Shown here: in pieces, positions 1 through 64,000 of the stretch
Position numbering within the stretch: the first letter of the stretch is position 1
How the letters are laid out: each line of letters opens with the position of its first letter
Assembly: GCF_001742305.1 (NCBI RefSeq)
Contig: NZ_MJAT01000002.1
Location: 62,001-126,000, forward strand
Length of the DNA stretch: 64,000 nt
From: Desulfuribacillus stibiiarsenatis
GTDB lineage: Bacteria > Bacillota > Bacilli > Desulfuribacillales > Desulfuribacillaceae
Reading direction: 5' to 3'
Notes under the pieces: model-generated
What the model saw: the letters and a program-made list of their open reading frames with translations, nothing else
Database searches by the model: none
What the model was told of the DNA's origin: nothing
Program-made: the position numbers and the translations under genes

Positions 1-581
1 AATCCTAATAACCATGGCCTAATCACTGTTAAATCAAAACTCAACTTTTTCTTAGAAGAATAGGCAATCCAGATAATCGTAACGAGTGCAATTCCAGAAG
101 CTATGGAAGAGACAAAAAAGATTGGTACGATTAGCTCAGACCAAAGTGGTCTTTCAACGGATGCTAATAATAAGCCATGGTAAAGTCCTACTGCAATAGC
201 AAACGGCACTCCAATTAATTGGATCAGTTTTACTAATTGGTTATTTGTTTGCTGCTGATTGCTATAGAGCATGTAAGCATAACCAAGGGAAATGATTACA
301 AAGGCAGTTTGCAAATATACTCCTATAGAAAGAACCGACTGAGGATTTACACGAAATAGAGTAGTGATAAATTTCTCTGGTCTACCAAGCTCTGTTACAA
401 GAAATAACAGACCTAACATCACGGCTACAGGAGCAACATAAGCACTAATTCGTACCAATTGACCACTATTATCTTTCTTCGTTGAACTTAAATACACGGA
501 TAAAAGAAAAGCCCCTACCCCGACTCCACCGAAAAACAAATCTAATGTAACTCGAATATCCCATGGAAAAATAACAACCAT
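1..581 (-). CDS. NrfD/PsrC-type membrane subunit (partial)
   Basis: The reading frame is open through the left edge, so the C-terminus is missing; about 193 residues are visible. It encodes several hydrophobic segments and the family-typical stretches VTELGRPEKF and YHGLLLASVERPLW. NrfD/PsrC proteins are quinone-reactive membrane anchors that pass electrons between the menaquinone pool and an Fe-S subunit of a molybdenum oxidoreductase. The start at 581 is preferred over the ATG at 590, because AAGGAAGG lies 9 nt upstream of 581 but only about 1 nt from 590. A terminator separates it from tatA, so it is probably the first gene of an operon continuing leftwards, where catalytic and Fe-S partners would be expected. 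Family assignment is firm; the substrate is unknown. Confidence 0.82.
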   Translation of the reverse strand, partial: MVVIFPWDIRVTLDLFFGGVGVGAFLLSVYLSSTKKDNSGQLVRISAYVAPVAVMLGLLFLVTELGRPEKFITTLFRVNPQSVLSIGVYLQTAFVIISLGYAYMLYSNQQQTNNQLVKLIQLIGVPFAIAVGLYHGLLLASVERPLWSELIVPIFFVSSIASGIALVTIIWIAYSSKKKLSFDLTVIRPWLLG

Positions 582-650
582 ACAATCCATCCTTCCTTAT
601 GTAAAAAATGGTGACATTACTATTTTGCGCATTAGATAAAATTTACATAC

Positions 651-684
651 AAAAAAAGCCTTTGCAATAATGCAAAGGCTTTTT
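651..684 (-). terminator. Intrinsic terminator after tatA
   Basis: A perfect 14-bp stem (653-666 with 671-684) around a 4-nt loop, followed on the minus strand by a run of T. It lies just past the tatA stop and separates tatA from the NrfD-type gene. Confidence 0.85.
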
Positions 685-696
685 AATACTATCTAT

Positions 697-888
697 TTAA
701 ACGTTTTTCTCGCTTCTCTTTGGTTCTGTGTCATCATCAAAATTCGTTAAGTCTCTTGTAGCACCCTTAAATTCTTTTATTGTTCTACCTGCAGCTCTTC
801 CAAGCTCAGGCAATTTATTCGGTCCAAATACGATTAAAGCAATAACTCCAATTAAAATCATTCCAGGAACACCGATGCTTGATAACAT
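697..888 (-). CDS. tatA: Twin-arginine translocase subunit TatA/TatE
   Basis: A 63-residue protein with one N-terminal transmembrane helix, the [14 protein letters not shown] hinge and amphipathic helix of TatA, and a short charged tail. TatA oligomers form the export path for folded proteins carrying twin-arginine signals. The start is set by AGGAGGTG a few bases upstream. No tatC is visible nearby. It stands alone with its own terminator, between a sensory operon and an NrfD-type gene. The window holds Tat-dependent enzymes that need such a pore, namely the molybdopterin oxidoreductase at 23.6-26.1 kb and the hydrogenase small subunit at 34.3 kb. Confidence 0.9.
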
Positions 889-982
889 GTGAACACCTCC
901 TATATATGCTTGTATACCATTATACCATACCTAATAATAAAAGTCTTTGTTTTGTATTAAATCATAACATCTTACCCTTATA

Positions 983-1633
983 TTATTCTCCGACTTTAAT
1001 AATATCATGCTCAAGAGCGTACTTCACAAGGTCGGAACGCTTTTTCGTATTCATTTTCTCCATGATATTGGATTTGTGGCTTTCCACCGTCTTAATACTT
1101 ACAAATAGCTGATCTGCGATTTCTTGTTGTGTATATCCTAAGGCAATCAGTCGCAATACATCTGCTTCACGCTTCGTTAAGGATACTTCTTGAATGGACG
1201 CCTTTTGTTTCTTATTCATCAATTGGTTTGCAACGTTTTCCTTCAATCCCTTGTATAACACAAATTCTCCTCGAGAAACGGCACGAATGGCATCTAATAA
1301 TTCTTTATCTGCTGCGCTCTTTAAAATGTAACCAGCTCCACCAATTTGCAAGACTTTGCCAATGTATTCTGCTTCATCATGCATCGTAAGGAATAAAATC
1401 TTGATATTACCATACACCGAAATGATTTCCGCTGATAAATCCATACCGTTTTTGTCTGGCAAATTGATATCCATCAAAACCACGTCTGGCTGTAATTTCG
1501 CAACTAATGCAGTCGCTTCGAAAGCAGTCCCCGCCTCACCAATGACTTCCATATCATCTTGTGAATTTAATAACATTGCCAACCCACTACGGAGAACCGT
1601 ATGGTCATCGACAACTAGAATTTTAATCGTCAT
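983..1633 (-). CDS. NarL/FixJ-family response regulator
   Basis: A 216-residue two-domain regulator. The N-terminal receiver has the acidic pair DD near residues 9-10, the phospho-acceptor Asp55 in VVLMDINLPD and Lys105 in YILKSA. The C-terminal LuxR-type helix-turn-helix (about 150-210) contains LTKREADVLRLIALGYTQQE. Its start overlaps the kinase stop by 4 nt (ATGA), so the two are translationally coupled and form a two-component pair. Such regulators commonly control anaerobic respiratory operons. The target is not known; tatA, the NrfD-type gene and the oxyanion reductase cluster are the nearest candidates. Confidence 0.9.
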   Translation of the reverse strand: MTIKILVVDDHTVLRSGLAMLLNSQDDMEVIGEAGTAFEATALVAKLQPDVVLMDINLPDKNGMDLSAEIISVYGNIKILFLTMHDEAEYIGKVLQIGGAGYILKSAADKELLDAIRAVSRGEFVLYKGLKENVANQLMNKKQKASIQEVSLTKREADVLRLIALGYTQQEIADQLFVSIKTVESHKSNIMEKMNTKKRSDLVKYALEHDIIKVGE

Positions 1634-3105
1634 AGTAGAATTTCCTCCTGGTCTTCAAACACGAGCGGTATCGAAACATAAATCGTTGTTCCTATTCCAA
1701 CTTTTGATTCAATTTCAAAATTACCATTGATAAGTTCAGCCCGTTCACGCATCCCATGAAGCCCTAGATGCGTATCATGTGTATCACTTGAATAGTGCTC
1801 GTTGACATCAAATCCTATGCCATCATCTTCGATAATAATTTGAAGCGCATCCTGTTTAAAATTCATGATAATACTCACGTTTTCTGCTTTTGAATATTTA
1901 AATATATTCGTGAGCGCTTCTTGTAAAATGCGGTAAATCGTTATTTCTAATTCTGCTAAGAGGCGTTTTTCAAAAGTATGACCATGGACGATAAAATCAA
2001 TATCTGTATGATTAAATTCCTGATATTCTTGAACTAATCGCTCGATTGCTGGTATTAAACCCATATCATCCAAAACACTAGGACGTAACTGCCTAGAAAT
2101 TCGTTTTACTTCGCCAATGGTACGAGAAATCACTTTCCTCATATTATCGACGTTTTGATCGAAGTTCTCTTGTTTGCCTACTTGTTTAATACACTGCAAT
2201 TGTACCATAAGTGCACTAAGAAGTTGACCGGTTTCATCATGTAGTTCACGACTTACACGCTTTCTTTCCATTTCTTGTGCAGTAATTACTTTTTTTAGTA
2301 AACTTTTTCTTACTTGTTCCTTTTTTTCTATTTCAGCTAATAACTGTTTATTCTCTTTTTCTTTATGCGCAAGGGTTTCCCCCATTTTATTAAATGCCTG
2401 TCCCAAATTCCCGAACTCATCATTACTTGATACTTCAACACGTTGAGTATAGTCTCCCGCAGAAAACTTATGGGTAGCTTCTACTAATCGTAGGATAGGT
2501 TGATATAAGACATTCGCAAGAATGTATGCCGCTAAGATTCCTATGATCGACATTAAAAGTGTCGTTTGAAGAATGGTAGTTGTAATCTTTTGAACAGAAA
2601 ATATCACATTTGATTGGTCTAATCCTATTCTAACAACGCCCACTTTTCCACCTAAAATTGGCATTGCAAAATCGTGAATCTTTCCCTCGCCAGTATTAAT
2701 AAGCCTACGGTTAGGATTGTCTTCAGATGTAAATGTGTTGATATAAATTAAATTAGTCGGTACACCATCCGCGAATGTATGAGCAATTACATCACCATCA
2801 TGGTTGATAACAAAGGCATACCTGACATTTCGATTATTTTTCCTAGTGTCGTTGAGCAGTTGATGGAGTATAAAAACTTGATTTGTAAGAACTAAATCGG
2901 CACTTCGTGCTGACAAGTCCCGCGAAATTGAAACACCTTGCTTATCTAACTCTTCTAGCATTAGATTCTGAACAATATTTCTCATTTCTAGGGTAACCCC
3001 TGCCCCAAGTACAAGGATAAATCCTACTGTGATACCTAAAATCTTTATCTCGAGGTTCACTGCATCTGATACGCGTGTAATCCACTTAAAAATTTTATTT
3101 AACAT
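1630..3105 (-). CDS. NarX/DegS-type sensor histidine kinase
   Basis: A membrane histidine kinase of about 491 residues. It has an N-terminal transmembrane helix (about 20-42), an extracytoplasmic sensor region of roughly 140 residues, a second helix (about 180-202), a HAMP linker, a coiled coil, a HisKA_3 dimerisation domain with the phospho-accepting His in VSRELHDETG (about residue 289) and an HATPase domain with EDDGIGFD. I chose ATG 3105, which overlaps the end of the upstream binding-protein gene; a TTG at 3114 is also possible and neither has a strong ribosome site, suggesting translational coupling. Operon order is binding protein, kinase, regulator. Confidence 0.88.
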   Translation of the reverse strand: MLNKIFKWITRVSDAVNLEIKILGITVGFILVLGAGVTLEMRNIVQNLMLEELDKQGVSISRDLSARSADLVLTNQVFILHQLLNDTRKNNRNVRYAFVINHDGDVIAHTFADGVPTNLIYINTFTSEDNPNRRLINTGEGKIHDFAMPILGGKVGVVRIGLDQSNVIFSVQKITTTILQTTLLMSIIGILAAYILANVLYQPILRLVEATHKFSAGDYTQRVEVSSNDEFGNLGQAFNKMGETLAHKEKENKQLLAEIEKKEQVRKSLLKKVITAQEMERKRVSRELHDETGQLLSALMVQLQCIKQVGKQENFDQNVDNMRKVISRTIGEVKRISRQLRPSVLDDMGLIPAIERLVQEYQEFNHTDIDFIVHGHTFEKRLLAELEITIYRILQEALTNIFKYSKAENVSIIMNFKQDALQIIIEDDGIGFDVNEHYSSDTHDTHLGLHGMRERAELINGNFEIESKVGIGTTIYVSIPLVFEDQEEILL

Positions 3106-4045
3106 TGTAATCAATCTCTGTCTTATTTAATAAGTCTCGAATATAATCGTAAGTCATATCGTCAGCCATAACGAAACGCTCAAATAATAAACTCTGCAAA
3201 GCAATTTTGCCCTTCTCATCGTTGTGCATATTTAACAATAACCTACGCAGCATTTGGAATTCTTCGTCTGATGTGTTAACCCCTACAACAACTGGCGGAT
3301 TCCCAACTTCCGGAGAAGAATGAATGATCTGTAATTGATTCGTAATTTCCGGGTATAAGAACGCATGATAATCGTATACCATATGGTCAATGCATGCAGA
3401 ATCTACTATGCCATCTAGTACTGCCTTTACCGAATTATCGTGGCTGTAGGTGTAGATAATACTGGAAAAATACTTTTCCGGCTTCTCTCCGATGTTCGCC
3501 AATTCGCCAATCATAGCGGCCCTTCCCGAGAACGACATCGGATCAGTAAATGCAAATCTCTTGCCACGCAAGTCCTCTAATGTCTCAATTCCACTATTTT
3601 TTCTTGTAATAACTATCGAACGATATACTGCACTCCCTTGTACTTGAGGGACACTAACAAGCCTAGCGCCAAAAGTTCGTTCGGCTTCGACATAGGATAA
3701 TGTACAGATAAATGCTAAGTCTACTTCGCCTTGTTCAATTAAATCATTAATTTCTCCATACGTTTTTCTCTGAACTAGTTCAACCTTCCGACCGAGCTTT
3801 TCTTCGAAATACTCTGTTAACGGACGGTATCCCTTAACAGTTTCCGTTGGTGAAATAACGGATGAAACAGCTAAACGAAACACCTCTGGGTTCGGTGTTT
3901 TTTTAACTTGCGGCTCCACTTTAGTAAAGTCAACATAAACAGCTTCTGCCTCCGTGAAATCTACACTATTATAAATGGTTGTGCCTAATAACATGAGCAC
4001 AAAAATGCACCAAAGGATAATGATATTCCGAACTTTAAGATTCAC
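3095..4045 (-). CDS. PhnD-like periplasmic oxyanion-binding protein
   Basis: About 316 residues with an N-terminal membrane anchor (IIILWCIFVLMLLGTTIY) followed by a PhnD-type substrate-binding fold, with FRLAVSSVISPTETVKGY and LRGKRFAFTDPMSFSGR typical of phosphonate/phosphite binders. The GTG at 4045 is preferred because AGAAGG lies 7 nt upstream; the longer frame from TTG 4087 has no ribosome site. No ABC permease or ATPase follows. The gene is instead fused by overlap to a kinase and regulator, as in AioX-AioS-AioR, where a PhnD-family protein presents arsenite to the kinase. I infer a ligand-sensing role for an oxyanion; the ligand is unknown. Confidence 0.8.
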   Translation of the reverse strand: MNLKVRNIIILWCIFVLMLLGTTIYNSVDFTEAEAVYVDFTKVEPQVKKTPNPEVFRLAVSSVISPTETVKGYRPLTEYFEEKLGRKVELVQRKTYGEINDLIEQGEVDLAFICTLSYVEAERTFGARLVSVPQVQGSAVYRSIVITRKNSGIETLEDLRGKRFAFTDPMSFSGRAAMIGELANIGEKPEKYFSSIIYTYSHDNSVKAVLDGIVDSACIDHMVYDYHAFLYPEITNQLQIIHSSPEVGNPPVVVGVNTSDEEFQMLRRLLLNMHNDEKGKIALQSLLFERFVMADDMTYDYIRDLLNKTEIDYNVK

Positions 4046-4151
4046 ATTCACACCTTCTTCTATAGGACATGATAGACTGAGTAACAAGTATCATTTTCAA
4101 AACCTTATATAATTATTTTAAACGATTTAATCTCAAAAGAAAACAATATGA

Positions 4152-4193
4152 ACAAAAAAAGAAGACAAATCGTAAAGATCCATCTACCTTCTT
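4152..4193 (-). terminator. Probable terminator of the Spx-like gene
   Basis: AAGAAG (4159-4164) pairs with CTTCTT (4188-4193) and a T-rich stretch follows on the minus strand. The stem is short and the loop long, so this is tentative. Confidence 0.4.
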
Positions 4194-4290
4194 GTAATAT
4201 TAAATGCAATTTTAAATACCTTACATATCAATAGTTTCAATTGTTTCTTGTATGTATATGATTTAGCTATGTAAAAATCACTAATTCCAA

Positions 4291-4671
4291 TTACACGATT
4301 TTCTTGGATTTAAATCGCTTCGCTATTAGTGACAGCATGTCTAAGTTAAAGCCAACAGCTACTTGTTGCCCATCCGTCACAATTGGTCTTCTTAATAGCT
4401 TCGGTTCTTCTGATAACAACTTTAATAGTTCGCTAAACTTCATATCGAGATGATTGATTCCTAGTTGACGGTAGCGATTGCTGCGTACAGATACTAGGCT
4501 GTCAATCCCTTCTTCAGAAATTATACTCATGTGTTTTAGTTCCTCTGGTGTAGGTGGTTTCTTAAAAATATGACGTTCTTCGAATGGAATACCATTTTCT
4601 AAGAACCAAGATTTTACACGACGACAAGATGTACAGCTTGGGTACGTATAGAATATAACTTTGTTTTTCAT
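4291..4671 (-). CDS. Spx/MgsR-like ArsC-family regulator
   Basis: A 126-residue ArsC-fold protein with the redox motif CTSC at residues 13-16, followed by the family-typical region ending FKKPPTPEEL and a C-terminal RRPIVTDG segment. Spx and MgsR bind the RNA polymerase alpha subunit and alter transcription under thiol or general stress; related proteins (YusI/ArsC-like) may have other roles. The start is placed at 4671 because GGAGGG lies 8 nt upstream; the longer frame to 4707 would ignore this site. Length matches MgsR. It is a single-gene unit with a consensus sigma-A promoter and a palindrome over the -35 box. A role as arsenate reductase seems less likely but is not excluded. Confidence 0.75.
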   Translation of the reverse strand: MKNKVIFYTYPSCTSCRRVKSWFLENGIPFEERHIFKKPPTPEELKHMSIISEEGIDSLVSVRSNRYRQLGINHLDMKFSELLKLLSEEPKLLRRPIVTDGQQVAVGFNLDMLSLIAKRFKSKKIV

Positions 4672-4751
4672 TTGAGACACCCTCCAGAGGATTTTTTTCC
4701 AAAACATAGAATTATTCCTGTTGCTATTTTCCTGATTATTTGGATATCTTT

Positions 4752-4780
4752 ATTATATTTTAGTAATAACACTATGTCAA
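4752..4780 (-). promoter_or_regulatory. Consensus sigma-A promoter of the Spx-like gene
   Basis: On the minus strand TTGACA (4780-4775) is followed after exactly 17 bp by TATAAT (4757-4752). Both hexamers match the consensus perfectly. The start codon is about 80 nt downstream. Confidence 0.85.
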
Positions 4781-4787
4781 TAGTGTT
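4768..4787. promoter_or_regulatory. Palindromic operator candidate over the -35 box
   Basis: AACACTAT (4768-4775) and ATAGTGTT (4780-4787) are perfect inverted repeats separated by GTCA. The right arm and spacer overlap the -35 hexamer of the Spx-like gene, a position where a bound protein would block or modulate initiation. The factor is unknown. Confidence 0.6.
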
Positions 4788-4810
4788 TATGTTAAAAAAC
4801 GTTAAAAAGT

Positions 4811-4839
4811 TTGCATTTTTTTGTAAAGTTGTTTATTAT
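4811..4839 (+). promoter_or_regulatory. Possible sigma-A promoter for the ArsR-like regulator
   Basis: TTGCAT (4811-4816), a 17-bp spacer and TATTAT (4834-4839) on the plus strand. It would leave a leader of about 190 nt before the start at 5037. That leader carries two copies of GGATTATTGT (4972-4981 and 4995-5004). Confidence 0.35.
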
Positions 4840-5036
4840 TTTCTTTGGTAATACATTTGTACTAAATCAAATGGTCTGTGCGATACAAATTTAACGCATA
4901 GGAGGATAGGACAGAAGATATATAGAAGAAAAGAAAATTTATAGAAGCTATATAGTGATGTGTTTATTAGAGGATTATTGTTAATTAATATTATGGATTA
5001 TTGTAAATAATCATGATAATGAGAGGTGTATCATGA

Positions 5037-5798
5037 ATGAAAGAAAATATGTATAAAATTGCAACGGTTTTAGCAGACCGCACTCGTTACTCGATTTATG
5101 ACTTTGTTTGCTCTACCCATGACGGTATATCCGTCCAAGACGTCGCTCAAGAATTTTCAATTCATGCGAATGTGGCGAGATTACATTTAGGCAAGCTAGA
5201 AGATTCCGGACTCATTCAATCTCTTTTTGACAAAAAAGAAAAAAAGGGCGGACGCCCTAATAAACTGTATCGTATTAGTAATGAAACTATATCGTTTCAT
5301 TTTCCATACCGCGATTTTTCGTTATTAACTACCCTTGCAATGAAGACTTTATCAAGTCTTGGGCCGTACGCCTGGAAGGCGTTTATTGCGCAAAATTATC
5401 AACATGGCAGAGATCATGGTCTACATGCACGGAATCGCCAAAACATAACGGTTGATTCATCAACAGACCAGATTATTGCTGGCATTAAAATTACGTTAAG
5501 TGAACTTGGGCTCAACCCAGTGATTGAGCTAAATGAAGAAGGATACATTATTTTTAACATCCGTAATTGCACCTTTAAAGATTCTATAGATATCTTTCCA
5601 GAAATATTATGCAAGGCCCATCAAAAATTGCTTCAAGGGCTGTTCGAATCGTATTTTGAGCATTTACGATTTGAACCAGTGAAAACCTTGCAGGACTTTA
5701 ATAACTGTAGCTTCTGCCATTATCGCATTCAATTAGTACCATCTGACTCAGACACGAACATTCCCAATGATGACCCAGAAGCGGACTATCACATTTAA
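5037..5798 (+). CDS. ArsR/SufR-like winged-helix regulator
   Basis: A 253-residue protein with an N-terminal winged helix-turn-helix (about 5-75: VQDVAQEFSIHANVARLHLGKL, shown here only by its character, then GGRPNKLYR) and a longer C-terminal domain carrying Cys-rich ends, including NCSFCHY near residue 225. This layout resembles COG2345 regulators such as SufR, in which C-terminal cysteines hold an Fe-S cluster; metal or cluster sensing is inferred, not shown. The start is set by GAGAGGTG 8 nt upstream. It is divergent from the Spx-like gene and ends flush against the convergent cation efflux gene. Confidence 0.7.
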   Translation: MKENMYKIATVLADRTRYSIYDFVCSTHDGISVQDVAQEFSIHANVARLHLGKLEDSGLIQSLFDKKEKKGGRPNKLYRISNETISFHFPYRDFSLLTTLAMKTLSSLGPYAWKAFIAQNYQHGRDHGLHARNRQNITVDSSTDQIIAGIKITLSELGLNPVIELNEEGYIIFNIRNCTFKDSIDIFPEILCKAHQKLLQGLFESYFEHLRFEPVKTLQDFNNCSFCHYRIQLVPSDSDTNIPNDDPEADYHI

Positions 5799-6710
5799 TC
5801 AAGTCGGTTTCGATGTATGCTCACAAGGGTTGACATGGATTAATACATCTTCTACATCCTTCATTTCAGTAAGGATCTGATGTTTGGCTTTCCCAGCAAT
5901 TTGGTGACCAACTTCAACTGTCAGATCCTTATTGACACATATTTTCATATCAATAAAGATCCGCGGGCCATTAAATCTCCCTTTCACATCCTGTACCGTA
6001 TATACTCCTTCCACAGTTAACGCAACTTCTTTGATCTTGTCTAAGATCTCCGACGATGGCGCTTCATCCATAAGCTCCTTAGTAGCAGTCCAATATATTT
6101 CAATAGCAGCATAACCAATCATGATTGCTACAATGATACCGGCAACAGGGTCCAATATTGGATAGCCAAGCAATGCCCCACCTATCCCTATAAGTGCAGC
6201 CACCGACGATAACGCGTCCGTACGATGATGCCATGCATCAGCTTTTATGGCAGAACTTCCAATCTTGTTCGCAACATTCATCGTATAACGATACATCGCT
6301 TCTTTAGAAATAATGGATATACCAGCTGCCCAAAGGGCTGCTTTTTGTGGTATCTCAATAACTGGCTGAATTAAAGTAGTATAGGCTGCATATGCAACTC
6401 CCAACCCTGTAAGAAATAACAGGAACGCAATTAACTTTGCTACCACAGATTCTGCTTTTCCATGACCATAATGGTGATTTGCATCTGCAGGTTTTTGTGC
6501 TAACTTAAGACCCCATAAGACTATGACAGAACCTAATACATCAGATAATGAATGGAATGCATCGGCAACCATTGCCATACTACCAGATATAAATCCTATA
6601 ATTGCCTTAAAAATCGTCAATATTACGTTCCCTATAATTCCTATATACGTCGCTTTTTTACCTAACCTATAGCGTTCTTCCTTTTCCAAATCCTCACCCA
6701 CATTTCCCAT
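5799..6710 (-). CDS. Cation diffusion facilitator transporter
   Basis: A 303-residue CDF protein with about six transmembrane helices and a cytoplasmic C-terminal domain. The transport-site residues read His53/Asp57 (HSLSD) in helix 2 and His161/Asp165 (HHRTD) in helix 5. An HD/HD set is usual for zinc-type CDFs, whereas FieF/YiiP has DD/HD. The protein would export a divalent metal, probably zinc, in exchange for protons. Its stop codon directly abuts the stop of the convergent ArsR-like regulator at 5798. The start has only a weak ribosome site (TTAGG). Confidence 0.88.
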   Translation of the reverse strand: MGNVGEDLEKEERYRLGKKATYIGIIGNVILTIFKAIIGFISGSMAMVADAFHSLSDVLGSVIVLWGLKLAQKPADANHHYGHGKAESVVAKLIAFLLFLTGLGVAYAAYTTLIQPVIEIPQKAALWAAGISIISKEAMYRYTMNVANKIGSSAIKADAWHHRTDALSSVAALIGIGGALLGYPILDPVAGIIVAIMIGYAAIEIYWTATKELMDEAPSSEILDKIKEVALTVEGVYTVQDVKGRFNGPRIFIDMKICVNKDLTVEVGHQIAGKAKHQILTEMKDVEDVLIHVNPCEHTSKPT

Positions 6711-6809
6711 TTATTAAAACCTAATAATTTTCATAATAACTTATAGAAAGACTAACACTATAATTGCAGGCATATCTATATTCAATCTTACATTGAAGGA
6801 GGTAATCGA

Positions 6810-6905
6810 ATGTTACCTAAACCTCGAATTGGGTGGGCACCTTGGGCGATTTGGCATGCAATTGTAATTCCTGCGCTATTCTATCTTGGATATGCATATT
6901 TGTAA
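6810..6905 (+). CDS. 31-residue membrane micro-protein, copy 1
   Basis: A tiny gene with an excellent ribosome site (GAAGGAGGTAAT) and its own terminator, encoding 31 residues that begin MLPKPRIGWAPWAIWH and continue as one hydrophobic helix. It shares the pattern P-x-IGW-x2-W-x3-H-x-I-x-IP with the 43-residue protein at 8715-8846, so the two are likely paralogues. The function is unknown to me. The quality of the ribosome site, the terminator and the second copy argue that it is a real gene. Confidence 0.75.
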   Translation: MLPKPRIGWAPWAIWHAIVIPALFYLGYAYL

Positions 6906-6928
6906 GTATTATAAAAATATTTACTTAT

Positions 6929-6963
6929 TACGACAGTGGTTTCTCGCTGTCGTATTTAATTTT
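6929..6963 (+). terminator. Terminator of the 31-residue gene
   Basis: TACGACAG (6929-6936) pairs with CTGTCGTA (6947-6954), followed by TTTAATTTTT. Confidence 0.7.
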
Positions 6964-6995
6964 TCTCATCCGAACTCCTCTTTGAGTGTTTTCTT

Positions 6996-8072
6996 TTATT
7001 TTCTCTGAATTAAAACCTTAAAAGTATCTCCCATTCCACCAGGCATAATTAGCTGCTTTATTGCATTATTCCTTTTGAAAATTGGATCAAATGGATTGCT
7101 TGAAAGATTTTGGCTCAGTTTATCCAAAATGCCATTTTGCATTAAAAACTCATGCTGTGTCTGATACGAAACTGTTTGTAACCCCTCCACCTCACCCCAC
7201 TGTATAAGCTGTGAGAAATTGACATGGCTTGTGATATCTTGCAAACCGATACGTACTAAGGTATTATCGGATACTTGATGCTTATTGTAGCATTGAAGAG
7301 TTCCCGTCATTCGTGCGGGAGCATAAATTTCATCTGCTGTATATCCATAGTCAATCGTTATTATATCTCCACCATTTAGATATTTCGCCGATTGTTGTAT
7401 CCATTGCTTTGCTTGCAGATTCACTTCTGCTTCTTGATGATTGATTAGGATAACTTTTTGTTCATTAAAAAATTCACATAATTCAATACTTGCTGCTTTT
7501 AACTGAAATTCAAACTCCCGATTCAGAGGATTATAAGTAACAAACTTTTCATGCAATTGATTATCTATCATTTGTACTATATGCACAGGAAATGCATCGA
7601 ATAACTCATTCGAAAGAATGCAACCAACAACATTATCAATCTCTTCTAGACTATTCACCCATTTTACTGGATAACCCTGCAATAACTGCTGTTGCATGTG
7701 TCGAAAGCTTTCGCTTGCATCAATGATATAGTACTGCAGACTTGCGTATAGCTCTTGTTCGTTAGAAAGCACACCCAATATTGCGTGTGCTAGTTGTCCC
7801 TTGCCTGCACCGAACTCGACAATCTTGAAGTTTTTCGGGCATTCTAAACGTTCCCAAAGTTTCTTAATATAACTTGCTATTACCTCTCCAAAGATCGGAG
7901 ATACATTCGCCGATGTATAAAAATCACCTTGTTTGCCAGTTCTTTCACGATCTGCTTGGTAATATCCAAGTTTCGGGTAATATAAACACATATCCATGAA
8001 GTCTTTAAAAGAAATTGGACCCTCTTGATTGATGCGATTTTTGATAATATGAATTAACTGCTCGTTTCCCAT
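6996..8072 (-). CDS. MidA/NDUFAF7-family methyltransferase
   Basis: A 358-residue class I SAM-dependent methyltransferase of COG1565. The N-terminal MCLYYPKLGYY region and GDFYTSANVSPIFGE are hallmarks of the MidA/NDUFAF7 family, and IVEFGAGKGQLA is the SAM-binding glycine motif. In mitochondria the relative methylates an arginine of complex I; the bacterial substrate is not established. GGCGGTG lies 9 nt before the ATG. It is a single gene, with the terminator of the upstream minus-strand gene directly before it. Confidence 0.85.
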   Translation of the reverse strand: MGNEQLIHIIKNRINQEGPISFKDFMDMCLYYPKLGYYQADRERTGKQGDFYTSANVSPIFGEVIASYIKKLWERLECPKNFKIVEFGAGKGQLAHAILGVLSNEQELYASLQYYIIDASESFRHMQQQLLQGYPVKWVNSLEEIDNVVGCILSNELFDAFPVHIVQMIDNQLHEKFVTYNPLNREFEFQLKAASIELCEFFNEQKVILINHQEAEVNLQAKQWIQQSAKYLNGGDIITIDYGYTADEIYAPARMTGTLQCYNKHQVSDNTLVRIGLQDITSHVNFSQLIQWGEVEGLQTVSYQTQHEFLMQNGILDKLSQNLSSNPFDPIFKRNNAIKQLIMPGGMGDTFKVLIQRK

Positions 8073-8127
8073 TACTTACAACACCGCCTGTGATTAAACT
8101 AACGCAGAAAATATTTGATTTGGAATT

Positions 8128-8163
8128 AAAATGGTAAACTATACCGTTATAGTTTACCATTTT
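8128..8163 (-). terminator. Strong hairpin terminator
   Basis: A perfect 16-bp inverted repeat (8128-8143 and 8148-8163) with loop CCGT, flanked by T-rich sequence. It follows the small helix-turn-helix gene that ends at 8197. Confidence 0.8.
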
Positions 8164-8196
8164 ATTATAATTGGCGGTGTGCGTAAAAGCAATTCG

Positions 8197-8457
8197 CTAG
8201 TCCCAGCCGACCATACTGTCAATGCCATATTTCTCAAAGTGATTCCTTAAATGAAATATCGTCTTCTCTGGAACGTGGAACAAGTTTGCCATTTCCTCAT
8301 CACTCATATTGAGTTTTAAACACTCGATAAATTCATCGAAATTAACTTTCACTTCCTCAGTTTTTGCTTGTAAACTTTCTTGCCAGCCCCAAGGTGCTCC
8401 TCTAGTTCCATAATCTTCTTGGCTTAAGTGGCGTTGCGATTCCTCACTATTCGTCAT
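8197..8457 (-). CDS. Small helix-turn-helix protein
   Basis: An 86-residue soluble protein. The C-terminal half (about 45-80) looks like a helix-turn-helix, with MSDEEMANLFHVPEKT then IFHLRNHFEKYG; the N-terminal half is charged and contains GAPWGWQ. The start at 8457 is fixed by AAGGAGGG 5 nt upstream; the longer frame to 8673 runs antisense through the divergent 55-residue gene. Similar short DNA-binding-like proteins are common in spore formers, but I cannot name a target. The 109-bp gap to the divergent gene at 8567 must hold both promoters. Confidence 0.65.
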   Translation of the reverse strand: MTNSEESQRHLSQEDYGTRGAPWGWQESLQAKTEEVKVNFDEFIECLKLNMSDEEMANLFHVPEKTIFHLRNHFEKYGIDSMVGWD

Positions 8458-8566
8458 ATTAACCCTCCTTAAAGCATTTGATGTAATTCTATACTTATTC
8501 TTTGCGAATTTATCTTTGGTTATGAAAATACGAAAGGGGAAAACTAAAATTCGAGGAGGTGTATTT

Positions 8567-8734
8567 ATGCCAACTAATAAACAAAAGAAAAACGGCTTAG
8601 TCCCAGAAGGCTTAGGCTCTGCAGACTTGGTTAACCTACACGTGAATAACTCAACAACAAACGCAAGAGGCAAGTCGAAGCGTCCAAAGAAGATATTGGA
8701 GGTGAATCATAACAGTGACGGAGCGAACTCATAA
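8567..8734 (+). CDS. 55-residue basic hydrophilic protein
   Basis: Encodes 55 residues starting MPTNKQKKNGLVPEGLG, rich in Lys, Asn and Ser, without cysteine or a hydrophobic segment. CGAGGAGGTG precedes the ATG at 8567. Composition and size resemble minor small acid-soluble spore proteins, but I see no diagnostic family motif, so that is speculation. Its 3' end overlaps the 43-residue membrane peptide gene by 20 nt in another frame, suggesting co-expression. Confidence 0.65.
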   Translation: MPTNKQKKNGLVPEGLGSADLVNLHVNNSTTNARGKSKRPKKILEVNHNSDGANS

Positions 8735-8846
8735 TCAAGCAGTCGGAGAAGTAAGTCCATCCATCGGTTGGGGTAGCTGGATTGTACTACATGTCATAGC
8801 GATTCCCGTTGTCGTGTTTCTAGGGAGTTTATTAACAAGGTTTTAG
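8715..8846 (+). CDS. 43-residue membrane micro-protein, copy 2
   Basis: Starts at GTG 8715, with GGAGGTG at 8698-8704 as ribosome site, and encodes 43 residues: a short polar head followed by PSIGWGSWIVLHVIAIP and one hydrophobic helix. It matches the 31-residue protein at 6810-6905 in the IGW-x2-W-x3-H-x-I-x-IP pattern. It overlaps the preceding 55-residue gene by 20 nt and ends just before a terminator. The function is unknown; a single-span accessory subunit or a spore-membrane peptide is possible. Confidence 0.7.
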   Translation: MTERTHNQAVGEVSPSIGWGSWIVLHVIAIPVVVFLGSLLTRF

Positions 8847-8854
8847 TCATTACC

Positions 8855-8878
8855 GCCCCGACTGGTTCGGGGCCTTTT
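8855..8878 (+). terminator. Terminator of the micro-protein pair
   Basis: GCCCCGA (8855-8861) pairs with TCGGGGC (8867-8873), followed by CTTTTAT. Confidence 0.75.
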
Positions 8879-8960
8879 ATATTTGCAGATTCACAATATG
8901 ATTCTTCCTAGCACAAAACCATGAAATCATGTATACTACGATTCATGGAGGTGTACAACT

Positions 8961-9275
8961 ATGGCTCGATCAAAATTATTACAAATCCGATCCAAAAGCT
9001 TTATATGGTTAGTCGTTGGTATCGGCTTTTTATATCTATACTTTATCTTCAAAATCGCGAAAATCTTTGCGCTCATTGGTGTCCTAGCTATGGGAATCAG
9101 TTTTTTCATGTTTAGTAGAGCAGGTCATTTTGCTGCAAAAGCAAAAGAAATAGACTGCCCAGAATGTGGACGTATAATTAGGGTTGTTTCTAGAGCAGAT
9201 GCTTGTAGCCACTGTCGTGCCCCACTGATTGACGAGGGGAACGGAATTTATAAAAGTGTAAAGCCTAAAAAATAA
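8961..9275 (+). CDS. YgzB-like (UPF0295) membrane protein
   Basis: A 104-residue protein with two hydrophobic segments (about 13-30 and 33-50) followed by a cytoplasmic zinc-ribbon-like part with CPECGR and CSHCRAPL. Length, topology and the paired Cys motifs match the UPF0295/YgzB family of Bacillales, whose function is not known. The start is set by GGAGGTG upstream of ATG 8961; the overlapping frame from 8921 is a shadow. It is followed by a strong bidirectional terminator. Confidence 0.8.
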   Translation: MARSKLLQIRSKSFIWLVVGIGFLYLYFIFKIAKIFALIGVLAMGISFFMFSRAGHFAAKAKEIDCPECGRIIRVVSRADACSHCRAPLIDEGNGIYKSVKPKK

Positions 9276-9304
9276 AATTTCTTAGGAAAAGTTTCTAGAC
9301 ACAG

Positions 9305-9335
9305 AAAAAGGCAGTCGCTTATGACTGCCTTTTTT
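9305..9335. terminator. Bidirectional terminator
   Basis: AAAAAGGCAGTC (9305-9316) and its complement starting at 9323 form a 12-bp stem with A and T runs on either side. It serves the YgzB-like gene and the convergent GH18 gene. Confidence 0.85.
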
Positions 9336-9399
9336 ACATAGTAATAATTAATAGTCTTAGTTATCAGGTATTGGATTCCTAGTTTTAATTTTCCAAGCA

Positions 9400-11175
9400 T
9401 TAATTCTCAAGAACTAATTCTGCTGGCTGTTTCAGAAGAAACGTTTCAATTGTCTCCCATATTTCTGGAACTTCGAAACCTCGCCTCCACGATGCCACAC
9501 CTGCTAAATCATATTTACGCACCAACTTGATTCGTTCCTGCATCGATTCCGGTGTCTCAAGCCAGATGCGGTAGCGATCTTTCCCAATCGAATACTCTGC
9601 ATAGAATTGCATAGTCAGAGCATCGAATTGCACTTCCGCCTTTTGTTCTTCTACGATATCCCACGCACGCTGCATCGACACAGCACTAGAGGATACTTTT
9701 ATTTTACCATCACTTTGCATTTCTTCTTTCCATACCCTTGTATAGAACGGCACTCCAAGTACTAATTTGTGCTTCGGCACTTCATTCAGTACTCCCTGAA
9801 GCCCCTTTTCTACCCACGGTAATGAAGCTACAGAACCAGCAACAGGACTGGAACCCCAATGCTCATCATACGTCATGACCATGACATAATCGACAGTGTC
9901 TGCAAAGGCTTTGCGATCATATACCATAGACCAATTCGGGCTTTGCGATATAATCGTGACATCGATGGATACCACTAACCCTTGTTCCCGTAGATACGGA
10001 GCAAGCTCTCGCACGTATTGGGTTAATAAATCCTTATTCTCTAGGTACACGTTTTCAAAATCAATGTTAATCCCATCTAATTGATACATCTCTGCATAGC
10101 CAAGAATCTGTTGAATGGACCGTTTCCTAGCCTCTGGATTGCGCAGGAAGTCCTTTGTTAATTCTGGATCAAACTGATTACTATAAAGTGCCCACACTTG
10201 ATATCCGCGGTCATGGGCCCATTTCACATACTCCTTGCTTGCCTTTTCGCCGCTGACATTGCCTTGAGCGTCTTTCAAATGAAACCACGTAGGCGAAATG
10301 ACATTGACGCCTGGCATCACGGGTAAATCTTTAGGGTCTGGCGTAACTCTATGGACATGTTCCCAGGTTAAATTGATTCTGCCACCAAGGGGTTTCCAAG
10401 CTAATTTTCTTTCTTCTTTTATCGCTTCATGAATTTTAATTCCCGCAAGCTGAATATCGGATTTTAACCCAAAACCAAAAATCCCTTCTTCGGTACGTAC
10501 TTTATACCAAGAGCCTTTTTCCCCTAAAATATATAGTTTCGTGTCCTTGCTGATATGTGCTACAATTGGTTCTTTGACATTCGCATCAAGACGAATCTTG
10601 CTTTCGTCTTTGCCTACAACCCCTCTTTGCACTGGAATTCCGATGCTATCGATGATTAGGGTATTGGTCTCGGGATAATATTGCGTCATAATCTTATAGT
10701 ACTTAGCGAAGAACTCTATCGGCAGGAAAGGTTCATTGTCTACGACTGTAACCGGCACCTCTAAGGCAATTGATTGGTCGTTCATAAACGCCGTTAATTG
10801 ATCCGTCTTCATTTCCAATACAACGGTTTCTGTCGTCATAATTAATAACTGATTGGTTTCATCCCAATGAATATACGGGTCAAAGTTTGATTTCACAAAA
10901 TCATAGGAAAGATACGCTTGATTCTCAATAATTTCTATTACTTTCCCTTCCGACTGTGCGGAATGAATTAACTCATTATCTAGAATCAATGTTGCATTCT
11001 CCAAGGAATACGTTTGTATTTGAGTAGCATTTGGCACTAAGAACAGCCACGCATATACCCCAAACAGCAAACATCCGACAATTGTAATCACGGTAATGAT
11101 GATGCTTTTGATGGATTTTCTCTTAGGAGATTTCCTATGCAATGAGTAATCTTCTGTATGAATCGCTGTTTCCAT
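9400..11175 (-). CDS. GH18 glycosidase with SH3-like domain
   Basis: A 591-residue membrane-anchored or secreted protein. One N-terminal transmembrane helix (about 23-46) is followed by a copper-amine-oxidase-N-like region (about 60-175), an SH3-like domain (about 185-240) and a GH18 TIM barrel (about 265-580). The catalytic motif is LDGINIDFEN, with Glu374 as acid/base. Relatives in spore formers such as YaaH and SleL cleave N-acetylglucosaminyl bonds in peptidoglycan or spore cortex. Cell-wall or cortex remodelling is therefore likely; the exact substrate is not shown. The ribosome site AGGGGGGAG supports the ATG. Confidence 0.88.
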   Translation of the reverse strand: METAIHTEDYSLHRKSPKRKSIKSIIITVITIVGCLLFGVYAWLFLVPNATQIQTYSLENATLILDNELIHSAQSEGKVIEIIENQAYLSYDFVKSNFDPYIHWDETNQLLIMTTETVVLEMKTDQLTAFMNDQSIALEVPVTVVDNEPFLPIEFFAKYYKIMTQYYPETNTLIIDSIGIPVQRGVVGKDESKIRLDANVKEPIVAHISKDTKLYILGEKGSWYKVRTEEGIFGFGLKSDIQLAGIKIHEAIKEERKLAWKPLGGRINLTWEHVHRVTPDPKDLPVMPGVNVISPTWFHLKDAQGNVSGEKASKEYVKWAHDRGYQVWALYSNQFDPELTKDFLRNPEARKRSIQQILGYAEMYQLDGINIDFENVYLENKDLLTQYVRELAPYLREQGLVVSIDVTIISQSPNWSMVYDRKAFADTVDYVMVMTYDEHWGSSPVAGSVASLPWVEKGLQGVLNEVPKHKLVLGVPFYTRVWKEEMQSDGKIKVSSSAVSMQRAWDIVEEQKAEVQFDALTMQFYAEYSIGKDRYRIWLETPESMQERIKLVRKYDLAGVASWRRGFEVPEIWETIETFLLKQPAELVLEN

Positions 11176-11225
11176 GTTAATCTCCCCCCTCTTCTATTAT
11201 ACATGACTTCTATCAAAACCTGTAT

Positions 11226-11254
11226 AAAGAAAACTTGGTATTCGCCAAAGAGGT
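11226..11254 (-). repeat. Terminator-like repeat, copy A
   Basis: On the minus strand TTGG and CCAA pair around CGAATA and are followed by GTTTTCTTTAT. It closely matches copies B (55932-55991) and C (60513-60574), though shorter, and lies directly downstream of ppk1, where it probably terminates the ppx-ppk1 transcript. Confidence 0.6.
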
Positions 11255-11264
11255 GGAAAATATA

Positions 11265-13406
11265 TTACTCACATCGCTCCGTGTTTAAAACATTCGTACG
11301 TATTTTATAAAAGTATGGCCCTTGTTTTTTGGCTGATTTGACAGCCTTATGGTATAAGAATAATTGCGCATTCAGTTTCATTTCTTCGTTCGCTTGTTTT
11401 TTGTACACACCATCCGATGCTAATAAACGCGCTTTCATATTATCCTGTAGTTGCACACACAGGACGTCTTTGACGCGCTCCTTTAAGTCTGTTTCTAAAA
11501 TCGGAAACATTGTCTCTACACGGCGGCTTAGATTGCGTGTCATCCAGTCCGCACTAGCTAAGTAGATACTCTCTTCGCCATTATTATAGAAATAAAAGAC
11601 TCGACTATGCTCTAAGAACCGTCCGACAATGCTTCGTACGCGGATGTTTTCACTCACCCCTGGCACACCTGGACGCAAGCAGCATATACCTCGGATTATT
11701 AGTTCAATCTTGACCCCTGCCATCGAAGCAGTGAATAGTGCTTTAATGATTTCTTTATCCGTTAAAGAGTTCATTTTCGCAATGATTTTTGCAGGGCGTC
11801 CAGCCATTGCATGCTGGATTTCATTTTCAATCAAGCCAATAAACTTGTCTCGCATCCCTAATGGTGCTGCGCTAATCTGGCGCCACATCGGTGCTCTCAT
11901 ATACCCTGACAAGTGATTAAAGATTGCGGAAGCGTCTACCCCAATATCTTCATTGGCAGTAAACAGTCCGTAGTCTGTGTAGAGTTTCGCTGTCGATTCA
12001 TTATAATTGCCTGTACTTAAATGCACATAGCGTTTGATCCGGTTGCGTTCTTGTCGAACAACCAACAACAACTTACAGTGAATCTTGTAACCTACTAACC
12101 CGTAAATAACGTGGCATCCTGCTTCTTCAAGCTTCTTCGCCCATCCTATATTATTCTCTTCGTCAAAACGAGCCTTAAGCTCTACAACGACCGTGACCTG
12201 CTTCCCATTCTCGGCCGCTTTCATTAAATATTTAATGATTGGTGATACGCCACTGACACGATACAGGGTCTGCTTAATCGCAAGGACATTTGGGTCCTCT
12301 GCTGCTTGCTTCATCATCAGTATGACAGGTTCAAAACTTTCATAAGGATGATGGACCATGATGTCTTTCTTCGAAATCGCTGCAAAAATATCTGTTTCTC
12401 CAATAAAGTCTTGCGGCGGTTGCGGTGGCAAATCCTCGTAACGCAAATTATCATAGCCTTCTAGATTCGAGAATTTCATTAGAAATGTAAAGTCAATTGG
12501 GCCATCTACAATATAGACATCTTTTTCGTGGATTTCTAGGGCATCTCGAAGGAACTCTTCGACATACGGGTCACAGCCTGATTGAATCTCTAAACGAACG
12601 GCAGAACCTCGACTTCTCTTCTTAACTTCCTTCTCGATTTCTTCCAGCAAGTCACTCGCTGATTCTTCATCAAAGTTAATATCCGCGTTACGCGTAATAC
12701 GAAACGTAGATACAGACACAATACGGTTACCGAAAAATAAATGCTCAACAAACTCACGGATTATATCTTCTAGCAATATAAATTTAGATTCTTCCTCATC
12801 ATCCCAAGGAAGTTCGATAAAGCGCGGTAGTACCCCTCCTGGCACCTGAACAACAGCAAATAATTCAGATTCTAGTACAACTGCTAAATTCACCGATTTA
12901 TTCATGAGCATTGGAAAAGGCCTACTGGAATCCACCGCTAGCGGTGTTAAAGTAGGATAAATTTGGTTGAAGAAATAGTCTTTAATAAAACATAACTGTT
13001 GTTCATTGAGTTGGTTCGCTGAAAGAATTTCTATTCCCTCCGCTTGAAAAGCAGGCACAAGACGTTGATTCCAAATTTCATACTGCTTCTGCACAAATGC
13101 ATGCGCTTGTATGTTAATTGCCTTAATCTGTTTCCTTGGGGTAAGCATCGTCTTATTCTCAGGTGTCGCGATTCCTGACTTAACTTGGTCTTTAATGTGG
13201 GCCACACGCACCATGAAGAATTCATCCAAGTTTGAAGCGGAAATCGCTAAGAATTTACCCCGTTCTAATGTCGGGTTTGAATCATCCTTAGCTTCTTCTA
13301 GGACTCGCTCATTAAATGCTAGCCAACTTTGTTCTCTATTTATATAGTACTGAATGGAATCTAAATCTATTTCTTGATTGATTAGCGCCTGCTTATTGCC
13401 TTCCAT
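11265..13406 (-). CDS. ppk1: Polyphosphate kinase 1
   Basis: A 713-residue enzyme that makes polyphosphate reversibly from ATP. The four PPK1 domains are visible: the N-terminal helical domain with YINREQSWLAFNERV, the head domain, and two phospholipase-D-like C-terminal domains with VVELKARFDEENNI and HCKLLLVVRQE, the latter containing the candidate phosphohistidine. Length is normal. It lies 10 nt downstream of ppx in one operon, so synthesis and hydrolysis are co-regulated. A PPK2-type kinase is encoded separately at 53.5 kb. Confidence 0.95.
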   Translation of the reverse strand: MEGNKQALINQEIDLDSIQYYINREQSWLAFNERVLEEAKDDSNPTLERGKFLAISASNLDEFFMVRVAHIKDQVKSGIATPENKTMLTPRKQIKAINIQAHAFVQKQYEIWNQRLVPAFQAEGIEILSANQLNEQQLCFIKDYFFNQIYPTLTPLAVDSSRPFPMLMNKSVNLAVVLESELFAVVQVPGGVLPRFIELPWDDEEESKFILLEDIIREFVEHLFFGNRIVSVSTFRITRNADINFDEESASDLLEEIEKEVKKRSRGSAVRLEIQSGCDPYVEEFLRDALEIHEKDVYIVDGPIDFTFLMKFSNLEGYDNLRYEDLPPQPPQDFIGETDIFAAISKKDIMVHHPYESFEPVILMMKQAAEDPNVLAIKQTLYRVSGVSPIIKYLMKAAENGKQVTVVVELKARFDEENNIGWAKKLEEAGCHVIYGLVGYKIHCKLLLVVRQERNRIKRYVHLSTGNYNESTAKLYTDYGLFTANEDIGVDASAIFNHLSGYMRAPMWRQISAAPLGMRDKFIGLIENEIQHAMAGRPAKIIAKMNSLTDKEIIKALFTASMAGVKIELIIRGICCLRPGVPGVSENIRVRSIVGRFLEHSRVFYFYNNGEESIYLASADWMTRNLSRRVETMFPILETDLKERVKDVLCVQLQDNMKARLLASDGVYKKQANEEMKLNAQLFLYHKAVKSAKKQGPYFYKIRTNVLNTERCE

Positions 13407-13416
13407 AAGAATTTTC

Positions 13417-14967
13417 TCACCTCAATAGCTTTTTTAACTTTTTTATCGGTCGTAAAGAAATTTCCATGCCGAAAAACTTCTTCGATTTTTTCACTAGCTC
13501 CGCTGCTAGGTCTGTTTCAATAATCCTTTTTCGATTGACATGACAGACTATTACCAGGCCCGTTTCTTCTTGAAGTACTTGTATTTCTTCCACTTGTTTA
13601 CTTGCCGTACGGTCTAATGCCCTTGCAATCAAAAGGATAAACCCAAGCTGTCGAATCATGAATTCATCATCTTCATTGACTATATCATTAAATTGCTGAA
13701 TTCGTTCTCTTAGAATGTGCGGTTTCTTAAAAGATGCGACCAAAGCCACAAGTAGCCGCTCCTTATGGGTTAAGCCTGGTAGGTTGACATTACTAAGCAA
13801 GTAGAACGTATGATTATGCGTGTGGTAGACGTTAATCGATCTTCCGATATCGTGAAGATAGGCAGCAATAGCTAGTAGCCTTGCTTCCTTTTCCGAATAC
13901 TTTATTGCCCCTTTTTCCGCTAACTGCCGGAATAGCATGACAGATATTTGCATGACATGCTCAGCGTGATCCACATTAATCTTATAATAATGGGCAAAGC
14001 GCTTCATGTGCATGCTGACAATATCTTCATCAAGGGATACGTCAGCTTCTTTCATGACTATTTCATGACAGATTCCATCACGGATACCTTGCGTACTCAC
14101 ATAGAATTCTTCAATATCAACGTATTCCATAATTGCCTTGTAAATGCTAACTCCAGCAACAATAATATCCTCTCTCCCACTGGATAAGCCCTCAATATTT
14201 TTCCGTGCTTGTAGTGGTGTTCGGCGTAAGTAATGGAAAATCAACTCTATATCATAAGCATCCATTTTATAATTATGTATACTATTGAATGAGTAACGAC
14301 GTTTCGCCTGATGGATACTTGCTAGCGATCGAGCAGTACCTCCTAAGCCAATAACAGGACATTTGAGATTCTTCAACCATGGGATTCTTTCTAATTGAGA
14401 GAAAACCTCTAGTAGTAGTGGTGCTACATCTTGTCTAGATACAACATCGAACCCTTTAAAATATTTTTCCGTCATATTGACTGCGCCATACGGTAAGCTA
14501 ATGCTATTGATTAACTTACGACTTTTCATATAGGAGATTTCCGTACTACCCCCACCAATATCTACGATGATTGCTTCATCGATATCCATACTGGAGCGCA
14601 CTGCTAAATACCCATAGCGCGCTTCTTCTTGACCCGATAGTATCTCGAATGTAATCCCTGTCTCTTTGTGGATTTCTTGGAGAATTTCCTTTTGATTTTT
14701 CGCTTGACGTAGTGCTGCTGTCGCCACCCCACGAATCGAAGTTACTTCCCTAGAATCGCATAGCTGTTTAAATTGCTTTAATGATTGAATCGTTAATTTT
14801 CTACCAATCTCATTGATTGATCCATCCACATCAAAGTGGCTGCTGAGCCGAATACTATTCTTCAAGTCATCTAGCTTGTAGACTGCTCCTCTATCGTTAA
14901 TGTAGTAAATGACCAAGCGTACAGAGTTTGATCCCATATCAATGATTGCTACATTTTTTTCCTTCAA
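13417..14967 (-). CDS. ppx: Exopolyphosphatase (Ppx/GppA)
   Basis: A 516-residue Ppx/GppA protein of the actin-like ATPase superfamily. The N-terminal IDMGSNSVRLVIY and DIGGGSTEISY are the phosphate-binding loops; a C-terminal HD-type domain carries AAYLHDIGRSI. The enzyme hydrolyses polyphosphate from its ends or degrades pppGpp. The start is TTG 14967, with AGGTGG 7 nt upstream. It is the first gene of the ppx-ppk1 operon. Confidence 0.92.
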   Translation of the reverse strand: MKEKNVAIIDMGSNSVRLVIYYINDRGAVYKLDDLKNSIRLSSHFDVDGSINEIGRKLTIQSLKQFKQLCDSREVTSIRGVATAALRQAKNQKEILQEIHKETGITFEILSGQEEARYGYLAVRSSMDIDEAIIVDIGGGSTEISYMKSRKLINSISLPYGAVNMTEKYFKGFDVVSRQDVAPLLLEVFSQLERIPWLKNLKCPVIGLGGTARSLASIHQAKRRYSFNSIHNYKMDAYDIELIFHYLRRTPLQARKNIEGLSSGREDIIVAGVSIYKAIMEYVDIEEFYVSTQGIRDGICHEIVMKEADVSLDEDIVSMHMKRFAHYYKINVDHAEHVMQISVMLFRQLAEKGAIKYSEKEARLLAIAAYLHDIGRSINVYHTHNHTFYLLSNVNLPGLTHKERLLVALVASFKKPHILRERIQQFNDIVNEDDEFMIRQLGFILLIARALDRTASKQVEEIQVLQEETGLVIVCHVNRKRIIETDLAAELVKKSKKFFGMEISLRPIKKLKKLLR

Positions 14968-15035
14968 ATCAAGACCACCTTTACTTCCATGAATGATATT
15001 TCTTTCGAAACATCTACTTATTAAATGACTTTACG

Positions 15036-15803
15036 TTACTTTAATTTATTAGTGATGTTGCCTGCGATTTCCTTATATATCCTCCCGATAAAATGTTCAT
15101 CTTCTAGTGCTACAGGGACTCCTTCATCACTTTTTTCACGGACAGAGGTTTCTAATGGAATCTCACCAATTACTTCTGTTAGTAGGTCATCTGCTAATGC
15201 TTTCGTTTCTCCTGAACCGAAAATATAATGTTTCTCATCACAATTCCCGCATAGGAAGTATGACATATTCTCGACGACTCCGATGACTTCTAGTTTTGCG
15301 GAGATTGCCATATGCCCTACTCGTCCAGCTACATGGGATGCTGACGATTGCGGCGTCGTTACTAGCAGCATTTTTGCGTGTGGAATCTTCTGCATAATCG
15401 TCAACGGTATATCTCCCGTGCCTGGTGGTAAGTCTATCAGAAGATAGTCAAGCTCACCCCACGCGATATCTTGCATAAATTGGTCAAGCACCTTCATTAA
15501 CACAGGGCCTCTCCATATCAGCGGAGTATCTTCATTCTCTGCAAAACTCCCCATCGATACAACCTTCACACCATGTGCCTCTACCGGGATAATCCCTTCT
15601 TCTGACCCTTGGGGCTTTACTCCGACAATCCCCAATAACCTCGGGATGCTAAATCCATAAATATCAGCATCCATGATTCCTACCTTCAATCCTTGCTTTG
15701 CTAATGCAACAGCAAGATTTGCCGTAACGGTTGATTTGCCAACCCCACCTTTACCACTTCCTACAGCGATTACAGTTGTATTTTGAAATATTCCTTCACT
15801 CAT
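15036..15803 (-). CDS. Mrp/NBP35-family Fe-S carrier ATPase
   Basis: A 255-residue P-loop protein with the deviant Walker A GSGKGGVGKST near residues 16-26 and a C-terminal CGNC pair that can bridge a [4Fe-4S] cluster between two subunits. Mrp/ApbC proteins carry Fe-S clusters to apo-enzymes, which fits the many Fe-S proteins in this window. No N-terminal MIP18 domain is present, so this is the short form. GGAGGTAT supports the ATG. A small palindrome lies just upstream (15824-15840). Confidence 0.9.
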   Translation of the reverse strand: MSEGIFQNTTVIAVGSGKGGVGKSTVTANLAVALAKQGLKVGIMDADIYGFSIPRLLGIVGVKPQGSEEGIIPVEAHGVKVVSMGSFAENEDTPLIWRGPVLMKVLDQFMQDIAWGELDYLLIDLPPGTGDIPLTIMQKIPHAKMLLVTTPQSSASHVAGRVGHMAISAKLEVIGVVENMSYFLCGNCDEKHYIFGSGETKALADDLLTEVIGEIPLETSVREKSDEGVPVALEDEHFIGRIYKEIAGNITNKLK

Positions 15804-15823
15804 TGATATACCTCCGTTTTTTT

Positions 15824-15840
15824 AGATTACATTGTAATCT
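15824..15840. promoter_or_regulatory. Palindrome upstream of mrp
   Basis: AGATTAC and GTAATCT flank ATT, about 20 nt upstream of the mrp start. It could be an operator or a small RNA hairpin. Confidence 0.35.
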
Positions 15841-15910
15841 TAGAATTATCAGTATTAACGCATAAACCACATATAACATTTACGATTAATAATACTTTAT
15901 ACAGATAGTA

Positions 15911-15935
15911 AAAAAGCCTGAAAAGCTTGTTTCAG
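15911..15935 (-). terminator. Probable minus-strand terminator
   Basis: CTGAAA (15918-15923) pairs with TTTCAG (15930-15935) and is followed on the minus strand by GCTTTTTT. It would end the glycosyltransferase-nth transcript, after that transcript passes antisense to the 47-residue gene. Confidence 0.45.
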
Positions 15936-16010
15936 AATTAGCTAATCCTACTCATTACCTAATTCGACAATATATGATATATTATTGTGAGATAGGGGGT
16001 AATGTTTATT

Positions 16011-16154
16011 ATGTATGAATTGACCTTAATTCTTACAGGTTCCATATTAGGGTACTTCATTGGTTCGACTAAACGTATACCCTTAAAATCACTCGTAAAT
16101 AAACGAGCTTCTACTGCTGTAACTGCAGAAGAACGTGAACTATTATTGAAATAG
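16011..16154 (+). CDS. 47-residue single-span membrane protein
   Basis: A small plus-strand gene with ribosome site AGGGGGT 10 nt before ATG 16011; an in-frame ATG at 16002 is too close to it. The product has one N-terminal helix (LTLILTGSILGYFIGS) and a basic then acidic tail ending in EERELLLK. I do not recognise the family. It is convergent with nth, with only 16 nt between their stops. Confidence 0.6.
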   Translation: MYELTLILTGSILGYFIGSTKRIPLKSLVNKRASTAVTAEERELLLK

Positions 16155-16170
16155 GCTGTATTATGGTGAT

Positions 16171-16830
16171 TTATACGAATTCCCTGCATACATGTTGCAA
16201 CTGGCATTCGCTACATTTAGGATTTCGTGCAAGACATATTCTTCGCCCGTGAAAAATGATTTGATGATGAGCCTGTGACCATTGTTCCTTCGGAATGATG
16301 GTCATTAGTTGTTTCTCCGTCTCTAACACATCTTCGCTAGCCGCTAAACCTAATCGATTCGCTACACGGAACACGTGCGTATCCACTGCAATTGCTGGTA
16401 CGCCAAACGCATTACTTAATACTACATTCGCAGTCTTTCTACCTACACCTGGTAACTGCTCTAAATCCTCACGTTTCCCAGGAACTTGTCCTCCATGAAC
16501 TTCTTCAAGAATCGCAGCTGTTTTCTTAATCGCCTTACTCTTATTCTTATATAAACCTAGACCATATATGTCTTGGGCAATTTGTTCCTCGGATACGTGT
16601 AAGTAATCACTCGGTGCCTTATACTTTTGAAATAGGTTTTCTGTAATCTCATTGACACGCTTATCTGTGCATTGAGCGGAGAGAATCGTTGCAATCAGTA
16701 ACTCAAAGGCATTACTGTGATTAAGTTCGCATTTTGCATCAGGATACATTATTGTCAATACTTCTAGCATTTCCGCTGCTATTTTCTTCGTGACTCGTTT
16801 TCTGTTTTTCTTCTTCACTTTTTGCTCCAC
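16171..16830 (-). CDS. nth: Endonuclease III
   Basis: A 219-residue base-excision-repair glycosylase/AP lyase for oxidised pyrimidines. The helix-hairpin-helix LPGVGRKTANVV holds the catalytic Lys and AVDTHVFRV the catalytic Asp; the C-terminal C-x6-C-x2-C-x5-C binds the [4Fe-4S] cluster. The start is GTG 16830 with AGGAGG 9 nt upstream. It directly follows a glycosyltransferase gene and is probably co-transcribed with it. Confidence 0.95.
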   Translation of the reverse strand: MEQKVKKKNRKRVTKKIAAEMLEVLTIMYPDAKCELNHSNAFELLIATILSAQCTDKRVNEITENLFQKYKAPSDYLHVSEEQIAQDIYGLGLYKNKSKAIKKTAAILEEVHGGQVPGKREDLEQLPGVGRKTANVVLSNAFGVPAIAVDTHVFRVANRLGLAASEDVLETEKQLMTIIPKEQWSQAHHQIIFHGRRICLARNPKCSECQLQHVCREFV

Positions 16831-16846
16831 TCAAGAACACCTCCTT

Positions 16847-17944
16847 TTAAATCTCAACGGAACAAGTACGACTAAGATTAACTTGTGTTAATGCTCCACT
16901 TGAGCACAAGTCGGCTTTATACAGTGCAAGATATTGCTTCGCTTCATGCATGGCAGAATAGTTCATCTGTGCGATTCGGTAAGCTTCATCCACTAATTCC
17001 TCTGTTTTTGATTGGTCGCAGATAATTCTTTGTAATGATTCCACAAATTCACTCTCATTCAAGAAGAGATACCCATTTTTACCATGGATAATCATTTGCT
17101 CATTTCCCGGGCACTTACTTGCGACTACAGGTGTACGCATGTGAAACGCTTCAATAATGGCAATTGACTGACCTTCCGAACTTGAGGAGTTTAATAGTAC
17201 ATCTGCATGCTCAACGATTTTCAATACAATCCCTTGGGGTAGTTCGCCTAAATATGTAACATCTTGACTCTTATGTATTTGCAGTTCAATCTTTGCCTGT
17301 TCTTCTTGCTCAATCGTCGGGCCAACAATATATAACTTCAGCTTTTGCTGATTCCGTTGGTTAAAACGTGTAACGAGTTCAATGGCCCAGGGCACTCGTT
17401 TCACTTTGCGTATTCCTGCAGGGAGTACCGCTACGCGAAAACCCTCTTGCCTATCTCTTTGGAGCTGTTCCAGTAACTTTGCAGTGTCGATTGTACCATG
17501 AACCGAATACGGTTCCTCCAACCGGTAAAAACCTTGGGGCACAACGTGGACATTATTAGCAACTTCTGGGGAAAAGTTTACGACCTTATCCCGTGCTTGA
17601 TTATGAAAAACAGTAATGAATGATGCCTTATTTAATAAATCAACTACCCTTGAATCATGATGGTCTAGATGTTCGTTGACATCCGTACCTGTAAACGTAA
17701 CACCATAATGTATTGCAAGTTGTTGGATTTGTTTCAACAGAGGAGATTGTATAAAGCGTACTGGATTTAAAATATGCAAAAAATCATAAGCTTCGTTTAT
17801 TGATTCTGTCGTATGGTAATCGATTACATCGATATTCATGTCTGTTGAGGTTTGTAGTGCTTGGATGGATCTTTGAATCCTCAAAGCTGTAAGGCTATTC
17901 CCTCTCATTACAGCTAAATAAGGACTTGCAATTAAAACCTTCAT
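16847..17944 (-). CDS. GT4-type glycosyltransferase
   Basis: A 365-residue GT-B glycosyltransferase. The C-terminal NSSSSEGQSIAIIEAFHMRTPV is the nucleotide-sugar-binding E-x7-E region of family 4, and the N-terminal MKVLIASPYLAVMRGNS starts the first Rossmann fold. The ATG at 17944 is preferred: GAGGAGG lies immediately before the ATG at 17956 and therefore suits the later start. The acceptor is unknown; cell-wall or spore-surface glycans are plausible. It is upstream of nth in the same direction. Confidence 0.82.
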   Translation of the reverse strand: MKVLIASPYLAVMRGNSLTALRIQRSIQALQTSTDMNIDVIDYHTTESINEAYDFLHILNPVRFIQSPLLKQIQQLAIHYGVTFTGTDVNEHLDHHDSRVVDLLNKASFITVFHNQARDKVVNFSPEVANNVHVVPQGFYRLEEPYSVHGTIDTAKLLEQLQRDRQEGFRVAVLPAGIRKVKRVPWAIELVTRFNQRNQQKLKLYIVGPTIEQEEQAKIELQIHKSQDVTYLGELPQGIVLKIVEHADVLLNSSSSEGQSIAIIEAFHMRTPVVASKCPGNEQMIIHGKNGYLFLNESEFVESLQRIICDQSKTEELVDEAYRIAQMNYSAMHEAKQYLALYKADLCSSGALTQVNLSRTCSVEI

Positions 17945-18003
17945 AACGCCTACCATCCTCCTCTCTTAGATTCTTCCATTATACTACACTCATTCATTTC
18001 TCA

Positions 18004-18084
18004 TTGTATCATAAATCGAAAATGTATAAGAATCAAAAATGTATCATAAATCGAAATGTATCATAAATCGAAATGTATCATGAT
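18004..18084. repeat. 17-bp tandem repeat, five units
   Basis: Five consecutive 17-nt units begin at 18004 (then a 1-nt shift), 18022, 18039, 18056 and 18073. The consensus is ATGTATCATAAATCGAA; units 3 and 4 are identical, 2 and 5 diverged. It lies upstream of the glycosyltransferase gene in a 300-bp gene-free stretch. Confidence 0.85.
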
Positions 18085-18125
18085 TAAGTTCAATAAGGCG
18101 TATGTAAGAATCAGTTGAAAACGTA

Positions 18126-18164
18126 AAGAAGCAAGGAACCGAATTTTCCAGCACCTTGCTTCTT
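18126..18164 (-). terminator. 11-bp stem hairpin, probable terminator
   Basis: AAGAAGCAAGG (18126-18136) pairs with CCTTGCTTCTT (18154-18164). On the minus strand it is followed by TTTACGTTTTC. It lies about 80 nt beyond the 32-residue gene. Confidence 0.55.
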
Positions 18165-18247
18165 ACTCATATATATTCTCTTTACGACAATCCAATTTCC
18201 TGAAATACATGTTCATTACAGATTACATAAGTATTGAAAATGTAATA

Positions 18248-18346
18248 CTAAGGTTGACGATTAGCTCCAGTTTGTTCTTGGTTTGTGCTTGGGTTTGTGT
18301 TTAGGTTTGTGTTATTCTTATTGGTGTTCTTTTTGTTCTTTGCCAT
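18248..18346 (-). CDS. 32-residue Asn-rich micro-protein
   Basis: A short gene with a strong ribosome site (AAAGGAGGCG) before ATG 18346. The product starts MAKNKKNTNKNN and continues with repeated Asn-Thr pairs, then EQTGANRQP; it is very polar with no hydrophobic residue run. Composition resembles gamma-type or minor small acid-soluble spore proteins, but it lacks any motif that would prove it. It lies between the S-layer-anchored YcdB-like gene and a hairpin terminator. Confidence 0.6.
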   Translation of the reverse strand: MAKNKKNTNKNNTNLNTNPSTNQEQTGANRQP

Positions 18347-18411
18347 CAATATCGCCTCCTTTCGTTAAATAGAATTCCACGAAAGAGACGAATCATTACA
18401 GGTAAATTCTA

Positions 18412-20595
18412 CTAGCGCTTTAGCAGTTTCACAATAGTGGCTGCTGCTTCAGCTCTTGTTGTAAGTTTCTTTGGCATAAACATTCCATCAGCACCACTCA
18501 TAATCTTCATACCATGCAAAATCGCAACTGCACCTTGACGATCCTTAGCAATACTTGCATCATCTTTGAAATTACTAGTAAAAATGTCAAGAGCCGCCAC
18601 TTCGTGATAATTTAAAAACTGCACTAAAATTTGCGCCATATCTTCTCTTGAAATTGTTGTTTTATCGTCCCACTGTCTTGTTTGCACTGGGAGTATGAAT
18701 GACCTTTCTGCAGCATATAACTCTACATCTCTTACAGAGAATTGCGCTAAATACGGTCGTTCAATTTTTAACAGCATTTTAATAAATTCCCCTTGGGTAA
18801 TCGCCTGACTTGGCTTAAATTCATCCTCATCTACAAAAATCAAACCGTACTTCTGTAAGAATTCCACATCATTTTCAACCCAATGATTTGTAAGATCTTT
18901 AAATTCCTTTTTTGTATCAAGTTTCTCTTTTCCTTGGTAATCTAGTGCCTTGCCCGTATGAGCATCATATATCATATTATCTAGTTGCGTGAAGCTATAG
19001 ACTAACTTTGATTGCGGTGTTTGAAATTTATAATCATAATATTTATTGTAATTTAACTCAAACGTATTATCTGATAAAAATTGGTTCAATGCATTTTCTT
19101 TCGTGATTACATTCTCGACTTTTGGGAAATCTATGTCATACCAGCTGCAGTTAAAATGTTGAACTTCCCCTGTAGCTGCTTGTACATTGACCATGATATA
19201 ATTCGAGTCAAAAGGAATACCATTAACCATGCGTTGAAAATGCAAATTATAATTGTTCGGTTTCCCTTGTGCATCGAGAATTTTATTATAAGCATCTGTT
19301 CGTAGTTGCAGCGAATCTAAATATTCTGGGTAATGCAATGCAATATATGCCTTTGCTATCTCAATTGCTTGCTGTTCACTTTGAACTTTAAAGTCTTTTT
19401 CGTCAACCTTTTCCGTTTCCATTTGATTATTATACTTGCCGTAGCGGACTAGCTTACCCGTCTTCGCATGGATAGCGATTTCTACGCTCTCATAATAATG
19501 ACGTTCGCCATCTTGCTCGTTCTTCTCCCAGCGCATATCCCAGTGTCTGTTCTCAGGAAATTCCCAGTTTTGTTGCATACTAATATATGTAAGCTTTAAT
19601 GAGTCTGGTATTGAAGTAATTTTTTGTGCTATTTGTAAGGCTTGATCTTGCGAAATTAAATTGGCTAATTTTTCTAATTCAACCTTTTCAAAGTCTTCTA
19701 AACGACTATCTCTGGTTGCTTCCTTCGTCATTTGTGGACTTTCATATCCATAATACTGGTTTTGCTGGAACATCTCACCTGTCGTTGCATCCACAGCAAA
19801 CTCGTGGACTTTCACAGGGCGATATACTAATTGCACACGCGGCACTTCTTTTCTCATAGCATCGTACGGTCTTAATAAATACGCAAGTTCCATTCCATTT
19901 GCTTTCTTAAAAGTTTCTAATGCTTCATCTTTTGACACCATGGCCTTTTCTTCTTTTGGGAAGTTCGGAATCCATTGCGAGTGATAATTCATCAATTCAC
20001 CTGTATCAGCATTGATTGAGATTCCGATTGTCTGTCCTTTTACTGGTACGCCATTGATGACTTGCTCAAACGTATAATAGTGACTTTTTGCCCCTTTTTG
20101 CAAAACGAATTGTTCCTTGTTTGCTAATACGTATTCATGAGATTGTTTATTCGTGAATCTGCGAATTACATCGGATGCAACGGTTCGTCCTTGCTCCCAA
20201 CTAATTTTCGGTAAATAGGATTGCGAAGTTGCCGCAGGATATTTCTCTGAGTATATATAATAGTTAATAATATCTCCACTCACAACATCGATTTGAACCG
20301 ATAGCTCCCCTATGTATTGCTTACTAGACGTCCACGAGAAGCTCCATATCTTACGATTGAGATCCTCGTAGTAATTCGATCGCATAGCATCCATCTCCTG
20401 AGGAATTGAGACTAAACGCTTAACTCGAATTAATGCTTCTTCTGCGCTCATTGCATTTTCTGGTGCAAAGATAGTGTTCGGAATCTCCCGCGTCACGACA
20501 GGCTCTGAAATTGATAATGTCATCGCTTGGACATTAGGCATTCCACTAAATACAATGGTAGCTGCTAGCATACTAATAGCACCTTTTTTTATCAT
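18412..20595 (-). CDS. YcdB/YcdC-like secreted protein with SLH domains
   Basis: A 727-residue exported protein: signal peptide ending near VQA (residue 24), then two long YcdB/YcdC modules (about 45-290 and 310-560) built of PepSY-like repeats with the recurring phrase INADTGE or HAKTGK, and a C-terminal part (about 580-727) with S-layer-homology segments such as LTTRAEAAATIVKLL. SLH domains bind pyruvylated cell-wall polymer, so it is displayed at the surface. PepSY modules are often linked to protease inhibition. AAGGAGGTC precedes the ATG. Confidence 0.82.
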   Translation of the reverse strand: MIKKGAISMLAATIVFSGMPNVQAMTLSISEPVVTREIPNTIFAPENAMSAEEALIRVKRLVSIPQEMDAMRSNYYEDLNRKIWSFSWTSSKQYIGELSVQIDVVSGDIINYYIYSEKYPAATSQSYLPKISWEQGRTVASDVIRRFTNKQSHEYVLANKEQFVLQKGAKSHYYTFEQVINGVPVKGQTIGISINADTGELMNYHSQWIPNFPKEEKAMVSKDEALETFKKANGMELAYLLRPYDAMRKEVPRVQLVYRPVKVHEFAVDATTGEMFQQNQYYGYESPQMTKEATRDSRLEDFEKVELEKLANLISQDQALQIAQKITSIPDSLKLTYISMQQNWEFPENRHWDMRWEKNEQDGERHYYESVEIAIHAKTGKLVRYGKYNNQMETEKVDEKDFKVQSEQQAIEIAKAYIALHYPEYLDSLQLRTDAYNKILDAQGKPNNYNLHFQRMVNGIPFDSNYIMVNVQAATGEVQHFNCSWYDIDFPKVENVITKENALNQFLSDNTFELNYNKYYDYKFQTPQSKLVYSFTQLDNMIYDAHTGKALDYQGKEKLDTKKEFKDLTNHWVENDVEFLQKYGLIFVDEDEFKPSQAITQGEFIKMLLKIERPYLAQFSVRDVELYAAERSFILPVQTRQWDDKTTISREDMAQILVQFLNYHEVAALDIFTSNFKDDASIAKDRQGAVAILHGMKIMSGADGMFMPKKLTTRAEAAATIVKLLKR

Positions 20596-20626
20596 AAAAA
20601 AAGACCTCCTTATCTCTTATAGAACA

Positions 20627-20642
20627 AGCTGATTTCTCAGCT
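20627..20642 (-). other. Small hairpin upstream of the YcdB-like gene
   Basis: AGCTGA and TCAGCT flank TTTC about 30 nt before the start codon, between the polyferredoxin gene and the YcdB-like gene. It is weak as a terminator and could be a leader hairpin. Confidence 0.35.
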
Positions 20643-20693
20643 CTCTTATAATGACGATAAAGAGGTAAAATTTGTTTCATCTTAGAAAGGTGG

Positions 20694-21896
20694 CTACGAA
20701 AAAATGTTATTGGATTTCTTGCGCGCACAGATAGGACATAATTCATCCGTTTCAAGCTTCGCAGGAAAGTTATCCTTGCATTTGGTACAACTATTTAATT
20801 TTGTGTAGAAAACTTCTTCTTCCTTCTTGCTAATAAAGTCTGCAACGAGTACTTGGTCTCCGAAGGAAATTTGATTGCGCGGACATAGGGTTTCACATAG
20901 ATAGCATTGATTACAGCTTGCAGCACGGAAAGTGATATTTCCATACATCTGCTCTTCATCCTTGATCTGCTGAATCGACCCAGTTGGGCAAAGTTTACTA
21001 CATATATTACACAAGCTACAGTCATCACCGATTTGTAACTTTTGAATACTACAGGTGCGATCGCCTACTAAATGGTTTTTGGCAATGCTTTGCATAGCGA
21101 TTTGCAATATTTCACGCTGCTTCGTCTCGCCTTGCACTCGACCATGCGCTTCAGGTTGTTCTGATTTCTCTTCAAATACCTGATCTGCGAAATCTCCAAA
21201 CACACCCAGGGTATTACTTTTAACTCCTTGCTTGAGGTGTACGAAGAATGAGCGGCGGTCATAAGCACTCTTATCAATATGGTTTTGCACTGCCTCGCGC
21301 TTTAGATGAAGTGGCATCTGCTCATGAATTACGAGTCGTTGTTCATCTGCGCCGAGACTAGATAGCCATTCGACTGTTTGTGCAAAGTTTTGTTCAATTC
21401 GATTGGTAATTTTACACTCTATATTATGAACACAATCACTACAGGCGGAAATATCTACCCAAACGTGCTCTACGCCAAGGGCTAGTGGAAGCATAATCAT
21501 CCCTGGATGAAGGCGCGCTAGGCAATCCACCTCTAAGCGCTTCACGTGCTGTAATGCTTCTTCTTGATTCGCAGCAGATTTTTCGCAGGAAATGGCAACA
21601 ATCTTCTCACCTTGGCAAGTGTTCACTGTGTTCCTTATGAAGGTTTCATCTTTGTATTTTTTCATTGCAATAGCTCCATTCAGACAACTTGTTACACAAG
21701 TCCCACACCCAATACAGCTTGTGTCATCCACTTCTAGCATCTCTGAAGAAGTTAGAGCTTGCTTCGGACAAGATTGTATACACACCTCTCCGCAATTACG
21801 TTTGGCCATTTTACATCGGTCATGATGTATTTCAATTGGACAATCTGCAAGCTTGTTGTCAATATACTTATTAAAGTATCTCGATAGAATGCCCAT
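20694..21896 (-). CDS. Multi-cluster 4Fe-4S ferredoxin-like protein
   Basis: A 400-residue soluble protein with two ferredoxin modules. The N-terminal one has C-x3-C pairs around residues 35-43 and CIGCGTCVTSC near 61-71; the C-terminal one has CSLCNICSKLC and CNQCYLCETLC (about 293-342), followed by two CxxC pairs at the end that resemble a zinc ribbon. The central part is not recognised and contains CSDCVHNIEC. It is last in the arsenate-reductase-like cluster, after torD, so it may feed electrons to the enzyme or help mature it. There is no signal peptide. Confidence 0.72.
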   Translation of the reverse strand: MGILSRYFNKYIDNKLADCPIEIHHDRCKMAKRNCGEVCIQSCPKQALTSSEMLEVDDTSCIGCGTCVTSCLNGAIAMKKYKDETFIRNTVNTCQGEKIVAISCEKSAANQEEALQHVKRLEVDCLARLHPGMIMLPLALGVEHVWVDISACSDCVHNIECKITNRIEQNFAQTVEWLSSLGADEQRLVIHEQMPLHLKREAVQNHIDKSAYDRRSFFVHLKQGVKSNTLGVFGDFADQVFEEKSEQPEAHGRVQGETKQREILQIAMQSIAKNHLVGDRTCSIQKLQIGDDCSLCNICSKLCPTGSIQQIKDEEQMYGNITFRAASCNQCYLCETLCPRNQISFGDQVLVADFISKKEEEVFYTKLNSCTKCKDNFPAKLETDELCPICARKKSNNIFS

Positions 21897-22005
21897 TCTG
21901 TCACTTCCATTCTAAAGTCATATAACCTAATTATAGGTCTATCACTGTAGTTTGTATCTGGTGATTTTTAATTATTTTATAATAATGGTTATGCCAAGTC
22001 TAAGT

Positions 22006-22653
22006 CTAGTGTAAATCCTTGTTTAAAAAACGTTGCTTCTCTTCTGCTATCAGTGTTCTAGTCACATCAGCTAAAAGCTTATAGAATTCCTGTTCCGCTT
22101 CTTTTTCAACATCTCCAACAAATGCATCGACCCAAGCGCCAATTTGTTCTGTTAAGAACTCTTTAATATCTGCAAGGTAAGCGTCAGCAAGCTCAGCATT
22201 GTCTTCTTTTCTTAATGTGCGCTCTTTATATAATAAGAAGTACATAACTTCTAACTCAACTTCGATATGATCAGGAAGCTCTTTTTGTTCTTTAGACATT
22301 TGTAGACCAATCTTGTCATAGAAGGCAAGTGCTGCCATAGTAGAGTCTCCCATAACGCGTCTGCCGCCATCTAGATATACTGATCCATACGGTGCAGCTA
22401 ATAAGCGGTCAGGACCAACGAAAAGCTTTGCGAAATCTACTTGTAAGTCTGTAAAATCCTCAGTTCCCTCAACAATCTCAAGCATTTTCTTCGCACTGTC
22501 TACGGCTTTACTATTCGCAGTTTCTAATGCTTGTACTAAGCCTTCAAGTAATGAAACTGTCTTCCAATCTTTATCTGGTAATTGATAGCATGCTGATAAT
22601 AGTTTAAAAGATACCTCTTTAGCTTTCTCTTTTGCGATTATTACTTCTGTCAT
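22006..22653 (-). CDS. TorD/DmsD-family chaperone
   Basis: A 215-residue all-helical protein of the TorD family. The segment DFAKLFVGPDRLLAAPYGSVYLDG is the signature of these cytoplasmic chaperones, which bind the Tat signal of a molybdopterin enzyme and hold it until the cofactor is inserted. It lies 289 nt downstream of the Fe-S subunit gene, beyond a hairpin, and most likely serves the catalytic subunit at 23.6-26.1 kb. Confidence 0.88.
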   Translation of the reverse strand: MTEVIIAKEKAKEVSFKLLSACYQLPDKDWKTVSLLEGLVQALETANSKAVDSAKKMLEIVEGTEDFTDLQVDFAKLFVGPDRLLAAPYGSVYLDGGRRVMGDSTMAALAFYDKIGLQMSKEQKELPDHIEVELEVMYFLLYKERTLRKEDNAELADAYLADIKEFLTEQIGAWVDAFVGDVEKEAEQEFYKLLADVTRTLIAEEKQRFLNKDLH

Positions 22654-22869
22654 TGAATATATCCCCTTCCTAATGAACGAATTAAGTATTGAAAAGTTCT
22701 TCCCTACTTAATTATTAAGCATATCGATTTACACAAGTCTTGTATAGTGTTCGATATATAGTGTCAAAAAATTTACTTAATTTAATAAACCTTTTTTATA
22801 CCAAACAATTTCCTAAATTAAATAAATTTTAAAGCATTATCCTTCTTTAAACAATCTTCAATTTAGTGT

Positions 22870-22900
22870 AAGAGAGCGGTCAATACCGCACCGCTCTCTT
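22870..22900 (-). other. Hairpin between the Fe-S subunit and torD
   Basis: AAGAGAGCGG (22870-22879) pairs perfectly with CCGCTCTCTT (22891-22900), 42 nt after the Fe-S subunit stop. No T-run follows, so it may be a leaky terminator or an mRNA 3'-end stabiliser. Confidence 0.6.
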
Positions 22901-22941
22901 ATCCTCTAAATGTCACGAATTGAATTCAATTCGTTATTATA

Positions 22942-23577
22942 TTACTTCTTACCGTAACTATTGATATAAAACACGTTAGGCTTTGTATTTGCTTCTGGCT
23001 TTAATACAAAGTTCGCATTCTTCGCAACTAGTTGACTTACTTCACTGTTAGGATCATCTAAGTCACCAAATATACGAGCGTTTGCTGGGCAAGTCTCTAC
23101 GCAGAATGGATCTACGCCGTTACGCACTCTGTGGTCACAGAATGTGCACTTCTCTACTTTACCCTTCTTACGAAGACCTTGAGTTCCACCCTTTTCCGTT
23201 AATGCACGGTCAGGATTGTGGTAAGGCTTAGCTTCTGCATCCACTGCATTGAACGTGATTTGTCCATATGGGCAAGAGAATTCGCAAGCTCTGCAAGAGA
23301 TACAAGTATCAGAATTATAAAGCGTCATTCCGTTTTCTGCCTTATAAGTTGATTTAGGACTTGTAGGACATGCCTTCACACATGGTGCATCTGTGCAATG
23401 GTTACATAAAGTTGAAATATATCTTAATTTAACGTTAGGAAAAGTTCCTTCAGTTTCTTGCTTGTAATGGGACCAGAAGATTCCGTCTGGAATATTGTTC
23501 TCCATCTTACATCCGATTGAACATGCAGAACATCCTACACATTTCTGTAAATCGATTACCATACCTAGTCTTGTCAC
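22942..23577 (-). CDS. 4Fe-4S electron-transfer subunit (ArrB-like)
   Basis: A 211-residue protein of the DmsB/NrfC type with four Cys clusters: CVGCSACSIGC, CNHCTDAPCVKACP, CISCRACEFSCP and CTFCDHRVRNG then CVETCP. It carries electrons between a quinol-linked donor and the molybdopterin subunit. It starts 30 nt after the catalytic gene and lacks its own signal peptide, so it would be co-exported with the Tat-tagged catalytic subunit. Size and pairing fit ArrB of arsenate respiration, but the same architecture serves polysulfide and other oxyanion reductases. Confidence 0.85.
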   Translation of the reverse strand: MTRLGMVIDLQKCVGCSACSIGCKMENNIPDGIFWSHYKQETEGTFPNVKLRYISTLCNHCTDAPCVKACPTSPKSTYKAENGMTLYNSDTCISCRACEFSCPYGQITFNAVDAEAKPYHNPDRALTEKGGTQGLRKKGKVEKCTFCDHRVRNGVDPFCVETCPANARIFGDLDDPNSEVSQLVAKNANFVLKPEANTKPNVFYINSYGKK

Positions 23578-23607
23578 TTATAACACCCCCAAATTTATAC
23601 TAGTTTA

Positions 23608-26145
23608 TTATGCTTTTGTAATGTTAACACGAGTATTCGCGTAGTAAACAGTAGCTCCACTTAACTTCTCATAGACTGCTGAAAGGACTGCGTTGTTGTT
23701 ACCGCCCTTGCCGTTAGCTTTCTTACCGTAGTTCCAGTGTCCTTGACCATAAGACTTTGCAGCGTGGCCAGGACGGATACCTTCCCATACGAATGCAGTT
23801 ACTTCAATGCTTCCAGCAGGTGAAGTTACGCGAACTTTATCGCCATGCTTAATGCCAAGTTTCGTAGCATCAACAGGGTTAATCTTAATTGTGTCGCCAT
23901 TCTTCTCATCGCCGAAGTCAACGTCCTTAAAATCTTGGTACCATCCGCAGTTTGCTGAACGGCCTTCACGGTTTAAACGAGACTTTTGGTCGATGAAGAT
24001 TAGTGGATACTTATTAGCATCGCCAACAGTGATTGGTGTTTCGTAGTGAGGAACGAATGCTAAGTCTCCTCTAGCAGTGTAATTCATTGCTGCTAATGCT
24101 TGGTCAATTGTCGCTTTATTGTTATCTGCATGCGTTTGAAGGTTCTTCTTCAACGTTTCGCTATAGAATTCGAATTTCTTCGTAGCTGTACCCATGTTGC
24201 TCCATGCAGCCTTGTATTTGAAAGCTCCGCCGTTCCAAACGCCAACTTCTACGAAGTGGTTCCAGCCATTGAACTTATCTCCACTCTTATACTTTTCTGG
24301 GTTCCAAATTGGCTCTGTAAGAATCTTAGTCATGTATAAACCAAGTTCTTCGCCATTTGTTGCTGCTTTACCTGTTTCTGGATCCTTGAAAGTCTTCAAG
24401 TAGTCTAAGAAGTTTGTGAAGCCTTTTGCTGCTAATTTCTCAGCGATTCCCCACATTACTTCTGATTCATAGTTCTTCGCGTCATAAACCTTATCAATCA
24501 TTGGTTGTTGAATCGCTCTATGCGCAACCATGTTCTGGTATGTTCCAGTTACGCTCCACTGTTCGAACATATGGTGAGTAGACGGTAATAAGATATCTGC
24601 AAACCAGCTCATCTCTGAGTTATGCGTTACGCAATGTGCGAAGAATGGAACCTTTGCCATTGCCGCATCCCAACGATGGTTCTCAGCGCAAGAGAAGTTC
24701 AGGTTAATCCAGTATCCAATAGCCATTTTAATTTCATTTGGATCTGCTGCTAGGATTCCATCAGCAACACGGTTTGTGTTAACACCGCCACCGACAGAAC
24801 CTGTTGGCATGTTCGCCCACTCTAGACGACCACGGTGGTCAATTTTCTTATGCTTTGCTGTAGCCGCTGCTTCTTTTGTTTGGAACTCTGCAAATGCTGG
24901 GAATGAGCCATATGTTGCTCCACTTGGGAATCCACATCCACCTTCGTGTTCTACAGAACCAACAATACCGTTTAATGCATGGATTGCCATAGAGTTGTAT
25001 GCACCACGTTGTTGCATTACGCCTCCGCCACCCATCATTACACAAGTGTAAGGAGCATTATTACCCATTTCAGTAGCTACACGAACGATTTGCTCTACTG
25101 GGATACCGCATAGTGGAGATGCCCATTCTGGTGTACGATCCTTAAGCTCTAAGTTCCACCATTTCACAATACCATTTGTATGCTTCTCTGTAAAAGCAGC
25201 TTCGTCAACTGTTTTACCAGCTACGAATAAGTTCTTACCATCCTTGAAGTCACCTACGAACTCTTTAGACCATAATCCCTTAGTAAGAAGAACGTGTGCT
25301 AATGCAACTGCTAACGCACCATCTTGACCTGAGATAACTGGCAACCACTCATCAGCCTTCGAAGCAGTTGATGTAAAGCGAGGCTCTACAACAGCAATCT
25401 TCGCATCGCCGATAATCTCTCCCCAGTTCTTCAACCAAGTAGAAACCTGACGGTTTGTTGCTAATGGGTCCATACCCCAGATCAAAACATATTTAGAATT
25501 GATTAAGTCATAGTCACGGTAAGAACCTTTTCCATGAGTATACATAGGACCAAATTTCTCTGATTCAGCACAAATGGAGCTGTGGGAAATGTTGTTTGGA
25601 GAACCCATTAACTTAGGGAAAGTACTGTATGCTAAGTCATTGATGTCAGTATAACGACCTCTAAATGCTACTAATTTGTGACCTTCATTTGCTTTGATAA
25701 GCTCTAATAACTTGTCAGCAATTGTATCGAATGCTTCGTCCCAAGAAATAGGTACGAATTTAGGCTCTTCGCTACGGCCCTTTTTAGGGTTCGTACGCTT
25801 CATTGGTTGCTTAATGCGGTCTGGATCGTATGCCTGTTGAATTGCTAAGCGCATTCTCGGACAAGCAGCACCTTGTTGGCTCTTTGCATTTACGTTACCA
25901 CGGATTTTGATAACACGACCATCTACCACGTAAGCTTGTGATGAACACCAAGATGTACACCCTTGACATCCAGTTCCTACCCATTTACCTTGCTTAAGAG
26001 CACCGATTGGCTCAAGCTTACGGCCAGCAGGAGTTTCTGTTACTGTGTCAAGCTGTGCTTCTTCTAATTCACAACCGACTAAGCCTAGTACGCTAACACC
26101 TGTTAGAGCAGAGACTTTCAAAAAACCTCTTCTTGTTAAACTCAT
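23608..26145 (-). CDS. Molybdopterin oxidoreductase, arsenate-reductase-like (ArrA)
   Basis: An 845-residue DMSO-reductase-family catalytic subunit. The Tat signal is LTRRGFLK, followed by GLVGC, a possible lipobox. Cys60, 63, 67 and 95 form the C-x2-C-x3-C-x27-C [4Fe-4S] motif, with the CQGCTSW stretch used as an ArrA hallmark. Cys192 in SSICAESEKFG is the probable Mo ligand. The FRGRYTD segment differs from the GRGWG motif of the related arsenite oxidase ArxA. Length and the ArrB-like partner suit a respiratory arsenate reductase, but antimonate, polysulfide or other oxyanion reductases of the family remain possible. AGGGGGC precedes the ATG. Confidence 0.75.
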   Translation of the reverse strand: MSLTRRGFLKVSALTGVSVLGLVGCELEEAQLDTVTETPAGRKLEPIGALKQGKWVGTGCQGCTSWCSSQAYVVDGRVIKIRGNVNAKSQQGAACPRMRLAIQQAYDPDRIKQPMKRTNPKKGRSEEPKFVPISWDEAFDTIADKLLELIKANEGHKLVAFRGRYTDINDLAYSTFPKLMGSPNNISHSSICAESEKFGPMYTHGKGSYRDYDLINSKYVLIWGMDPLATNRQVSTWLKNWGEIIGDAKIAVVEPRFTSTASKADEWLPVISGQDGALAVALAHVLLTKGLWSKEFVGDFKDGKNLFVAGKTVDEAAFTEKHTNGIVKWWNLELKDRTPEWASPLCGIPVEQIVRVATEMGNNAPYTCVMMGGGGVMQQRGAYNSMAIHALNGIVGSVEHEGGCGFPSGATYGSFPAFAEFQTKEAAATAKHKKIDHRGRLEWANMPTGSVGGGVNTNRVADGILAADPNEIKMAIGYWINLNFSCAENHRWDAAMAKVPFFAHCVTHNSEMSWFADILLPSTHHMFEQWSVTGTYQNMVAHRAIQQPMIDKVYDAKNYESEVMWGIAEKLAAKGFTNFLDYLKTFKDPETGKAATNGEELGLYMTKILTEPIWNPEKYKSGDKFNGWNHFVEVGVWNGGAFKYKAAWSNMGTATKKFEFYSETLKKNLQTHADNNKATIDQALAAMNYTARGDLAFVPHYETPITVGDANKYPLIFIDQKSRLNREGRSANCGWYQDFKDVDFGDEKNGDTIKINPVDATKLGIKHGDKVRVTSPAGSIEVTAFVWEGIRPGHAAKSYGQGHWNYGKKANGKGGNNNAVLSAVYEKLSGATVYYANTRVNITKA

Positions 26146-26676
26146 TTCAAAGCCCCCTTCAATTGTTTACACTTAAATAGTTTTGTAAGCATGTCTCAAA
26201 CCTTAACGTATCTTTAAAAGAATTCATGATTTCAGTGTTTCTTGTTGAAAAACATTTTCATAGAACCTTCTTAAGATTTGTGACATTTGTCTACCTAGAC
26301 TTCATTATAAAGAAATACAGTATTGTATCCTATCAGCAAATAACCTACTTTTTGACGTTTATCACTAAGGAATATACCTATCGTTATATAAGGAAAAACC
26401 CTAGTTATGCTGATTCGATAAGGATTTATACGCATAAAAATAAGACTTATCCCCGAACTAGCCGAATATTAAGTCTTATTATATCGATTCTATTATTCAT
26501 AATTGATAGGCTATTTCAATCTATCTATAACATAATCTTCAATATTGCATCACAATTTCTTCCATTACAGTTACACAATACTATCTTCATACTTTCTTCA
26601 ATTTCAAGTATGAATTTTCGTCATTGCCATCATTGTAATTGATTCATTGTAATTTACAACATGTTATTTGCAATTA
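26146..26676. other. AT-rich gene-free region upstream of the Mo enzyme
   Basis: About 530 bp of very AT-rich DNA. A 138-codon plus-strand frame here has no ribosome site and repetitive aromatic/Ile composition, so I reject it. The stretch must contain the promoter of the oxidoreductase operon, but I found no convincing -35/-10 pair. One hairpin is present (26439-26480). Confidence 0.5.
26439..26480 (-). terminator. Probable terminator of the ACT-PFL operon
   Basis: AATAAGACTTA (26439-26449) pairs with TAAGTCTTATT (26470-26480), followed on the minus strand by TTTTATG. It lies about 200 nt beyond the PFL gene stop. Confidence 0.5.
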
Positions 26677-28038
26677 CTAATTCGTTAATGCTTGAATCGG
26701 CGCAGGAATTCTTCCACCACGGCGGATAATCTTCTCACTTGAGTATTGGCTTACTTCCATAATCGGTGCTCTACCCAGTAGACCTCCGAATTCAACCATT
26801 TCTCCAGCTTTCTTCCCCGCTACTGGAATAATACGAACAGCTGTTGTCTTCTTATTAATCATTCCAATCGCCGATTCATCTGCAATGATCCCAGAGATTG
26901 TAGTTGGTGCAGTATCGCCAGGAACTGCAATCATATCTAGACCAACGGAGCACACACACGTCATTGCCTCTAGCTTACTGAGAGTGAGAGCTCCTTTTTC
27001 CACTGCTGCAATCATACCATTGTCTTCGCTTACTGGAATGAAAGCACCGCTGAATCCACCGGCATGGGAAGTAGCCATTGAGCCACCCTTTTTCACGGCA
27101 TCATTCATTAGTGCAAGTGCCGCTGTTGTACCAGGTACTCCGCAGACTTCTACTCCAATCTCTTCTAAAATCTCCGCTACACTATCTCCCGTAGCATTCG
27201 TAGGCGCAAGTGATAAATCCACAATACCAAATGGAGCGTTTAAGCGATCTGCAGCTAAGCGACCCACCAGCTCCCCTGCACGGGTGATTTTGAAGGCGGT
27301 CTTCTTAATTACATTTGCCACTTCTGTTAAATCTGCATCTGGGTACTTCTTCAGTGCATGAAGAACTACACCCGGCCCGCTAACTCCAACGTTGATTACA
27401 ACATCTGGTTCACCTTCTCCGTGGAACGCACCTGCCATAAATGGATTATCCTCTGGAGCGTTACAGAACACTACCAATTTCGCACAAGCAAGGCTATTCT
27501 GATCCTTCGATGCTTCGGAAGCTTTAATAATCGTCTCACCTACAAGGGCAATTGCATCCATGTTAATACCCGCCTTCGTGGTAGCTACGGATATAGAAGC
27601 ACAGACTCTTTCAGTCGAGCTTAATGCTTCTGGTAACGAAAGAATCAGGTTGCGCTCATCATTTGTCATTCCTTTATGTACAAGAGCAGAGAATCCACCA
27701 ATGAAATCAATCCCCAAAGTCTTAGCAGCTCGATCTAGGGTCTTAGCGATTTCTACGTAATCGCTAGAAGAGAATTTCACTCCGACACTTGCGATTGGTG
27801 TAATAGAGATTCTTCTATTGATAATAGGAATCCCAATTTCTCTTTGAATCTTATCAGCCACTGCTTTCAAATCCGCTGCTTTTGTTGTTATTTTCTGATA
27901 TATATTCTCTTGGAACAGTTGTACATCTGGGTGCGCACAATCTTTAAGGCTTATTCCCATTGTTACCGTACGTATATCTAAATTCTCCATCTCAACCATG
28001 CGGATGGTTTCCATAATCTCCTGAAAAGCTAAACTCAC
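26677..28038 (-). CDS. PFL/UPF0210 family protein (DUF711)
   Basis: A 453-residue protein of the DUF711/UPF0210 family, recognised by full length and the Gly-rich segments [18 protein letters not shown] and [15 protein letters not shown]. Structurally the family is related to glycyl-radical-type barrels, but no reaction is known. The start is GTG 28038 with AAAGGGG upstream. It follows an ACT-domain gene, a pairing widely conserved in Bacillota, which suggests the ACT protein senses an amino acid and regulates this one. Confidence 0.88.
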
Positions 28039-28110
28039 AATGTTACCCCTTTCTTATTCACAGATTCAACTTGATTCTTTTTAGAGAACCCCGAATCGTT
28101 TTGAAATCAT

Positions 28111-28398
28111 TTAGATACGATGCATGAAATTAAAAATGTCCTCATGCTGCAAACGAATCTTTAGCCCCATCTCGTCTTCTAATGGTTTAAACTGAGCACT
28201 TAGCGCTTCCGTGTCGCCTTGGAAGTCCTTAATATCTACGACCATCACCATTGTAAAGAAGTCTTGCATGATAGTCTGGCTAATATCGAGTATATTTACA
28301 TCATTTTTCGCTAAAATTGCTGTGACCTTTGCAATAATCCCCTTTTGGTCTTGTCCAATAACACTTACTACAACACGATTGCCTTTTGTATGATTCAC
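28111..28398 (-). CDS. ACT domain protein (UPF0237)
   Basis: A 95-residue protein made of two tandem ACT-type halves, with VVVSVIGQDQKGIIAKVTAI at the start and ISQTIMQDFFTMVMVVDI after it, typical of UPF0237 proteins. ACT domains bind amino acids or related effectors. The start is GTG 28398, with AGGAG about 11 nt upstream. It is first in a two-gene operon with the PFL protein. Confidence 0.88.
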   Translation of the reverse strand: MNHTKGNRVVVSVIGQDQKGIIAKVTAILAKNDVNILDISQTIMQDFFTMVMVVDIKDFQGDTEALSAQFKPLEDEMGLKIRLQHEDIFNFMHRI

Positions 28399-28486
28399 TC
28401 AAATAACGCTCCTTTGGTATTTAATAAATTCTTATAATATAAAAAATTTCGCCTTTTTTGTCAAGGTCTATTGTAATACTGTCTAC

Positions 28487-28879
28487 TTATTTCGTACAAT
28501 AGAATTGCGCCTTAAGTTCTGTTAGTGCTTGATCTAAATTTCCTAATAAGATGTGAATATCTTGTTCGGATGCCTGATCAATATGTATACCACCAGTGAT
28601 GACAATATTCTTCTGCAATACTCGCGCAAGATCATCACCGATTTTCGTAATAATTTCACCTTCTTTATGGGGTACGATGACTAACAGTGATGTTGAGGCG
28701 CTTGGCTTGTTAGGGTCTTTCATGCTGGGATGATACTGTGATAAGCAGACCGCTCCGATATGAGGCTTTGTACCTCCAGCTATACATACATATAAATCCT
28801 CGCCTATGTTTTGCCCTAATATTTCAATACAATAAGGCTTTTCGCCTATTTGAACAAAATAGTCCCATCTTTTATTCAT
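28487..28879 (-). CDS. Small protein, possibly LpdD/PAC4-like
   Basis: About 130 residues, soluble, with an alpha-beta pattern: GEDLYVCIAGGTKPHIGAV, then a charged linker, SLLVIVPHKEGEI and VITGGIHIDQAS. This resembles the LpdD-like prenyl-flavin chaperone or proteasome-assembly-chaperone fold, but I hold that loosely. The start at 28879 has GAGG 5 nt upstream; the longer frame to 28951 would run into the divergent gene. Its start is only 28 bp from the start of the divergent DUF2225 gene, so each promoter must lie inside the other gene. Confidence 0.55.
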   Translation of the reverse strand: MNKRWDYFVQIGEKPYCIEILGQNIGEDLYVCIAGGTKPHIGAVCLSQYHPSMKDPNKPSASTSLLVIVPHKEGEIITKIGDDLARVLQKNIVITGGIHIDQASEQDIHILLGNLDQALTELKAQFYCTK

Positions 28880-28907
28880 ACATACCTCACATAAGGGAGT
28901 GCTTAGA

Positions 28908-29624
28908 ATGGAGAAACAACAAGTCAGCCCTCTATACCAAGTGTCTTTCACTTGTCCTAATTGTACCTATAATTTCATGTCAAGTAAAGTTCGGACCAGC
29001 TTTATCAAAACGCAAAAGACAGATACTGATTTCTGTATCCATTATGCGGGTGTGAATCCTGATTTCTATCTTGTCCGTGTGTGCCCATGTTGCGGGTTTT
29101 CTTTTACAGACAATTTCAAAGCTAGGTTTACTCCAGTAGTTCAGCAGCGAATCGAAAATTTGATTACGAAGAAATGGAATCATAAGGATTACAGGGGAGA
29201 AAGAAGCCTACAAGACGCACTTACTGTATACAAAATCGCTCTATTATGTGCGCAACTCTTAGATGAAAGCGATGTGGTAATTGGCGGCTTATGCTTCAAA
29301 ATCGCTTGTTTCTACCGCTTTCAAGAAGATACGGAACAAGAATTGCGTTTCTTGCAAAATGCCCTCGATTGTTACATGGAGTTCTTCCAAAACGAATCGA
29401 ATGTGCAGGTTGATGAAGCGAAGATGATCTATCTCATGGCTGAGCTACAGAGGCGACTCGGCGATTATCGCGGTGCTATCAAGTGGTTCGATAGAGTCAT
29501 TAAAGATAAATCGATTACAAATATTGCGATTATTAAGAAAGCCCGTGAACAATGGCAGGTTGCCAAGGAGCAGTTAAAAGAATTAGAAACAACAAGTCAT
29601 CCAAATGTAGATTCTGCAACATAA
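28908..29624 (+). CDS. DUF2225 protein with N-terminal zinc ribbon
   Basis: A 238-residue protein. Near the N-terminus CPNC and CPCC form a four-Cys zinc site, followed by the DUF2225 segment and a helical, TPR-like C-terminal half (about 95-220) with MAELQRRLGDYRGAIKWFDR. DUF2225 proteins are common in spore formers; their function is unknown. ATG 28908 is chosen because AAGGGAG lies 8 nt upstream; the GTG at 28899 overlaps that site. It is a single-gene unit followed by imperfect tandem repeats and a strong terminator. Confidence 0.82.
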   Translation: MEKQQVSPLYQVSFTCPNCTYNFMSSKVRTSFIKTQKTDTDFCIHYAGVNPDFYLVRVCPCCGFSFTDNFKARFTPVVQQRIENLITKKWNHKDYRGERSLQDALTVYKIALLCAQLLDESDVVIGGLCFKIACFYRFQEDTEQELRFLQNALDCYMEFFQNESNVQVDEAKMIYLMAELQRRLGDYRGAIKWFDRVIKDKSITNIAIIKKAREQWQVAKEQLKELETTSHPNVDSAT

Positions 29625-29683
29625 GTACTGATAATTCTACAACATGAGGACTGAAAATCTATATTATAAGTACTGAAAAAGGA
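29617..29683. repeat. Three imperfect 22-nt tandem repeats
   Basis: Three units starting at 29617, 29640 and 29662 share the pattern ACAT-A-GTACTGA-AAT-CTA with substitutions. The first unit covers the stop codon of the DUF2225 gene and the third runs into the terminator stem. Confidence 0.6.
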
Positions 29684-29700
29684 GCCTAGTGGCTCCTTTT
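29677..29700. terminator. Bidirectional terminator
   Basis: AAAAGGAGCC (29677-29686) pairs perfectly with GGCTCCTTTT (29691-29700) around TAGT. It serves the DUF2225 gene and the convergent dapL. Confidence 0.85.
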
Positions 29701-29738
29701 CTAATCTCATTGACTTAAATTTAGAATTAAAACTCAAA

Positions 29739-30980
29739 CTAAAATTCAAATTCTACATCTGTTAAACGGCATCTAATTTCTTCGATTACCTTCTTCTCCG
29801 CTGCTTCACCTTTTGCTTGGAATGTTACTGAGAAACGGATGAAGTTACCTGCGTCATCCCAAGGTACAGTAGAGATCAACTTTTCCGTAATTAAATACTG
29901 GCAGAATTCTTCTGCAGATGCAAAGCTTCTTCCACCTTTAATGCCCTTTGGAATTGCTACATATAAGTAGAAAGAACCTTTCGGCTTTTTCACTTGGAAT
30001 CCGATTTCGTTTAGTACATCTACTAACATATTATGACGACGAGAGTATTTCTCGGAAATCTTTTCTGTGATTTCTGGGTTTTGCAATCCATACATGGCCG
30101 CCTTTTGGATTGGAATAAACTGCCCAGAATCATTATTATCCTTTACCGTCGCGAATGCTTTTACTACCAGTTCATTACCAGCAACAAAAGCCATACGCCA
30201 TCCTGTCATATTGTACGCCTTCGATAAAGAATGAATTTCTACTCCTACTTCTTTCGCACCTTCTACCGATAAGAAACTCAGTGGTTTTTCACCATCGAAT
30301 GTTAATGCCGCGTATGCCGAGTCAGAAATTACGATAATATCGTTTGCTTTCGCAAATTGTACGATCTTCTCATAGAATTCCTTGGTAGCGCTTGCACCTG
30401 TAGGGTTGTTCGGATAGTTAATATATAGTAGCTTTGCGCGTTTTTTCTGATCTTCTGTCAATGAATCGATGTCTGGTAAGAAGTTATTCTCAGCAGTTAA
30501 TGGCAGGTTCACAACTTCTCCACCTAACCATTTCGTATGTGTTCCCATCACTGGATAACCAGGAACTGTCATAATTGTAATGTCACCTGGATTGATAAAT
30601 GCAGCTGGCATCATAGCTAGGGCCGGCTTAGAACCAATCGCGTGGTTAACTTCCTTCTCTGGATCGATACCTGTCACACCAAACACCTTTTCAAGGTATT
30701 GTGCTGCAGCTACTTTAAACTCTGCTACACCATTATCAGCATACCCTCTGTTCTCAGGCTTTGCTGCTTCTTCTGCAAGCGTTCTAACGATTCCTTCGTC
30801 AGCCATTTCGTCAGGTTCGCCAACACCCATATCAATCAGTTCTACATCAGGATGAGCTTTCTTCGCTGCTGCTTTCGCACGCTTAATTTTCTCAAACTTA
30901 TAAAGAACTGTATCCTTACCAAATTGATTACCACCAATACGATCTGCAAACAGTTGTTGAATGAAGCTATCAGACATCAT
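29739..30980 (-). CDS. dapL: LL-diaminopimelate aminotransferase
   Basis: A 413-residue PLP-dependent fold-type I aminotransferase. SLSKAYNMTGWRMAF holds the PLP lysine, NYPNNPTGA the conserved Asn, and the N-terminal DMGVGEPDEMAD the family-specific start. DapL converts tetrahydrodipicolinate directly to LL-diaminopimelate for lysine and peptidoglycan synthesis, a shortcut common in anaerobes. Two ATGs are adjacent (30980 and 30977); AGGAGG is 4 nt from the first and 7 nt from the second, so the second may be used. An upstream 67-codon frame without a ribosome site is not regarded as a gene. Confidence 0.92.
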   Translation of the reverse strand: MMSDSFIQQLFADRIGGNQFGKDTVLYKFEKIKRAKAAAKKAHPDVELIDMGVGEPDEMADEGIVRTLAEEAAKPENRGYADNGVAEFKVAAAQYLEKVFGVTGIDPEKEVNHAIGSKPALAMMPAAFINPGDITIMTVPGYPVMGTHTKWLGGEVVNLPLTAENNFLPDIDSLTEDQKKRAKLLYINYPNNPTGASATKEFYEKIVQFAKANDIIVISDSAYAALTFDGEKPLSFLSVEGAKEVGVEIHSLSKAYNMTGWRMAFVAGNELVVKAFATVKDNNDSGQFIPIQKAAMYGLQNPEITEKISEKYSRRHNMLVDVLNEIGFQVKKPKGSFYLYVAIPKGIKGGRSFASAEEFCQYLITEKLISTVPWDDAGNFIRFSVTFQAKGEAAEKKVIEEIRCRLTDVEFEF

Positions 30981-31125
30981 ATTACCTCCTAAAATATTTT
31001 AAAATAATTCTATGTAATTTTTCATACTCATTATCATACCTAAAACTTGTACAATTCGTAAAGTGATTTGAAGACATTTGCAAAATTTTACGTAAATCTT
31101 CTTTAATTTGTTCTTTTTCTAACAT

Positions 31126-31179
31126 TTGTATGTGTAAAGAAGATTGTACGTATAATGAAGATTGTACGTATAAAAAAAA
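31126..31179. repeat. Three 18-bp tandem repeats
   Basis: Units at 31126-31143, 31144-31161 and 31162-31179, consensus TTGTACGTATAATGAAGA; the second and third share 12 identical leading bases, the first is more diverged. The array lies between dapL and the hydrogenase protease gene and runs into the terminator of the latter. Confidence 0.75.
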
Positions 31180-31195
31180 CACCATGTAGGTGTTT
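31177..31195 (-). terminator. Terminator of the hydrogenase maturation gene
   Basis: On the minus strand AAACACC pairs with GGTGTTT around TACAT and is followed by eight T, in total a strong intrinsic terminator 40 nt past the gene. Confidence 0.8.
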
Positions 31196-31210
31196 ATCTC
31201 ATAATTCTCT

Positions 31211-31246
31211 TTCTTTATATTTCTTTATATTTCTTTATATTTCTTT
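31211..31246. repeat. 10-bp tandem repeat across a stop codon
   Basis: TTCTTTATAT occurs three times in perfect tandem (31211-31240), plus a partial fourth copy. It spans the stop codon of the hydrogenase maturation protease gene at 31235. Confidence 0.85.
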
Positions 31247-31702
31247 CTCCCATTCACGAAGAATTGCTTCTGCACGTTGAAGAATCTCTGGCATAGACTG
31301 CGCGATTGGATCCGATAATTCTGTTCCCCATTCTAGTGAACCTGGCTGAACACCTAAGAGAATTAGTTTTTCCGGATACATGCCACGGAATTTCGCTAAT
31401 CCGAGTAGCTCTTGTAGGGTCCCTTGATGTGTAGAAAGTCTTATTCCAGTATATAGAGGTACTTCATCATCTTCGATTTGTACAATTGTTCCTGGTTCTT
31501 CATCGGCATTTATCGCATCAATGATTAATAGCTTGTCTGCACGCTCAATAAACTCTAATAATTTCAGTCCATCGCAAGCTCCGTCTATTAGTTCAATCGA
31601 TTCGTGCCAATTTTGCTCCATCAGTTGATAGATTGCCTTGACTCCTAATCCCTCATCTGTACAAAGAGTATTGCCTATCCCCATTGCTATAATATTTGTC
31701 AT
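31235..31702 (-). CDS. Hydrogenase maturation endopeptidase (HyaD/HybD family)
   Basis: A 155-residue protease that trims the C-terminus of the [NiFe] hydrogenase large subunit after nickel insertion. IGNTLCTDEGLGVKAI near the start and LIIDAINADEEPGT carry the acidic nickel-binding residues, and LSTHQGTL the conserved His. Its expected substrate, the 16-residue extension after DPCLACAVH, is encoded at 32.5 kb. It is downstream of the hydrogenase genes, separated by a hairpin at 31774-31801. The last codons lie in a 10-bp tandem repeat. Confidence 0.9.
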   Translation of the reverse strand: MTNIIAMGIGNTLCTDEGLGVKAIYQLMEQNWHESIELIDGACDGLKLLEFIERADKLLIIDAINADEEPGTIVQIEDDEVPLYTGIRLSTHQGTLQELLGLAKFRGMYPEKLILLGVQPGSLEWGTELSDPIAQSMPEILQRAEAILREWEKEI

Positions 31703-31773
31703 AATTCACCTCTACGTTTACCTATTCTACTCATTTCCAACGCCTATAACAATAACCATATCATGGTAGCATA

Positions 31774-31801
31774 AATCTCCCATTTCTGCAAATGGGAGAT
31801 T
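31774..31801 (-). other. Perfect 12-bp hairpin within the hydrogenase operon
   Basis: AATCTCCCATTT (31774-31785) and its complement (31790-31801) enclose CTGC, 49 nt after the cytochrome b stop and 72 nt before the protease start. The T-run on the minus strand is poor, so it may set different mRNA levels for structural and maturation genes. Confidence 0.65.
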
Positions 31802-31849
31802 CACGTTTACTTCGTATAGTACTTATACTATTAATTTGACTACTAAACT

Positions 31850-32530
31850 TTACTTATGGTCCGCATCGTGTGTTTCTTCTGTCTTGTATCCTGTGATAAT
31901 AGAAGAAGTCGCGCCACTCTTGCTTAAGAAGTCATGTCTTAATGCAGTATACAAGTGAGCTACTATGAATAGTACGAATGACCATGCTAACATATGGTGC
32001 AGAACTCTAGTATTGACTGAGTTACTCATCATACTAGCAAACCAAGACGTAATATCATATAAAAAGCCCGTTGTATAAATTTCGGCCTGCATCGTTAACC
32101 CTGTCAAGATAATGAAGAACGAACCAACCCAGATAAAGAATAGATAACTAATCTCTGCTAACGGATTGTGACCAGTGAAGTGCGGCTCTTCCTTCTTAAT
32201 AAATAAGTAGAATAGAATCACATCTTTAAGGCCGATCCACCATTCCTTTTTCCAAAACTTAATCTTCGCATACTGATTCCCCGCAAAGAACCAATAGAAT
32301 CGGAACAGTAAGTTCGCGATAAACACATATGCTGTTACAAAATGTACGAATCGTGCAGTACCCATCACAAAATAATCATTGGCTTCAGTTCCTGGAGCAT
32401 GAAGAAACGGGTTGTAGATGAAGTATCCTGTTGCCAGTAATACTACGATACATAACGCGTTCACCCAGTGGAAAAATCGAACTGGTAGCTCCCAGACGTA
32501 TACATCCTTTTTTAATCCATTGTTTGTCAT
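31850..32530 (-). CDS. Ni/Fe-hydrogenase b-type cytochrome subunit
   Basis: A 226-residue integral membrane diheme cytochrome b with about four helices. VRFFHWVNALCIVVLLATGY carries the first heme histidine and RVLHHMLAWSFVLFIVAHLY others. It passes electrons from the hydrogenase small subunit to menaquinone. ATG 32530 is preferred over the upstream TTG because AGGAG is 9 nt away. It is 12 nt from the large-subunit stop, in the order small, large, cytochrome b. Confidence 0.92.
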   Translation of the reverse strand: MTNNGLKKDVYVWELPVRFFHWVNALCIVVLLATGYFIYNPFLHAPGTEANDYFVMGTARFVHFVTAYVFIANLLFRFYWFFAGNQYAKIKFWKKEWWIGLKDVILFYLFIKKEEPHFTGHNPLAEISYLFFIWVGSFFIILTGLTMQAEIYTTGFLYDITSWFASMMSNSVNTRVLHHMLAWSFVLFIVAHLYTALRHDFLSKSGATSSIITGYKTEETHDADHK

Positions 32531-32542
32531 TTGCAACCACTC

Positions 32543-34279
32543 CTAACGTATAACATTAACTTGAGTGATTTCGCGCTTCTCTTTATCAACTAAGTGAACT
32601 GCACATGCTAAGCATGGGTCAAATGAGTGGATTGTACGGATAACTTCTAATGGTTGATGTGGATCTGCCATAGGAGTTCCGATTAGTGCTGCTTCATACG
32701 CACCACGCGCACCGTTTAAGTCTCTTGGTGAAGCATTCCATGTAGATGGAACTACCGCTTGATAGTTCTTAATCTTCTGATCTTCTATTACGATGTAATG
32801 AGCTAAACCACCACGAGGAGCCTCAGTCCAACCTACCCCTTGTAATGTCTTGCCAGCTCTATGCCATGTGCTAGGATCGAACTTCGTCTTATCAAACGTA
32901 ACTGTATCTCCAGCCTTAATATTTGCAACTAAAGCATTGAAGGTATCTTTCAAACGATTGACTAACAGCTTCGTCTCTAAACCACGAGCAGCCGTTCTAC
33001 CTAATGTAGACATAAGTGCTGTTAATGGAACATCGAGAGTACCTGCTGCCCAATCTGTAACTTCCTTAACTTCCTTAACGCCCTTCGCATATCCTACTAA
33101 AATACGCGCTAAAGGCCCTACTTCTACTGCATGACCCTTCCAACGAGGAGCCTTATTCCAAGTATAAGGCCTTGTCATATCTAATTCCTTGTATGACTTA
33201 GGACCAGTGTAATCGAATGTTGTCTCTCCAGCCCATGGGTGTTTACCAACGCCCGGCTTATCATCAGAGTACTTCAACCATGTAAAGTCAACAAACTCTT
33301 GTATATGCTCAGGATCGGTTAAACTTACCTCGTGAACCGTTGAAAGGTCACCATTTAAGATTACTCCACTTGGGAATAGGTAGGAATCTGTATCACGGAT
33401 GTCTTTACCTGGTGCAGCGAAATCACCAAATGTCATGTAGTTTCCAATTCCCTTACCATATGTCCAATCCTTGTAGAAGGATGCAATCGCCATAAGGTCA
33501 GGAATGTACATTTGCTCAACCACTTGAATCGCTTTGTTAATTAAGCGTTCTACTTGGTTTAACTTCTCTGTGTTAATTGCGTTGTCGCTATTGATATCAA
33601 TCGCGCTCGCAACACCACCAACTACATAGTGTGGATGCGGGTTCTTACCACCGAAAATCGTGTGAATCTTAACAATATCCTTCTGCCACTCAAGCGCCTC
33701 TAAGTAGTGCGTTACAGCAAGTAAGTTTACTGCCGATGGTAATTTGTATGCTGGGTGACCCCAATATGCATTTGAGAAGATACCTAATTGTCCGCTTTCT
33801 ACGAAAGACTTTAGACGATTCTGTACATCACGGAAATACCCTGGAGAAGAATTCGGCCAGCTAGAAATGCTTTGCGCAATTTGGCTAGTTTCGTTCGGAT
33901 CAGCGCTTAACGCACTTACCACGTCAACCCAGTCTAACGCATGTAAATGATAGAAGTGAACCACATGGTCATGAACATATTGCGTTAAGTTCATGATATC
34001 ACGGATTAAGCTTGCATTCTTAGGAATACGAATATCTAACGCATCTTCCACAGCACGAAGAGATGCTAATGCGTGAACTGTTGTACAAACACCACAGATA
34101 CGTTGTACATATGCCCAAGCATCACGTGGGTCACGCCCTACAAGGATTTGCTCTAGACCACGAATCATTGTTCCTGAACTAAGGGCATCGCCAATAACAT
34201 TGTTCTCATTTACATCAATTTCTACACGAAGGTGACCTTCGATTCTTGTAATAGGATCTATGACAACTCTTTGTGACAT
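32543..34279 (-). CDS. [NiFe] hydrogenase large subunit
   Basis: A 578-residue catalytic subunit of a membrane-bound group 1-type uptake hydrogenase. RICGVCTTVHA near residue 62 and C-terminal DPCLACAVH supply the four cysteines of the NiFe centre. The sixteen residues after the His would be removed by the maturation protease encoded downstream. Its ATG overlaps the small-subunit stop by one base (TAATG). The enzyme oxidises H2 on the outer face of the membrane and so supplies electrons for respiration. Confidence 0.95.
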   Translation of the reverse strand: MSQRVVIDPITRIEGHLRVEIDVNENNVIGDALSSGTMIRGLEQILVGRDPRDAWAYVQRICGVCTTVHALASLRAVEDALDIRIPKNASLIRDIMNLTQYVHDHVVHFYHLHALDWVDVVSALSADPNETSQIAQSISSWPNSSPGYFRDVQNRLKSFVESGQLGIFSNAYWGHPAYKLPSAVNLLAVTHYLEALEWQKDIVKIHTIFGGKNPHPHYVVGGVASAIDINSDNAINTEKLNQVERLINKAIQVVEQMYIPDLMAIASFYKDWTYGKGIGNYMTFGDFAAPGKDIRDTDSYLFPSGVILNGDLSTVHEVSLTDPEHIQEFVDFTWLKYSDDKPGVGKHPWAGETTFDYTGPKSYKELDMTRPYTWNKAPRWKGHAVEVGPLARILVGYAKGVKEVKEVTDWAAGTLDVPLTALMSTLGRTAARGLETKLLVNRLKDTFNALVANIKAGDTVTFDKTKFDPSTWHRAGKTLQGVGWTEAPRGGLAHYIVIEDQKIKNYQAVVPSTWNASPRDLNGARGAYEAALIGTPMADPHQPLEVIRTIHSFDPCLACAVHLVDKEKREITQVNVIR

Positions 34280-35385
34280 TATTTACTTACCCCCTTGTTC
34301 TGCTGATCAGCTACTGATGTTGTCGTGTCTTTGTCCTTCTTCATCTTCTCCACAACCACTGTAGCAGCAGCATGAACAGCTACCCCTGCAGCAGCAGCTC
34401 CTACAACAGCAGCACCTACTTTATCTGGGTTGTAAATGATGTTCGTTCCTGGTACTTGAGCTAATGTTGTAAACATTGGTCCGAAGTCCCAGAAATTATC
34501 TTCTGAACATCCAAGACAAGGGTTACCAGATTCAACCGGCCAGCATGTTCCTTCGTTCCACTTCATGTTTGCACAGGAGTTATATGTAACAGGTCCTTTA
34601 CAGCCCATCTTATATAAGCACCAGCCAAGCTTAGCACCTTCATCATCAAAGCTCTCTACGAACATACCCGCATCGAAGAACGGTCTTCTTTGGCAGTTGT
34701 CATGAATACGATGACGATAGAATACCTTTGGACGCTTACGAATATCTAACTCTGGAATACCAAAAGTTAAGATATGTGTGATAACTCCAGCCATAACCTC
34801 AGCAATTGGCGGACATCCTGGTACGTTAATTACAGGTTTATTCGTTAACTTGTAAATTGGTGTTGCTTGCGTTGGGTTCGGATGAGCCGCCTGCACGTTA
34901 CCGAATGCAGCACATGATCCGTAAGCAATAATCGCCATACAATCTTTCTCATACTCACGGAATAACTCAAGCTGGGTCTTACCGTCTACCATACTGTGAA
35001 TCCCGCCATCTGCTAAAGGTATACTACCTTCACAAGCTAAAATGTACCCACCTTTGTATTTTTCCTTCGTCATATGGGCAGCTTCTCTTGCTTGGTGACC
35101 TGCAGCTGCCATTAACGTATCATGGTAGTCTAGTGAAATCATGTCCAAGATTAAGTCTGCTACTACCGGGTGAGCTGTACGGATAAAAGATTCCGAACAT
35201 CCTGTGCACTCCTGGAAGTGCTTATAAATTACTGGTATTCTTTCTTTGGTCTCCAAAGCTTCTACTACCTTTGGCGTTAATGACGCATCTAATCCCATCA
35301 TTGCTGTAATTGCTGTGCAAAATTTCAAAAAATCTTTTCTTGAAATTCCCCTTTTTTGCACATACTCGTAAAACGTTTCCTTCAA
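34279..35385 (-). CDS. [NiFe] hydrogenase small subunit
   Basis: A 368-residue Fe-S subunit. The N-terminus has a Tat-type signal, but the core reads SRKDFLKF, with Lys in place of the second Arg. ECTGCSE, the CPP segment with NVPGCPPIAEV, and the C-terminal CANMKWNEGTC and CLGCSE bind three Fe-S clusters. A C-terminal hydrophobic helix (about 328-352) anchors it. The start is TTG 35385, with AGGGAGGGG 6 nt upstream; the frame to 35406 has no ribosome site. First gene of the operon. Confidence 0.93.
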   Translation of the reverse strand: MKETFYEYVQKRGISRKDFLKFCTAITAMMGLDASLTPKVVEALETKERIPVIYKHFQECTGCSESFIRTAHPVVADLILDMISLDYHDTLMAAAGHQAREAAHMTKEKYKGGYILACEGSIPLADGGIHSMVDGKTQLELFREYEKDCMAIIAYGSCAAFGNVQAAHPNPTQATPIYKLTNKPVINVPGCPPIAEVMAGVITHILTFGIPELDIRKRPKVFYRHRIHDNCQRRPFFDAGMFVESFDDEGAKLGWCLYKMGCKGPVTYNSCANMKWNEGTCWPVESGNPCLGCSEDNFWDFGPMFTTLAQVPGTNIIYNPDKVGAAVVGAAAAGVAVHAAATVVVEKMKKDKDTTTSVADQQNKGVSK

Positions 35386-35606
35386 GATAGACCCCTCCCT
35401 TATCACTAGTTAACATAATAATTTCTACTTCCCAAATCACTAATAGTAGCATATTGGTGCTATTATGAAGATATTCTACAGCATCCGCACCTGTACCACA
35501 ACAGGGTATTTCCCTAGAAATTGGCACAAATTAAGTGAAAACAGCAATATATACCTATTTATCGTCGATTTGCTTGGCATAGCTTATTAGTCATAACAAT
35601 CCTTTA

Positions 35607-35633
35607 GTACTATATAGTCATTTTATATAGTAC
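35607..35633. promoter_or_regulatory. 10-bp palindrome upstream of the hydrogenase operon
   Basis: GTACTATATA (35607-35616) and TATATAGTAC (35624-35633) are perfect inverted repeats with a 7-nt spacer. It sits about 14 nt after the c-di-GMP gene stop and 220 nt upstream of the hydrogenase start. It lacks a T-run, so it may be an operator rather than a terminator. Confidence 0.5.
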
Positions 35634-35646
35634 AATATTAAATCTC

Positions 35647-37935
35647 TTAATATGATATATTTTGTCCCTCTATTAAATATGCATTGCCGCAGATTTTTTT
35701 TACTTCTTTTTTCAAAAATGCCGCTCTCTCTCCTACTGAAATGACATCTGCAAATCTACGATTCAGTAAGACTCCAGCAATTGATAAGGAAGATAGTGGA
35801 TACACACAACTTCTTCCGAGACGGTCGGTGGCAATAATGGCTTGACACTCCCATTCTTGTAGATTGTAATAATATCGTAGAAGCCGTTGGTAGATTCGAA
35901 TGATGCGCTTACTATACTTCTCTGCCTTATGAAAAGGACATATTATGACAAAATCATCGCCGCCTACATGCCCTATAAAAATGTTATCTTCACCCTTCAT
36001 GACATGCTTCAAAATTCTACTTATAAGCAGTAAGAATCTATCCCCTTGCTCAAAGCCATAAGTATCGTTATATGCCTTAAAAAAATCAACATCTATATAT
36101 AAAATGACTCTATGATTCTGTTTTAGTATGATACATTGCTCTATTTCTTTCTCGATAATGATGTTACCTGCTAACCCTGTTAATGGATTTGCATATCGCG
36201 CTTGCTCAATTTTTAATTGCGTCAAACTTTCTAATAGGTTTTGTACCGTAATGATGCCTAGATAATTATCACGATCCATCACGATAATAAAATCATATAA
36301 ACGTTGAGCGTCACGTTTCATGGCAAGGTTTGCTACCAATTCTATTGGTGTCTCTGCCTGTACGGATAAAGGCCTTGTATCCATAATTTCTTCTATTGGT
36401 TTGCGATAATACAAGGCGACTCCATATCTAGCAATTAATGTCTTGTAAAGATTCTGACGTAATAGAAAACCTGACGGTTTGCTGTCCTTATCTAGTACTA
36501 CGATACCTTGCAGCTCACTCTGATTTTCAAATAGTTCTGCCACTTCCTCAATAATCGAGCCTTCCTGAATCGCTGGTACATAGGAAACTAAATCTCTGGC
36601 CACCATTCCTCGATCATACCATTGCGCCACCTTTGGACGCTTAGCTAACCCTTGAATCGCTTGGATGCATAGCTTAGATGGTAGCTCTTTAGGAAATGTT
36701 GGTTTCCCTATATAGTAGCCCTGGCCTAAATGCACCCCTAATTTCGTCACAACGGCAAGCTCCCGATCCGTTTCTATGCCTTCTGCTATAAGCTGACAGT
36801 TAATCTTCTGCGAGAATGTGACGAACGTCTCTAGTAATGCTTTTTTTACAGGATCTTTATCTATACCACGAATAATCGACATATCTAGTTTAATAAAGTC
36901 AGGCTTAATTTCCGCTATCGTTTGCAGACTTGAATATCCTGCTCCTGCATCGTCGACAGCAATAAGGTAGCCTTGGCTGCGGTAGTGCTCAATTGTTTTA
37001 CGGAACGTTTTAAAGTTTTGTATTGCTGTTCGCTCTGTAAGCTCAAACACAATTTGTTGTGGTGATAAATTGTATTTCTTCAACATGGTACGCGTTACAC
37101 CTTGATGGAATTGCGAGTCTTTAATAACTGAAGGATCGACATTGATAAATAACTTTTGGTTCGGTTTCATCCATCCTATTTTCTGTATAGAAAGCTCCCG
37201 TGATGCCGTCTCGAGGGCAAATAAAGAATTGACCCGTTCCGCAAAAGGAAATAGGTCATTGGGAGAGTGAAAAAAACTACTTTGCGGACCACGTGTTAGG
37301 GCTTCCCATCCATAATTTTCTCCTGAATCCAGTGACAAGATTGGTTGAAATACGCTTTCTAGGGTCTTATTTTTTAAAATGTGATGAAATTCCTCCATGA
37401 TTTTTTGGGGCGGATTATAGCACTCTCTTTTTGCAATTTTGTAAGCTTCCTTTAAGGCTTTGTAAAACTGTTTTTCCACATGTTTGGCGGGTGGACTTAT
37501 GGTTGTATATCCAACATGGATTCCCTTGTAATCTTTAAAATACGATGGTAGATTACTAGAAAATACTTGGGTGATATTCGCATCCAACGACGTTCTGACC
37601 TTACATAGTTCTTCTTCTGGTATTCTATTTTTCGTAGCAATTAGTAGTATGAAGTCATCACCCCATAAATTATGAGTGGATATCAGCTTCGAAGTGTCGG
37701 GAAGCAGCTTCTTAATCTCTCTGTTAATGATACCTGTAAAAGAATTGAGGAACTCATAGGCGTATTGTTCGCCATAACTCTGTTCCACTTGCTCGAATTG
37801 AATCAAATCGAGGTATATGATGTGTATATATTCCTTTCGTTCTAAATGCTTCTTTACTATCCCAACTGTGCTATTTCTATTCGTATATGGTTCAGCCACT
37901 ATAGGCTGGAACGCTTTTTTCATCAACTCTAACAA
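35647..37935 (-). CDS. GGDEF-EAL-CBS-GGDEF c-di-GMP protein
   Basis: A 762-residue soluble protein with four parts: a degenerate GGDEF-like domain (about 1-180, active-site loop WGDDF), an EAL phosphodiesterase (about 185-425) with all expected residues in GWEALTR, FELTER, VDDAGAGYSS, IKLDMSI and AEGIET, two CBS motifs (about 445-585), and a canonical GGDEF cyclase domain (about 590-745) with VGGDDF. It may both make and break c-di-GMP, gated by the CBS pair. The start is TTG 37935 with GGGGGTG upstream; ATG 37923 is an alternative. No transmembrane segment. Confidence 0.9.
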   Translation of the reverse strand: MLELMKKAFQPIVAEPYTNRNSTVGIVKKHLERKEYIHIIYLDLIQFEQVEQSYGEQYAYEFLNSFTGIINREIKKLLPDTSKLISTHNLWGDDFILLIATKNRIPEEELCKVRTSLDANITQVFSSNLPSYFKDYKGIHVGYTTISPPAKHVEKQFYKALKEAYKIAKRECYNPPQKIMEEFHHILKNKTLESVFQPILSLDSGENYGWEALTRGPQSSFFHSPNDLFPFAERVNSLFALETASRELSIQKIGWMKPNQKLFINVDPSVIKDSQFHQGVTRTMLKKYNLSPQQIVFELTERTAIQNFKTFRKTIEHYRSQGYLIAVDDAGAGYSSLQTIAEIKPDFIKLDMSIIRGIDKDPVKKALLETFVTFSQKINCQLIAEGIETDRELAVVTKLGVHLGQGYYIGKPTFPKELPSKLCIQAIQGLAKRPKVAQWYDRGMVARDLVSYVPAIQEGSIIEEVAELFENQSELQGIVVLDKDSKPSGFLLRQNLYKTLIARYGVALYYRKPIEEIMDTRPLSVQAETPIELVANLAMKRDAQRLYDFIIVMDRDNYLGIITVQNLLESLTQLKIEQARYANPLTGLAGNIIIEKEIEQCIILKQNHRVILYIDVDFFKAYNDTYGFEQGDRFLLLISRILKHVMKGEDNIFIGHVGGDDFVIICPFHKAEKYSKRIIRIYQRLLRYYYNLQEWECQAIIATDRLGRSCVYPLSSLSIAGVLLNRRFADVISVGERAAFLKKEVKKICGNAYLIEGQNISY

Positions 37936-38037
37936 AGATTACACCCCCACATATTGCTATCCATATCGTACTTGTTCTAATTCGTTGAATGGTTAAGGGA
38001 ATGTAAATTTTTCTTTAATTTTTCAAGGATTTCTTCA

Positions 38038-38826
38038 CTACAAGAGAATCATACGCAGTGCGACTAAAAAGATAATCAAGCGTAAAATTGCGAATAGAAT
38101 TTTAGAATTGAGTCTTTTAGCAATAATTGCACCTATTACACCACCAACATAAGCTCCCGGCGCTAATAATAAGACATAATACCATTGAATATTTCCCAAT
38201 AAGAAGTGACTGATGGAGCCGAACACTGAGGTTGCCAAAATAACTAGCATGGAGGTGGCAGTGGCGATATGTGGGGGAAAGGAAAATAGCATAATCATCG
38301 CTGGAACCATGAGTGCGCCACCACCGATTCCAAATAGACTGGAAAGGAGCCCTACACAGAAGGAAACTCCAAGGGCAAAACTACGGTTAAATTGATATTT
38401 ATATTCTTTACCCGTGATATCTCGAAAGCGACGACGCGCAGAAGGCGGACCCATGCTTTTGGTATGCTTTTGATCAATGGATAGGAACACTGATATCAGT
38501 ATCATCAAGATACCAAAGAAAACTGAAAATGCTTGTTCTGAGAAACCTCGTCCAATATAAGCACCGATAACGGCCCCAGGGGCACTAGCAATGATAAACT
38601 GACTCGCACTGCGAAAATCAATTCTCCCTTGCTTCGCAAAGGTTGACACCGCAGAAATCGCAATAAATACCATGACAGCTAGGGATGTCCCAGCAGCAGT
38701 CTGAGAGGAAATCCCAAAAATATAGATTAAAGCTGGAACAATGATGATTCCGCCCCCAATTCCAGCTATACTTCCTGTAAAGCCAGAAATAAAACCTATG
38801 ATTGCTAAGACTAACATATCAAACAT
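38038..38826 (-). CDS. TauE/SafE family sulfite/organosulfonate exporter
   Basis: A 262-residue membrane protein with about eight helices in two repeats, each opening with a Gly-rich segment (GSIAGIGGGIIIVPALI and LLSSLFGIGGGALMVPAMI). These are diagnostic of the TauE/SafE family, which exports sulfite, sulfoacetate or related anions. The ATG at 38826 has AAGGAG 7 nt upstream. It follows the aldo/keto reductase gene by 11 nt and is likely co-transcribed with it. Confidence 0.88.
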   Translation of the reverse strand: MFDMLVLAIIGFISGFTGSIAGIGGGIIIVPALIYIFGISSQTAAGTSLAVMVFIAISAVSTFAKQGRIDFRSASQFIIASAPGAVIGAYIGRGFSEQAFSVFFGILMILISVFLSIDQKHTKSMGPPSARRRFRDITGKEYKYQFNRSFALGVSFCVGLLSSLFGIGGGALMVPAMIMLFSFPPHIATATSMLVILATSVFGSISHFLLGNIQWYYVLLLAPGAYVGGVIGAIIAKRLNSKILFAILRLIIFLVALRMILL

Positions 38827-38837
38827 AACCAAGCTCC

Positions 38838-39836
38838 TTATATGCTTCGAATCGTTTTGCTAATGTCAACTCCATAAGGGCATACACTTTCACATATCGG
38901 TTGTTCTTGACAGTCGTCACAGTCATTACACGTACTTACCTTGCCTTGGCGCGACCTCCATAATTCATTCCCTTGATTGTATGGCGGTTGTAAGTTGCCA
39001 AGGTAGTACATCGGAATGATTGCATCAGTAATCTTAATCCCTTTCGGACATTCGCAAGCATTGCAACGCCGGCAACCATGTTGACCCGCTCGTTGTGCCA
39101 TTTGCAAAAGATAATCGGCTTCTTCTTGTAAAACAGGTTCAGATAATATTTTTAAATTTTCATCAATTTCATGTCTATTCATAAACCCTGGGATTATTAC
39201 ATCCACTGGTTGCGTTAGTAGGTATCTCAGGTGCTGTGGCTGTATAAACCCTCCTGCTAATGGACGCATAGCTACTGTTCCAATGTTCAGTCCCTTTGCA
39301 ACAGGAATGATATCGGTAGCAGCAAATGGTTGACAAATATTGAGGTGAAACAAGACCGAATCAAATGGAAACTGGGTTACCCACTCAGCCAATTTGTCTG
39401 GCCTATGACCAGAGATGGCAATGTAACGAACGTACCCCGCTTCTTTCATTTCTAAAATCGCCTTCATTGCCCCTTGCTCAGACATCACTTGCGTGAATTC
39501 TTCATCTCGATTGACGTAATGAACGTGTACAATATCTAAGTAATCCGTATTCAGTTTCTTCAAGCTATCGACTATCTCATTTTTCGCTTGTTGATAATCT
39601 CGCTTGTTCGTTTTCGTGGAGATAATCATTTGATCTCTACGCCCTTGAATGACTGGTGCTATTTTCGTTTCACTATCACCATAGGTTTTCGCTGTATCTA
39701 TATAGTTAATCCCTTGCTCAATGGCATAGGATAATGTATCCGCTGCTTCTTTAGGAGTGAGTTTTGGAAATTGTAGCGTGCCAACCCCTACCTGCGAAGC
39801 TTTTAACCCTGTTGAACCAAATGTCTTGTATCGCAT
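38838..39836 (-). CDS. Aldo/keto reductase with C-terminal ferredoxin domain
   Basis: A 332-residue protein. The N-terminal three quarters is an aldo/keto reductase barrel with YIDTAKTYGDSE and the catalytic Tyr/Lys region; the C-terminus has two [4Fe-4S] motifs (CRRCNACECP and CNDCDDCQEQPICESVCP). This class of Fe-S aldo/keto reductases is frequent in anaerobes and its substrates are mostly unknown. A second, longer member is encoded at 56.7 kb. Operon with the downstream TauE/SafE gene. Confidence 0.88.
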   Translation of the reverse strand: MRYKTFGSTGLKASQVGVGTLQFPKLTPKEAADTLSYAIEQGINYIDTAKTYGDSETKIAPVIQGRRDQMIISTKTNKRDYQQAKNEIVDSLKKLNTDYLDIVHVHYVNRDEEFTQVMSEQGAMKAILEMKEAGYVRYIAISGHRPDKLAEWVTQFPFDSVLFHLNICQPFAATDIIPVAKGLNIGTVAMRPLAGGFIQPQHLRYLLTQPVDVIIPGFMNRHEIDENLKILSEPVLQEEADYLLQMAQRAGQHGCRRCNACECPKGIKITDAIIPMYYLGNLQPPYNQGNELWRSRQGKVSTCNDCDDCQEQPICESVCPYGVDISKTIRSI

Positions 39837-39940
39837 GGTTCACCATCCTTTTCATAAGCATAAAGCCAACCACATGACGTAGTTGACTTTATGATAGTTG
39901 AAATATAGAAATTATTGATTGTTAGAGAATCAAGGTTATT

Positions 39941-40480
39941 TTAGTAGTTTTTCGCGTAAATTTGGAAATGCGCTTGTGGATGATCACAAGATGGGCAAAC
40001 TACTAGCGCTTCTACACCCTTGTGTACGTAGCCACAGTTTCTGCACTGCCACTCAACTTCATTCTCTTTCTTGAATACAGTTCCATTTGTAAGGTTCTCT
40101 AATAGTCTTCTAAAGCGCTTCTCATGCTCTTCTTCTACTTCTGCTACTTCATGGAAGAAATCAGCGATTTCTGTAAATCCTTCCGCACGAGCAACCTTTT
40201 CGAACTCTGCGTACATTTCTGTCCACTCATAGTTCTCACCTTCAGCAGCAACTTCTAAGTTCTTCTTCGTATCGCCAATACCGCTGAGGAATTTAAAGAT
40301 TCTCTTCGCATGCTGCTCTTCATGACCAGCAGTTTCTTGGAAGATTGCCATCATTTGTTCATAGCCTTCTTTTTTTGCTTGCTTTGCAAAGAAATCATAC
40401 TTATTTCTTGCTTGTGATTCGCCAGCAAAAGCAGTCCATAAATTTTTCTCCGTTTGACTACCTTTTAATTCTTTCGCCAT
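39941..40480 (-). CDS. rbr: Rubrerythrin
   Basis: A 179-residue NADH-linked peroxide reductase of anaerobes. A four-helix ferritin-like domain with two ExxH motifs (EEQHAKRI and EEEHEKRF) holds a diiron centre; the C-terminal rubredoxin-like part has CRNCGY and CPSCDHPQ for a mononuclear iron. ATG 40480 has GGAGG 8 nt upstream. A weak, imperfect hairpin follows at about 39859-39895. The gene is monocistronic and complements KatG as oxidative-stress defence. Confidence 0.95.
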
Positions 40481-40623
40481 ATTTTTTACCTCCGTTGATG
40501 ATTTTATTTTGGTTCTCAAGTTTGTATGTAATCTGTAACATGTATTACTATAGCATAGACTTTACCATTTTAAAAATCGATAAGCAAACAATGATACTCT
40601 CGAATATTAGGATATATAAGCAA

Positions 40624-40669
40624 AAAAAGTAGCTATATTCAAAAATCCTTTGAATATCTACTACTTTTT
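40624..40669. terminator. Long hairpin terminator
   Basis: AAAAAGTAG with CTACTTTTT and, inside, TATTCAAA with TTTGAATA form a long imperfect stem. It lies about 145 nt past the CBS-protein stop. The rest of the 335-bp gap between rbr and the CBS gene holds nothing else I can name. Confidence 0.6.
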
Positions 40670-40815
40670 AGAATTATTCTAAGTTGTACAAAAATGCTCT
40701 AAAGTAGCATAGAGATTTAACTCCACATAATAATAAAGATTTATCTCGCTAATTATAGAAATTTATCCCATTGCCATACTAATATGCATATCCATGCTAA
40801 AGGCTTATAATTTTC

Positions 40816-41235
40816 TTAAGGCTTAGAAATGTCATTTAGTGCATTACCAGCTTCATCGATATGATCGCTCTCTAATGCTAAGTCGCCAAGCGCTACCATA
40901 CCAATTAATTGATCATTGTCGATGACTGGTAGTCTGCGGATTTGATTGGAAGCCATAATATTCGCTGCTTGGCTAATATCCATATCTGGAGTTGCTGTAA
41001 CCACATTGGTCGTCATGATTTGCCTTACACTCACTTGATCTAAGTTCCCACCAGTCGCCACAGAACGAAGAACGATATCTCGGTCTGTTAGCATTCCCAC
41101 TAATTGACCGTTATCGACTACTGGAACAGACCCAATATTGTACTGACTCATAATTTGCGCTGCCTTAATTACTGAATCTTGTGTTGTTACTGTTGCAAGA
41201 TTGCCAGACATAATTTCACGGATTGTTTGTGACAT
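40816..41235 (-). CDS. CBS-pair protein
   Basis: A 139-residue stand-alone pair of CBS motifs (about 8-60 and 70-125), with DNGQLVGMLTDRDIVLRSV and DNDQLIGMVALGDLAL. Such proteins bind adenine nucleotides or dinucleotides and regulate partners; the partner is unknown. Monocistronic. Confidence 0.9.
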   Translation of the reverse strand: MSQTIREIMSGNLATVTTQDSVIKAAQIMSQYNIGSVPVVDNGQLVGMLTDRDIVLRSVATGGNLDQVSVRQIMTTNVVTATPDMDISQAANIMASNQIRRLPVIDNDQLIGMVALGDLALESDHIDEAGNALNDISKP

Positions 41236-41310
41236 TTATGTACCTCCTGTTTCTTGTTATAAAAGTCTAATCCATATTAGCTTGTTCAGAAACAAAGAAT
41301 TTACACATAC

Positions 41311-41341
41311 AAAAACAAGGAAAGAGTTTCCTCCTCCCTTG
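41311..41341 (-). terminator. Terminator of the glutamate-synthase-like gene
   Basis: CAAGG at 41316 pairs with CCTTG at 41337-41341, with further pairs inside, and five T follow on the minus strand. It lies 49 nt past the stop. Confidence 0.55.
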
Positions 41342-41390
41342 CGTGTTGATGCCTGTTAGTGCCTGTTCAATACTTATGAAAATTAAATAA

Positions 41391-42971
41391 TTAGCAGCCT
41401 AAAATATTCTTCACTTCTTCTCTGTCAGCATCCATAATGTACTTAATACCACTAATCTTAGCAGCTTCTTCTGTTAAAGCAACTAAATCGTTACGATCAA
41501 TATGAGCCAATGTAAACTTACGAGCTCCACACATGAATTGCTTTAATCCTTGTTGTAATCGGTTGTAATATGTGTATACACCTAGAGCGCCTTCTGGCAA
41601 ACGATCAAACGCGTCCTTACCTAAATCTTTTCTCAATTGCTCTGCTAAGATAAAGATTTGGTCCATGTTCTCGCCATATTTTTTCTGCTCATTAAACACT
41701 TTACCATTCTTGATTGCTTGCTCTACATTTTTACCAACCATTGCAGCCGTTAGTGGAGCACGAGCCATTCCTACAACTTTTACATATGGTGCACTCATAG
41801 CAATTGTCTTGAACATATGATCTTCTAAAGAGAATCCACCTGCCATTGAGATTGGAGGAACATATTCACCAGCAGCAGCTAGGCGGTCACAGTATTCCGT
41901 TAGCATAGATTGGATATACGCAGTTGGAACACCCCACTCATTCATCATTCTCCAAGGGCTCATTCCCGTTCCGCCGCCTGCACCATCTACAGTTAATAGA
42001 TCTAATTTCGCTTTTGAAGCGAATTTCAATGCTAGGGCAAGATCAGCTGGACGATATGCGCCAGTTTTTAAGAAAATTCTCTTTGCACCCGCTTGGCGTA
42101 ACTCCTCTACGCGCTTCATGAAACCTTCTTCATCTACCATACCAACTCTTGAATGACGCTCGAATTCCTTGAAAGCGCCTTTTCTATATGCTTCCTGTAC
42201 GGTTTCGTTCTCAGGATCAGGTAATACGATATATCCACGCTTTTTCAGTTCTAGAGCAAAATCTAAAGACTTGATTTTAACCTCGCCGCCAATATCTTTA
42301 GCACCTTGTCCCCACTTTAATTCAACTGTGTCTACACCTAACTTCTCTAATGTATATTCTTGCACGCCTAAACGCGTATCTTCTACGTTTGCTTGAACAG
42401 CAATTGTACCATAACCATTATACCAGTCAGTAAATGAAGTTACACGCTTCACCATAGCAGGTGAATGAACAACTCTTCCATTCTTCACTTCTAACTCAGG
42501 GTCCATACCACAAATGTTCTCACCAATTACAATTGCAGCACCAGCAATTGCAGTACCACAAGCTAGTCCAGCCCAGTTGTCTTTAGCAACAAAAGTAGAA
42601 CCCATTCCTGCTACAATTACAGGAGTCTGTAGCTTCAATCCGCCATCAGCACCGATTGCAGTCTCTATATTTACATTTGGGAAAATCGCTTTATCACTAT
42701 CTGCTTCGATTCCATGAGCGCCAACAGTTGTACCCATTATATTGAAATGTGAATAATCAATTGGATAGTCTTTCTCAGAAGCTGATGTTGTAGTTCCAAA
42801 AGGTTGTGGATACAATACTTCTTTACCACGAACTGCAGAAGTTCCTACTTCGCAAAAACCTGGACATCCATCAAGACATGTAGAACATAGTCCACTACTA
42901 GGTACATACGCATTTGGAGTGCGTAACTTTGTTAATGTTGCAGTACTAAAATTCGGTTTACTAAACGTCAT
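41391..42971 (-). CDS. FMN-binding glutamate-synthase-like protein
   Basis: A 526-residue protein equivalent to the central FMN/Fe-S synthase domain of glutamate synthase, without the amidotransferase domain. DGAGGGTGMSPWRMMNEWG is the FMN site, MAGGFSLEDHMFK follows, and a Cys-rich N-terminal motif CSTCLDGCPGFC and CGARKF near the end could bind Fe-S. Similar stand-alone proteins exist in archaea and anaerobic bacteria, and their substrate is often unproven. A conserved leader element shared with the gene at 46.4 kb lies just upstream (43002-43077), suggesting RNA-level control. Confidence 0.85.
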   Translation of the reverse strand: MTFSKPNFSTATLTKLRTPNAYVPSSGLCSTCLDGCPGFCEVGTSAVRGKEVLYPQPFGTTTSASEKDYPIDYSHFNIMGTTVGAHGIEADSDKAIFPNVNIETAIGADGGLKLQTPVIVAGMGSTFVAKDNWAGLACGTAIAGAAIVIGENICGMDPELEVKNGRVVHSPAMVKRVTSFTDWYNGYGTIAVQANVEDTRLGVQEYTLEKLGVDTVELKWGQGAKDIGGEVKIKSLDFALELKKRGYIVLPDPENETVQEAYRKGAFKEFERHSRVGMVDEEGFMKRVEELRQAGAKRIFLKTGAYRPADLALALKFASKAKLDLLTVDGAGGGTGMSPWRMMNEWGVPTAYIQSMLTEYCDRLAAAGEYVPPISMAGGFSLEDHMFKTIAMSAPYVKVVGMARAPLTAAMVGKNVEQAIKNGKVFNEQKKYGENMDQIFILAEQLRKDLGKDAFDRLPEGALGVYTYYNRLQQGLKQFMCGARKFTLAHIDRNDLVALTEEAAKISGIKYIMDADREEVKNILGC

Positions 42972-43001
42972 TATCGTCCCAGCTCCCTATTATGTAGTAT
43001 A

Positions 43002-43077
43002 AAGTTTATCTCAGCGGCGTTGCCTCGAAATAAGTGTAACTAGAGTTCAGTTGGAATAAAAACTCCATCCGAACTAA
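43002..43077 (-). ncRNA. Conserved leader element, copy 1
   Basis: The leader shares three ordered blocks with copy 2 at 47504-47648: GTTC-GATGGAGTT, then CACTTATTTCG, then TGAGATAAA. Predicted pairs are AGTTC with GAACT enclosing TGGA with TCCA, and TTATTTC with GAGATAA enclosing GGC with GCC. It ends about 30 nt before the start codon. It fits none of the riboswitch consensus sequences I could compare from memory. Confidence 0.55.
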
Positions 43078-43089
43078 GTTATTCTTTAT

Positions 43090-43118
43090 AAAAATCTAAC
43101 ATATCATGTTAGATTTTT
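43090..43118 (-). promoter_or_regulatory. 13-bp palindrome at the start of the leader
   Basis: AAAAATCTAACAT (43090-43102) and its perfect complement (43106-43118) flank ATC. With the promoter at 43125-43154 the transcript would begin at or near this hairpin, so it is either a 5'-end RNA stem or an operator. Confidence 0.6.
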
Positions 43119-43124
43119 CAATAT

Positions 43125-43154
43125 ATTATAGCATTCTTCTCTTGAATTCTACAA
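43125..43154 (-). promoter_or_regulatory. Sigma-A promoter of the glutamate-synthase-like gene
   Basis: Minus strand TTGTAG (43154-43149), 18-bp spacer, TATAAT (43130-43125). It predicts a leader of about 145 nt containing the palindrome and the conserved element. Confidence 0.6.
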
Positions 43155-43195
43155 TAAAATTATTCATAATCTATTCACGAAAATCCAAAAAAAAC

Positions 43196-43231
43196 AAAAA
43201 ACCTAGACCCCAACTAGGGTCTAGGTTTTTT
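43196..43231 (-). terminator. Strong terminator of the cytochrome gene
   Basis: A 15-nt arm (43196-43210) pairs perfectly with 43217-43231; long T-runs follow on the minus strand. It ends the mutY-cytochrome transcript. Confidence 0.88.
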
Positions 43232-43266
43232 GTAAGTAATTATTTTCTAATAAAAATTATGTCAAC

Positions 43267-43866
43267 TTATTTGTAGCTGATTTCGTGGCAAGTTTTGCAG
43301 TCAGCATACGTTCCATCTAATGCATGTGGTGGTACTTTTGGAAGCATTGCTCCACCTACGTGACATGTTGCACACGCATCATACATAGGGTTATCCTTAT
43401 GAGATGCTGGTTTTACAAGAGCCGGTGCAGCAGGAGCTGCTTGACCTTCCTTGTAAGTAATGTCATGACAGAATGAGCAGTCAGCATACGTTCCATCTAA
43501 TGCATGCGGAGGTACTGCTGGTAACATTGCTCCACCCACGTGACAAGTAGCACATTGTGCAAATGCAGCGTTATCCTTGTGGTTTGCAGGTTTTACTAAA
43601 CCAGTTGGAGCTTCTCCACGCTCGTGACAGTCAAGACATTGAACGTTTGCAATCTCAAACTTTGCATGAGCTGCAACTAGCTCAGGACTCTCTACATTAT
43701 GGCACATAGAACAATTAGTGTCAGCTTCTACACTATGTGGTATTGTAGCAGGTACCGGCATAGGTTGTTTGTCTGGTCGGTCTACTGCGTCCTTCGGAGC
43801 GCAAGCTACTGATAAAACAGCAATTGTTAAAATCAGTGCAAATAATACGATTCTTTTAAAATTCAC
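43267..43866 (-). CDS. Six-heme c-type cytochrome lipoprotein
   Basis: A 199-residue exported protein with lipobox LSVAC (Cys22) and six CxxCH heme sites (CSMCH, CLDCH, CATCH, CSFCH, CATCH, CKTCH). The last four lie in two 60-residue repeats, each with HVGGAMLP-x-VPPHALDGTYADC. It is probably anchored outside the membrane and transfers electrons to an extracellular or membrane partner. Start GTG 43866 is preferred, with GGGAGG 8 nt upstream. It overlaps the end of mutY by 11 nt, an unexpected operon partner. Confidence 0.9.
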   Translation of the reverse strand: MNFKRIVLFALILTIAVLSVACAPKDAVDRPDKQPMPVPATIPHSVEADTNCSMCHNVESPELVAAHAKFEIANVQCLDCHERGEAPTGLVKPANHKDNAAFAQCATCHVGGAMLPAVPPHALDGTYADCSFCHDITYKEGQAAPAAPALVKPASHKDNPMYDACATCHVGGAMLPKVPPHALDGTYADCKTCHEISYK

Positions 43867-44998
43867 TATTTTCACCTCCCTTCAAAGACGGCCTTGTTCG
43901 TTCTAGCATAGTTAGAAAAATCTTAGGCATTGGATATTTGTCAATATCACAAAGTGTTATCCATTTCATGGAGGAAGTAGTATAATCCTCGTCCGATAAG
44001 TACGTCGGTATCTTTTCATATATATAATCTGTGTAGTCAGTATCTTCACGCAATTCCACTTTATAAACCTTTAGATACCAATGCAAGTGCGAAAATATAT
44101 GTTCACCATGTGTAATGACATGTTTTGTCAGGCGAGCGTTCGGCACTTGTTGTATAAGCTTTTCTTCCAGTAACATCCACCCTTGTTCTTCATCTTCACA
44201 CTCAACCGATGGCAGTTGCCACATATTTGCGAGTAAGTCGGAAGATCTTTGTTCCAATAATAATCTGTTGTCCTGATATACAAGGGCACTAGCTACCATC
44301 ACTGGCTTTTGGCGTCTGTTGTTCGATTTAATCGGCAATGCCGTCTGTTGTCCCTCTTGATAAGCTAGACAGTAACTGCTAATTGGGCAAACATCGCATC
44401 TTGGTGTTCTTGGTATACAGATATTAGAACCTAAGTCCATAATCGATTGGTTGAAATCGCTGGCAAAACCCTCAGGGATGTCCCCAGTAACAATCTTTGT
44501 AATTATAGTTTTTGTTTTATTTTTTGTAATATCCTCGAAAATACAATATAACCGTGAAAATACCCTTAGTGCATTACCATCTACTGCTGGAAATGATTGA
44601 TTATATGCTATGCTCATAATCGCACCTGCTGTATACTCCCCTATACCAGGTAATGAGCGTAGAAGAAAGTAATCATTTGGCATGATTCCAGAGTGCTCTA
44701 AAATTATTTTCTTAGCGGCTTTATGTAAGTTTCTTGCCCTAGAGTAATATCCTAACCCTTCCCACGCTTTCAATACTTCCTGCTCAGTTGCTTCTGCCAA
44801 GTCTTGAACAGTTGGGAATATTTCCATGAATTTTTCAAAGTAGGAGCGGACTGCCTCTACTCGCGTTTGCTGCAACATGATTTCGGAAACCCATATTTTA
44901 TATGGATTCCTGTCTTCCCGCCAAGGTAGCTCGCGCTTATGCTCCCAGTACCAAGCTAATAGTGAAGTGACAAACATTTGATTGCTATTCAATTCCAT
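43856..44998 (-). CDS. mutY: A/G-specific adenine glycosylase
   Basis: A 380-residue repair glycosylase that removes adenine opposite 8-oxoguanine. LPGIGEYTAGAI is the helix-hairpin-helix, AVDGNALRVFSR holds the catalytic Asp, and C-x6-C-x2-C-x5-C (CIPRTPRCDVCPISSYC) binds [4Fe-4S]. A C-terminal NUDIX-like domain (about 230-365) with MWQLPSVECEDEE recognises the damaged base. Its last codons overlap the start of the cytochrome gene. Confidence 0.94.
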   Translation of the reverse strand: MELNSNQMFVTSLLAWYWEHKRELPWREDRNPYKIWVSEIMLQQTRVEAVRSYFEKFMEIFPTVQDLAEATEQEVLKAWEGLGYYSRARNLHKAAKKIILEHSGIMPNDYFLLRSLPGIGEYTAGAIMSIAYNQSFPAVDGNALRVFSRLYCIFEDITKNKTKTIITKIVTGDIPEGFASDFNQSIMDLGSNICIPRTPRCDVCPISSYCLAYQEGQQTALPIKSNNRRQKPVMVASALVYQDNRLLLEQRSSDLLANMWQLPSVECEDEEQGWMLLEEKLIQQVPNARLTKHVITHGEHIFSHLHWYLKVYKVELREDTDYTDYIYEKIPTYLSDEDYTTSSMKWITLCDIDKYPMPKIFLTMLERTRPSLKGGENSEF

Positions 44999-45096
44999 CT
45001 AAAAATCCTCTTGTTGTTATGAAGTAAATTTGAATTTTCTATGAAATTTAATTCCATAGTATTGTATCCATAATATTATTATTTTTCAATAGGGAA

Positions 45097-45135
45097 AGGC
45101 ACTTATTTTCTCCATACCCGGAAAAATAAGTGCCT
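45097..45135 (-). terminator. Terminator of the M14 peptidase gene
   Basis: AGGCACTTATTTT (45097-45109) pairs perfectly with AAAATAAGTGCCT (45123-45135), 38 nt past the stop. Confidence 0.7.
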
Positions 45136-45172
45136 GAACTTTTTCTTAAATACTGTAAATGATCCTTCTAAA

Positions 45173-46378
45173 CTATAGCCGTAACGCCTCTAACATAATA
45201 CCGATATTGTCTTCATAAATCTTCGGATACTGAGAAATCGGCAATGGGTTTACACCAGTTCCCACTTCGACTGTAAAGCCAGGTCTTCTCCATTCAAGGA
45301 TAAACCAGTCTTTATATCCAGCATCACTTAGTACTGTGCGGATTGGCTGGTATCCACTTTGTGCTTGGAATCTGTTGACGATTGTCTGTGACTCCGCTGG
45401 CTCTAAATCGCGATAACCCCAGAAGATTACCTCGCCTTGAGAGTGGAAAGCTAATACCATACGGAAATTCCGTTGTCTTGTGAAGTTCGCCATCGCCCGT
45501 GATTCAGGCTCAGATAAAGGTGTTGGGCCAGGATAATTGAGTGGTGCGGGTTGTGTGACACCTTTTCTGTCATATTCCTCCTGCCAAAAAGCGGGGAATT
45601 GGTTATTCAAATCTACACCGCGGATGTTCGCTTTCCAGCGATCAAAATTTAATGAGCCACGATTAATTCTCACAACTTCCTCATATCGAGGGTTCGTTGG
45701 GTCGATTCCTTCTAGCACCAATTCTACACCATCTGGGTTTACCATTGGCACAATATATAGCGACGTCTGCTCATATAATGCAGGTATATCAAATCCCCTT
45801 AGCGGTTGCTTCGCTTCATATGCGATAGCATAATCTTCAATGAAATTCATTAAAAGTGGTGTCGTAATCCATTCATTTGCATGGAAAGAACCGTTGAAAT
45901 GTACTTCCCTTGCCCCAACCCCTAAACGAACGACAAATAACTCTCTTCCTTCAACGGATCTGCCAATGGAAGACACATTAATGAAATCGTATCGCTGTTG
46001 TAATAACTGCAAATCTCTGACCATTTCGTCATAACCATATTCTTGCATAGGTTCAACAATTCTTGTTGCTGGCGCATCTGGAATATAGATAATCTGCCCA
46101 ACCTGCAAACGCTGCGGGTCTACTTGAGGATTCGCCTGTAAGATAAGATTAAGCGGAATATTTAAACGGCGTGCAATGATGTACATCGTATCTCCCGGTT
46201 GAATCACATATTGACGTAACATCTGATTTGGCACATATATCACTTGCCCCGGTACGATACGATTCGGATCTTGCAATTGTGGATTTGCGGCAATTAAGGC
46301 CTCAACATTCATTGATCTTTGTCTTGCTATACGAAAAAGCGTATCTCCTCTTTGCACAACATAACGAGTGTACGGCAT
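45173..46378 (-). CDS. M14 zinc carboxypeptidase with two LysM domains
   Basis: A 401-residue protein with two N-terminal LysM peptidoglycan-binding modules (about 5-49 and 54-98, VVQRGDTLFRIARQRSMNV and VIQPGDTMYIIARRLNI) and a C-terminal M14 peptidase. FHANEW gives the HxxE zinc pair, AFHSQG the third ligand and TVEVGTG the catalytic Glu. Related spore-former enzymes cut gamma-D-glutamyl-diaminopimelate bonds in peptidoglycan. It has no classical signal peptide, as in several spore-associated LysM proteins. Confidence 0.9.
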   Translation of the reverse strand: MPYTRYVVQRGDTLFRIARQRSMNVEALIAANPQLQDPNRIVPGQVIYVPNQMLRQYVIQPGDTMYIIARRLNIPLNLILQANPQVDPQRLQVGQIIYIPDAPATRIVEPMQEYGYDEMVRDLQLLQQRYDFINVSSIGRSVEGRELFVVRLGVGAREVHFNGSFHANEWITTPLLMNFIEDYAIAYEAKQPLRGFDIPALYEQTSLYIVPMVNPDGVELVLEGIDPTNPRYEEVVRINRGSLNFDRWKANIRGVDLNNQFPAFWQEEYDRKGVTQPAPLNYPGPTPLSEPESRAMANFTRQRNFRMVLAFHSQGEVIFWGYRDLEPAESQTIVNRFQAQSGYQPIRTVLSDAGYKDWFILEWRRPGFTVEVGTGVNPLPISQYPKIYEDNIGIMLEALRL

Positions 46379-46463
46379 AAAAAACCTCCTAGAATTAATA
46401 CTCTTGTAGGCATTTTATTCAGTACATCAAACAGTGTGCAAAGAAACGACAAAGAAATCGCTA

Positions 46464-47477
46464 CTAATCAATGACTTCCCCTACGATTACTGACCATGCA
46501 AGCCCTTTATATGAATTATATCCTTTAGTACGGCAGTATGCATAAATCCTTTGCCCATTACCGAATTCATTTTCAATCGTATAACCCATCTTTTTCCCTG
46601 ATTTCAAGCTCTGTACAGCTTGTAAGCGACTTAAATCCTGAGATAAAATCCCAGAACGATCGCGCGATGCAATGACAATTCCATCGGAGTTAATTAGGTA
46701 TATATCACTTTGGGAATCTACTTTCACAGAATCTACGATATCGTAGATAAAATTCCAATTAAAACGCGTAGTGAATACTCCAATTGTTTCACCTTGATCG
46801 TCTCGAATTGGGCAAGAATAATTCATGGCATGTCCGTTCATCATATCTGAATAATACATATCATTGACATGAACATCGTTCTTTCGAATCGTTTCTTTAA
46901 ACCATTCACGTTCCGATACATCTCGTCCGATTAAGTGCGTATTTACACCTGCGGCAATAATTTTCCCCGATTTATCTACAGCAAACATGTCGTAATACAC
47001 TTCATATATGTCCACGATGTTCTTCATGAACTTCGATGCTTCTGATGCTTTCTCTTTATTATTAGGGTCTTGCACGCAATTTTTAATCGCATCAAACGTC
47101 GCCCAGGCTTGAACGTCACAATTTCTCTCAAACAAGTTCCTATCAATTTTATCAATGGTATCGAAGGCCACATCAACTGTTCGCACAGCGATAACTTCAT
47201 TCGCCTTTTTTTGAATGTTTTGAATTTGCTCATAGCTTTTCTTATTCGTAGAAAGGCTTTGATCCGCAAACTTCTTAATTTCATTGGCTACAACTGAAAA
47301 ACCTCTTCCAGCCTCTCCTGCCCTAGCTGCTTCAATCGCTGAATTTAACGCTAATAAATTTGCTTGAGACGCGATTTGGTTAATTGTTTTGATTACATCT
47401 TCCATTTGTTTGTTGGCTTGTTTGAGCTCATTTAATAATACAGATACGTTAAGGTTATTCTCTTTTGTGACTGTCAA
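46464..47477 (-). CDS. Soluble MCP-like protein with C-terminal Cache domain
   Basis: A 337-residue protein with no transmembrane segment. The N-terminus (about 1-85) is a short methyl-accepting signalling tip, with [20 protein letters not shown] and [18 protein letters not shown]; the remainder (about 140-335) is a Cache-type sensor with [12 protein letters not shown] and [17 protein letters not shown]. This reverses the order of normal chemoreceptors and puts a usually external sensor inside the cell. Start TTG 47477 has AGGGG 8 nt upstream. A structured leader (47504-47648), shared with the gene at 41.4 kb, precedes it. Confidence 0.78.
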
Positions 47478-47503
47478 TACACTTTCCCCTTTTCCGTTTT
47501 CAT

Positions 47504-47648
47504 AGTTTTATCTCAAAGACGTTACCAAAACTCCTATTACGTACCCTTAGGTGAAAATATGAGATAGTACCGTAAGTTTCACCGCAAGGGGTACACACGA
47601 AATAAGTGCGAGTAAGGTTTAGGCGGAGTTAAACTCCATCTGAACACA
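47504..47648 (-). ncRNA. Conserved leader element, copy 2
   Basis: This copy contains the three blocks found in copy 1, with a longer insertion between CACTTATTTCG and TGAGATAAA. The first hairpin is GGAGT-TTA-ACTCC, a different sequence that keeps the stem, and TTATTTC still pairs with GAGATAA. The insertion has its own nested stem (GGTGAAA with TTTTCACC). It ends about 25 nt before the start codon of the MCP-like gene. Confidence 0.55.
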
Positions 47649-47825
47649 AATCTTTTTTATAACTAAATCAATTATAATACATCGAAGCAATGTTTTTAAA
47701 GGACAGGTTTTATTAAATAGAGGATTCAATAAAAAAATGGCGAATGTTTAATGTAGTATCTTTTGTCCATGTTTCCCTTTTTTCGAATCAAAATTGGAGC
47801 GCAAATACAGATAGGGGTGCAGGAA

Positions 47826-49799
47826 ATGAGTAACAGTAAAGCACAAGAACAATTCCTTTTAGATTTAATAAACAATGTGAATGTTGGGGATAGATCTAAT
47901 AGAGCTGGTCAGCTATTAGATGAAAGCAATTTTTCACAATTACATAAGGAATCTTTACTTTCAAGTGATGAGTTAAATGATTTCTTTGATACAATAGTAG
48001 ATTACAAAGACTCTGATTCGACCTTGTGCACAGATGATGGTTATCTTGAAGTGAAAGAACATCATCTCTATGTTCGTGATGCAAAAAACAAAGGAAGACA
48101 ACCAACACTTATTCCTAATCGAAGTTTAGTTACTTATATAAATGATAAAATGATAAACCAGCCAACAAAAGTCTATGAAAAGGACCGGATTAGTTGGCTT
48201 TTAATAAAAAAAGAAAGAATTTTTGAAATTACAGTTTCCTCTGACAAAATGGTCGTATACCTTCAACTCTCTATAAACATCAAACAAAGGACAGTATTAA
48301 AAAACAAGGCATGTACGAACAAATTATTACTAGAAACTGTTGAAGTCGAAGCACCTTATGATGCAGAAGAAGTTGTCTCCAATATAATTACTGAGATTTA
48401 TAGTCTTGGAATTAAAGTTTCGTTTGACCATTCTGCAATTGCAAATGAAGTACTGGCGCCAACATATCAAAAAATTATAATCGCAGAAGGTTTACCGATC
48501 ATTGAGTCTAGCGATAGTCACTTAGAAACTTATTTCTCTAATGAAACAACTGAGATTCTCGAAGAAGTCAATGGTAAAGTTGATTTTAAGAATCGTATAA
48601 TAATACCTTCCGTAAATAAAGGTGATATTATCGCACAATTTCATCCCCCGATTGATGGCAAAGAAGGATATGATGTTTTCGCGAATACCATTCGTCCGAA
48701 GTCTCCTAAAAAGATGAATGTGAAAGCTAAGGAAAATGTGGAACAGGACCCTGATGGAAAATTTTATGCATTAAGATCTGGCAGGCCTGCTATGACTGGA
48801 AGAATTGTTAAATATCTAGATATCTATAATGTTCATACCGTGAAAGGTGATGTTGATTTAAAGACAGGTAGTGTGTATTTTTCTGGAGATGTAGTTGTTT
48901 ATGGCGACGTTAAAGAAGGAATGCGTATAGAGGCGTTAGGGAATGTTCTTATTGTAGGAAGTGTATACTATGCAACTGTCATTTCTGCTCAGAATATAGA
49001 AATTCGAGGAAATGTACTTAATAGTCAAGTCTATGGTGGCCACCATATTCTCTTTTACAGTCAAAGCTATCGATTATTACAAGGATTAAAATATTATTTT
49101 GAACAGTTTTTTCAGGCATCGCAAACGATTATCCACCACTTTAAACAAAAAACATCATCGGAAACTGAACCTCAATATGGTCTTTTATTAGCGACTCTTT
49201 TGGACATGAAATTCAGCAAGCTAAAAAATGATGTCAATCAATATATCACAATGTACAACGAAGCGAAAAAGCAAGTAGACATTCCTAATGATTTTGCTAT
49301 ATTAGAAGAAAAGCTAATACCTTTTAGTAATTATCAACTTGCTAGCAAAATCGATCAAATTGAGTGCCTCGAAAATATTATTTTTTCAGTTGGAGAACTT
49401 CTTAAAAAAATAGAAAATTCGATTCAAGAGGAAAGTGAAATCACGTTAAAGTATGCCTCTTTTTCAGATGTAAAAACGAACGGCAAAGTAATATTCAATG
49501 GGAAAGGCTCTTATCACTCCACTATTTTCTCTGGGACTGATTGCGAATTCAAGCAGCAAGAAGGGGTTGTTCTAGGCGGCAGTATACAGGCTATTGAAGG
49601 CATCAATGCGGCAACCGTAGGTAACCCTCTAGCTCCTTCTCCACACCTAAGCACGAACGGGAAGATAATAATTAAAGAATTAATAAAAGCGAAGATTACA
49701 ATTAATCAACGCTCTCTAAATTACGAAGGCAAACCAGTGAAAAGTATTGAATTTTATTACGATAAACAGTCAGATTCAGTAAAAAACAGACCTATGTAG
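47826..49799 (+). CDS. FapA-family (DUF342) protein
   Basis: A 657-residue cytoplasmic protein of the DUF342/FapA family. Recognisable parts are the central FHPPIDGKEGYDVFANTI and the beta-helix-like GDVDLKTGSVYFSGDVVVYGDVKEG, then a coiled-coil C-terminal half. The function is not known; members often lie near flagellar or c-di-GMP genes. ATG 47826 is chosen because AGGGG is 8 nt upstream, which the longer frame to 47763 disregards. Its stop codon lies inside the stem of a bidirectional terminator. Confidence 0.82.
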   Translation: MSNSKAQEQFLLDLINNVNVGDRSNRAGQLLDESNFSQLHKESLLSSDELNDFFDTIVDYKDSDSTLCTDDGYLEVKEHHLYVRDAKNKGRQPTLIPNRSLVTYINDKMINQPTKVYEKDRISWLLIKKERIFEITVSSDKMVVYLQLSINIKQRTVLKNKACTNKLLLETVEVEAPYDAEEVVSNIITEIYSLGIKVSFDHSAIANEVLAPTYQKIIIAEGLPIIESSDSHLETYFSNETTEILEEVNGKVDFKNRIIIPSVNKGDIIAQFHPPIDGKEGYDVFANTIRPKSPKKMNVKAKENVEQDPDGKFYALRSGRPAMTGRIVKYLDIYNVHTVKGDVDLKTGSVYFSGDVVVYGDVKEGMRIEALGNVLIVGSVYYATVISAQNIEIRGNVLNSQVYGGHHILFYSQSYRLLQGLKYYFEQFFQASQTIIHHFKQKTSSETEPQYGLLLATLLDMKFSKLKNDVNQYITMYNEAKKQVDIPNDFAILEEKLIPFSNYQLASKIDQIECLENIIFSVGELLKKIENSIQEESEITLKYASFSDVKTNGKVIFNGKGSYHSTIFSGTDCEFKQQEGVVLGGSIQAIEGINAATVGNPLAPSPHLSTNGKIIIKELIKAKITINQRSLNYEGKPVKSIEFYYDKQSDSVKNRPM

Positions 49800-49809
49800 G
49801 TCTGTTTTT
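49781..49809. terminator. Bidirectional terminator overlapping the fapA-like stop
   Basis: AAAAAACAGACCTA (49781-49794) pairs with TAGGTCTGTTTTT (49797-49809) across a 2-nt gap. The TAG stop of the plus-strand gene (49797-49799) is part of the stem, and the minus-strand gene ends at the next base. Confidence 0.85.
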
Positions 49810-50703
49810 CTATTGCTTATCGGAACTTATCCTTTGTGCCATGCTCTTCCCAGTCTTAGTCTTAGCTAGACCTCCTAAAGCAGTTTCTCTTAACGTATAA
49901 GGTATTGTTTTGCCGACGTTATACATCGCTTCGATTACTTCATCGGCGGGAATTGGGAATTCACAACCTGCCAGTGCCATATCAGCAGCTACCATTGCAA
50001 TCGATGCACCAGTAGCATTTCTCTGGATGCAAGGTATTTCAACTAAACCAGCTACTGGATCACATACGAGCCCTAGCATACTTTGCAACGCAAATGAAAT
50101 GGCGTGAGCAGATTGCATTGCACTTCCTCCGGCAGCTTCGACTAATGCACCTGCTGCCATGGCAGTGGCGGAACCAATCTCCGCTTGACAGCCGCCCACC
50201 GCTCCAGAAACTGTTGCTTGATTGGCAATCACGTATCCAATCGCCCCGGTGGTGAACAGAAAGCGTATCTGCTGTTCCTTTGTCAATGATAATGTGTCAC
50301 GGGCAGAAAACAAACACCCTGGCACTACCCCAGCCGCTCCAGCCGTCGGTGTAGCACAGATAATCCCCATGGCAGCATTCACCTCACTGGTGGCTAATGC
50401 ATTCTTCACAGCACTTAATATTGTTGGGCCTGATAGAGTCTTCTTTAACTCTAAGTATTCTGCCACTTTCACTGCACTGCCTCCAGATAGGCCGCTGCGA
50501 GAAACGACATTTTCCGTCGTGCCTTTTTCTATCGCACGTTCCATCACATCAAAAATTGATTCCATTCGTGACCATATTTCGAGCCGACTTCTACCTGAAA
50601 TCATCTCTTCTTGTTTCATCATGATTTCCGAGATGCTATCATTACTATTATCAGCCAGTTGAATTATATCTTCTATTGTTTGAAACAAACCTTTGATTGC
50701 CAC
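49810..50703 (-). CDS. sdaAA: L-serine dehydratase, alpha subunit
   Basis: A 297-residue subunit of the Fe-S dependent L-serine ammonia-lyase, which converts serine to pyruvate and ammonia. Cysteines in GIICATPTAGAAGVVPGCL and GLVCDPVAGLVEIPCIQRN bind the [4Fe-4S] cluster. Start GTG 50703 with AGGGGGG close upstream. It follows the beta-subunit gene by 10 nt. Confidence 0.94.
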   Translation of the reverse strand: MAIKGLFQTIEDIIQLADNSNDSISEIMMKQEEMISGRSRLEIWSRMESIFDVMERAIEKGTTENVVSRSGLSGGSAVKVAEYLELKKTLSGPTILSAVKNALATSEVNAAMGIICATPTAGAAGVVPGCLFSARDTLSLTKEQQIRFLFTTGAIGYVIANQATVSGAVGGCQAEIGSATAMAAGALVEAAGGSAMQSAHAISFALQSMLGLVCDPVAGLVEIPCIQRNATGASIAMVAADMALAGCEFPIPADEVIEAMYNVGKTIPYTLRETALGGLAKTKTGKSMAQRISSDKQ

Positions 50704-50713
50704 ACTAGCCCCC

Positions 50714-51376
50714 CTAGCAAGTAAAGCCTGAGACCATTAATATATGGGTCATATCTTCTATTTCTCGCATTAACTCTTCCGATACAAGTTGATCTGTTTC
50801 AATTGCCATGAGAGCTTCTGAACCCCTGTCCTTACGAGATACTTCCATATGTCCAATGTTAATATTATGGTTACCTAACAATCCTGCGACCTTTGCAATC
50901 ATTCCCGCACGATCTTCATGCAACACTAACAACGTAGGACTTTCCCCCGTTAAGTTGAGCTCAAACCCATTAACGGAAATAATTTGCACTTTACCTCCAC
51001 CAAGAGAAATACCCACGATAACTAGTTTACCGTGAGCATCACTAAGCTCAATTTGAGCAGTATTGGGATGGCGCTTCTGTATTTCACTAAGCTCGAATTG
51101 AATATTAATCCCCATTTGTTGTGCTAACTCGAATGATTGGATTACCTTCTCGTCGTTCGTATCCAAATCTAATATCCCGCCTACAATAGCAATGTCAGTA
51201 CCATGTCCATGATATGTATTTGCAAAGGAACCGTACAGAGTAATCATTGCTTGGTCAGGTTTTCTGCCAAACATTTTCCGAGCAAGTCTTCCAATCACAA
51301 GAGCTCCTGCCGTGTGGGAGCTAGAGGGACCGACCATGACTGGTCCTATTATTTCAAAAACCGAAGAGTATTTCAA
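50714..51376 (-). CDS. sdaAB: L-serine dehydratase, beta subunit
   Basis: A 220-residue partner of the alpha subunit. GPVMVGPSSSHTAGA near the start is the diagnostic region of the domain, and a C-terminal ACT domain (about 145-220) begins TLLVLHEDRAGMIAKVAGL. Start TTG 51376 has AGGAGGGG 7 nt upstream. First gene of the sdaAB-sdaAA pair. Confidence 0.94.
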   Translation of the reverse strand: MKYSSVFEIIGPVMVGPSSSHTAGALVIGRLARKMFGRKPDQAMITLYGSFANTYHGHGTDIAIVGGILDLDTNDEKVIQSFELAQQMGINIQFELSEIQKRHPNTAQIELSDAHGKLVIVGISLGGGKVQIISVNGFELNLTGESPTLLVLHEDRAGMIAKVAGLLGNHNINIGHMEVSRKDRGSEALMAIETDQLVSEELMREIEDMTHILMVSGFTC

Positions 51377-51396
51377 AAGCTAGCCCCTCCTTTTCC

Positions 51397-52002
51397 TTAT
51401 TCTCCCTTAGCCCATTTATCTAGTTTTTCCATAACTAAATCATATGTCTTAATCGAAACATCAGGTAAGTAATCACCTAGCATACGTTTCGCTTCATCAA
51501 ATCCTTGAGTAATTGCATCACGCATCAGTTCAATCTTCGCTGGGTCGCCGCCTGTTATTGCTTTAGCAAAATCAACAATACGGTCACTAACCGCCTCTGC
51601 TCCTAGGGGACCATCATCAGCAATGAGTTTTGCTGCTTCATTCTGCGTTTCTAAATCTATTTTAATCTGCTCTGGCACATCACCATCTAATAACTGCTGA
51701 AATGTATACCCTTGCTTCAACAATAATTCTTCCACAAGCTTACGTAGTTGTTGATACGCTTGCTCACTCTCTGCTTTCAGTTGTTCTATCGTAGCGTGAT
51801 CTGGTTCATGCTTCTTTGCTACTTGTGGCTTTTCATACGTAGCTGATTTGGCAGGTTTATCTGATGTAAGTGTCACTGAATCCGCATCTTGCTTTCTTAC
51901 ATTTGCCGATTCTTCCTTACCATCCTTTTGCACTGCTTTTTTATTATCCTGCTCATAACTCTTGTAACTTGCTACTGTTGACGCATTTTGAGAAATTTTC
52001 AT
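51397..52002 (-). CDS. Hypothetical hydrophilic protein
   Basis: A 201-residue soluble protein. The N-terminal 80 residues are charged and probably disordered (DSVTLTSDKPAK), the C-terminal part is helical and ends in MLGDYLPDVSIKTYDLVMEK. The pattern recalls proteins of spore formers that sit near flagellar genes, but I cannot assign a family with confidence. It is 20 nt upstream of sdaAB in the same direction and may share its transcript. Confidence 0.6.
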   Translation of the reverse strand: MKISQNASTVASYKSYEQDNKKAVQKDGKEESANVRKQDADSVTLTSDKPAKSATYEKPQVAKKHEPDHATIEQLKAESEQAYQQLRKLVEELLLKQGYTFQQLLDGDVPEQIKIDLETQNEAAKLIADDGPLGAEAVSDRIVDFAKAITGGDPAKIELMRDAITQGFDEAKRMLGDYLPDVSIKTYDLVMEKLDKWAKGE

Positions 52003-52073
52003 CCTTGAAACTCTCCTTCCATCCTTTGAGTTAATACTGATTACTTATATTATCGGATGGGATATAGAAAAGT

Positions 52074-52535
52074 TTACCTATCAATTGATATCCAACGCTT
52101 ATTTTCTAAGTCTTTTTCATAGATCACGTAAGTATCTGCAAACATATCATGCCAAGATGTCTTTTGTGGATGAAAAGCAATCCATAGATACCCAATGTGC
52201 GATCCAAATAGCTGAGAAACGGTTCTCCCAGCAACTTCACGAATCAAGACTGTTAACCAATCTAATGGTGCGCCATCTTGTCTTATCACTTGCAGACCAA
52301 ACATAAGCTTCCCTAATGTCTGTGAAGAAAGCTTCGTGAATAGAACGAAATATAAAAAACCAATGACCCCAACAGATATAGCCCCAACTTCTAATAAGCT
52401 AACGTTCCAGGTTGATATATCAACCACTTGGCTGATTACCCATAGGATGATTGTTGTCAGAAACCCTATCGCCATTAGGTCAATTACATAAGCTAAGAAA
52501 CGAATCCAGAATCCTGCCACACGAAATTTCATCAT
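52074..52535 (-). CDS. RDD-family membrane protein
   Basis: A 153-residue membrane protein with three hydrophobic helices and the family motif RFLAYVIDLMAIGF, followed by QTLGKLMFGLQVIRQDG. RDD proteins are of unknown or ion-transport function. Its start is 11 nt after the sppA stop, so the two are in one operon. Two adjacent ATGs are possible. Confidence 0.85.
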   Translation of the reverse strand: MMKFRVAGFWIRFLAYVIDLMAIGFLTTIILWVISQVVDISTWNVSLLEVGAISVGVIGFLYFVLFTKLSSQTLGKLMFGLQVIRQDGAPLDWLTVLIREVAGRTVSQLFGSHIGYLWIAFHPQKTSWHDMFADTYVIYEKDLENKRWISIDR

Positions 52536-52546
52536 TTCACACCCCT

Positions 52547-53503
52547 CTACCAGTTCCAGATATACATAAGGTTTGGATGTGATGCAGGCAGCAATTCTTG
52601 AAGGTCGCTCGTGCTACGGAATAGCTTAGGAGCTTTATATAACAAACTTCTAAACTGTGACCATTGGTCTGCTGTATAGGTGATGACCGTAGGATTGACC
52701 ACTCCAGCAAGGTCTGATGCTTTGGCTATAGCATCCTCTACCTGTCCTAAATCGTCGACCAGTCCAATTTCCTTCGCTTGGCTACCCGTATATATACGAC
52801 CATCCGCAATTTCTAGGACGCGACTACGTTCCATATTTCTTCCTTCTACGATAATATCGACAAAGTACTGGTAGCTATCATCGATGATTGATTGCATAAT
52901 GACGCGCTGTTCTTCTGTTAAGTCTTGATAAGGTGACATGATTGCTTTATTCGGTCCACTTGTAAAGGTTTGATCCTTGACTCCATACCGTTCCATTAAT
53001 TCTTTGAAATTCAAGTTTCCCAGAATTACACCAATAGAACCAGTTAGTGTATTGCGATTAGCAATAATATAATCTGCCGGTGCAGACACAAAATATCCCC
53101 CAGACGCTGCCATTTTGCTCATATACACTACAATTGGTTTGTTGTATTGCTTTTTTAACTTTCGAATGGAATTGTAGATTTCATCGCTTTCGTAAACTCC
53201 CCCTCCTGGCGAATTTACTTGTAAAACAACTGCTTTGATGGCAGCATCAGAAAAAGCCTGCTCTAGCTGGCGCAGAAACATATCATGATTATATAGGCCG
53301 GTCGGAAACAATGACTGCTGAACATCTACAATCTCTCCATCAATTTCTAATAGTGCAATCCTGTCATTGCCGCCATCTTGATACACGTTCTCAATCCAAT
53401 CGTTGTTCACTGTCGGCCAATCCATTGGTTTCATCGGAGTTGCTGTACTGACAAAAAACAATGCTAAAAAGATTGCAACGGCAATCCATCGTTTATGATT
53501 CAT
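52547..53503 (-). CDS. sppA: Signal peptide peptidase SppA, 36K type
   Basis: A 318-residue membrane-bound serine protease with one N-terminal helix. VNSPGGGVYESDEI, MAASGGYFVSAPADYI (nucleophile Ser) and GSIGVI match the SppA/S49 fold, and the Lys in SGPNKAIMSPYQ fits the general base. It degrades leftover signal peptides in the membrane. Operon with the RDD gene. Confidence 0.92.
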   Translation of the reverse strand: MNHKRWIAVAIFLALFFVSTATPMKPMDWPTVNNDWIENVYQDGGNDRIALLEIDGEIVDVQQSLFPTGLYNHDMFLRQLEQAFSDAAIKAVVLQVNSPGGGVYESDEIYNSIRKLKKQYNKPIVVYMSKMAASGGYFVSAPADYIIANRNTLTGSIGVILGNLNFKELMERYGVKDQTFTSGPNKAIMSPYQDLTEEQRVIMQSIIDDSYQYFVDIIVEGRNMERSRVLEIADGRIYTGSQAKEIGLVDDLGQVEDAIAKASDLAGVVNPTVITYTADQWSQFRSLLYKAPKLFRSTSDLQELLPASHPNLMYIWNW

Positions 53504-53538
53504 TGTAAACTCCTTTCTTATACCATTTTAGATAATTA

Positions 53539-54255
53539 CTACTTATTAGCGAAAAATGCTTTATACGCTTTTAACATATGTTCCATTACTTGTAGTCTAC
53601 CAGACTTCTTCTGCTCAAATGACACAACTTTCCAAGGTGCATTGCTCGTGTTCGTCTTATTTAGCATGTCTTGAATGGCCTTCTCATAGTCGTTCCATTT
53701 CCCACGATTTCTCCAGTCATCACCACTAAGCTTCCATTGTTTATATGAGTGGGTCTCACGGTCTTGAAACCGCTCTAATTGCTTATCTTTCGTAATATGT
53801 AGGAAATATTTTTGAATCATATATCCATTTTGAATTAGCTGTTTTTCAAACTCGTTGATTTCTTCATAGGCTCTTTCCCATTCTTTCGTTGTGCAATATC
53901 CTTCTATCCTCTCCACCAATACACGGCCATACCAGCTTCGGTCAAATATCCCCAGTTGCCCATACGTCGGCAAACGCAACCAAAAGCGTCTCATATAATG
54001 ATTCTTTTGCTCCGTTGGGGTTGGTGGACCGATTGGATGAACGTTGAACATCCTTGGATCCAGTTTTTCGGTAATGCGCTTAATCACTCCACCCTTACCC
54101 GCAGCGTCCCAGCCTTCAAACAACAATATTACTGGTACTTTTTCTTGAAACAGTTGAATTTGATACCTTAAAATCTCATATTGCAATTCGGAAAGGCGCT
54201 TCGTGTAATACTCATCATCCACACGTTCCATAAGGTTAACATCCGTTAGTTTCAT
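53539..54255 (-). CDS. Polyphosphate kinase 2 family protein
   Basis: A 238-residue P-loop kinase. FEGWDAAGKGGVIKR is Walker A, FDRSWYGRVLVER the Walker B/lid region. One-domain PPK2 enzymes transfer phosphate from polyphosphate to nucleoside mono- or diphosphates. It complements ppk1/ppx at 11-15 kb. It follows hgcB by 91 nt on the same strand and may share its transcript, though no functional link is known. Confidence 0.92.
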   Translation of the reverse strand: MKLTDVNLMERVDDEYYTKRLSELQYEILRYQIQLFQEKVPVILLFEGWDAAGKGGVIKRITEKLDPRMFNVHPIGPPTPTEQKNHYMRRFWLRLPTYGQLGIFDRSWYGRVLVERIEGYCTTKEWERAYEEINEFEKQLIQNGYMIQKYFLHITKDKQLERFQDRETHSYKQWKLSGDDWRNRGKWNDYEKAIQDMLNKTNTSNAPWKVVSFEQKKSGRLQVMEHMLKAYKAFFANK

Positions 54256-54346
54256 ACCCTCACTCCTTTGTTTTTAGTTAAAGCCCGTATAATAATTCTT
54301 CTAGTAACCAATTCTTTTAGCAAACATCTTTCTTTTAGCAATTACC

Positions 54347-54610
54347 TTAACAACAATTAGGCCCACTTCCAGTGAACCAGCCTTTGATTACGGCATACGC
54401 TCAACCAACGCCCGACTCGACTTGTATTGCGCGTACAGGACAATTTTTATCACAAGCGCCACATTCGATGCAGTGATCCCTATACTCAACATATGCTTTT
54501 CTGTTTTGGATATTGATCACGCCATGGGGGCAGACCATTACACACAGCCCGCAACCAATACATTTGTCTACGTGAATCTCAATTTTTGCAACGTTTTTCA
54601 CATATTGCAT
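54347..54610 (-). CDS. hgcB: HgcB mercury-methylation ferredoxin, predicted selenoprotein
   Basis: Encodes 87 residues if TGA at 54401-54403 (codon 70) is read as selenocysteine. Two [4Fe-4S] motifs (CIGCGLCVMVCP at 17-28 and CIECGACDKNCP at 47-58) are followed by SGVG-U-AYAVIKGW and a C-terminal NCC. HgcB proteins are ferredoxins that reduce HgcA; they have a conserved Cys (Cys73 of Desulfovibrio ND132) after the second cluster and a terminal Cys pair, both important for methylation. Sec70 falls at the first, Cys86-Cys87 at the second. A SECIS-like hairpin lies at 54360-54378. Ordinary gene calling would stop at 69 residues. Follows hgcA by 79 nt. Confidence 0.8.
54360..54378 (-). other. Predicted SECIS element in hgcB
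   Basis: Downstream of the TGA, GGTTCAC and GTGGGCC form a 7-bp stem (two G-U pairs) around TGGAA. The loop starts 30 nt after TGA and has G at its second and third positions, within the spacing and loop rules for bacterial SECIS elements. Confidence 0.65.
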
Positions 54611-54689
54611 GACGTATCCCCCGCTCCTTATTTCATCCCAAATTTATATAAAAATAAGCATACAATTAAGTAAATTCAAATTTCGAAAT

Positions 54690-55841
54690 TTACAAGAGAA
54701 ACCCTAAAATCATAAGGACTATTGCGATGGCAGATGCAATAGCCATGGTCGGAACAGCAATTGTCGTTTCTTTTTTCACTCCTGATAGCGAAGTAAACGT
54801 TGTGCTCCCTGTAAAATTCATTGCTAAGAAGCTGATTATTGATGCCAACAAAAGCATGTTAGCAGCACCTACCGCGATCGATTGCTCGAAATGAAATACA
54901 TTAGCAAATGCAAACACTACCGCAGACCAAGATAATCCAAGAATGAGGGCTTTCACTGCAAACATCTGAAAGGGCAACACTGGTAGCAGCATAGGAAACG
55001 CTAATGTTCCAATCAATATAGCAATCAGATACGGTACTGTATTCATGAGTCCACTCTGCACCACTTGTATAATACTCGTATGATTCCCACCGAACCACTG
55101 TAGTAAGACAAAGAATATAATCACGTACGGTAAGTAATGAATCGCCATGAAAGTTTCGAGGGGCGCAACTGCCAAACGCTCTCTTAACGTAAAATTAACT
55201 CTTCGCATGTCTTCAGTGGCAACATTTTGATTGGATAAGAACATCGGAATATCCTTCGCATACACGGGTCCATAGATGACTTTAAATCCTGCGAACTTCG
55301 TAATCTCATGCGCAGTAATCCCTGGTGCTCCTAACTGTGGAACGATTATTGTGTTATGACTTACTAATTCCTTGATTTGATATTTTTGAATCCGGTAGAT
55401 GATTTCTTCTGTAGAAAATGTACCCTTTCCCGCAGCACACCAAACATTAACACCCTTTGTATCAATCACAAGCAACCATGTGTCAATACCGTCTAAGGAC
55501 ACCCTAACAATATCAATCGTCAATTTATAATTACATGTCACAAGCACAGGAGAATTGGCATCGGGATTGCCAATGGCATACAACCCCGGTGGAATCTTAA
55601 ATGTATCCCTAGCGATTCCAAGACGGGCCTTCAGATTCCAATAAGAATCTATCAGTCTTAACTCAGTACTTATCCTACGAATTGGACCTAAAGATGTTTC
55701 CACAGATCCTGTAATGGCATGTTGGATTCGCGCGTCTTCTACTATCTCTTCGATTTGATGAATCTTTTGAAACAGTCTTTCTTCTATACTAGAAGAACAT
55801 TTCTCTTCAATCACTCAGCAAGACTTCGGATTTCCGCCCAT
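54690..55841 (-). CDS. hgcA: HgcA mercury-methylation corrinoid protein, predicted selenoprotein
   Basis: The corrinoid-binding methyltransferase for Hg(II): a soluble domain with KGVNVWCAAGKGTF (the cap-helix motif, lower-axial-ligand Cys135), PGLYAIGNP and PQLGAPGITAHE, followed by five C-terminal membrane helices (about 230-250, 267-290, 294-316, 322-343, 360-383). The best start is ATG 55841, with AGGGGGTGG 7 nt upstream; from there codon 9 is TGA (55815-55817), giving MGGNPKSC-U-VIEEKC. The frame is otherwise open to 54690. The fallback start, GTG 55814, has no ribosome site. A SECIS-like hairpin follows the TGA. First gene of the hgcAB pair. Confidence 0.88.
55779..55797 (-). other. Predicted SECIS element in hgcA
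   Basis: After the TGA, TTCTTCT and AGAAGAA form a perfect 7-bp stem around AGTAT. The loop begins 25 nt after TGA and has G at position 2. Stem and loop lengths equal those of the hgcB element. Confidence 0.6.
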
Positions 55842-55931
55842 GACAATACCACCCCCTATCCATAAATCTTAATCTTATATTAGGATTAGCTAAATCATAC
55901 TAATAGTCTATTATCTCTGCAACAAAGTAGA

Positions 55932-55991
55932 ATAAAGAAAACTTGGCATTCGCCAAGCTTTAGCGAAGAGAATGCCTTAGTTGTCGTTACT
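55932..55991 (-). repeat. Terminator-like repeat, copy B
   Basis: A 60-nt element containing, on the minus strand, CTTGG and CCAAG around CGAATG followed by TTTTCTTTAT, and an alternative stem GGCATTC with GAATGCC. It starts in the HAD gene stop codon and is nearly identical to copy C at 60513-60574. It probably terminates the HAD gene upstream of hgcA. Confidence 0.7.
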
Positions 55992-56718
55992 TTTTAGCAA
56001 ACAGACCTCGCTGTTCCTTTAAATCTTGATATAAATCCTGAAGCTTTCCTTGTGCATCTATAGCAAATTTCGGCTCCCCACGATCGATTGCCCAATCCTC
56101 TACAAGATAAGTCTTCATCCCAATCAATGAAGCAGCCATATCCTCCTGTCGGTCATTGCCAACCATAATTGAGTCTGTCGCATTGACTTCTAAAGCATCA
56201 CAAATTTGTTGAAAGTATTGAGGATGTGGTTTCGTAAAGTACGAATTCTCATATACCGTTACAAAAGAAAATGGTATATCAGTGAGCCCCGCCCAGCGGA
56301 TACGTTCGTATATTGCTACTTCAGGAAATAGGGGGTTTGTCGCTATGGCAACCTTGTAGCCCTGCAAAAGCGCTAACTCAACTACCTCTTTCGCTATTGG
56401 ATTCGGTGTTGTTAGGTATGAAAACGACGGGAATACTATCTCATAGAATTCATCTAACGTTGGCCAAATATCTTCTTTCGCTATGTTTAGTAGCTTCAAG
56501 AATGTTTCTTGAAAGACTACATCATTTCGTTTTTCCCCATCGACATTTTTCATCATTGCGTGGGTGCCAGCCCACAATGCTTTTGTGAATTCCGTAGAAT
56601 CAACGATATGAGCAACCCTTTTCGCCAATTCTGTCATATACGTTTTCACAAATGCATCCGTATCCATCGGTAGTAACGTTCCATCTAAATCAAATAGTAT
56701 CGCAGTTTGTAAGCTCAT
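55987..56718 (-). CDS. HAD-superfamily hydrolase
   Basis: A 243-residue phosphatase-like protein. FDLDGTLLPMD is motif I (nucleophile and acid/base Asp), AIATNP motif II, the Lys in FTKPHP motif III and MVGNDRQEDM motif IV. The cap domain is helical. The substrate is unknown; phosphoglycolate-type phosphatases are nearest in layout. Confidence 0.88.
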   Translation of the reverse strand: MSLQTAILFDLDGTLLPMDTDAFVKTYMTELAKRVAHIVDSTEFTKALWAGTHAMMKNVDGEKRNDVVFQETFLKLLNIAKEDIWPTLDEFYEIVFPSFSYLTTPNPIAKEVVELALLQGYKVAIATNPLFPEVAIYERIRWAGLTDIPFSFVTVYENSYFTKPHPQYFQQICDALEVNATDSIMVGNDRQEDMAASLIGMKTYLVEDWAIDRGEPKFAIDAQGKLQDLYQDLKEQRGLFAKK

Positions 56719-56748
56719 GATAACTCTCCTATCTTTGTATTTCGAACT

Positions 56749-57912
56749 CTATAATTTCATAAACCGCTTAATGAGAAATCTTACTGGTTTATAGGAAAAA
56801 CCCTCTAATGCTTTCGAGACATTCACAAGTTCCTCGCGTATCGCTATCTTCTGCGGGCAGTGTTTCTCGCATTTCCCGCACTTATTGCAGAGTGAAGCAT
56901 TACTTGCCTTGGCTTTTAAACTCGTCTGCATAATATACTTCCCTTTAGATATCCACTTTCCTTCTAGTTCTCGGTCGTTATAGCAAGAGAAGCAAGTAGG
57001 GATGTCTACGCCTTGTGGACAAGGTATACAATAGTTGCAGGCTGTACAAGGCACCTTTATTTTATCATCTAATATCTTGCGTACTCTACTAAAAAGCTGG
57101 TAATCTTCTTCCGTAAAAGAATTGGCCTCCGCCTTGGATGCTACTCTAATGTTCTCTTCCACCATTGCCTGTGAATTCATTCCTGATAGTACTAGCGTCA
57201 CTTCAGGATGGTTCCAAATCCAACGGAATGCCCATTCTGCCGGAGAACGTTTCACATATGCCGTTTCCCAAACGTGATAGACTTCCTTCGGGAGTTTCGT
57301 CACCAGTTTCCCACCTCGCAAAGGCTCCATAACCATCACAGGTAATCCATTTGCAGCTGCATATTGTAATCCTGTTTTACCAGCTTGGTTATTCTCATCA
57401 AGAAAGTTATACTGAATCATGCAAAATTCCCAATCATAGACGTCTACTACTTGAATGAAATCTTCCCTACCGCCGTGGTAGGAAAACCCGATATTGATAA
57501 TCTGACCACTCTTTTTCTTTTCTTCAATCCAGCGTATAACGCCAATGTCTACAAGCCTACTCCAGTTATGAGTATCTGTAAGCATATGCATAAAGTAATA
57601 GTCGATATAATCCGTCTGTAATCGTTTGAGTTGCTCAAACAAAATCTTATCAAAATCCTCATACTTTTTGATCAAATAAAGAGGCATCTTAGTCGCGATT
57701 TTCACACGATTACGATAACCATTCGCCAGCACCCGACCGAGAGTTGCTTCACTATTTGGATATATATATGCCGTATCAAAATAATTAACTCCATTTTCAA
57801 TGGCATAGATGATTTGCTTTTCTACTTCCTTTTCATCCTTCGAAAAGCGCATGCAACCAAAACCGAGAATCGAAAGCTTGTCATGATTTTTAGGATTGAT
57901 TCGATATTTCAT
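56749..57912 (-). CDS. Aldo/keto reductase with ferredoxin C-terminus
   Basis: A 387-residue Fe-S aldo/keto reductase. LSILGFGCMRF and YFDTAYIYPNSEATLGR start the barrel; CTACNYCIPCPQGVDIPTC and CNKCGKCEKHCPQKI bind Fe-S clusters. ATG 57912 is chosen because the longer frame to 57999 runs through the hairpin terminator at 57941-57979. The enzyme class is common in anaerobes and its substrate is unclear. The HAD gene follows after 30 nt. Confidence 0.87.
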   Translation of the reverse strand: MKYRINPKNHDKLSILGFGCMRFSKDEKEVEKQIIYAIENGVNYFDTAYIYPNSEATLGRVLANGYRNRVKIATKMPLYLIKKYEDFDKILFEQLKRLQTDYIDYYFMHMLTDTHNWSRLVDIGVIRWIEEKKKSGQIINIGFSYHGGREDFIQVVDVYDWEFCMIQYNFLDENNQAGKTGLQYAAANGLPVMVMEPLRGGKLVTKLPKEVYHVWETAYVKRSPAEWAFRWIWNHPEVTLVLSGMNSQAMVEENIRVASKAEANSFTEEDYQLFSRVRKILDDKIKVPCTACNYCIPCPQGVDIPTCFSCYNDRELEGKWISKGKYIMQTSLKAKASNASLCNKCGKCEKHCPQKIAIREELVNVSKALEGFSYKPVRFLIKRFMKL

Positions 57913-57940
57913 AGCGTTCAAAGTTCCTTTCCTTCTATAC

Positions 57941-57979
57941 AAAGAACCGACTGAAGCATTGAGTCTTAGTCGGTTCTTT
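57941..57979 (-). terminator. Terminator of katG
   Basis: AAAGAACCGACT (57941-57952) pairs perfectly with AGTCGGTTCTTT (57968-57979), about 50 nt past the katG stop. Confidence 0.75.
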
Positions 57980-58031
57980 AGATTGTTATGATTTTTCATC
58001 CCGTTGAAGAAGGGGAAATTAAACTAACCTA

Positions 58032-60251
<2,220 letters not shown>

Positions 60252-60373
60252 TCATTTATACTTAAAAGGCATCTAAAGACCCCTTTGAAATATATATTTT
60301 TATCATTAATCTTTAAGTGTTTCATTCTTATGATGTGAGTGAATCTATATCAATAGTTAAATTAAAATTAAAC

Positions 60374-60388
60374 TTGTAATCGTTACAA
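60374..60388. promoter_or_regulatory. Short palindrome upstream of katG
   Basis: TTGTAA and TTACAA flank TCG about 150 nt upstream of the katG start. It may be an operator, but it does not match the PerR box closely. Confidence 0.3.
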
Positions 60389-60512
60389 TCTAATTCTACT
60401 AGTTGGAACTCTTTAATACAATAACCTAATTAGATATTACTATTATTCAATACATCCGTATATTATTAATGTGCCTCGTTGATTGCTTTAACAACTGCAA
60501 TTTCAGGGTTTT

Positions 60513-60574
60513 TATAAACAAAACTTAGCATTCTCCAAGTCCTTTTGCGAAGAGAATGCTTTAGTTGCTGTTAC
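60513..60574 (-). repeat. Terminator-like repeat, copy C
   Basis: Closely related to copy B over 60 nt. The stem AGCATTC with GAATGCT keeps pairing where B has GGCATTC with GAATGCC, a compensatory change. Confidence 0.7.
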
Positions 60575-60609
60575 TTATCGTCAGAATCTTTATAAATTCT
60601 GATGATGCT

Positions 60610-60650
60610 AAAAATGCCAACCAAGATATAATATCCTAGTTGGCATTTTT
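60610..60650 (-). terminator. Terminator of the SLH-protein gene
   Basis: AAAAATGCCAAC (60610-60621) pairs with GTTGGCATTTTT (60639-60650), about 120 nt past the stop at 60773. Confidence 0.7.
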
Positions 60651-60772
60651 ATTACTTCACTTCATTTCCTAATTAAGTAATTCATTCATAATCAAAGCCT
60701 TAAAAGATTTCAACCTCATTTGCTGAAATCCATCCTTCTTCTCTTGCGGATTTTGCCCCATCTTCTATCCTA

Positions 60773-63700
60773 TTACTCGTTGATTAACCCTGATTTAATC
60801 AATAGGTTACGGATAGCTGTTGCTGCCTCAGCATAAGTGAATGCTTCTTTAGGATTAATAGTTTCAGTACTCCGACCTCTAAATACTTCAATACTAACCG
60901 TCTTTTCGACAAACTTATAGGCCCAGAAGGATACCTGGTCTTTGTCTTTGTAATTATCCATACGATTGTTGTCTATTTTTACCAAACGCACCACATCCAT
61001 AGCTTTTGCGTACATTGTCATTGCTTCTTCTCGAGTGATTTTGGCATCTGGTTTAAAGGTTCCGTCCGGATAACCAGAGATGATCTTGTAGTCTGATGCA
61101 ATAGTTATAGCATTAGCTAGCTTATGGGTAGGTGGTACATCGCTGAACTTCGTTGTCTTCTCTACACTTGCGCGATAAAGACCTAAGGCATTGGTAATGT
61201 ACTGGGCAAATTCCCCTCGGGTGATAAATTGGTCTGGGCTAAAGGTATCTGGATTTTTTATTACGAGTCGAGAAGCCATATCATTAACCACTTCTTTTGA
61301 CCAATGGTTTTCTACTGCTGCTACGGCTATTTTGTTCCATATCACGGTATAGATGGAGTTGGTCAAGGAGTTCAGCTTAGCATACCATTTGTTATCCTGC
61401 CTGAATACATTTGTAGGTATGTGGCTAAAGGTTCCGTCTGAGTTGTACAGGATTCCGGTAGTAATCCTATTGGGATCCACTCCTGGCGGTACTTCCATCA
61501 CTCTGGATACGTAATTGGTAAATTGACTTACGGTTGTCTCCTGAACCTCTCCTGTAGTGCTAGTGGTTCTGGCTATTATCTGAAACTCTACTGGCTGTAT
61601 TATTACTTCGATTCCTTGATTTCTACCTCGCTGAGTTATTTCATCGACTTTTAATTCGTTGCTATAGTTTATACGCAGCTCTATTTCTATTTGCTGCAGA
61701 GATATGGGGTCTACATTTAAGATAGCTGCTACTTTTTGAATCTCTATTTCTTTAGCTGGAATGATGTAATCTGTTTTTTCTGTATTTATGACAAGAGTAA
61801 ACTGATTCTCTTCCATCTTTTTGACGATATCCCCTGTTAAAATACTGCGAATCTGGTTAGCCCCAAGGGTTGCTACTGGTATTTCGACCACGTTTTGACC
61901 TAGTCTTGCTTCCGCTTGATTTAGTGCAATTACTTCATCTATCTTTTGGCCCAAAATATTGTTATCTGCTCGCAGTGTTACGGTTTTTTCTCCATCTTGT
62001 TGTATTACTGTTTCTTTACCGGCAGTCTGTGCTTCTCCATTTACTATTAGCACTACTTCTGTCTCTGTGGCTGGTCCTGGTGCAGGTGCAGCCGTTGATT
62101 CGCCTCCTGATGAACCTCCTGTATCGCCTCCTGACGAATCTCCACCTGGAATTTGTGTCCACTTAGCATACAATGTTATATCTTCCGTTACATTATCAGT
62201 TGTGAAATTCCACGGGATCAGTAACTCTGTATCTCTATACCAGCCTACAAAGCTATACCCAGTCTTCGTTGGAGCTATGGGCACATCTAGCAACGTATTG
62301 TAATCCACTGTAACACTATTCACAGAAGTACCGCCCTGTGAATTAAAGTGAACCACTGCCAATACATCAAATGTAGTGCTTAACTGGTCTAATTTTGTAG
62401 GAAAACCTTGCACATTCGTTAATACAGCTTGATATCTTCCAGAATCTGCATGACTTGGTACTAACCACACATGGTCAATCAAATTATACGACTCCAACCT
62501 GTCAATAATAGTAGCTCCTAGCCTAATTTCTATTTCAGTGATCTGATTATGGATTCTAAATAGTTTATGTCCATCTGCTGCCATAAGACTAATTGATAGG
62601 TTCTGTCCCCTCCCAATTTTGTCCTGCTCAACCTGAATTCCTACCTCTCCTCCTAGGTCTAAAGCAAGAGCTGATTCACCAGTTGGCCAATCTTTTTGAA
62701 AGTAGTACCATTTACTATTGGCACCGATAGCATACTGATTCATATCTAACTTAACGGCAATACCTGAACTGCTGTCAATCAAATGATAGACCTTTCTTGT
62801 ATCCACGGAAGCTGTGGAATTAAATGGTCTTAAAGTTACTCGAATCTGCCCTAAAACTTCCTGTTGGTCGTTTAGAAAACTTAAAGTTGGCCAAACATTG
62901 GCCAGGTTCCCAAGAGCAAAGCTGTAGGCATCTACCCCAAAAACCAACTCCAGATTCCGGTCAGAGGGATATGTCATAACATAACTTTCTCCCTTGGTAA
63001 TCTCATTTGGTACAAGATAAACATAATTGGCATGAGGGACAGTGGTTGAATCCGTTCCGCCAGTGAATACTACTCTATTGGCATCATATATCATCTGATT
63101 GTCCAGCCATACTTCCAAATCCCTCTCCCAGGGTCCTCTGATGGTATAAGTGCTTCTAGCAGTATAGTCGTTGGAATTAGAAATGGTCATCTCATAGATA
63201 TCCCGCAAAGGCGAGTCTACTGGTTCTCTCTCTTTATATAAAATGGCGTGTTGCCCTCGATTAAAGGCATCCATACTAAACTCACTTATTTGATTTGACT
63301 GTAGATTTACAGTTTGTCTGGATAAAACACTTTTCGTCCCATAAGGGATTAATTCATCCTCAATTAGTAGTTCTACCGCTATTGTATCATCAGGTACCAC
63401 ATAATAATTGATATTACAATCCTTTCCATTTAACTCAAGCAAAGCAGCATTACCTATCAAAGTTTTAACATTTGACTGATTTACCGCATTTCGGACCGTT
63501 CTAGAGTATATTGTATTAATGGTCGCCTTAACTAAACCTTTATCCTGGGGAACCATAATCATCGGTTGGCTTAATACGTTATCTATACTTAGCACTTTGA
63601 AAGCAGAGTTGATGACAACATCAGATAAAATGGCTTTACCATCACTGTCGGTTGTTGCTGTCTTATAAACTGCCCAATTATAATTATTAGTGACACTGAA

Positions 63701-64000
63701 TATATTGACCACAACACCCTCAACTCCGTAAACGCTATCGGTTACTGTTATCTCCAAATTAGCTGTAATTGATGATGAACCCAAAACTTCTTCAAAAAAA
63801 ATAAGTTCATCCACTATTGGAGAGCCATTTAACTTTATTTCTAGGGAATATGGTTGAATGTTGTTTTCCACTATCCGAGTATGTCCTCTGAATAAATTGC
63901 CATTGACATCCTTAACAGCACCCTGTTTCATGGTTATTGTGATAAAGCGGTCAGCAGTGAGACTAGCAGGAGTCAAAATAATCTCTATCATATTTGGGGA
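60773..64000 (-). CDS. Large S-layer/surface protein (partial, N-terminus missing)
   Basis: The frame is open through the right edge, so only the C-terminal 1075 or so residues are visible. They include an Ig-like (Big_5) segment near the edge, several beta-rich domains, an InlB B-type repeat (FVGWYRDTELLIPWNF), a Gly/Ser-rich linker with alternating Pro/Ala, and three SLH domains at the end (about 900-1070, such as YPDGTFKPDAKITREEAMT). It is anchored to the cell wall through SLH and is probably an S-layer or surface adhesin. Function otherwise unknown. Confidence 0.88.
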   Translation of the reverse strand, partial: SPNMIEIILTPASLTADRFITITMKQGAVKDVNGNLFRGHTRIVENNIQPYSLEIKLNGSPIVDELIFFEEVLGSSSITANLEITVTDSVYGVEGVVVNIFSVTNNYNWAVYKTATTDSDGKAILSDVVINSAFKVLSIDNVLSQPMIMVPQDKGLVKATINTIYSRTVRNAVNQSNVKTLIGNAALLELNGKDCNINYYVVPDDTIAVELLIEDELIPYGTKSVLSRQTVNLQSNQISEFSMDAFNRGQHAILYKEREPVDSPLRDIYEMTISNSNDYTARSTYTIRGPWERDLEVWLDNQMIYDANRVVFTGGTDSTTVPHANYVYLVPNEITKGESYVMTYPSDRNLELVFGVDAYSFALGNLANVWPTLSFLNDQQEVLGQIRVTLRPFNSTASVDTRKVYHLIDSSSGIAVKLDMNQYAIGANSKWYYFQKDWPTGESALALDLGGEVGIQVEQDKIGRGQNLSISLMAADGHKLFRIHNQITEIEIRLGATIIDRLESYNLIDHVWLVPSHADSGRYQAVLTNVQGFPTKLDQLSTTFDVLAVVHFNSQGGTSVNSVTVDYNTLLDVPIAPTKTGYSFVGWYRDTELLIPWNFTTDNVTEDITLYAKWTQIPGGDSSGGDTGGSSGGESTAAPAPGPATETEVVLIVNGEAQTAGKETVIQQDGEKTVTLRADNNILGQKIDEVIALNQAEARLGQNVVEIPVATLGANQIRSILTGDIVKKMEENQFTLVINTEKTDYIIPAKEIEIQKVAAILNVDPISLQQIEIELRINYSNELKVDEITQRGRNQGIEVIIQPVEFQIIARTTSTTGEVQETTVSQFTNYVSRVMEVPPGVDPNRITTGILYNSDGTFSHIPTNVFRQDNKWYAKLNSLTNSIYTVIWNKIAVAAVENHWSKEVVNDMASRLVIKNPDTFSPDQFITRGEFAQYITNALGLYRASVEKTTKFSDVPPTHKLANAITIASDYKIISGYPDGTFKPDAKITREEAMTMYAKAMDVVRLVKIDNNRMDNYKDKDQVSFWAYKFVEKTVSIEVFRGRSTETINPKEAFTYAEAATAIRNLLIKSGLINE

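Follow-up and report, generated by a model that had tools for sequence, protein, structure and literature searches.

A family of single-helix micro-proteins in Firmicutes with similarity to cytochrome b559, and its two members in Desulfuribacillus stibiiarsenatis

The window analysed here, a stretch of 64,000 nucleotides from Desulfuribacillus stibiiarsenatis, contains two tiny genes, overlooked until now, whose products (designated P1 and P2) belong to a type of protein that no curated family model names. That these products represent a real and selected family of membrane proteins we regard as practically certain. Among proteins of known structure, the family profile matches cytochrome b559, hinting that a b559-like haem-dimer design may exist outside oxygenic photosynthesis. 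Firmicutes are not known to have photosystem II, of which b559 is a component. The explanation that fits best, to which we give about an even chance, is that P1 and P2 are the subunits of a minimal b559-like membrane cytochrome, in which the pair would form a haem dimer.

Sequence and expression signals of the two micro-genes

The translation of P1 is MLPKPRIGWAPWAIWHAIVIPALFYLGYAYL (31 aa) and that of P2 is (V/M)TERTHNQAVGEVSPSIGWGSWIVLHVIAIPVVVFLGSLLTRF (43 aa). Both include the motif P-x-IGW-x2-W-x3-H-x-I-x-IP, and the longer signatures are P-R-I-G-W-x2-W-x3-H-x4-P-x5-G in P1 and P-S-I-G-W-G-x-W-x3-H-x4-P-x5-G in P2. Written as a degenerate DNA pattern, the shared motif has exactly two matches in the window and none in 100 dinucleotide shuffles, and P1 and P2, which are ~1.8 kb apart, are the only copies in the genome of 3.12 Mb. 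The region 5' of P1 reads AAGGAGGTAATCGA-ATG and that of P2 reads GGAGGTGAATCATAACA-GTG. The positions of the genes, their expression signals and the adjoining genes are given in Table 1; the terminator of P1 may have a second use for the convergent gene at 6996-8072. Helix prediction with AlphaFold2, employing the family alignment, gave one helix for P2 at residues 19-42, with a mean pLDDT of ~94 across residues 21-40, and the single helix of P1 was assigned via the family alignment. The preliminary description of this DNA had claimed two paralogous reading frames with a shared motif, a good ribosome site and a terminator for each, and one hydrophobic helix in each product. The coordinates, translations and pattern scan agree with the first of these claims, a strong Shine-Dalgarno sequence and a folded hairpin with T-run are present at both genes, and the helix assignments bear out the last.

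Table 1. Positions of the micro-genes, their expression signals and neighbouring genes in the window.
Feature	Position	Strand	Basis
CDF (cation diffusion facilitator) exporter, divergent from P1, likewise in the sister genome	5799..6710	-	family searches
Shine-Dalgarno sequence AAGGAGGT of P1	6796..6803	+	read from sequence
P1, 31-aa single-helix micro-protein	6810..6905	+	translation, sister-genome copy, purifying selection, family alignment
Intrinsic terminator 3' of P1, hairpin and T-run	6929..6965	+	folding, -17.4 kcal/mol for the folded stretch
MidA-like SAM methyltransferase (PF02636), between P1 and P2	6996..8072	-	family search
55-aa hydrophilic ORF, overlaps the start of P2 by 20 bases	8567..8734	+	strongly conserved in the sister genome
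Shine-Dalgarno sequence GGAGGTG of P2	8698..8704	+	read from sequence; sister genome arranged alike
P2, 43-aa single-helix micro-protein, GTG start	8715..8846	+	translation, weak TIGR01333 match, PDB matches, purifying selection
Intrinsic terminator 3' of P2, hairpin and T-run	8855..8885	+	folding, -13.7 kcal/mol for the folded stretch

Coding status and selection

Both micro-genes are syntenic, 1.8 kb apart, in a sister genome that belongs to another genus and is the sole other genome found of the same GTDB family. The identity between the two genomes is 71% for P1 and 62% for P2. In P1, 16 changes fall on 21 synonymous sites and 10 on 72 nonsynonymous sites (pS 0.75; pN 0.14), and the corresponding figures for P2 are 20 changes on 28 synonymous and 18 on 89 nonsynonymous sites (pS 0.71; pN 0.20). 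The synteny, together with the concentration of changes at synonymous sites, indicates that P1 and P2 are real coding sequences. The possibility raised in the preliminary description, that the motif might have no relatives or might vary like noncoding DNA, was examined: relatives were found and purifying selection was seen.

The neighbours in the sister genome are the same, namely the CDF exporter, the MidA-type methyltransferase, a small possible helix-turn-helix protein and a DUF2614 protein. The 55-aa ORF upstream of P2 (MPTNKQKKNGLVPEGLGSADLVNLHVN...) has a good ribosome site and contains the GTG start of P2; Pfam and NCBIfam searches gave no family match for it. Based on its conservation and the 20-base overlap, P2 may be translationally coupled to this ORF. 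The complementary strand at 8197-8457 encodes a conserved 86-aa protein (MTNSEESQRHLSQEDYGTRGAPWGWQESLQ...) with weak helix-turn-helix matches, which is also present in the sister genome.

Distribution of the family

Neither P1 nor P2 matched any family in Pfam, NCBIfam or PHROGs above its cut-off. An exact-pattern scan of 84,980 species returned 20 stretches, nine of which belong to Caloramator, Thermobrachium and a Clostridiales MAG. Each of these nine has two tandem copies ~120 bases apart, with a separate ribosome site for each copy, in operons that run sense-sense. Copy A reads TPxIGWGWWLLLHIIAIPLLLY and copy B reads YTPRMGWTYWIILHLIAIPLTVYIG. By their signature residues, P1 would correspond to copy B and P2 to copy A; strict orthology was not adopted, as identities and a tree of 26 residues do not resolve it. 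Six matches in Flavobacteriales, Verrucomicrobia and Bacteroidaceae have no hydrophobic helix and were taken as chance, and a match on a viral contig, at a spot with no ribosome site or isolated small gene, was set aside. A record titled as an Acetobacteraceae MAG has a family member but was not counted as a proteobacterial occurrence, since that genome is placed in the GTDB phylum of Thermoanaerobacter and the title looks wrong.

Profile searches extended this range. In the Bacilli (398 sampled genomes) they returned the GTDB family of D. stibiiarsenatis and one doubtful match, and in the Clostridia (391 sampled genomes) the Caloramator centre genome only. The family was present in 6 of 37 genomes of the Thermoanaerobacter class, with single copies in some Thermoanaerobacter and a tandem pair in one genome, in 7 of 398 genomes of the phylum holding Thermoanaerobacter, and, as a single copy, in 14 of 200 sampled genomes of the Negativicutes, the class of a Selenomonadales MAG. 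A Bacilli micro-protein of another family (L015, positions 1507-1632 of the plus strand; MNSILFHLILVPGVFLLGYLFASIRV...) has H-x4-P-x5-G only, with no GW..W, and was left out as doubtful; it may be a further relative or a chance match. The motif and profile searches of Bacillota suggested at the outset thus yielded relatives in the Bacilli, the Clostridia, the Thermoanaerobacter class, the Negativicutes and, as described below, the heliobacteria. An alignment of 29 members has six invariant positions (P, G, W, H, P, and G), and the position -4 relative to the His is either W or F throughout. The family is sparse and patchy, yet wide in Firmicutes, and is either old and often lost or has been passed between lineages.

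Similarity to cytochrome b559

A profile built from 17 family members was compared with 177,635 PDB sequences, and the best 60 of the 67 matches were all beta or alpha subunits of cytochrome b559 (best E value 9.7e-5). A profile of four sequences from the two Bacilli genomes gave 32 beta and three alpha b559 subunits among 38 matches (best E value 4.7e-4), and a wider family profile gave b559 again; a reversed-profile control against the PDB gave no b559 (best E value 1.2). In single-sequence searches of the PDB, P2 reached PsbF at an E value of 0.005, with nearly all matches being PsbF, and P1 reached PsbF at 0.21. Comparison of the family by hhalign gave 91.3% with PsbF, 69.9% with PsbE and 0.5% with the reversed control; the PsbE and PsbF sequences used for this comparison agree with the segments seen in the PDB matches.

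Curated models of b559 place P2 below their thresholds. The match to TIGR01333 (cytochrome b559 beta) has an E value of 0.0016 and 17.9 bits against a cut-off of 61 bits, and the match to PF00283 has 11.5 bits against a cut-off of 30 bits. When 61 genomes were searched blind using the Pfam model of b559, nothing exceeded the cut-off; six of the 34 weak matches lay exactly on micro-genes, a placement which, with ~200 Mb searched, is not expected from chance scatter. The model is too short to serve as a genome-wide finder, its scores not separating from noise.

PsbF is similar in size to the micro-proteins and, like them, has one helix with W(-4), H(0), P(+5) and G(+11) and similar residues between, and the spacing of H, P and G is common to PsbE and the family. 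The tandem A-B genes in Caloramator, Thermobrachium and their relatives also recall the psbE-psbF arrangement, many other carriers being single-copy. In contrast to b559, the family has an extra invariant P-x2-G-W upstream, scores below the curated cut-offs, and includes carriers that seem unable to make haem. It also lacks Arg(-5): across the 29-member alignment this position holds S, P, W, Y, A, T or L, and where a member has an Arg it stands at -10 or -12. The topology may be opposite, as counts of C-terminal Lys and Arg suggest an outward-facing His end for the Clostridia and Negativicutes members, where that of b559 is cytoplasmic or stromal; the charges of P1 are on the N side. The haem of b559 is ligated by the His of each subunit, and its propionates are contacted by Arg19 of the beta subunit and by Arg8 and Arg18 of the alpha subunit; the cytochrome is essential for photosystem II, and its exact function is unclear (PMC4709441).

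Since the scores stay under the cut-offs, the haem-contacting Arg is missing, and the ~21 hydrophobic residues spanned by the similarity cannot separate descent from convergence, the family on present sequence criteria is not assigned to that of b559. True homology, whereby the haem-dimer module would have been free-standing in non-oxygenic bacteria and then recruited into photosystem II, seems to us rather unlikely for the Firmicute and heliobacterial micro-proteins. Within the literature searched, which left most subscription journals outside its coverage, we found neither b559 relatives outside oxygenic photosynthesis nor an earlier description of the P1/P2 family.

A relative in the heliobacteria

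Three weaker profile matches from the search of the Thermoanaerobacter phylum represent one syntenic gene of heliobacteria (e.g., MWERDKTLIHDSGFEFGHAGWFAFHAVAIPTMMYIGSVLTSRKKRRQFH), which encodes 48-49 aa and lies between an L,D-transpeptidase gene and a sulfatase/phosphodiesterase-like gene. One carrier is taken to be Heliobacterium modesticaldum; no PshA iron-sulphur signature was found in 640 kb of the chromosome of this putative carrier. Alignment of the heliobacterial form with the family gave 96%. Against the PDB, all 32 of its 32 matches were PsbF, including the best single-sequence match to PsbF, and its E value with TIGR01333 was 4e-4. The PshX subunit of the heliobacterial reaction centre (PMC7143216) resembles the family in being a 31-residue, one-helix micro-protein of Firmicutes, and heliobacteria carry both. 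However, PshX was absent from the matches of the heliobacterial relative to all PDB chains, despite a published crystal structure of the reaction centre with PshX. The heliobacterial micro-gene is not PshX.

Proposed function and haem supply

In the proposed b559-like cytochrome, each subunit would contribute one transmembrane helix with the aromatic anchor GW..W, the invariant His just inside the membrane, followed by Pro(+5) and Gly(+11). Two of these helices would pack in parallel, as A and B where the genes are paired or as two identical copies where there is a single gene, and each would give one His to a non-covalent haem b. The Pro and Gly would shape the helix crossing, and the Trp residues would form a belt at the membrane surface. 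The helix pair might then serve the cytoplasmic membrane as a redox buffer or as a carrier of one electron, which it would store or pass on. We infer dimerisation, haem ligation and electron transfer. The preliminary description took the invariant Trp and His as a sign of a specific partner; a specific function agrees with the data, but no large partner is conserved across classes, and the His may be needed for a cofactor that two helices hold between them and not for a separate partner protein. Should the proposal be true, anaerobic Firmicutes and heliobacteria would have a b559-like pair that is free-standing, a minimal natural bis-His haem dimer for study that might also serve as an outgroup in tracing the origin of b559 and as a candidate redox part of Negativicutes iron loci.

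AhbD completes haem synthesis by the siroheme-type route. It is found over the cut-off in D. stibiiarsenatis and in the sister genome (523 and 511 bits, respectively), adjoining an AhbC-like protein, and the Selenomonadales carrier has an AhbD-like match below the cut-off. No ferrochelatase was found in any carrier tested, and in the carriers from Caloramator, UBA4839 and Thermoanaerobacter neither this enzyme nor AhbD reached a convincing score. The missing enzymes are the strongest argument against a universal haem role. In those carriers, either haem is taken from outside or the helix pair has another role.

Genomic context and alternative explanations

No neighbour is conserved across classes, and a spore or respiratory operon was rejected on that ground. 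Of the membrane respiratory or spore complex first suggested for these proteins, a membrane redox role survives as the best reading; a link to spores is not supported, as neighbours vary between carriers.

In the Negativicutes, a giant P-type ATPase of ~1,600-1,740 aa is usually part of the locus; HMA_2 comes first in it, followed by a P1B and a P2A calcium-type half. The other usual members are a DUF5132 protein that weakly matches encapsulin-ferritin (EncB), a DUF1490-like protein and an MntP/YtaF protein. A 278-aa protein without assignment also belongs to this conserved locus. HMA_2 matches are present in 13 of the 14 Negativicutes carriers; an HMA_2 protein is absent from the Clostridia, Thermoanaerobacter and sister-genome carriers, and a universal link to this ATPase was therefore rejected. 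Because the micro-gene of the Negativicutes has genes for a metal P-type ATPase and a ferritin-like protein as neighbours, iron redox handling would be the leading guess for this class. Such a role is plausible. A parallel exists in ferrosomes, which pair a P-type ATPase with the haem b protein FezC (PMC10979944). The FezC/DUF4405 cytochromes are small membrane haem b proteins beside an iron-type P-type ATPase, and models of FezC bind haem via homodimerisation (PMC10979944). However, the micro-proteins do not match DUF4405, have one helix only, and are found in loci of different composition. A P1B-type ATPase with N-terminal GRxR is beside the micro-gene in Negativicutes, on a separate contig in D. 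stibiiarsenatis, and absent in the other carriers. That separate contig (contig 32, 228000-238521) holds FeoA/FeoB by a 712-aa P-type ATPase with N-terminal GRxR and several HMA_2 proteins, a ferrosome-like iron cluster which is absent from the sister genome by HMA_2 search.

The same loci could be read otherwise, with the micro-protein as a helper subunit of metal transport or iron storage that packs on a P-type ATPase or similar protein and whose His binds or passes a metal ion without haem. We consider this a possible, though improbable, role. The Negativicutes gene adjoins the HMA_2/P1B/P2A ATPase, DUF5132, DUF1490-like and MntP/YtaF genes, in both Bacilli genomes a CDF exporter gene diverges from P1, and some carriers seem to have no haem synthesis. 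A metal helper would not account for the specific match to b559, the contexts of the carriers without HMA_2 are unrelated, and the single His is the only conserved residue of the metal-ligand kind.

Convergence is easily reached by short hydrophobic helices, and one-helix proteins are common among the small subunits of membrane complexes. A cofactor-free structural or assembly helix might also be considered, in which W, H, P and G would only shape a tight helix pair at the membrane surface that stabilises a larger membrane complex and the likeness to b559 would be a convergence of packing; the lack of a neighbour conserved across classes agrees with this. We hold it to be unlikely, since the PDB gives b559 and not other one-helix subunits, the reversed control is empty, and an invariant His within a membrane helix usually serves as a ligand. 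A small hydrophobic toxin of a type I toxin-antitoxin system, which might be suspected from short single-helix ORFs with their own ribosome sites and terminators and from two paralogues 2 kb apart, is very improbable, as no toxin family was matched in Pfam, NCBIfam or PHROGs, the His, Trp, Pro and Gly are invariant across classes, the tandem operons run sense-sense, and the synteny is stable over genera.

Elsewhere in the window, on the minus strand at 697-4087, a TatA gene precedes genes for a response regulator, a histidine kinase and a phosphonate-type periplasmic binding protein. With all members but TatA assigned by eye, this looks like a sensor set for anaerobic respiration.

Follow-up and report, generated by a model that had tools for sequence, protein, structure and literature searches.

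A single stretch of 64,000 nucleotides from the Desulfuribacillus stibiiarsenatis genome, referred to here as the window, carries the two genes for mercury methylation, hgcA and hgcB. They lie on the minus strand, hgcB directly downstream of hgcA (hgcA 55841-54690; hgcB from 54610), and each reading frame contains one in-frame TGA. The features are as follows, with the basis for each in brackets.

55849-55856, minus strand: hgcA ribosome-binding site GGGGGTGG, before ATG 55841 (sequence)
54690-55841, minus strand: hgcA, a 383-residue frame from ATG 55841 through the TGA, with corrinoid domain, NVWCAAGK motif and membrane domain (NF040863 and sequence)
55815-55817, minus strand: in-frame TGA of hgcA, a predicted selenocysteine (Sec) codon, MGGNPKSC-U, residue 9 (CU common to some 26 other hgcA loci)
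55779-55797, minus strand: hgcA bSECIS-like hairpin UUCUUCUA-GUA-UAGAAGAA, apical loop about 25 nt past the UGA (hairpin search and recoding)
55425-55448, minus strand: HgcA cap-helix motif NVWCAAGK, with the Cys that ligates the corrinoid Co (translation)
54624-54629, minus strand: hgcB ribosome-binding site AAGGAG (sequence)
54350-54610, minus strand: hgcB, an 87-codon readthrough frame encoding a dicluster ferredoxin (translation and NF040864)
54401-54403, minus strand: in-frame TGA of hgcB, a predicted Sec codon, motif GVG-U, at the site equivalent to Cys73 of ND132 (81 other HgcBs have TGA at this codon, the remainder Cys)
54360-54378, minus strand: hgcB bSECIS-like hairpin GGUUCACU-GGA-AGUGGGCC, apical loop 30 nt past the UGA, GG in the loop (covariation in 23 Sec-type genes, none in Cys-type)
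54347-54349, minus strand: TAA stop of hgcB (translation)

The hgcB frame, 54610-54347, translates as MQYVKNVAKIEIHVDKCIGCGLCVMVCPHGVINIQNRKAYVEYRDHCIECGACDKNCPVRAIQVESGVG up to the TGA and as AYAVIKGWFTGSGPNCC from there to the TAA. A preliminary description of this DNA had a ferredoxin frame that stops at TGA 54401-54403 after SGVG and reopens to a TAA, had placed the TGA 13 residues beyond the final cluster Cys, at the Cys73 site of HgcB, and had the extension end in a vicinal Cys pair; translation bears out each of these points. Both CxxCxxCxxxCP cluster motifs are present (CIGCGLCVMVCP and CIECGACDKNCP), the TGA is residue 70, counted 13 residues past C57, and the C-terminus is PNCC-stop, with the Cys pair at residues 86-87. 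The site of the conserved Cys, about 12-13 residues past the second cluster motif, is thus filled by TGA (the Sec variant) and not by Cys. The alignment of the 87-residue readthrough product with the HgcB family, which the description had proposed as a check, gives 113.1 bits with the NCBIfam model NF040864 (cut-off 99) over profile positions 1-85 of 93, TGA included. Directly downstream of hgcB, at window positions 53539-54255 on the minus strand, is a gene that by eye is polyphosphate kinase 2-like.

The preliminary description was correct about the hgcB TGA, left the minus strand unstated, and missed the second in-frame TGA, at 55817-55815 in the upstream hgcA. HgcA scores 397.3 bits with NF040863 (cut-off 275). 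Ordinary gene callers would begin hgcA with GTG 55814, a codon that no ribosome-binding site precedes; from ATG 55841, in the same frame as the ordinary call, the gene reads MGGNPKSC-TGA-VIEEK. Judged from the sequence, the true start is ATG 55841, upstream of GTG 55814, once the in-frame TGA is read through. Near the N-terminus many Cys-type HgcAs have Cys-Cys and others have C-TGA, and the CU motif recurs at some 26 other hgcA loci, Desulfobacterota among them, most of which also have a hairpin. An HgcA-like frame elsewhere (G486:C89:1854-2240) contains two in-frame TGA codons within the family match.

Hairpins downstream of the TGA codons

The hairpins were judged by the ordinary bSECIS description. 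At the gathering threshold Rfam has no match in the window, and the hairpins were therefore examined by covariation and recoding. The hgcB hairpin has 8 bp and spans 22-40 nt past the TGA. In the synonymous-recoding test, the window's two hairpins, each taken alone, give p of about 0.035 and 0.04; the hairpin case draws its strength from the whole gene set, not from these two alone.

For hgcB, the covariation set consists of 23 Sec-type sequences in a gap-free alignment, namely the non-Desulfobacteraceae set minus L085 and plus L046. In these genes 88% of the cells of the helix are paired, two-sided changes occur at 6 of the 8 pairs, compensatory cells number 16 versus 3.3 in shuffles (0/500), and the helix register beats every slid register. 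The loop sits about +30 past the UGA in essentially all non-Desulfobacteraceae Sec-type hgcB genes. Might the hairpin simply reflect the encoded peptide? The Cys-type control (n=16) encodes nearly the same peptide, KGWLTG(S/T)EP, yet over the same region it is 60.9% paired and has no covariation; because there is no excess pairing or covariation in these genes, the encoded peptide does not account for the hairpin. Sec-type hgcB has a mean best hairpin score of 17.5, against 7.4 in Cys-type genes and about 7 once codons are synonymously recoded. The bSECIS element that the preliminary description had suggested looking for is thus represented by a bSECIS-like hairpin, here and in relatives, that is absent from nearly all Cys-type HgcBs. 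One Cys-type HgcB, L038, retains a hairpin, UCACU-GGC-GGUGA at +30, and its sister L063 is Sec-type; the pair looks like a recent Sec/Cys switch.

The hgcB hairpin of the Desulfobacteraceae is placed differently, as UUAUCC-AGGUCU-GGAUAA with the loop at +17, and three Ile codons, ATT, ATC and ATA, are invariant in 58/58 genes as parts of it. The recoding test is weak per sequence in this family (4/59), since the amino acids themselves favour pairing, and for this putative element the invariance at synonymous sites is a stronger argument than recoding. The CU-type hgcA hairpins, examined at 29 loci, vary in sequence and position and have a mean score of 15.6 versus 7.0 when recoded; their bearers include CU-type hgcA of Desulfobacterota, with a GGCUCAGUUGAGCC-like stem, and a few loci (L048, L114, L065) have weak ones.

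Relatives with TGA in hgcA or hgcB

The DNA pattern CPxxA(I/L/V)x(V/I)xxGVG-TGA, which leaves the sequence past the TGA unconstrained, was scanned over 84,980 species genomes. It returned 87 loci, 6 of them clearly unrelated and 81 HgcB-like with a conserved continuation. In most Bacillota the peptide past the TGA is U(A/T)YAI(I/L)KGWLTGSEP..C, in Desulfobacteraceae it is UAAYIIQVWIKGKENASCG..CC, and across the 81 the downstream peptide and the terminal Cys are mostly kept. The hgcB TGA observation is far beyond chance, because the same codon is TGA, with conserved downstream sequence and a covarying hairpin, in 81 HgcBs elsewhere. HgcB homologues sampled without restriction have either Cys or TGA at the Cys73-equivalent codon. 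In a phylum sample, HgcA was present in 32 of 398 genomes, and 5 of the 28 readable HgcBs had TGA. A scan of viral contigs for HgcA relatives found none.

Several of these loci have peculiarities of their own. At the 3' end of hgcB in L043 and L119 a second in-frame TGA (HCD-TGA-RKYKA) stands where the near relative L133 has its last Cys (HCDC-stop), and may be a stop or a second Sec. The hgcB tail of L088 has an extra TGA (ASC-TGA-DSGCC) at the Gly of its relatives, which may be a second Sec, a stop or an error. Within one short hgcB, Desulfobacteraceae such as L053, L055 and L062 apparently use UGA both as Sec, at GVG, and as the normal stop, which follows about 20-25 codons on, directly after Cys-Cys. 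The HgcB-like genes L051 and L114 (Oceanirhabdus seepicola, Hathewaya massiliensis) have the TGA and no terminal Cys-Cys, and may have another function.

In an HgcA tree of 96 rows, made by a quick method, the window's HgcA belongs to a group of 19 with 99% support; Sec-type hgcB accompanies 18 of these. The preliminary description would have been undermined had close relatives all ended at this stop; in 18 of the 19 the TGA is present and the hgcB frame continues, which makes a sequencing error an unreasonable explanation. Sec is found in both subunits in our own genome and in L043, L044, L059, L065, L082, L090, L093, L111, L114 and L125; in HgcB only in the Desulfobacteraceae, L045, L046, L102 and others; and in HgcA only in L142-L144, L146-L151, L153, L156, L170, L177-L179 and L048. 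The tree requires at least 7 changes of state for HgcB and at least 6 for HgcA, in which gains and losses of Sec are not separable because its root is not known. The differing hairpin positions fit Sec sites of independent origin.

Reading of the two UGA codons

Does the organism have the means to insert Sec? The preliminary description had named selA, selB, selC and selD as the genes to look for, and the genome, which is 99.86% complete, has them all: tRNA-Sec (selC) at 61 bits, with anticodon tca by ARAGORN, selA at 585.6 bits, selB at 411.1 bits, and two selD frames at 410.9 and 323.3 bits. The selD copies (L018 and L019, on contig C34 of this genome) have a single in-frame TGA apiece, the usual Sec-containing form of SelD. 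Within the window TGA terminates only 5 of 47 long frames, and these five, examined as candidates for further TGA-interrupted genes, have only short, unremarkable extensions; a global reassignment of UGA was considered and rejected, as TGA still ends those frames.

We consider it very probable that in the window's two-gene hgcA-hgcB operon one UGA per gene serves as a predicted Sec codon, with SelB recruited by a hairpin. Sequence itself shows both reading frames and their homology, the covarying hairpins, a full set of Sec genes, and relatives with TGA at these positions; that Sec is incorporated in the cell we infer. The Sec that the preliminary description had proposed at the hgcB TGA is thereby supported, by selABCD, TGA-type relatives and the covarying hairpin. 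In the mechanism we propose, the hairpin just downstream of each UGA would recruit SelB with Sec-tRNA(Sec); HgcA would gain an N-terminal Cys-Sec pair at residues 8-9, and in HgcB the strictly conserved Cys would be replaced by Sec, at residue 70. Sec70 may then stand in for Cys73 as a ligand that accepts or holds Hg(II) or CH3Hg+, with transfer in either direction between it and the corrinoid and flexible Cys-Cys tail. The Cys-Sec pair of HgcA may be another ligand for Hg or organomercury. On chemical grounds, an HgcB selenolate would be expected to bind Hg(II) more tightly in function. When selenium is short, the UGA would end translation, giving an HgcB that lacks the CC tail along with residue 70, and an HgcA aborted after 8 residues, so that HgcAB activity would depend on selenium.

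It might be argued that hgcB is decaying, the TGA being a nonsense mutation or a sequencing error and the 69-residue ferredoxin a truncated, inactive remnant; an ordinary gene caller does stop the frame there. We find this exceedingly improbable, given the identical TGA in 81 other HgcBs that mostly keep the downstream peptide and terminal Cys, the covariation of the hgcB hairpin, an independent TGA in hgcA at the site of its Cys pair, and a complete Sec machinery in the genome. An open frame past the TGA would also be expected if the UGA were read through in some other way, by near-cognate Trp or by reassignment, with Trp or another residue at position 70 of HgcB. That TGA is an ordinary stop for 5/47 long frames in the window speaks against this, as does the presence of only Cys or TGA at the codon in the unrestricted sample of homologues, and the hairpin and selABCD point to Sec; such readthrough has, in our estimate, next to no chance of being the explanation.

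A third alternative is that both products matter: the UGA would act as a switch governed by selenium, and the 69-residue ferredoxin formed when selenium is scarce would have an electron-transfer use of its own. The short form retains both cluster motifs, and UGA/Sec sites are generally inefficient. Cys-type orthologues, however, make only the full-length protein, and at low selenium HgcA would be lost altogether, its UGA being codon 9. We judge a two-product switch very unlikely.

A wider proposal, which we put forward tentatively, is that in this genome and in Alkaliphilus, Natronincola, Peptoclostridium, Anaeromonas and others, Sec in both subunits means that methylation proceeds via two selenolate sites gated by selenium supply, with HgcA stopping at codon 9 and HgcB losing its Hg-handling end when selenium is low; gain and loss of Sec, or its exchange with Cys, would have happened many times independently, with hairpins differently placed. 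Why does this matter? HgcAB makes methylmercury, and a survey built on standard gene calls will cut Sec-type HgcBs short, ahead of the essential residue, and will put the HgcA start in the wrong place. Should Sec be used, these anaerobes would be expected to need selenium for methylation, and such a dependence, if true, is a simple, testable connection of selenium with methylmercury, over and above the chemical binding of Hg by Se. With its many switches between Sec and Cys, the Cys73 site of HgcB also offers a natural experiment on the role of that residue.

Comparison with known systems

Selenoprotein forms of both subunits have been predicted before. As tabulated in PMC13188914, Haft & Gwadz 2023 (J Bacteriol 205:e00259-22) predicted Sec-HgcB (GVGU, NF040864, example WP_250697400.1) and Sec-HgcA (CU, NF040863, example WP_250697417.1), and PMC11588087, with reference to that work, names some homologues of hgcA and hgcB as possible selenoproteins. 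By that table, the published Sec-HgcB has the same family, Sec position, GVG-U motif and Cys-to-Sec logic as the window's HgcB, and the published Sec-HgcA has the N-terminal Cys-Sec motif of MGGNPKSC-U, with no difference seen. The two published examples probably also share one operon, as here, to judge from their close accession numbers. The window's hgcAB is therefore a further member of a published, computationally predicted class and not new in kind; relative to Haft & Gwadz 2023 as conveyed by the citing papers, what is added here is the hairpin covariation, the Cys-type controls and the tree. Our literature search found no experimental proof of Sec in HgcA or HgcB and nothing on hgcA in Desulfuribacillus, and a PDB sequence search returned no solved HgcAB structure, only corrinoid protein and ferredoxin relatives.

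The SAO (Sec-assisted organometallic) operon resembles the window in that it, too, groups several selenoproteins together in an operon for organometallic biochemistry (PMC13188914); its protein families differ from HgcAB, and none was seen adjoining hgcAB here. A further comparison is with the Cys-type HgcAB of Desulfovibrio (Pseudodesulfovibrio) ND132, which shares the corrinoid HgcA with NVWCAAGK and the dicluster ferredoxin HgcB with terminal Cys-Cys (PMC7305189). In ND132 HgcB, Cys73 is reported to be strictly conserved and essential, and Cys94 and Cys95 are jointly needed for full activity (PMC7305189). In the published HgcAB model the flexible Cys94/95 tail can reach Cys73, the proposed site to which this tail and the corrinoid hand over Hg(II) or CH3Hg+ (PMC7305189). 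ND132 has Cys at 73, and no hairpin is expected there, whereas the window has a predicted Sec at that site.

Follow-up and report, generated by a model that had tools for sequence, protein, structure and literature searches.

The window, i.e. the whole 64-kb stretch of DNA that was analysed, carries on its reverse strand the gene pair hgcA and hgcB, with the start of hgcB located 79 nt downstream of hgcA (Table 1). The hgcA product was identified as HgcA with the NCBIfam model NF040863 (397 bits, cut-off 275). The corrinoid-binding cap-helix Cys motif was present as NVWCAAGKG at residues 132-140 (expected N(V/I)WCAAGK), and the C-terminal membrane domain was represented by predicted helices at residues 219-382. 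Because a terminator-like hairpin separates the upstream HAD-hydrolase gene from hgcA, hgcAB probably forms a transcription unit of its own. No Rfam matches were obtained in the 64-kb window. A further gene near hgcAB (58032-60224, minus strand) encodes a 730-residue protein which by eye resembles the catalase-peroxidase KatG, an unexpected gene beside genes of strict anaerobes.

Table 1. Coordinates of the features at the hgcAB locus (positions within the window)
Feature	Position	Strand	Basis
Ribosome-binding site of hgcA, AGGGGGTGG	55849..55857	-	Sequence; anti-SD duplex -10.6 kcal/mol
hgcA, 383 residues, ATG start, predicted Sec at residue 9	54690..55841	-	NF040863, alignment, N-terminal homology across the UGA
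In-frame TGA, hgcA codon 9, read as Sec after Cys8	55815..55817	-	Aligned with Cys-Cys or Cys-Sec of homologues
Putative bacterial SECIS hairpin of hgcA, TTCTTCTA-GTA-TAGAAGAA, 8 pairs, GUA loop 25 nt past the UGA	55779..55797	-	
Terminator-like hairpin separating hgcA from the upstream HAD-hydrolase gene	55938..55961	-	Consensus match only; 2 found versus 1.5 expected
hgcB, 87 residues with UGA read through, predicted Sec70 (GVGU), C-terminal Cys-Cys	54347..54610	-	NF040864
In-frame TGA, hgcB codon 70, at the strictly conserved position of ND132 Cys73	54401..54403	-	
Putative SECIS hairpin of hgcB, GGTTCACT-GGA-AGTGGGCC, loop at +30	54360..54378	-	

The 5' end of hgcA consists of AGGGGGTGG, a spacer of 7 nt, the start codon ATG at 55841-55839, the codons for MGGNPKSC, TGA at 55817-55815 and GTG at 55814, from which the frame is open to the stop codon TAA at 54692-54690. 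A sequence-only reading of this region had described the ribosome site of ATG 55841, with its 7 nt spacer, as excellent and that of GTG 55814 as lacking. Both statements were borne out by the anti-SD duplex energies, which were -10.6 kcal/mol for ATG 55841 and -0.5 kcal/mol for GTG 55814, and TGA was confirmed as codon 9, directly after a Cys codon. The start scan revealed no ribosome site at GTG 55814 and no good start downstream of the UGA in this hgcA. Residues 1-15 of HgcA were modelled by AlphaFold as a free tail with pLDDT values below 50, and the N-terminal Cys8-Sec9 tail is predicted to sit outside the folded domain.

Homologues were collected by an HgcA family search of 398 genomes of the phylum, resulting in 30 genomes with HgcA above the cut-off. 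An alignment-based search of the contigs of named genomes provided 80 further HgcA loci; a single-protein query of contigs gave none. The N-termini were obtained by reading back from the conserved domain, UGA being translated as U. An in-frame UGA was detected in 18 HgcA genes, 106-123 codons before NVWCAAGK, and followed directly on a Cys codon in 17 of them. The exception (L045) is a divergent HgcA of genome G286 with the order C-D-U, i.e. with UGA two residues past the Cys, and with a good hairpin; it may represent a shifted version of the motif. Nine of the genes belong to Bacillota (L038, L039, L043, which is the present gene, L044, L045 and L049-L052), and Bacillota with a Cys-Sec HgcA include Alkaliphilus peptidifermentans, Anaeromonas frigoriresistens and Peptoclostridium litorale. 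The other nine are from Desulfobacterota and related 'deltaproteobacterial' records (L065, L078, L096, L105, L113, L116, L118, L119 and L121). Two loci, L123 and L124, were dropped as Cys-Sec forms; in both, an upstream start is lacking and a good ribosome site lies downstream, so that their UGAs look like real stops.

Comparison of the homologous N-termini, as had been proposed together with the upstream start, showed that Cys-Cys or Cys-Sec precedes the alignable domain in many HgcAs: among 103 distinct proteins, the tail was of the Cys-Cys type in 47, of the Sec form in 18 and of neither type in 38. Homologues which keep the GTG start and a ribosome site without the upstream codons were looked for and not found. 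HgcAs of, e.g., Desulfosporosinus are devoid of the N-terminal tail altogether; since many HgcAs are tail-less, the tail is inessential for HgcA in general and its role is accessory.

Ser-Cys-Sec was kept in most of the Bacillota forms despite the use of synonymous codons (TCT/TCC/TCA and TGC/TGT). Cys-Sec-Gly-Pro-(Lys/Arg) occurred in both groups, the Lys form in two phyla, with synonymously differing codons and with residues in frame on both sides of the UGA. For the HgcA loci whose first in-frame upstream stop is TGA, the position of this codon was compared with that of TGA in the other frames of the same stretches. TGA stood directly after a Cys codon in 19 of 30 in-frame cases versus 7 of 242 in the other two frames (Fisher P = 3e-16); the 19 include L123 and L124.

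The published model of the bacterial SECIS element comprises an apical loop that is 3-9 nt long, has a G within the first two positions and is located 16-37 nt from the UGA, and a stem of 4-16 pairs with an energy of <= -7.5 kcal/mol (PMC13188914). SECIS-shaped hairpins were present in 18/18 UGA-containing hgcA genes; their loops lay at +18 to +25 and had a G within the first two bases. The stem sequences differed among the genes, e.g. GTCTGCC-TGA-GGCAGAC in L038 and AAGGCTC-AGGT-GAGCCTT in L096. The combined P value of the 18 genes (Fisher) was ~1e-9 with dinucleotide shuffles and 3e-7 with synonymous-codon shuffles, and no hairpin signal was obtained in 50 Cys-Cys HgcA homologues (P ~1 by both shuffles). 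The hairpin of the present hgcA has the SECIS shape, with 8 pairs and a 3-nt GUA loop at +25. Taken alone, it was weakly and not significantly better than shuffled sequences (0.06 dinucleotide, 0.12 synonymous). Its energy was -5.7 kcal/mol in isolation, which is above the published limit of -7.5, and -10.2 kcal/mol when the first 54 nt, counted from the UGA, were folded. As the hairpin is weak singly, its assignment as a SECIS element rests on the family; the analysis adds statistical support for a SECIS element of hgcA at this level.

The genome was also checked for the selenocysteine machinery, and selA (586 bits), selB (411 bits), selD (417 bits) and a tRNA-Sec gene (selC, 61 bits, confirmed by ARAGORN) were all present. 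In this genome, selC, selA and selD are located together. The selD gene (L048:10578-11618, contig C34) likewise has a UGA in frame (KAGUGC), behind which lies a hairpin with a GUA loop, and the ordinary ORF call for selD starts downstream of this UGA. Among the 30 genomes with HgcA, tRNA-Sec was found in 27, including all five with a UGA-form HgcA; the three genomes without tRNA-Sec (G367, G082 and G304) carry Cys-Cys HgcAs.

The product of hgcB scored 113 bits against NF040864 with read-through of the UGA and 93.6 without, and passes the cut-off of 99 only with read-through. In HgcB of strain ND132, Cys73, the Cys of the GVGC motif, is essential, and function further requires one of its two C-terminal cysteines (PMC7305189). 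The GVGU motif was detected in HgcB of 10 other loci, 9 of which have an equally placed SECIS-like hairpin, and the hairpin loop was located at +29 or +30 in 10/11 UGA-containing loci. Judged from these sequence features, the HgcB adjoining HgcA is also a selenoprotein, with a GVG-Sec motif. In a Desulfamplus MAG (L127), HgcB has GVGU and HgcA is without Cys-Sec, and nine loci of the Desulfobacterota type show the reverse. The Sec positions of HgcA and HgcB vary independently.

In the HgcA tree, the closest clade in which the present HgcA was placed comprises six HgcAs, all of the Cys-Sec type (SH-aLRT 95). The tail type required 7 changes on the tree versus 16.8 with shuffled labels, and the Cys-Sec form occurs in two separate parts of the tree. 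No HgcA was found in 397 other sampled genomes of the same class, including G411, a member of the same family. The latter genome has the HAD-hydrolase gene in common with the present locus, and the neighbourhood beyond it differs. It is likely that hgcA was gained by transfer from Clostridia-like bacteria.

Very probably, translation of HgcA begins at ATG 55841 and selenocysteine is inserted at UGA codon 9. Decoding would be carried out by SelB and tRNA-Sec, aided by a small hairpin located some 17-35 nt past the codon, and the product would possess an N-terminal tail that is short and flexible and has a vicinal Cys8-Sec9 pair at its end. The sequence-only reading had suggested the upstream start with a Cys-Sec N-terminus and, with it, a second selenoprotein in the same two-gene operon; both proposals are supported by the homologues, the SECIS-like hairpins and the complete Sec machinery. 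The start of HgcA is thereby moved by nine residues, and a residue is added which is invisible to ordinary annotation.

The same reading had offered an 8-residue leader peptide as an alternative: MGGNPKSC would be translated, synthesis would stop at the UGA, and a restart at the abutting GTG 55814 would yield an HgcA of 374 residues. The arrangement TGAGTG, with an open GTG frame, is found here and in L044 and L045, and GTG follows the TGA only in these three genes, where the valine fits a conserved U-V-(V/I/T). However, the other 15 UGA homologues carry GGC, CCC, AGT, GCG etc. after the UGA, and in five of the relatives (L039, L050, L078, L113 and L119) the stretch from the UGA to the conserved domain contains no ATG, GTG or TTG. 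As GTG 55814 lacks a ribosome site (-0.5 kcal/mol), is rare at this place in relatives and has no possible equivalent in five of them, reinitiation was considered highly improbable; it also leaves unexplained why a Cys precedes the UGA and why the hairpins and the Cys-Cys homologues exist. The least probable explanation is that translation truly stops at the UGA or that this codon is a disabling mutation, with hgcA being a pseudogene or expressed from a weak downstream start. A standard gene call would indeed begin at GTG 55814, and L123 and L124 show that real UGA stops after Cys occur by chance, in those loci together with a good ribosome site further downstream. However, the remainder of HgcA is intact and conserved, hgcB independently has a UGA, with its own hairpin, where an essential Cys is known, and no good start exists downstream in the present gene.

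With HgcA read as a selenoprotein, a function of its tail can be proposed. Replacement of sulfur by selenium would strengthen mercury binding and make the pair a better nucleophile or redox pair. From this chemistry, a role of the tail in mercury handling was inferred: with somewhat better than even chances, it acts as a soft-metal ligand for Hg(II) or CH3Hg+, which it would deliver to the corrinoid site or take over from there, in concert with Sec70 and the C-terminal Cys pair of HgcB. The HgcA tail would hand over Hg(II) or CH3Hg+ in either direction, and selenium would improve affinity and exchange. It appears rather unlikely that Cys8-Sec9 and Sec70 of HgcB serve as a selenol relay that carries mercury or a different soft metal or metalloid, that HgcAB as a double selenoprotein consequently differs from the Cys enzyme in rate, substrate or product release, and that its presence in one lineage of a class in which HgcA is otherwise absent marks a recent gain. 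The Cys-Sec tail, or its Cys-Cys counterpart, is a candidate functional element of mercury methylation that is overlooked by surveys anchored on the conserved domain.

Selenoprotein forms of both proteins are listed in a 2026 review (PMC13188914), HgcA with the motif CU (NF040863; WP_250697417.1) and HgcB with the motif GVGU (NF040864; WP_250697400.1). Haft & Gwadz 2023 (J Bacteriol 205:e00259-22) is credited there for both forms, with an earlier survey also named for that of HgcA, and some hgcA and hgcB homologues were reported elsewhere as possible selenoproteins (PMC11588087). Both kinds of protein are therefore known, as predictions. The Cys-only and tail-less HgcAs of the present sample differ from the HgcA described here in lacking its Cys-Sec tail. 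HgcA of Pseudodesulfovibrio mercurii ND132, likened here by description, resembles it in having a membrane domain and a corrinoid domain that bears the NVWCAAGK cap helix. The HgcB of this locus has the same motif as the GVGU form of the review, with the Sec codon at 54403-54401, and no difference was found. The present HgcA agrees with the CU form in family and in the single Sec directly after Cys, and no difference in kind was found; it is almost certainly a Sec protein by the criteria of sequence, and a well-supported further example of the Cys-Sec HgcAs already predicted in other bacteria.
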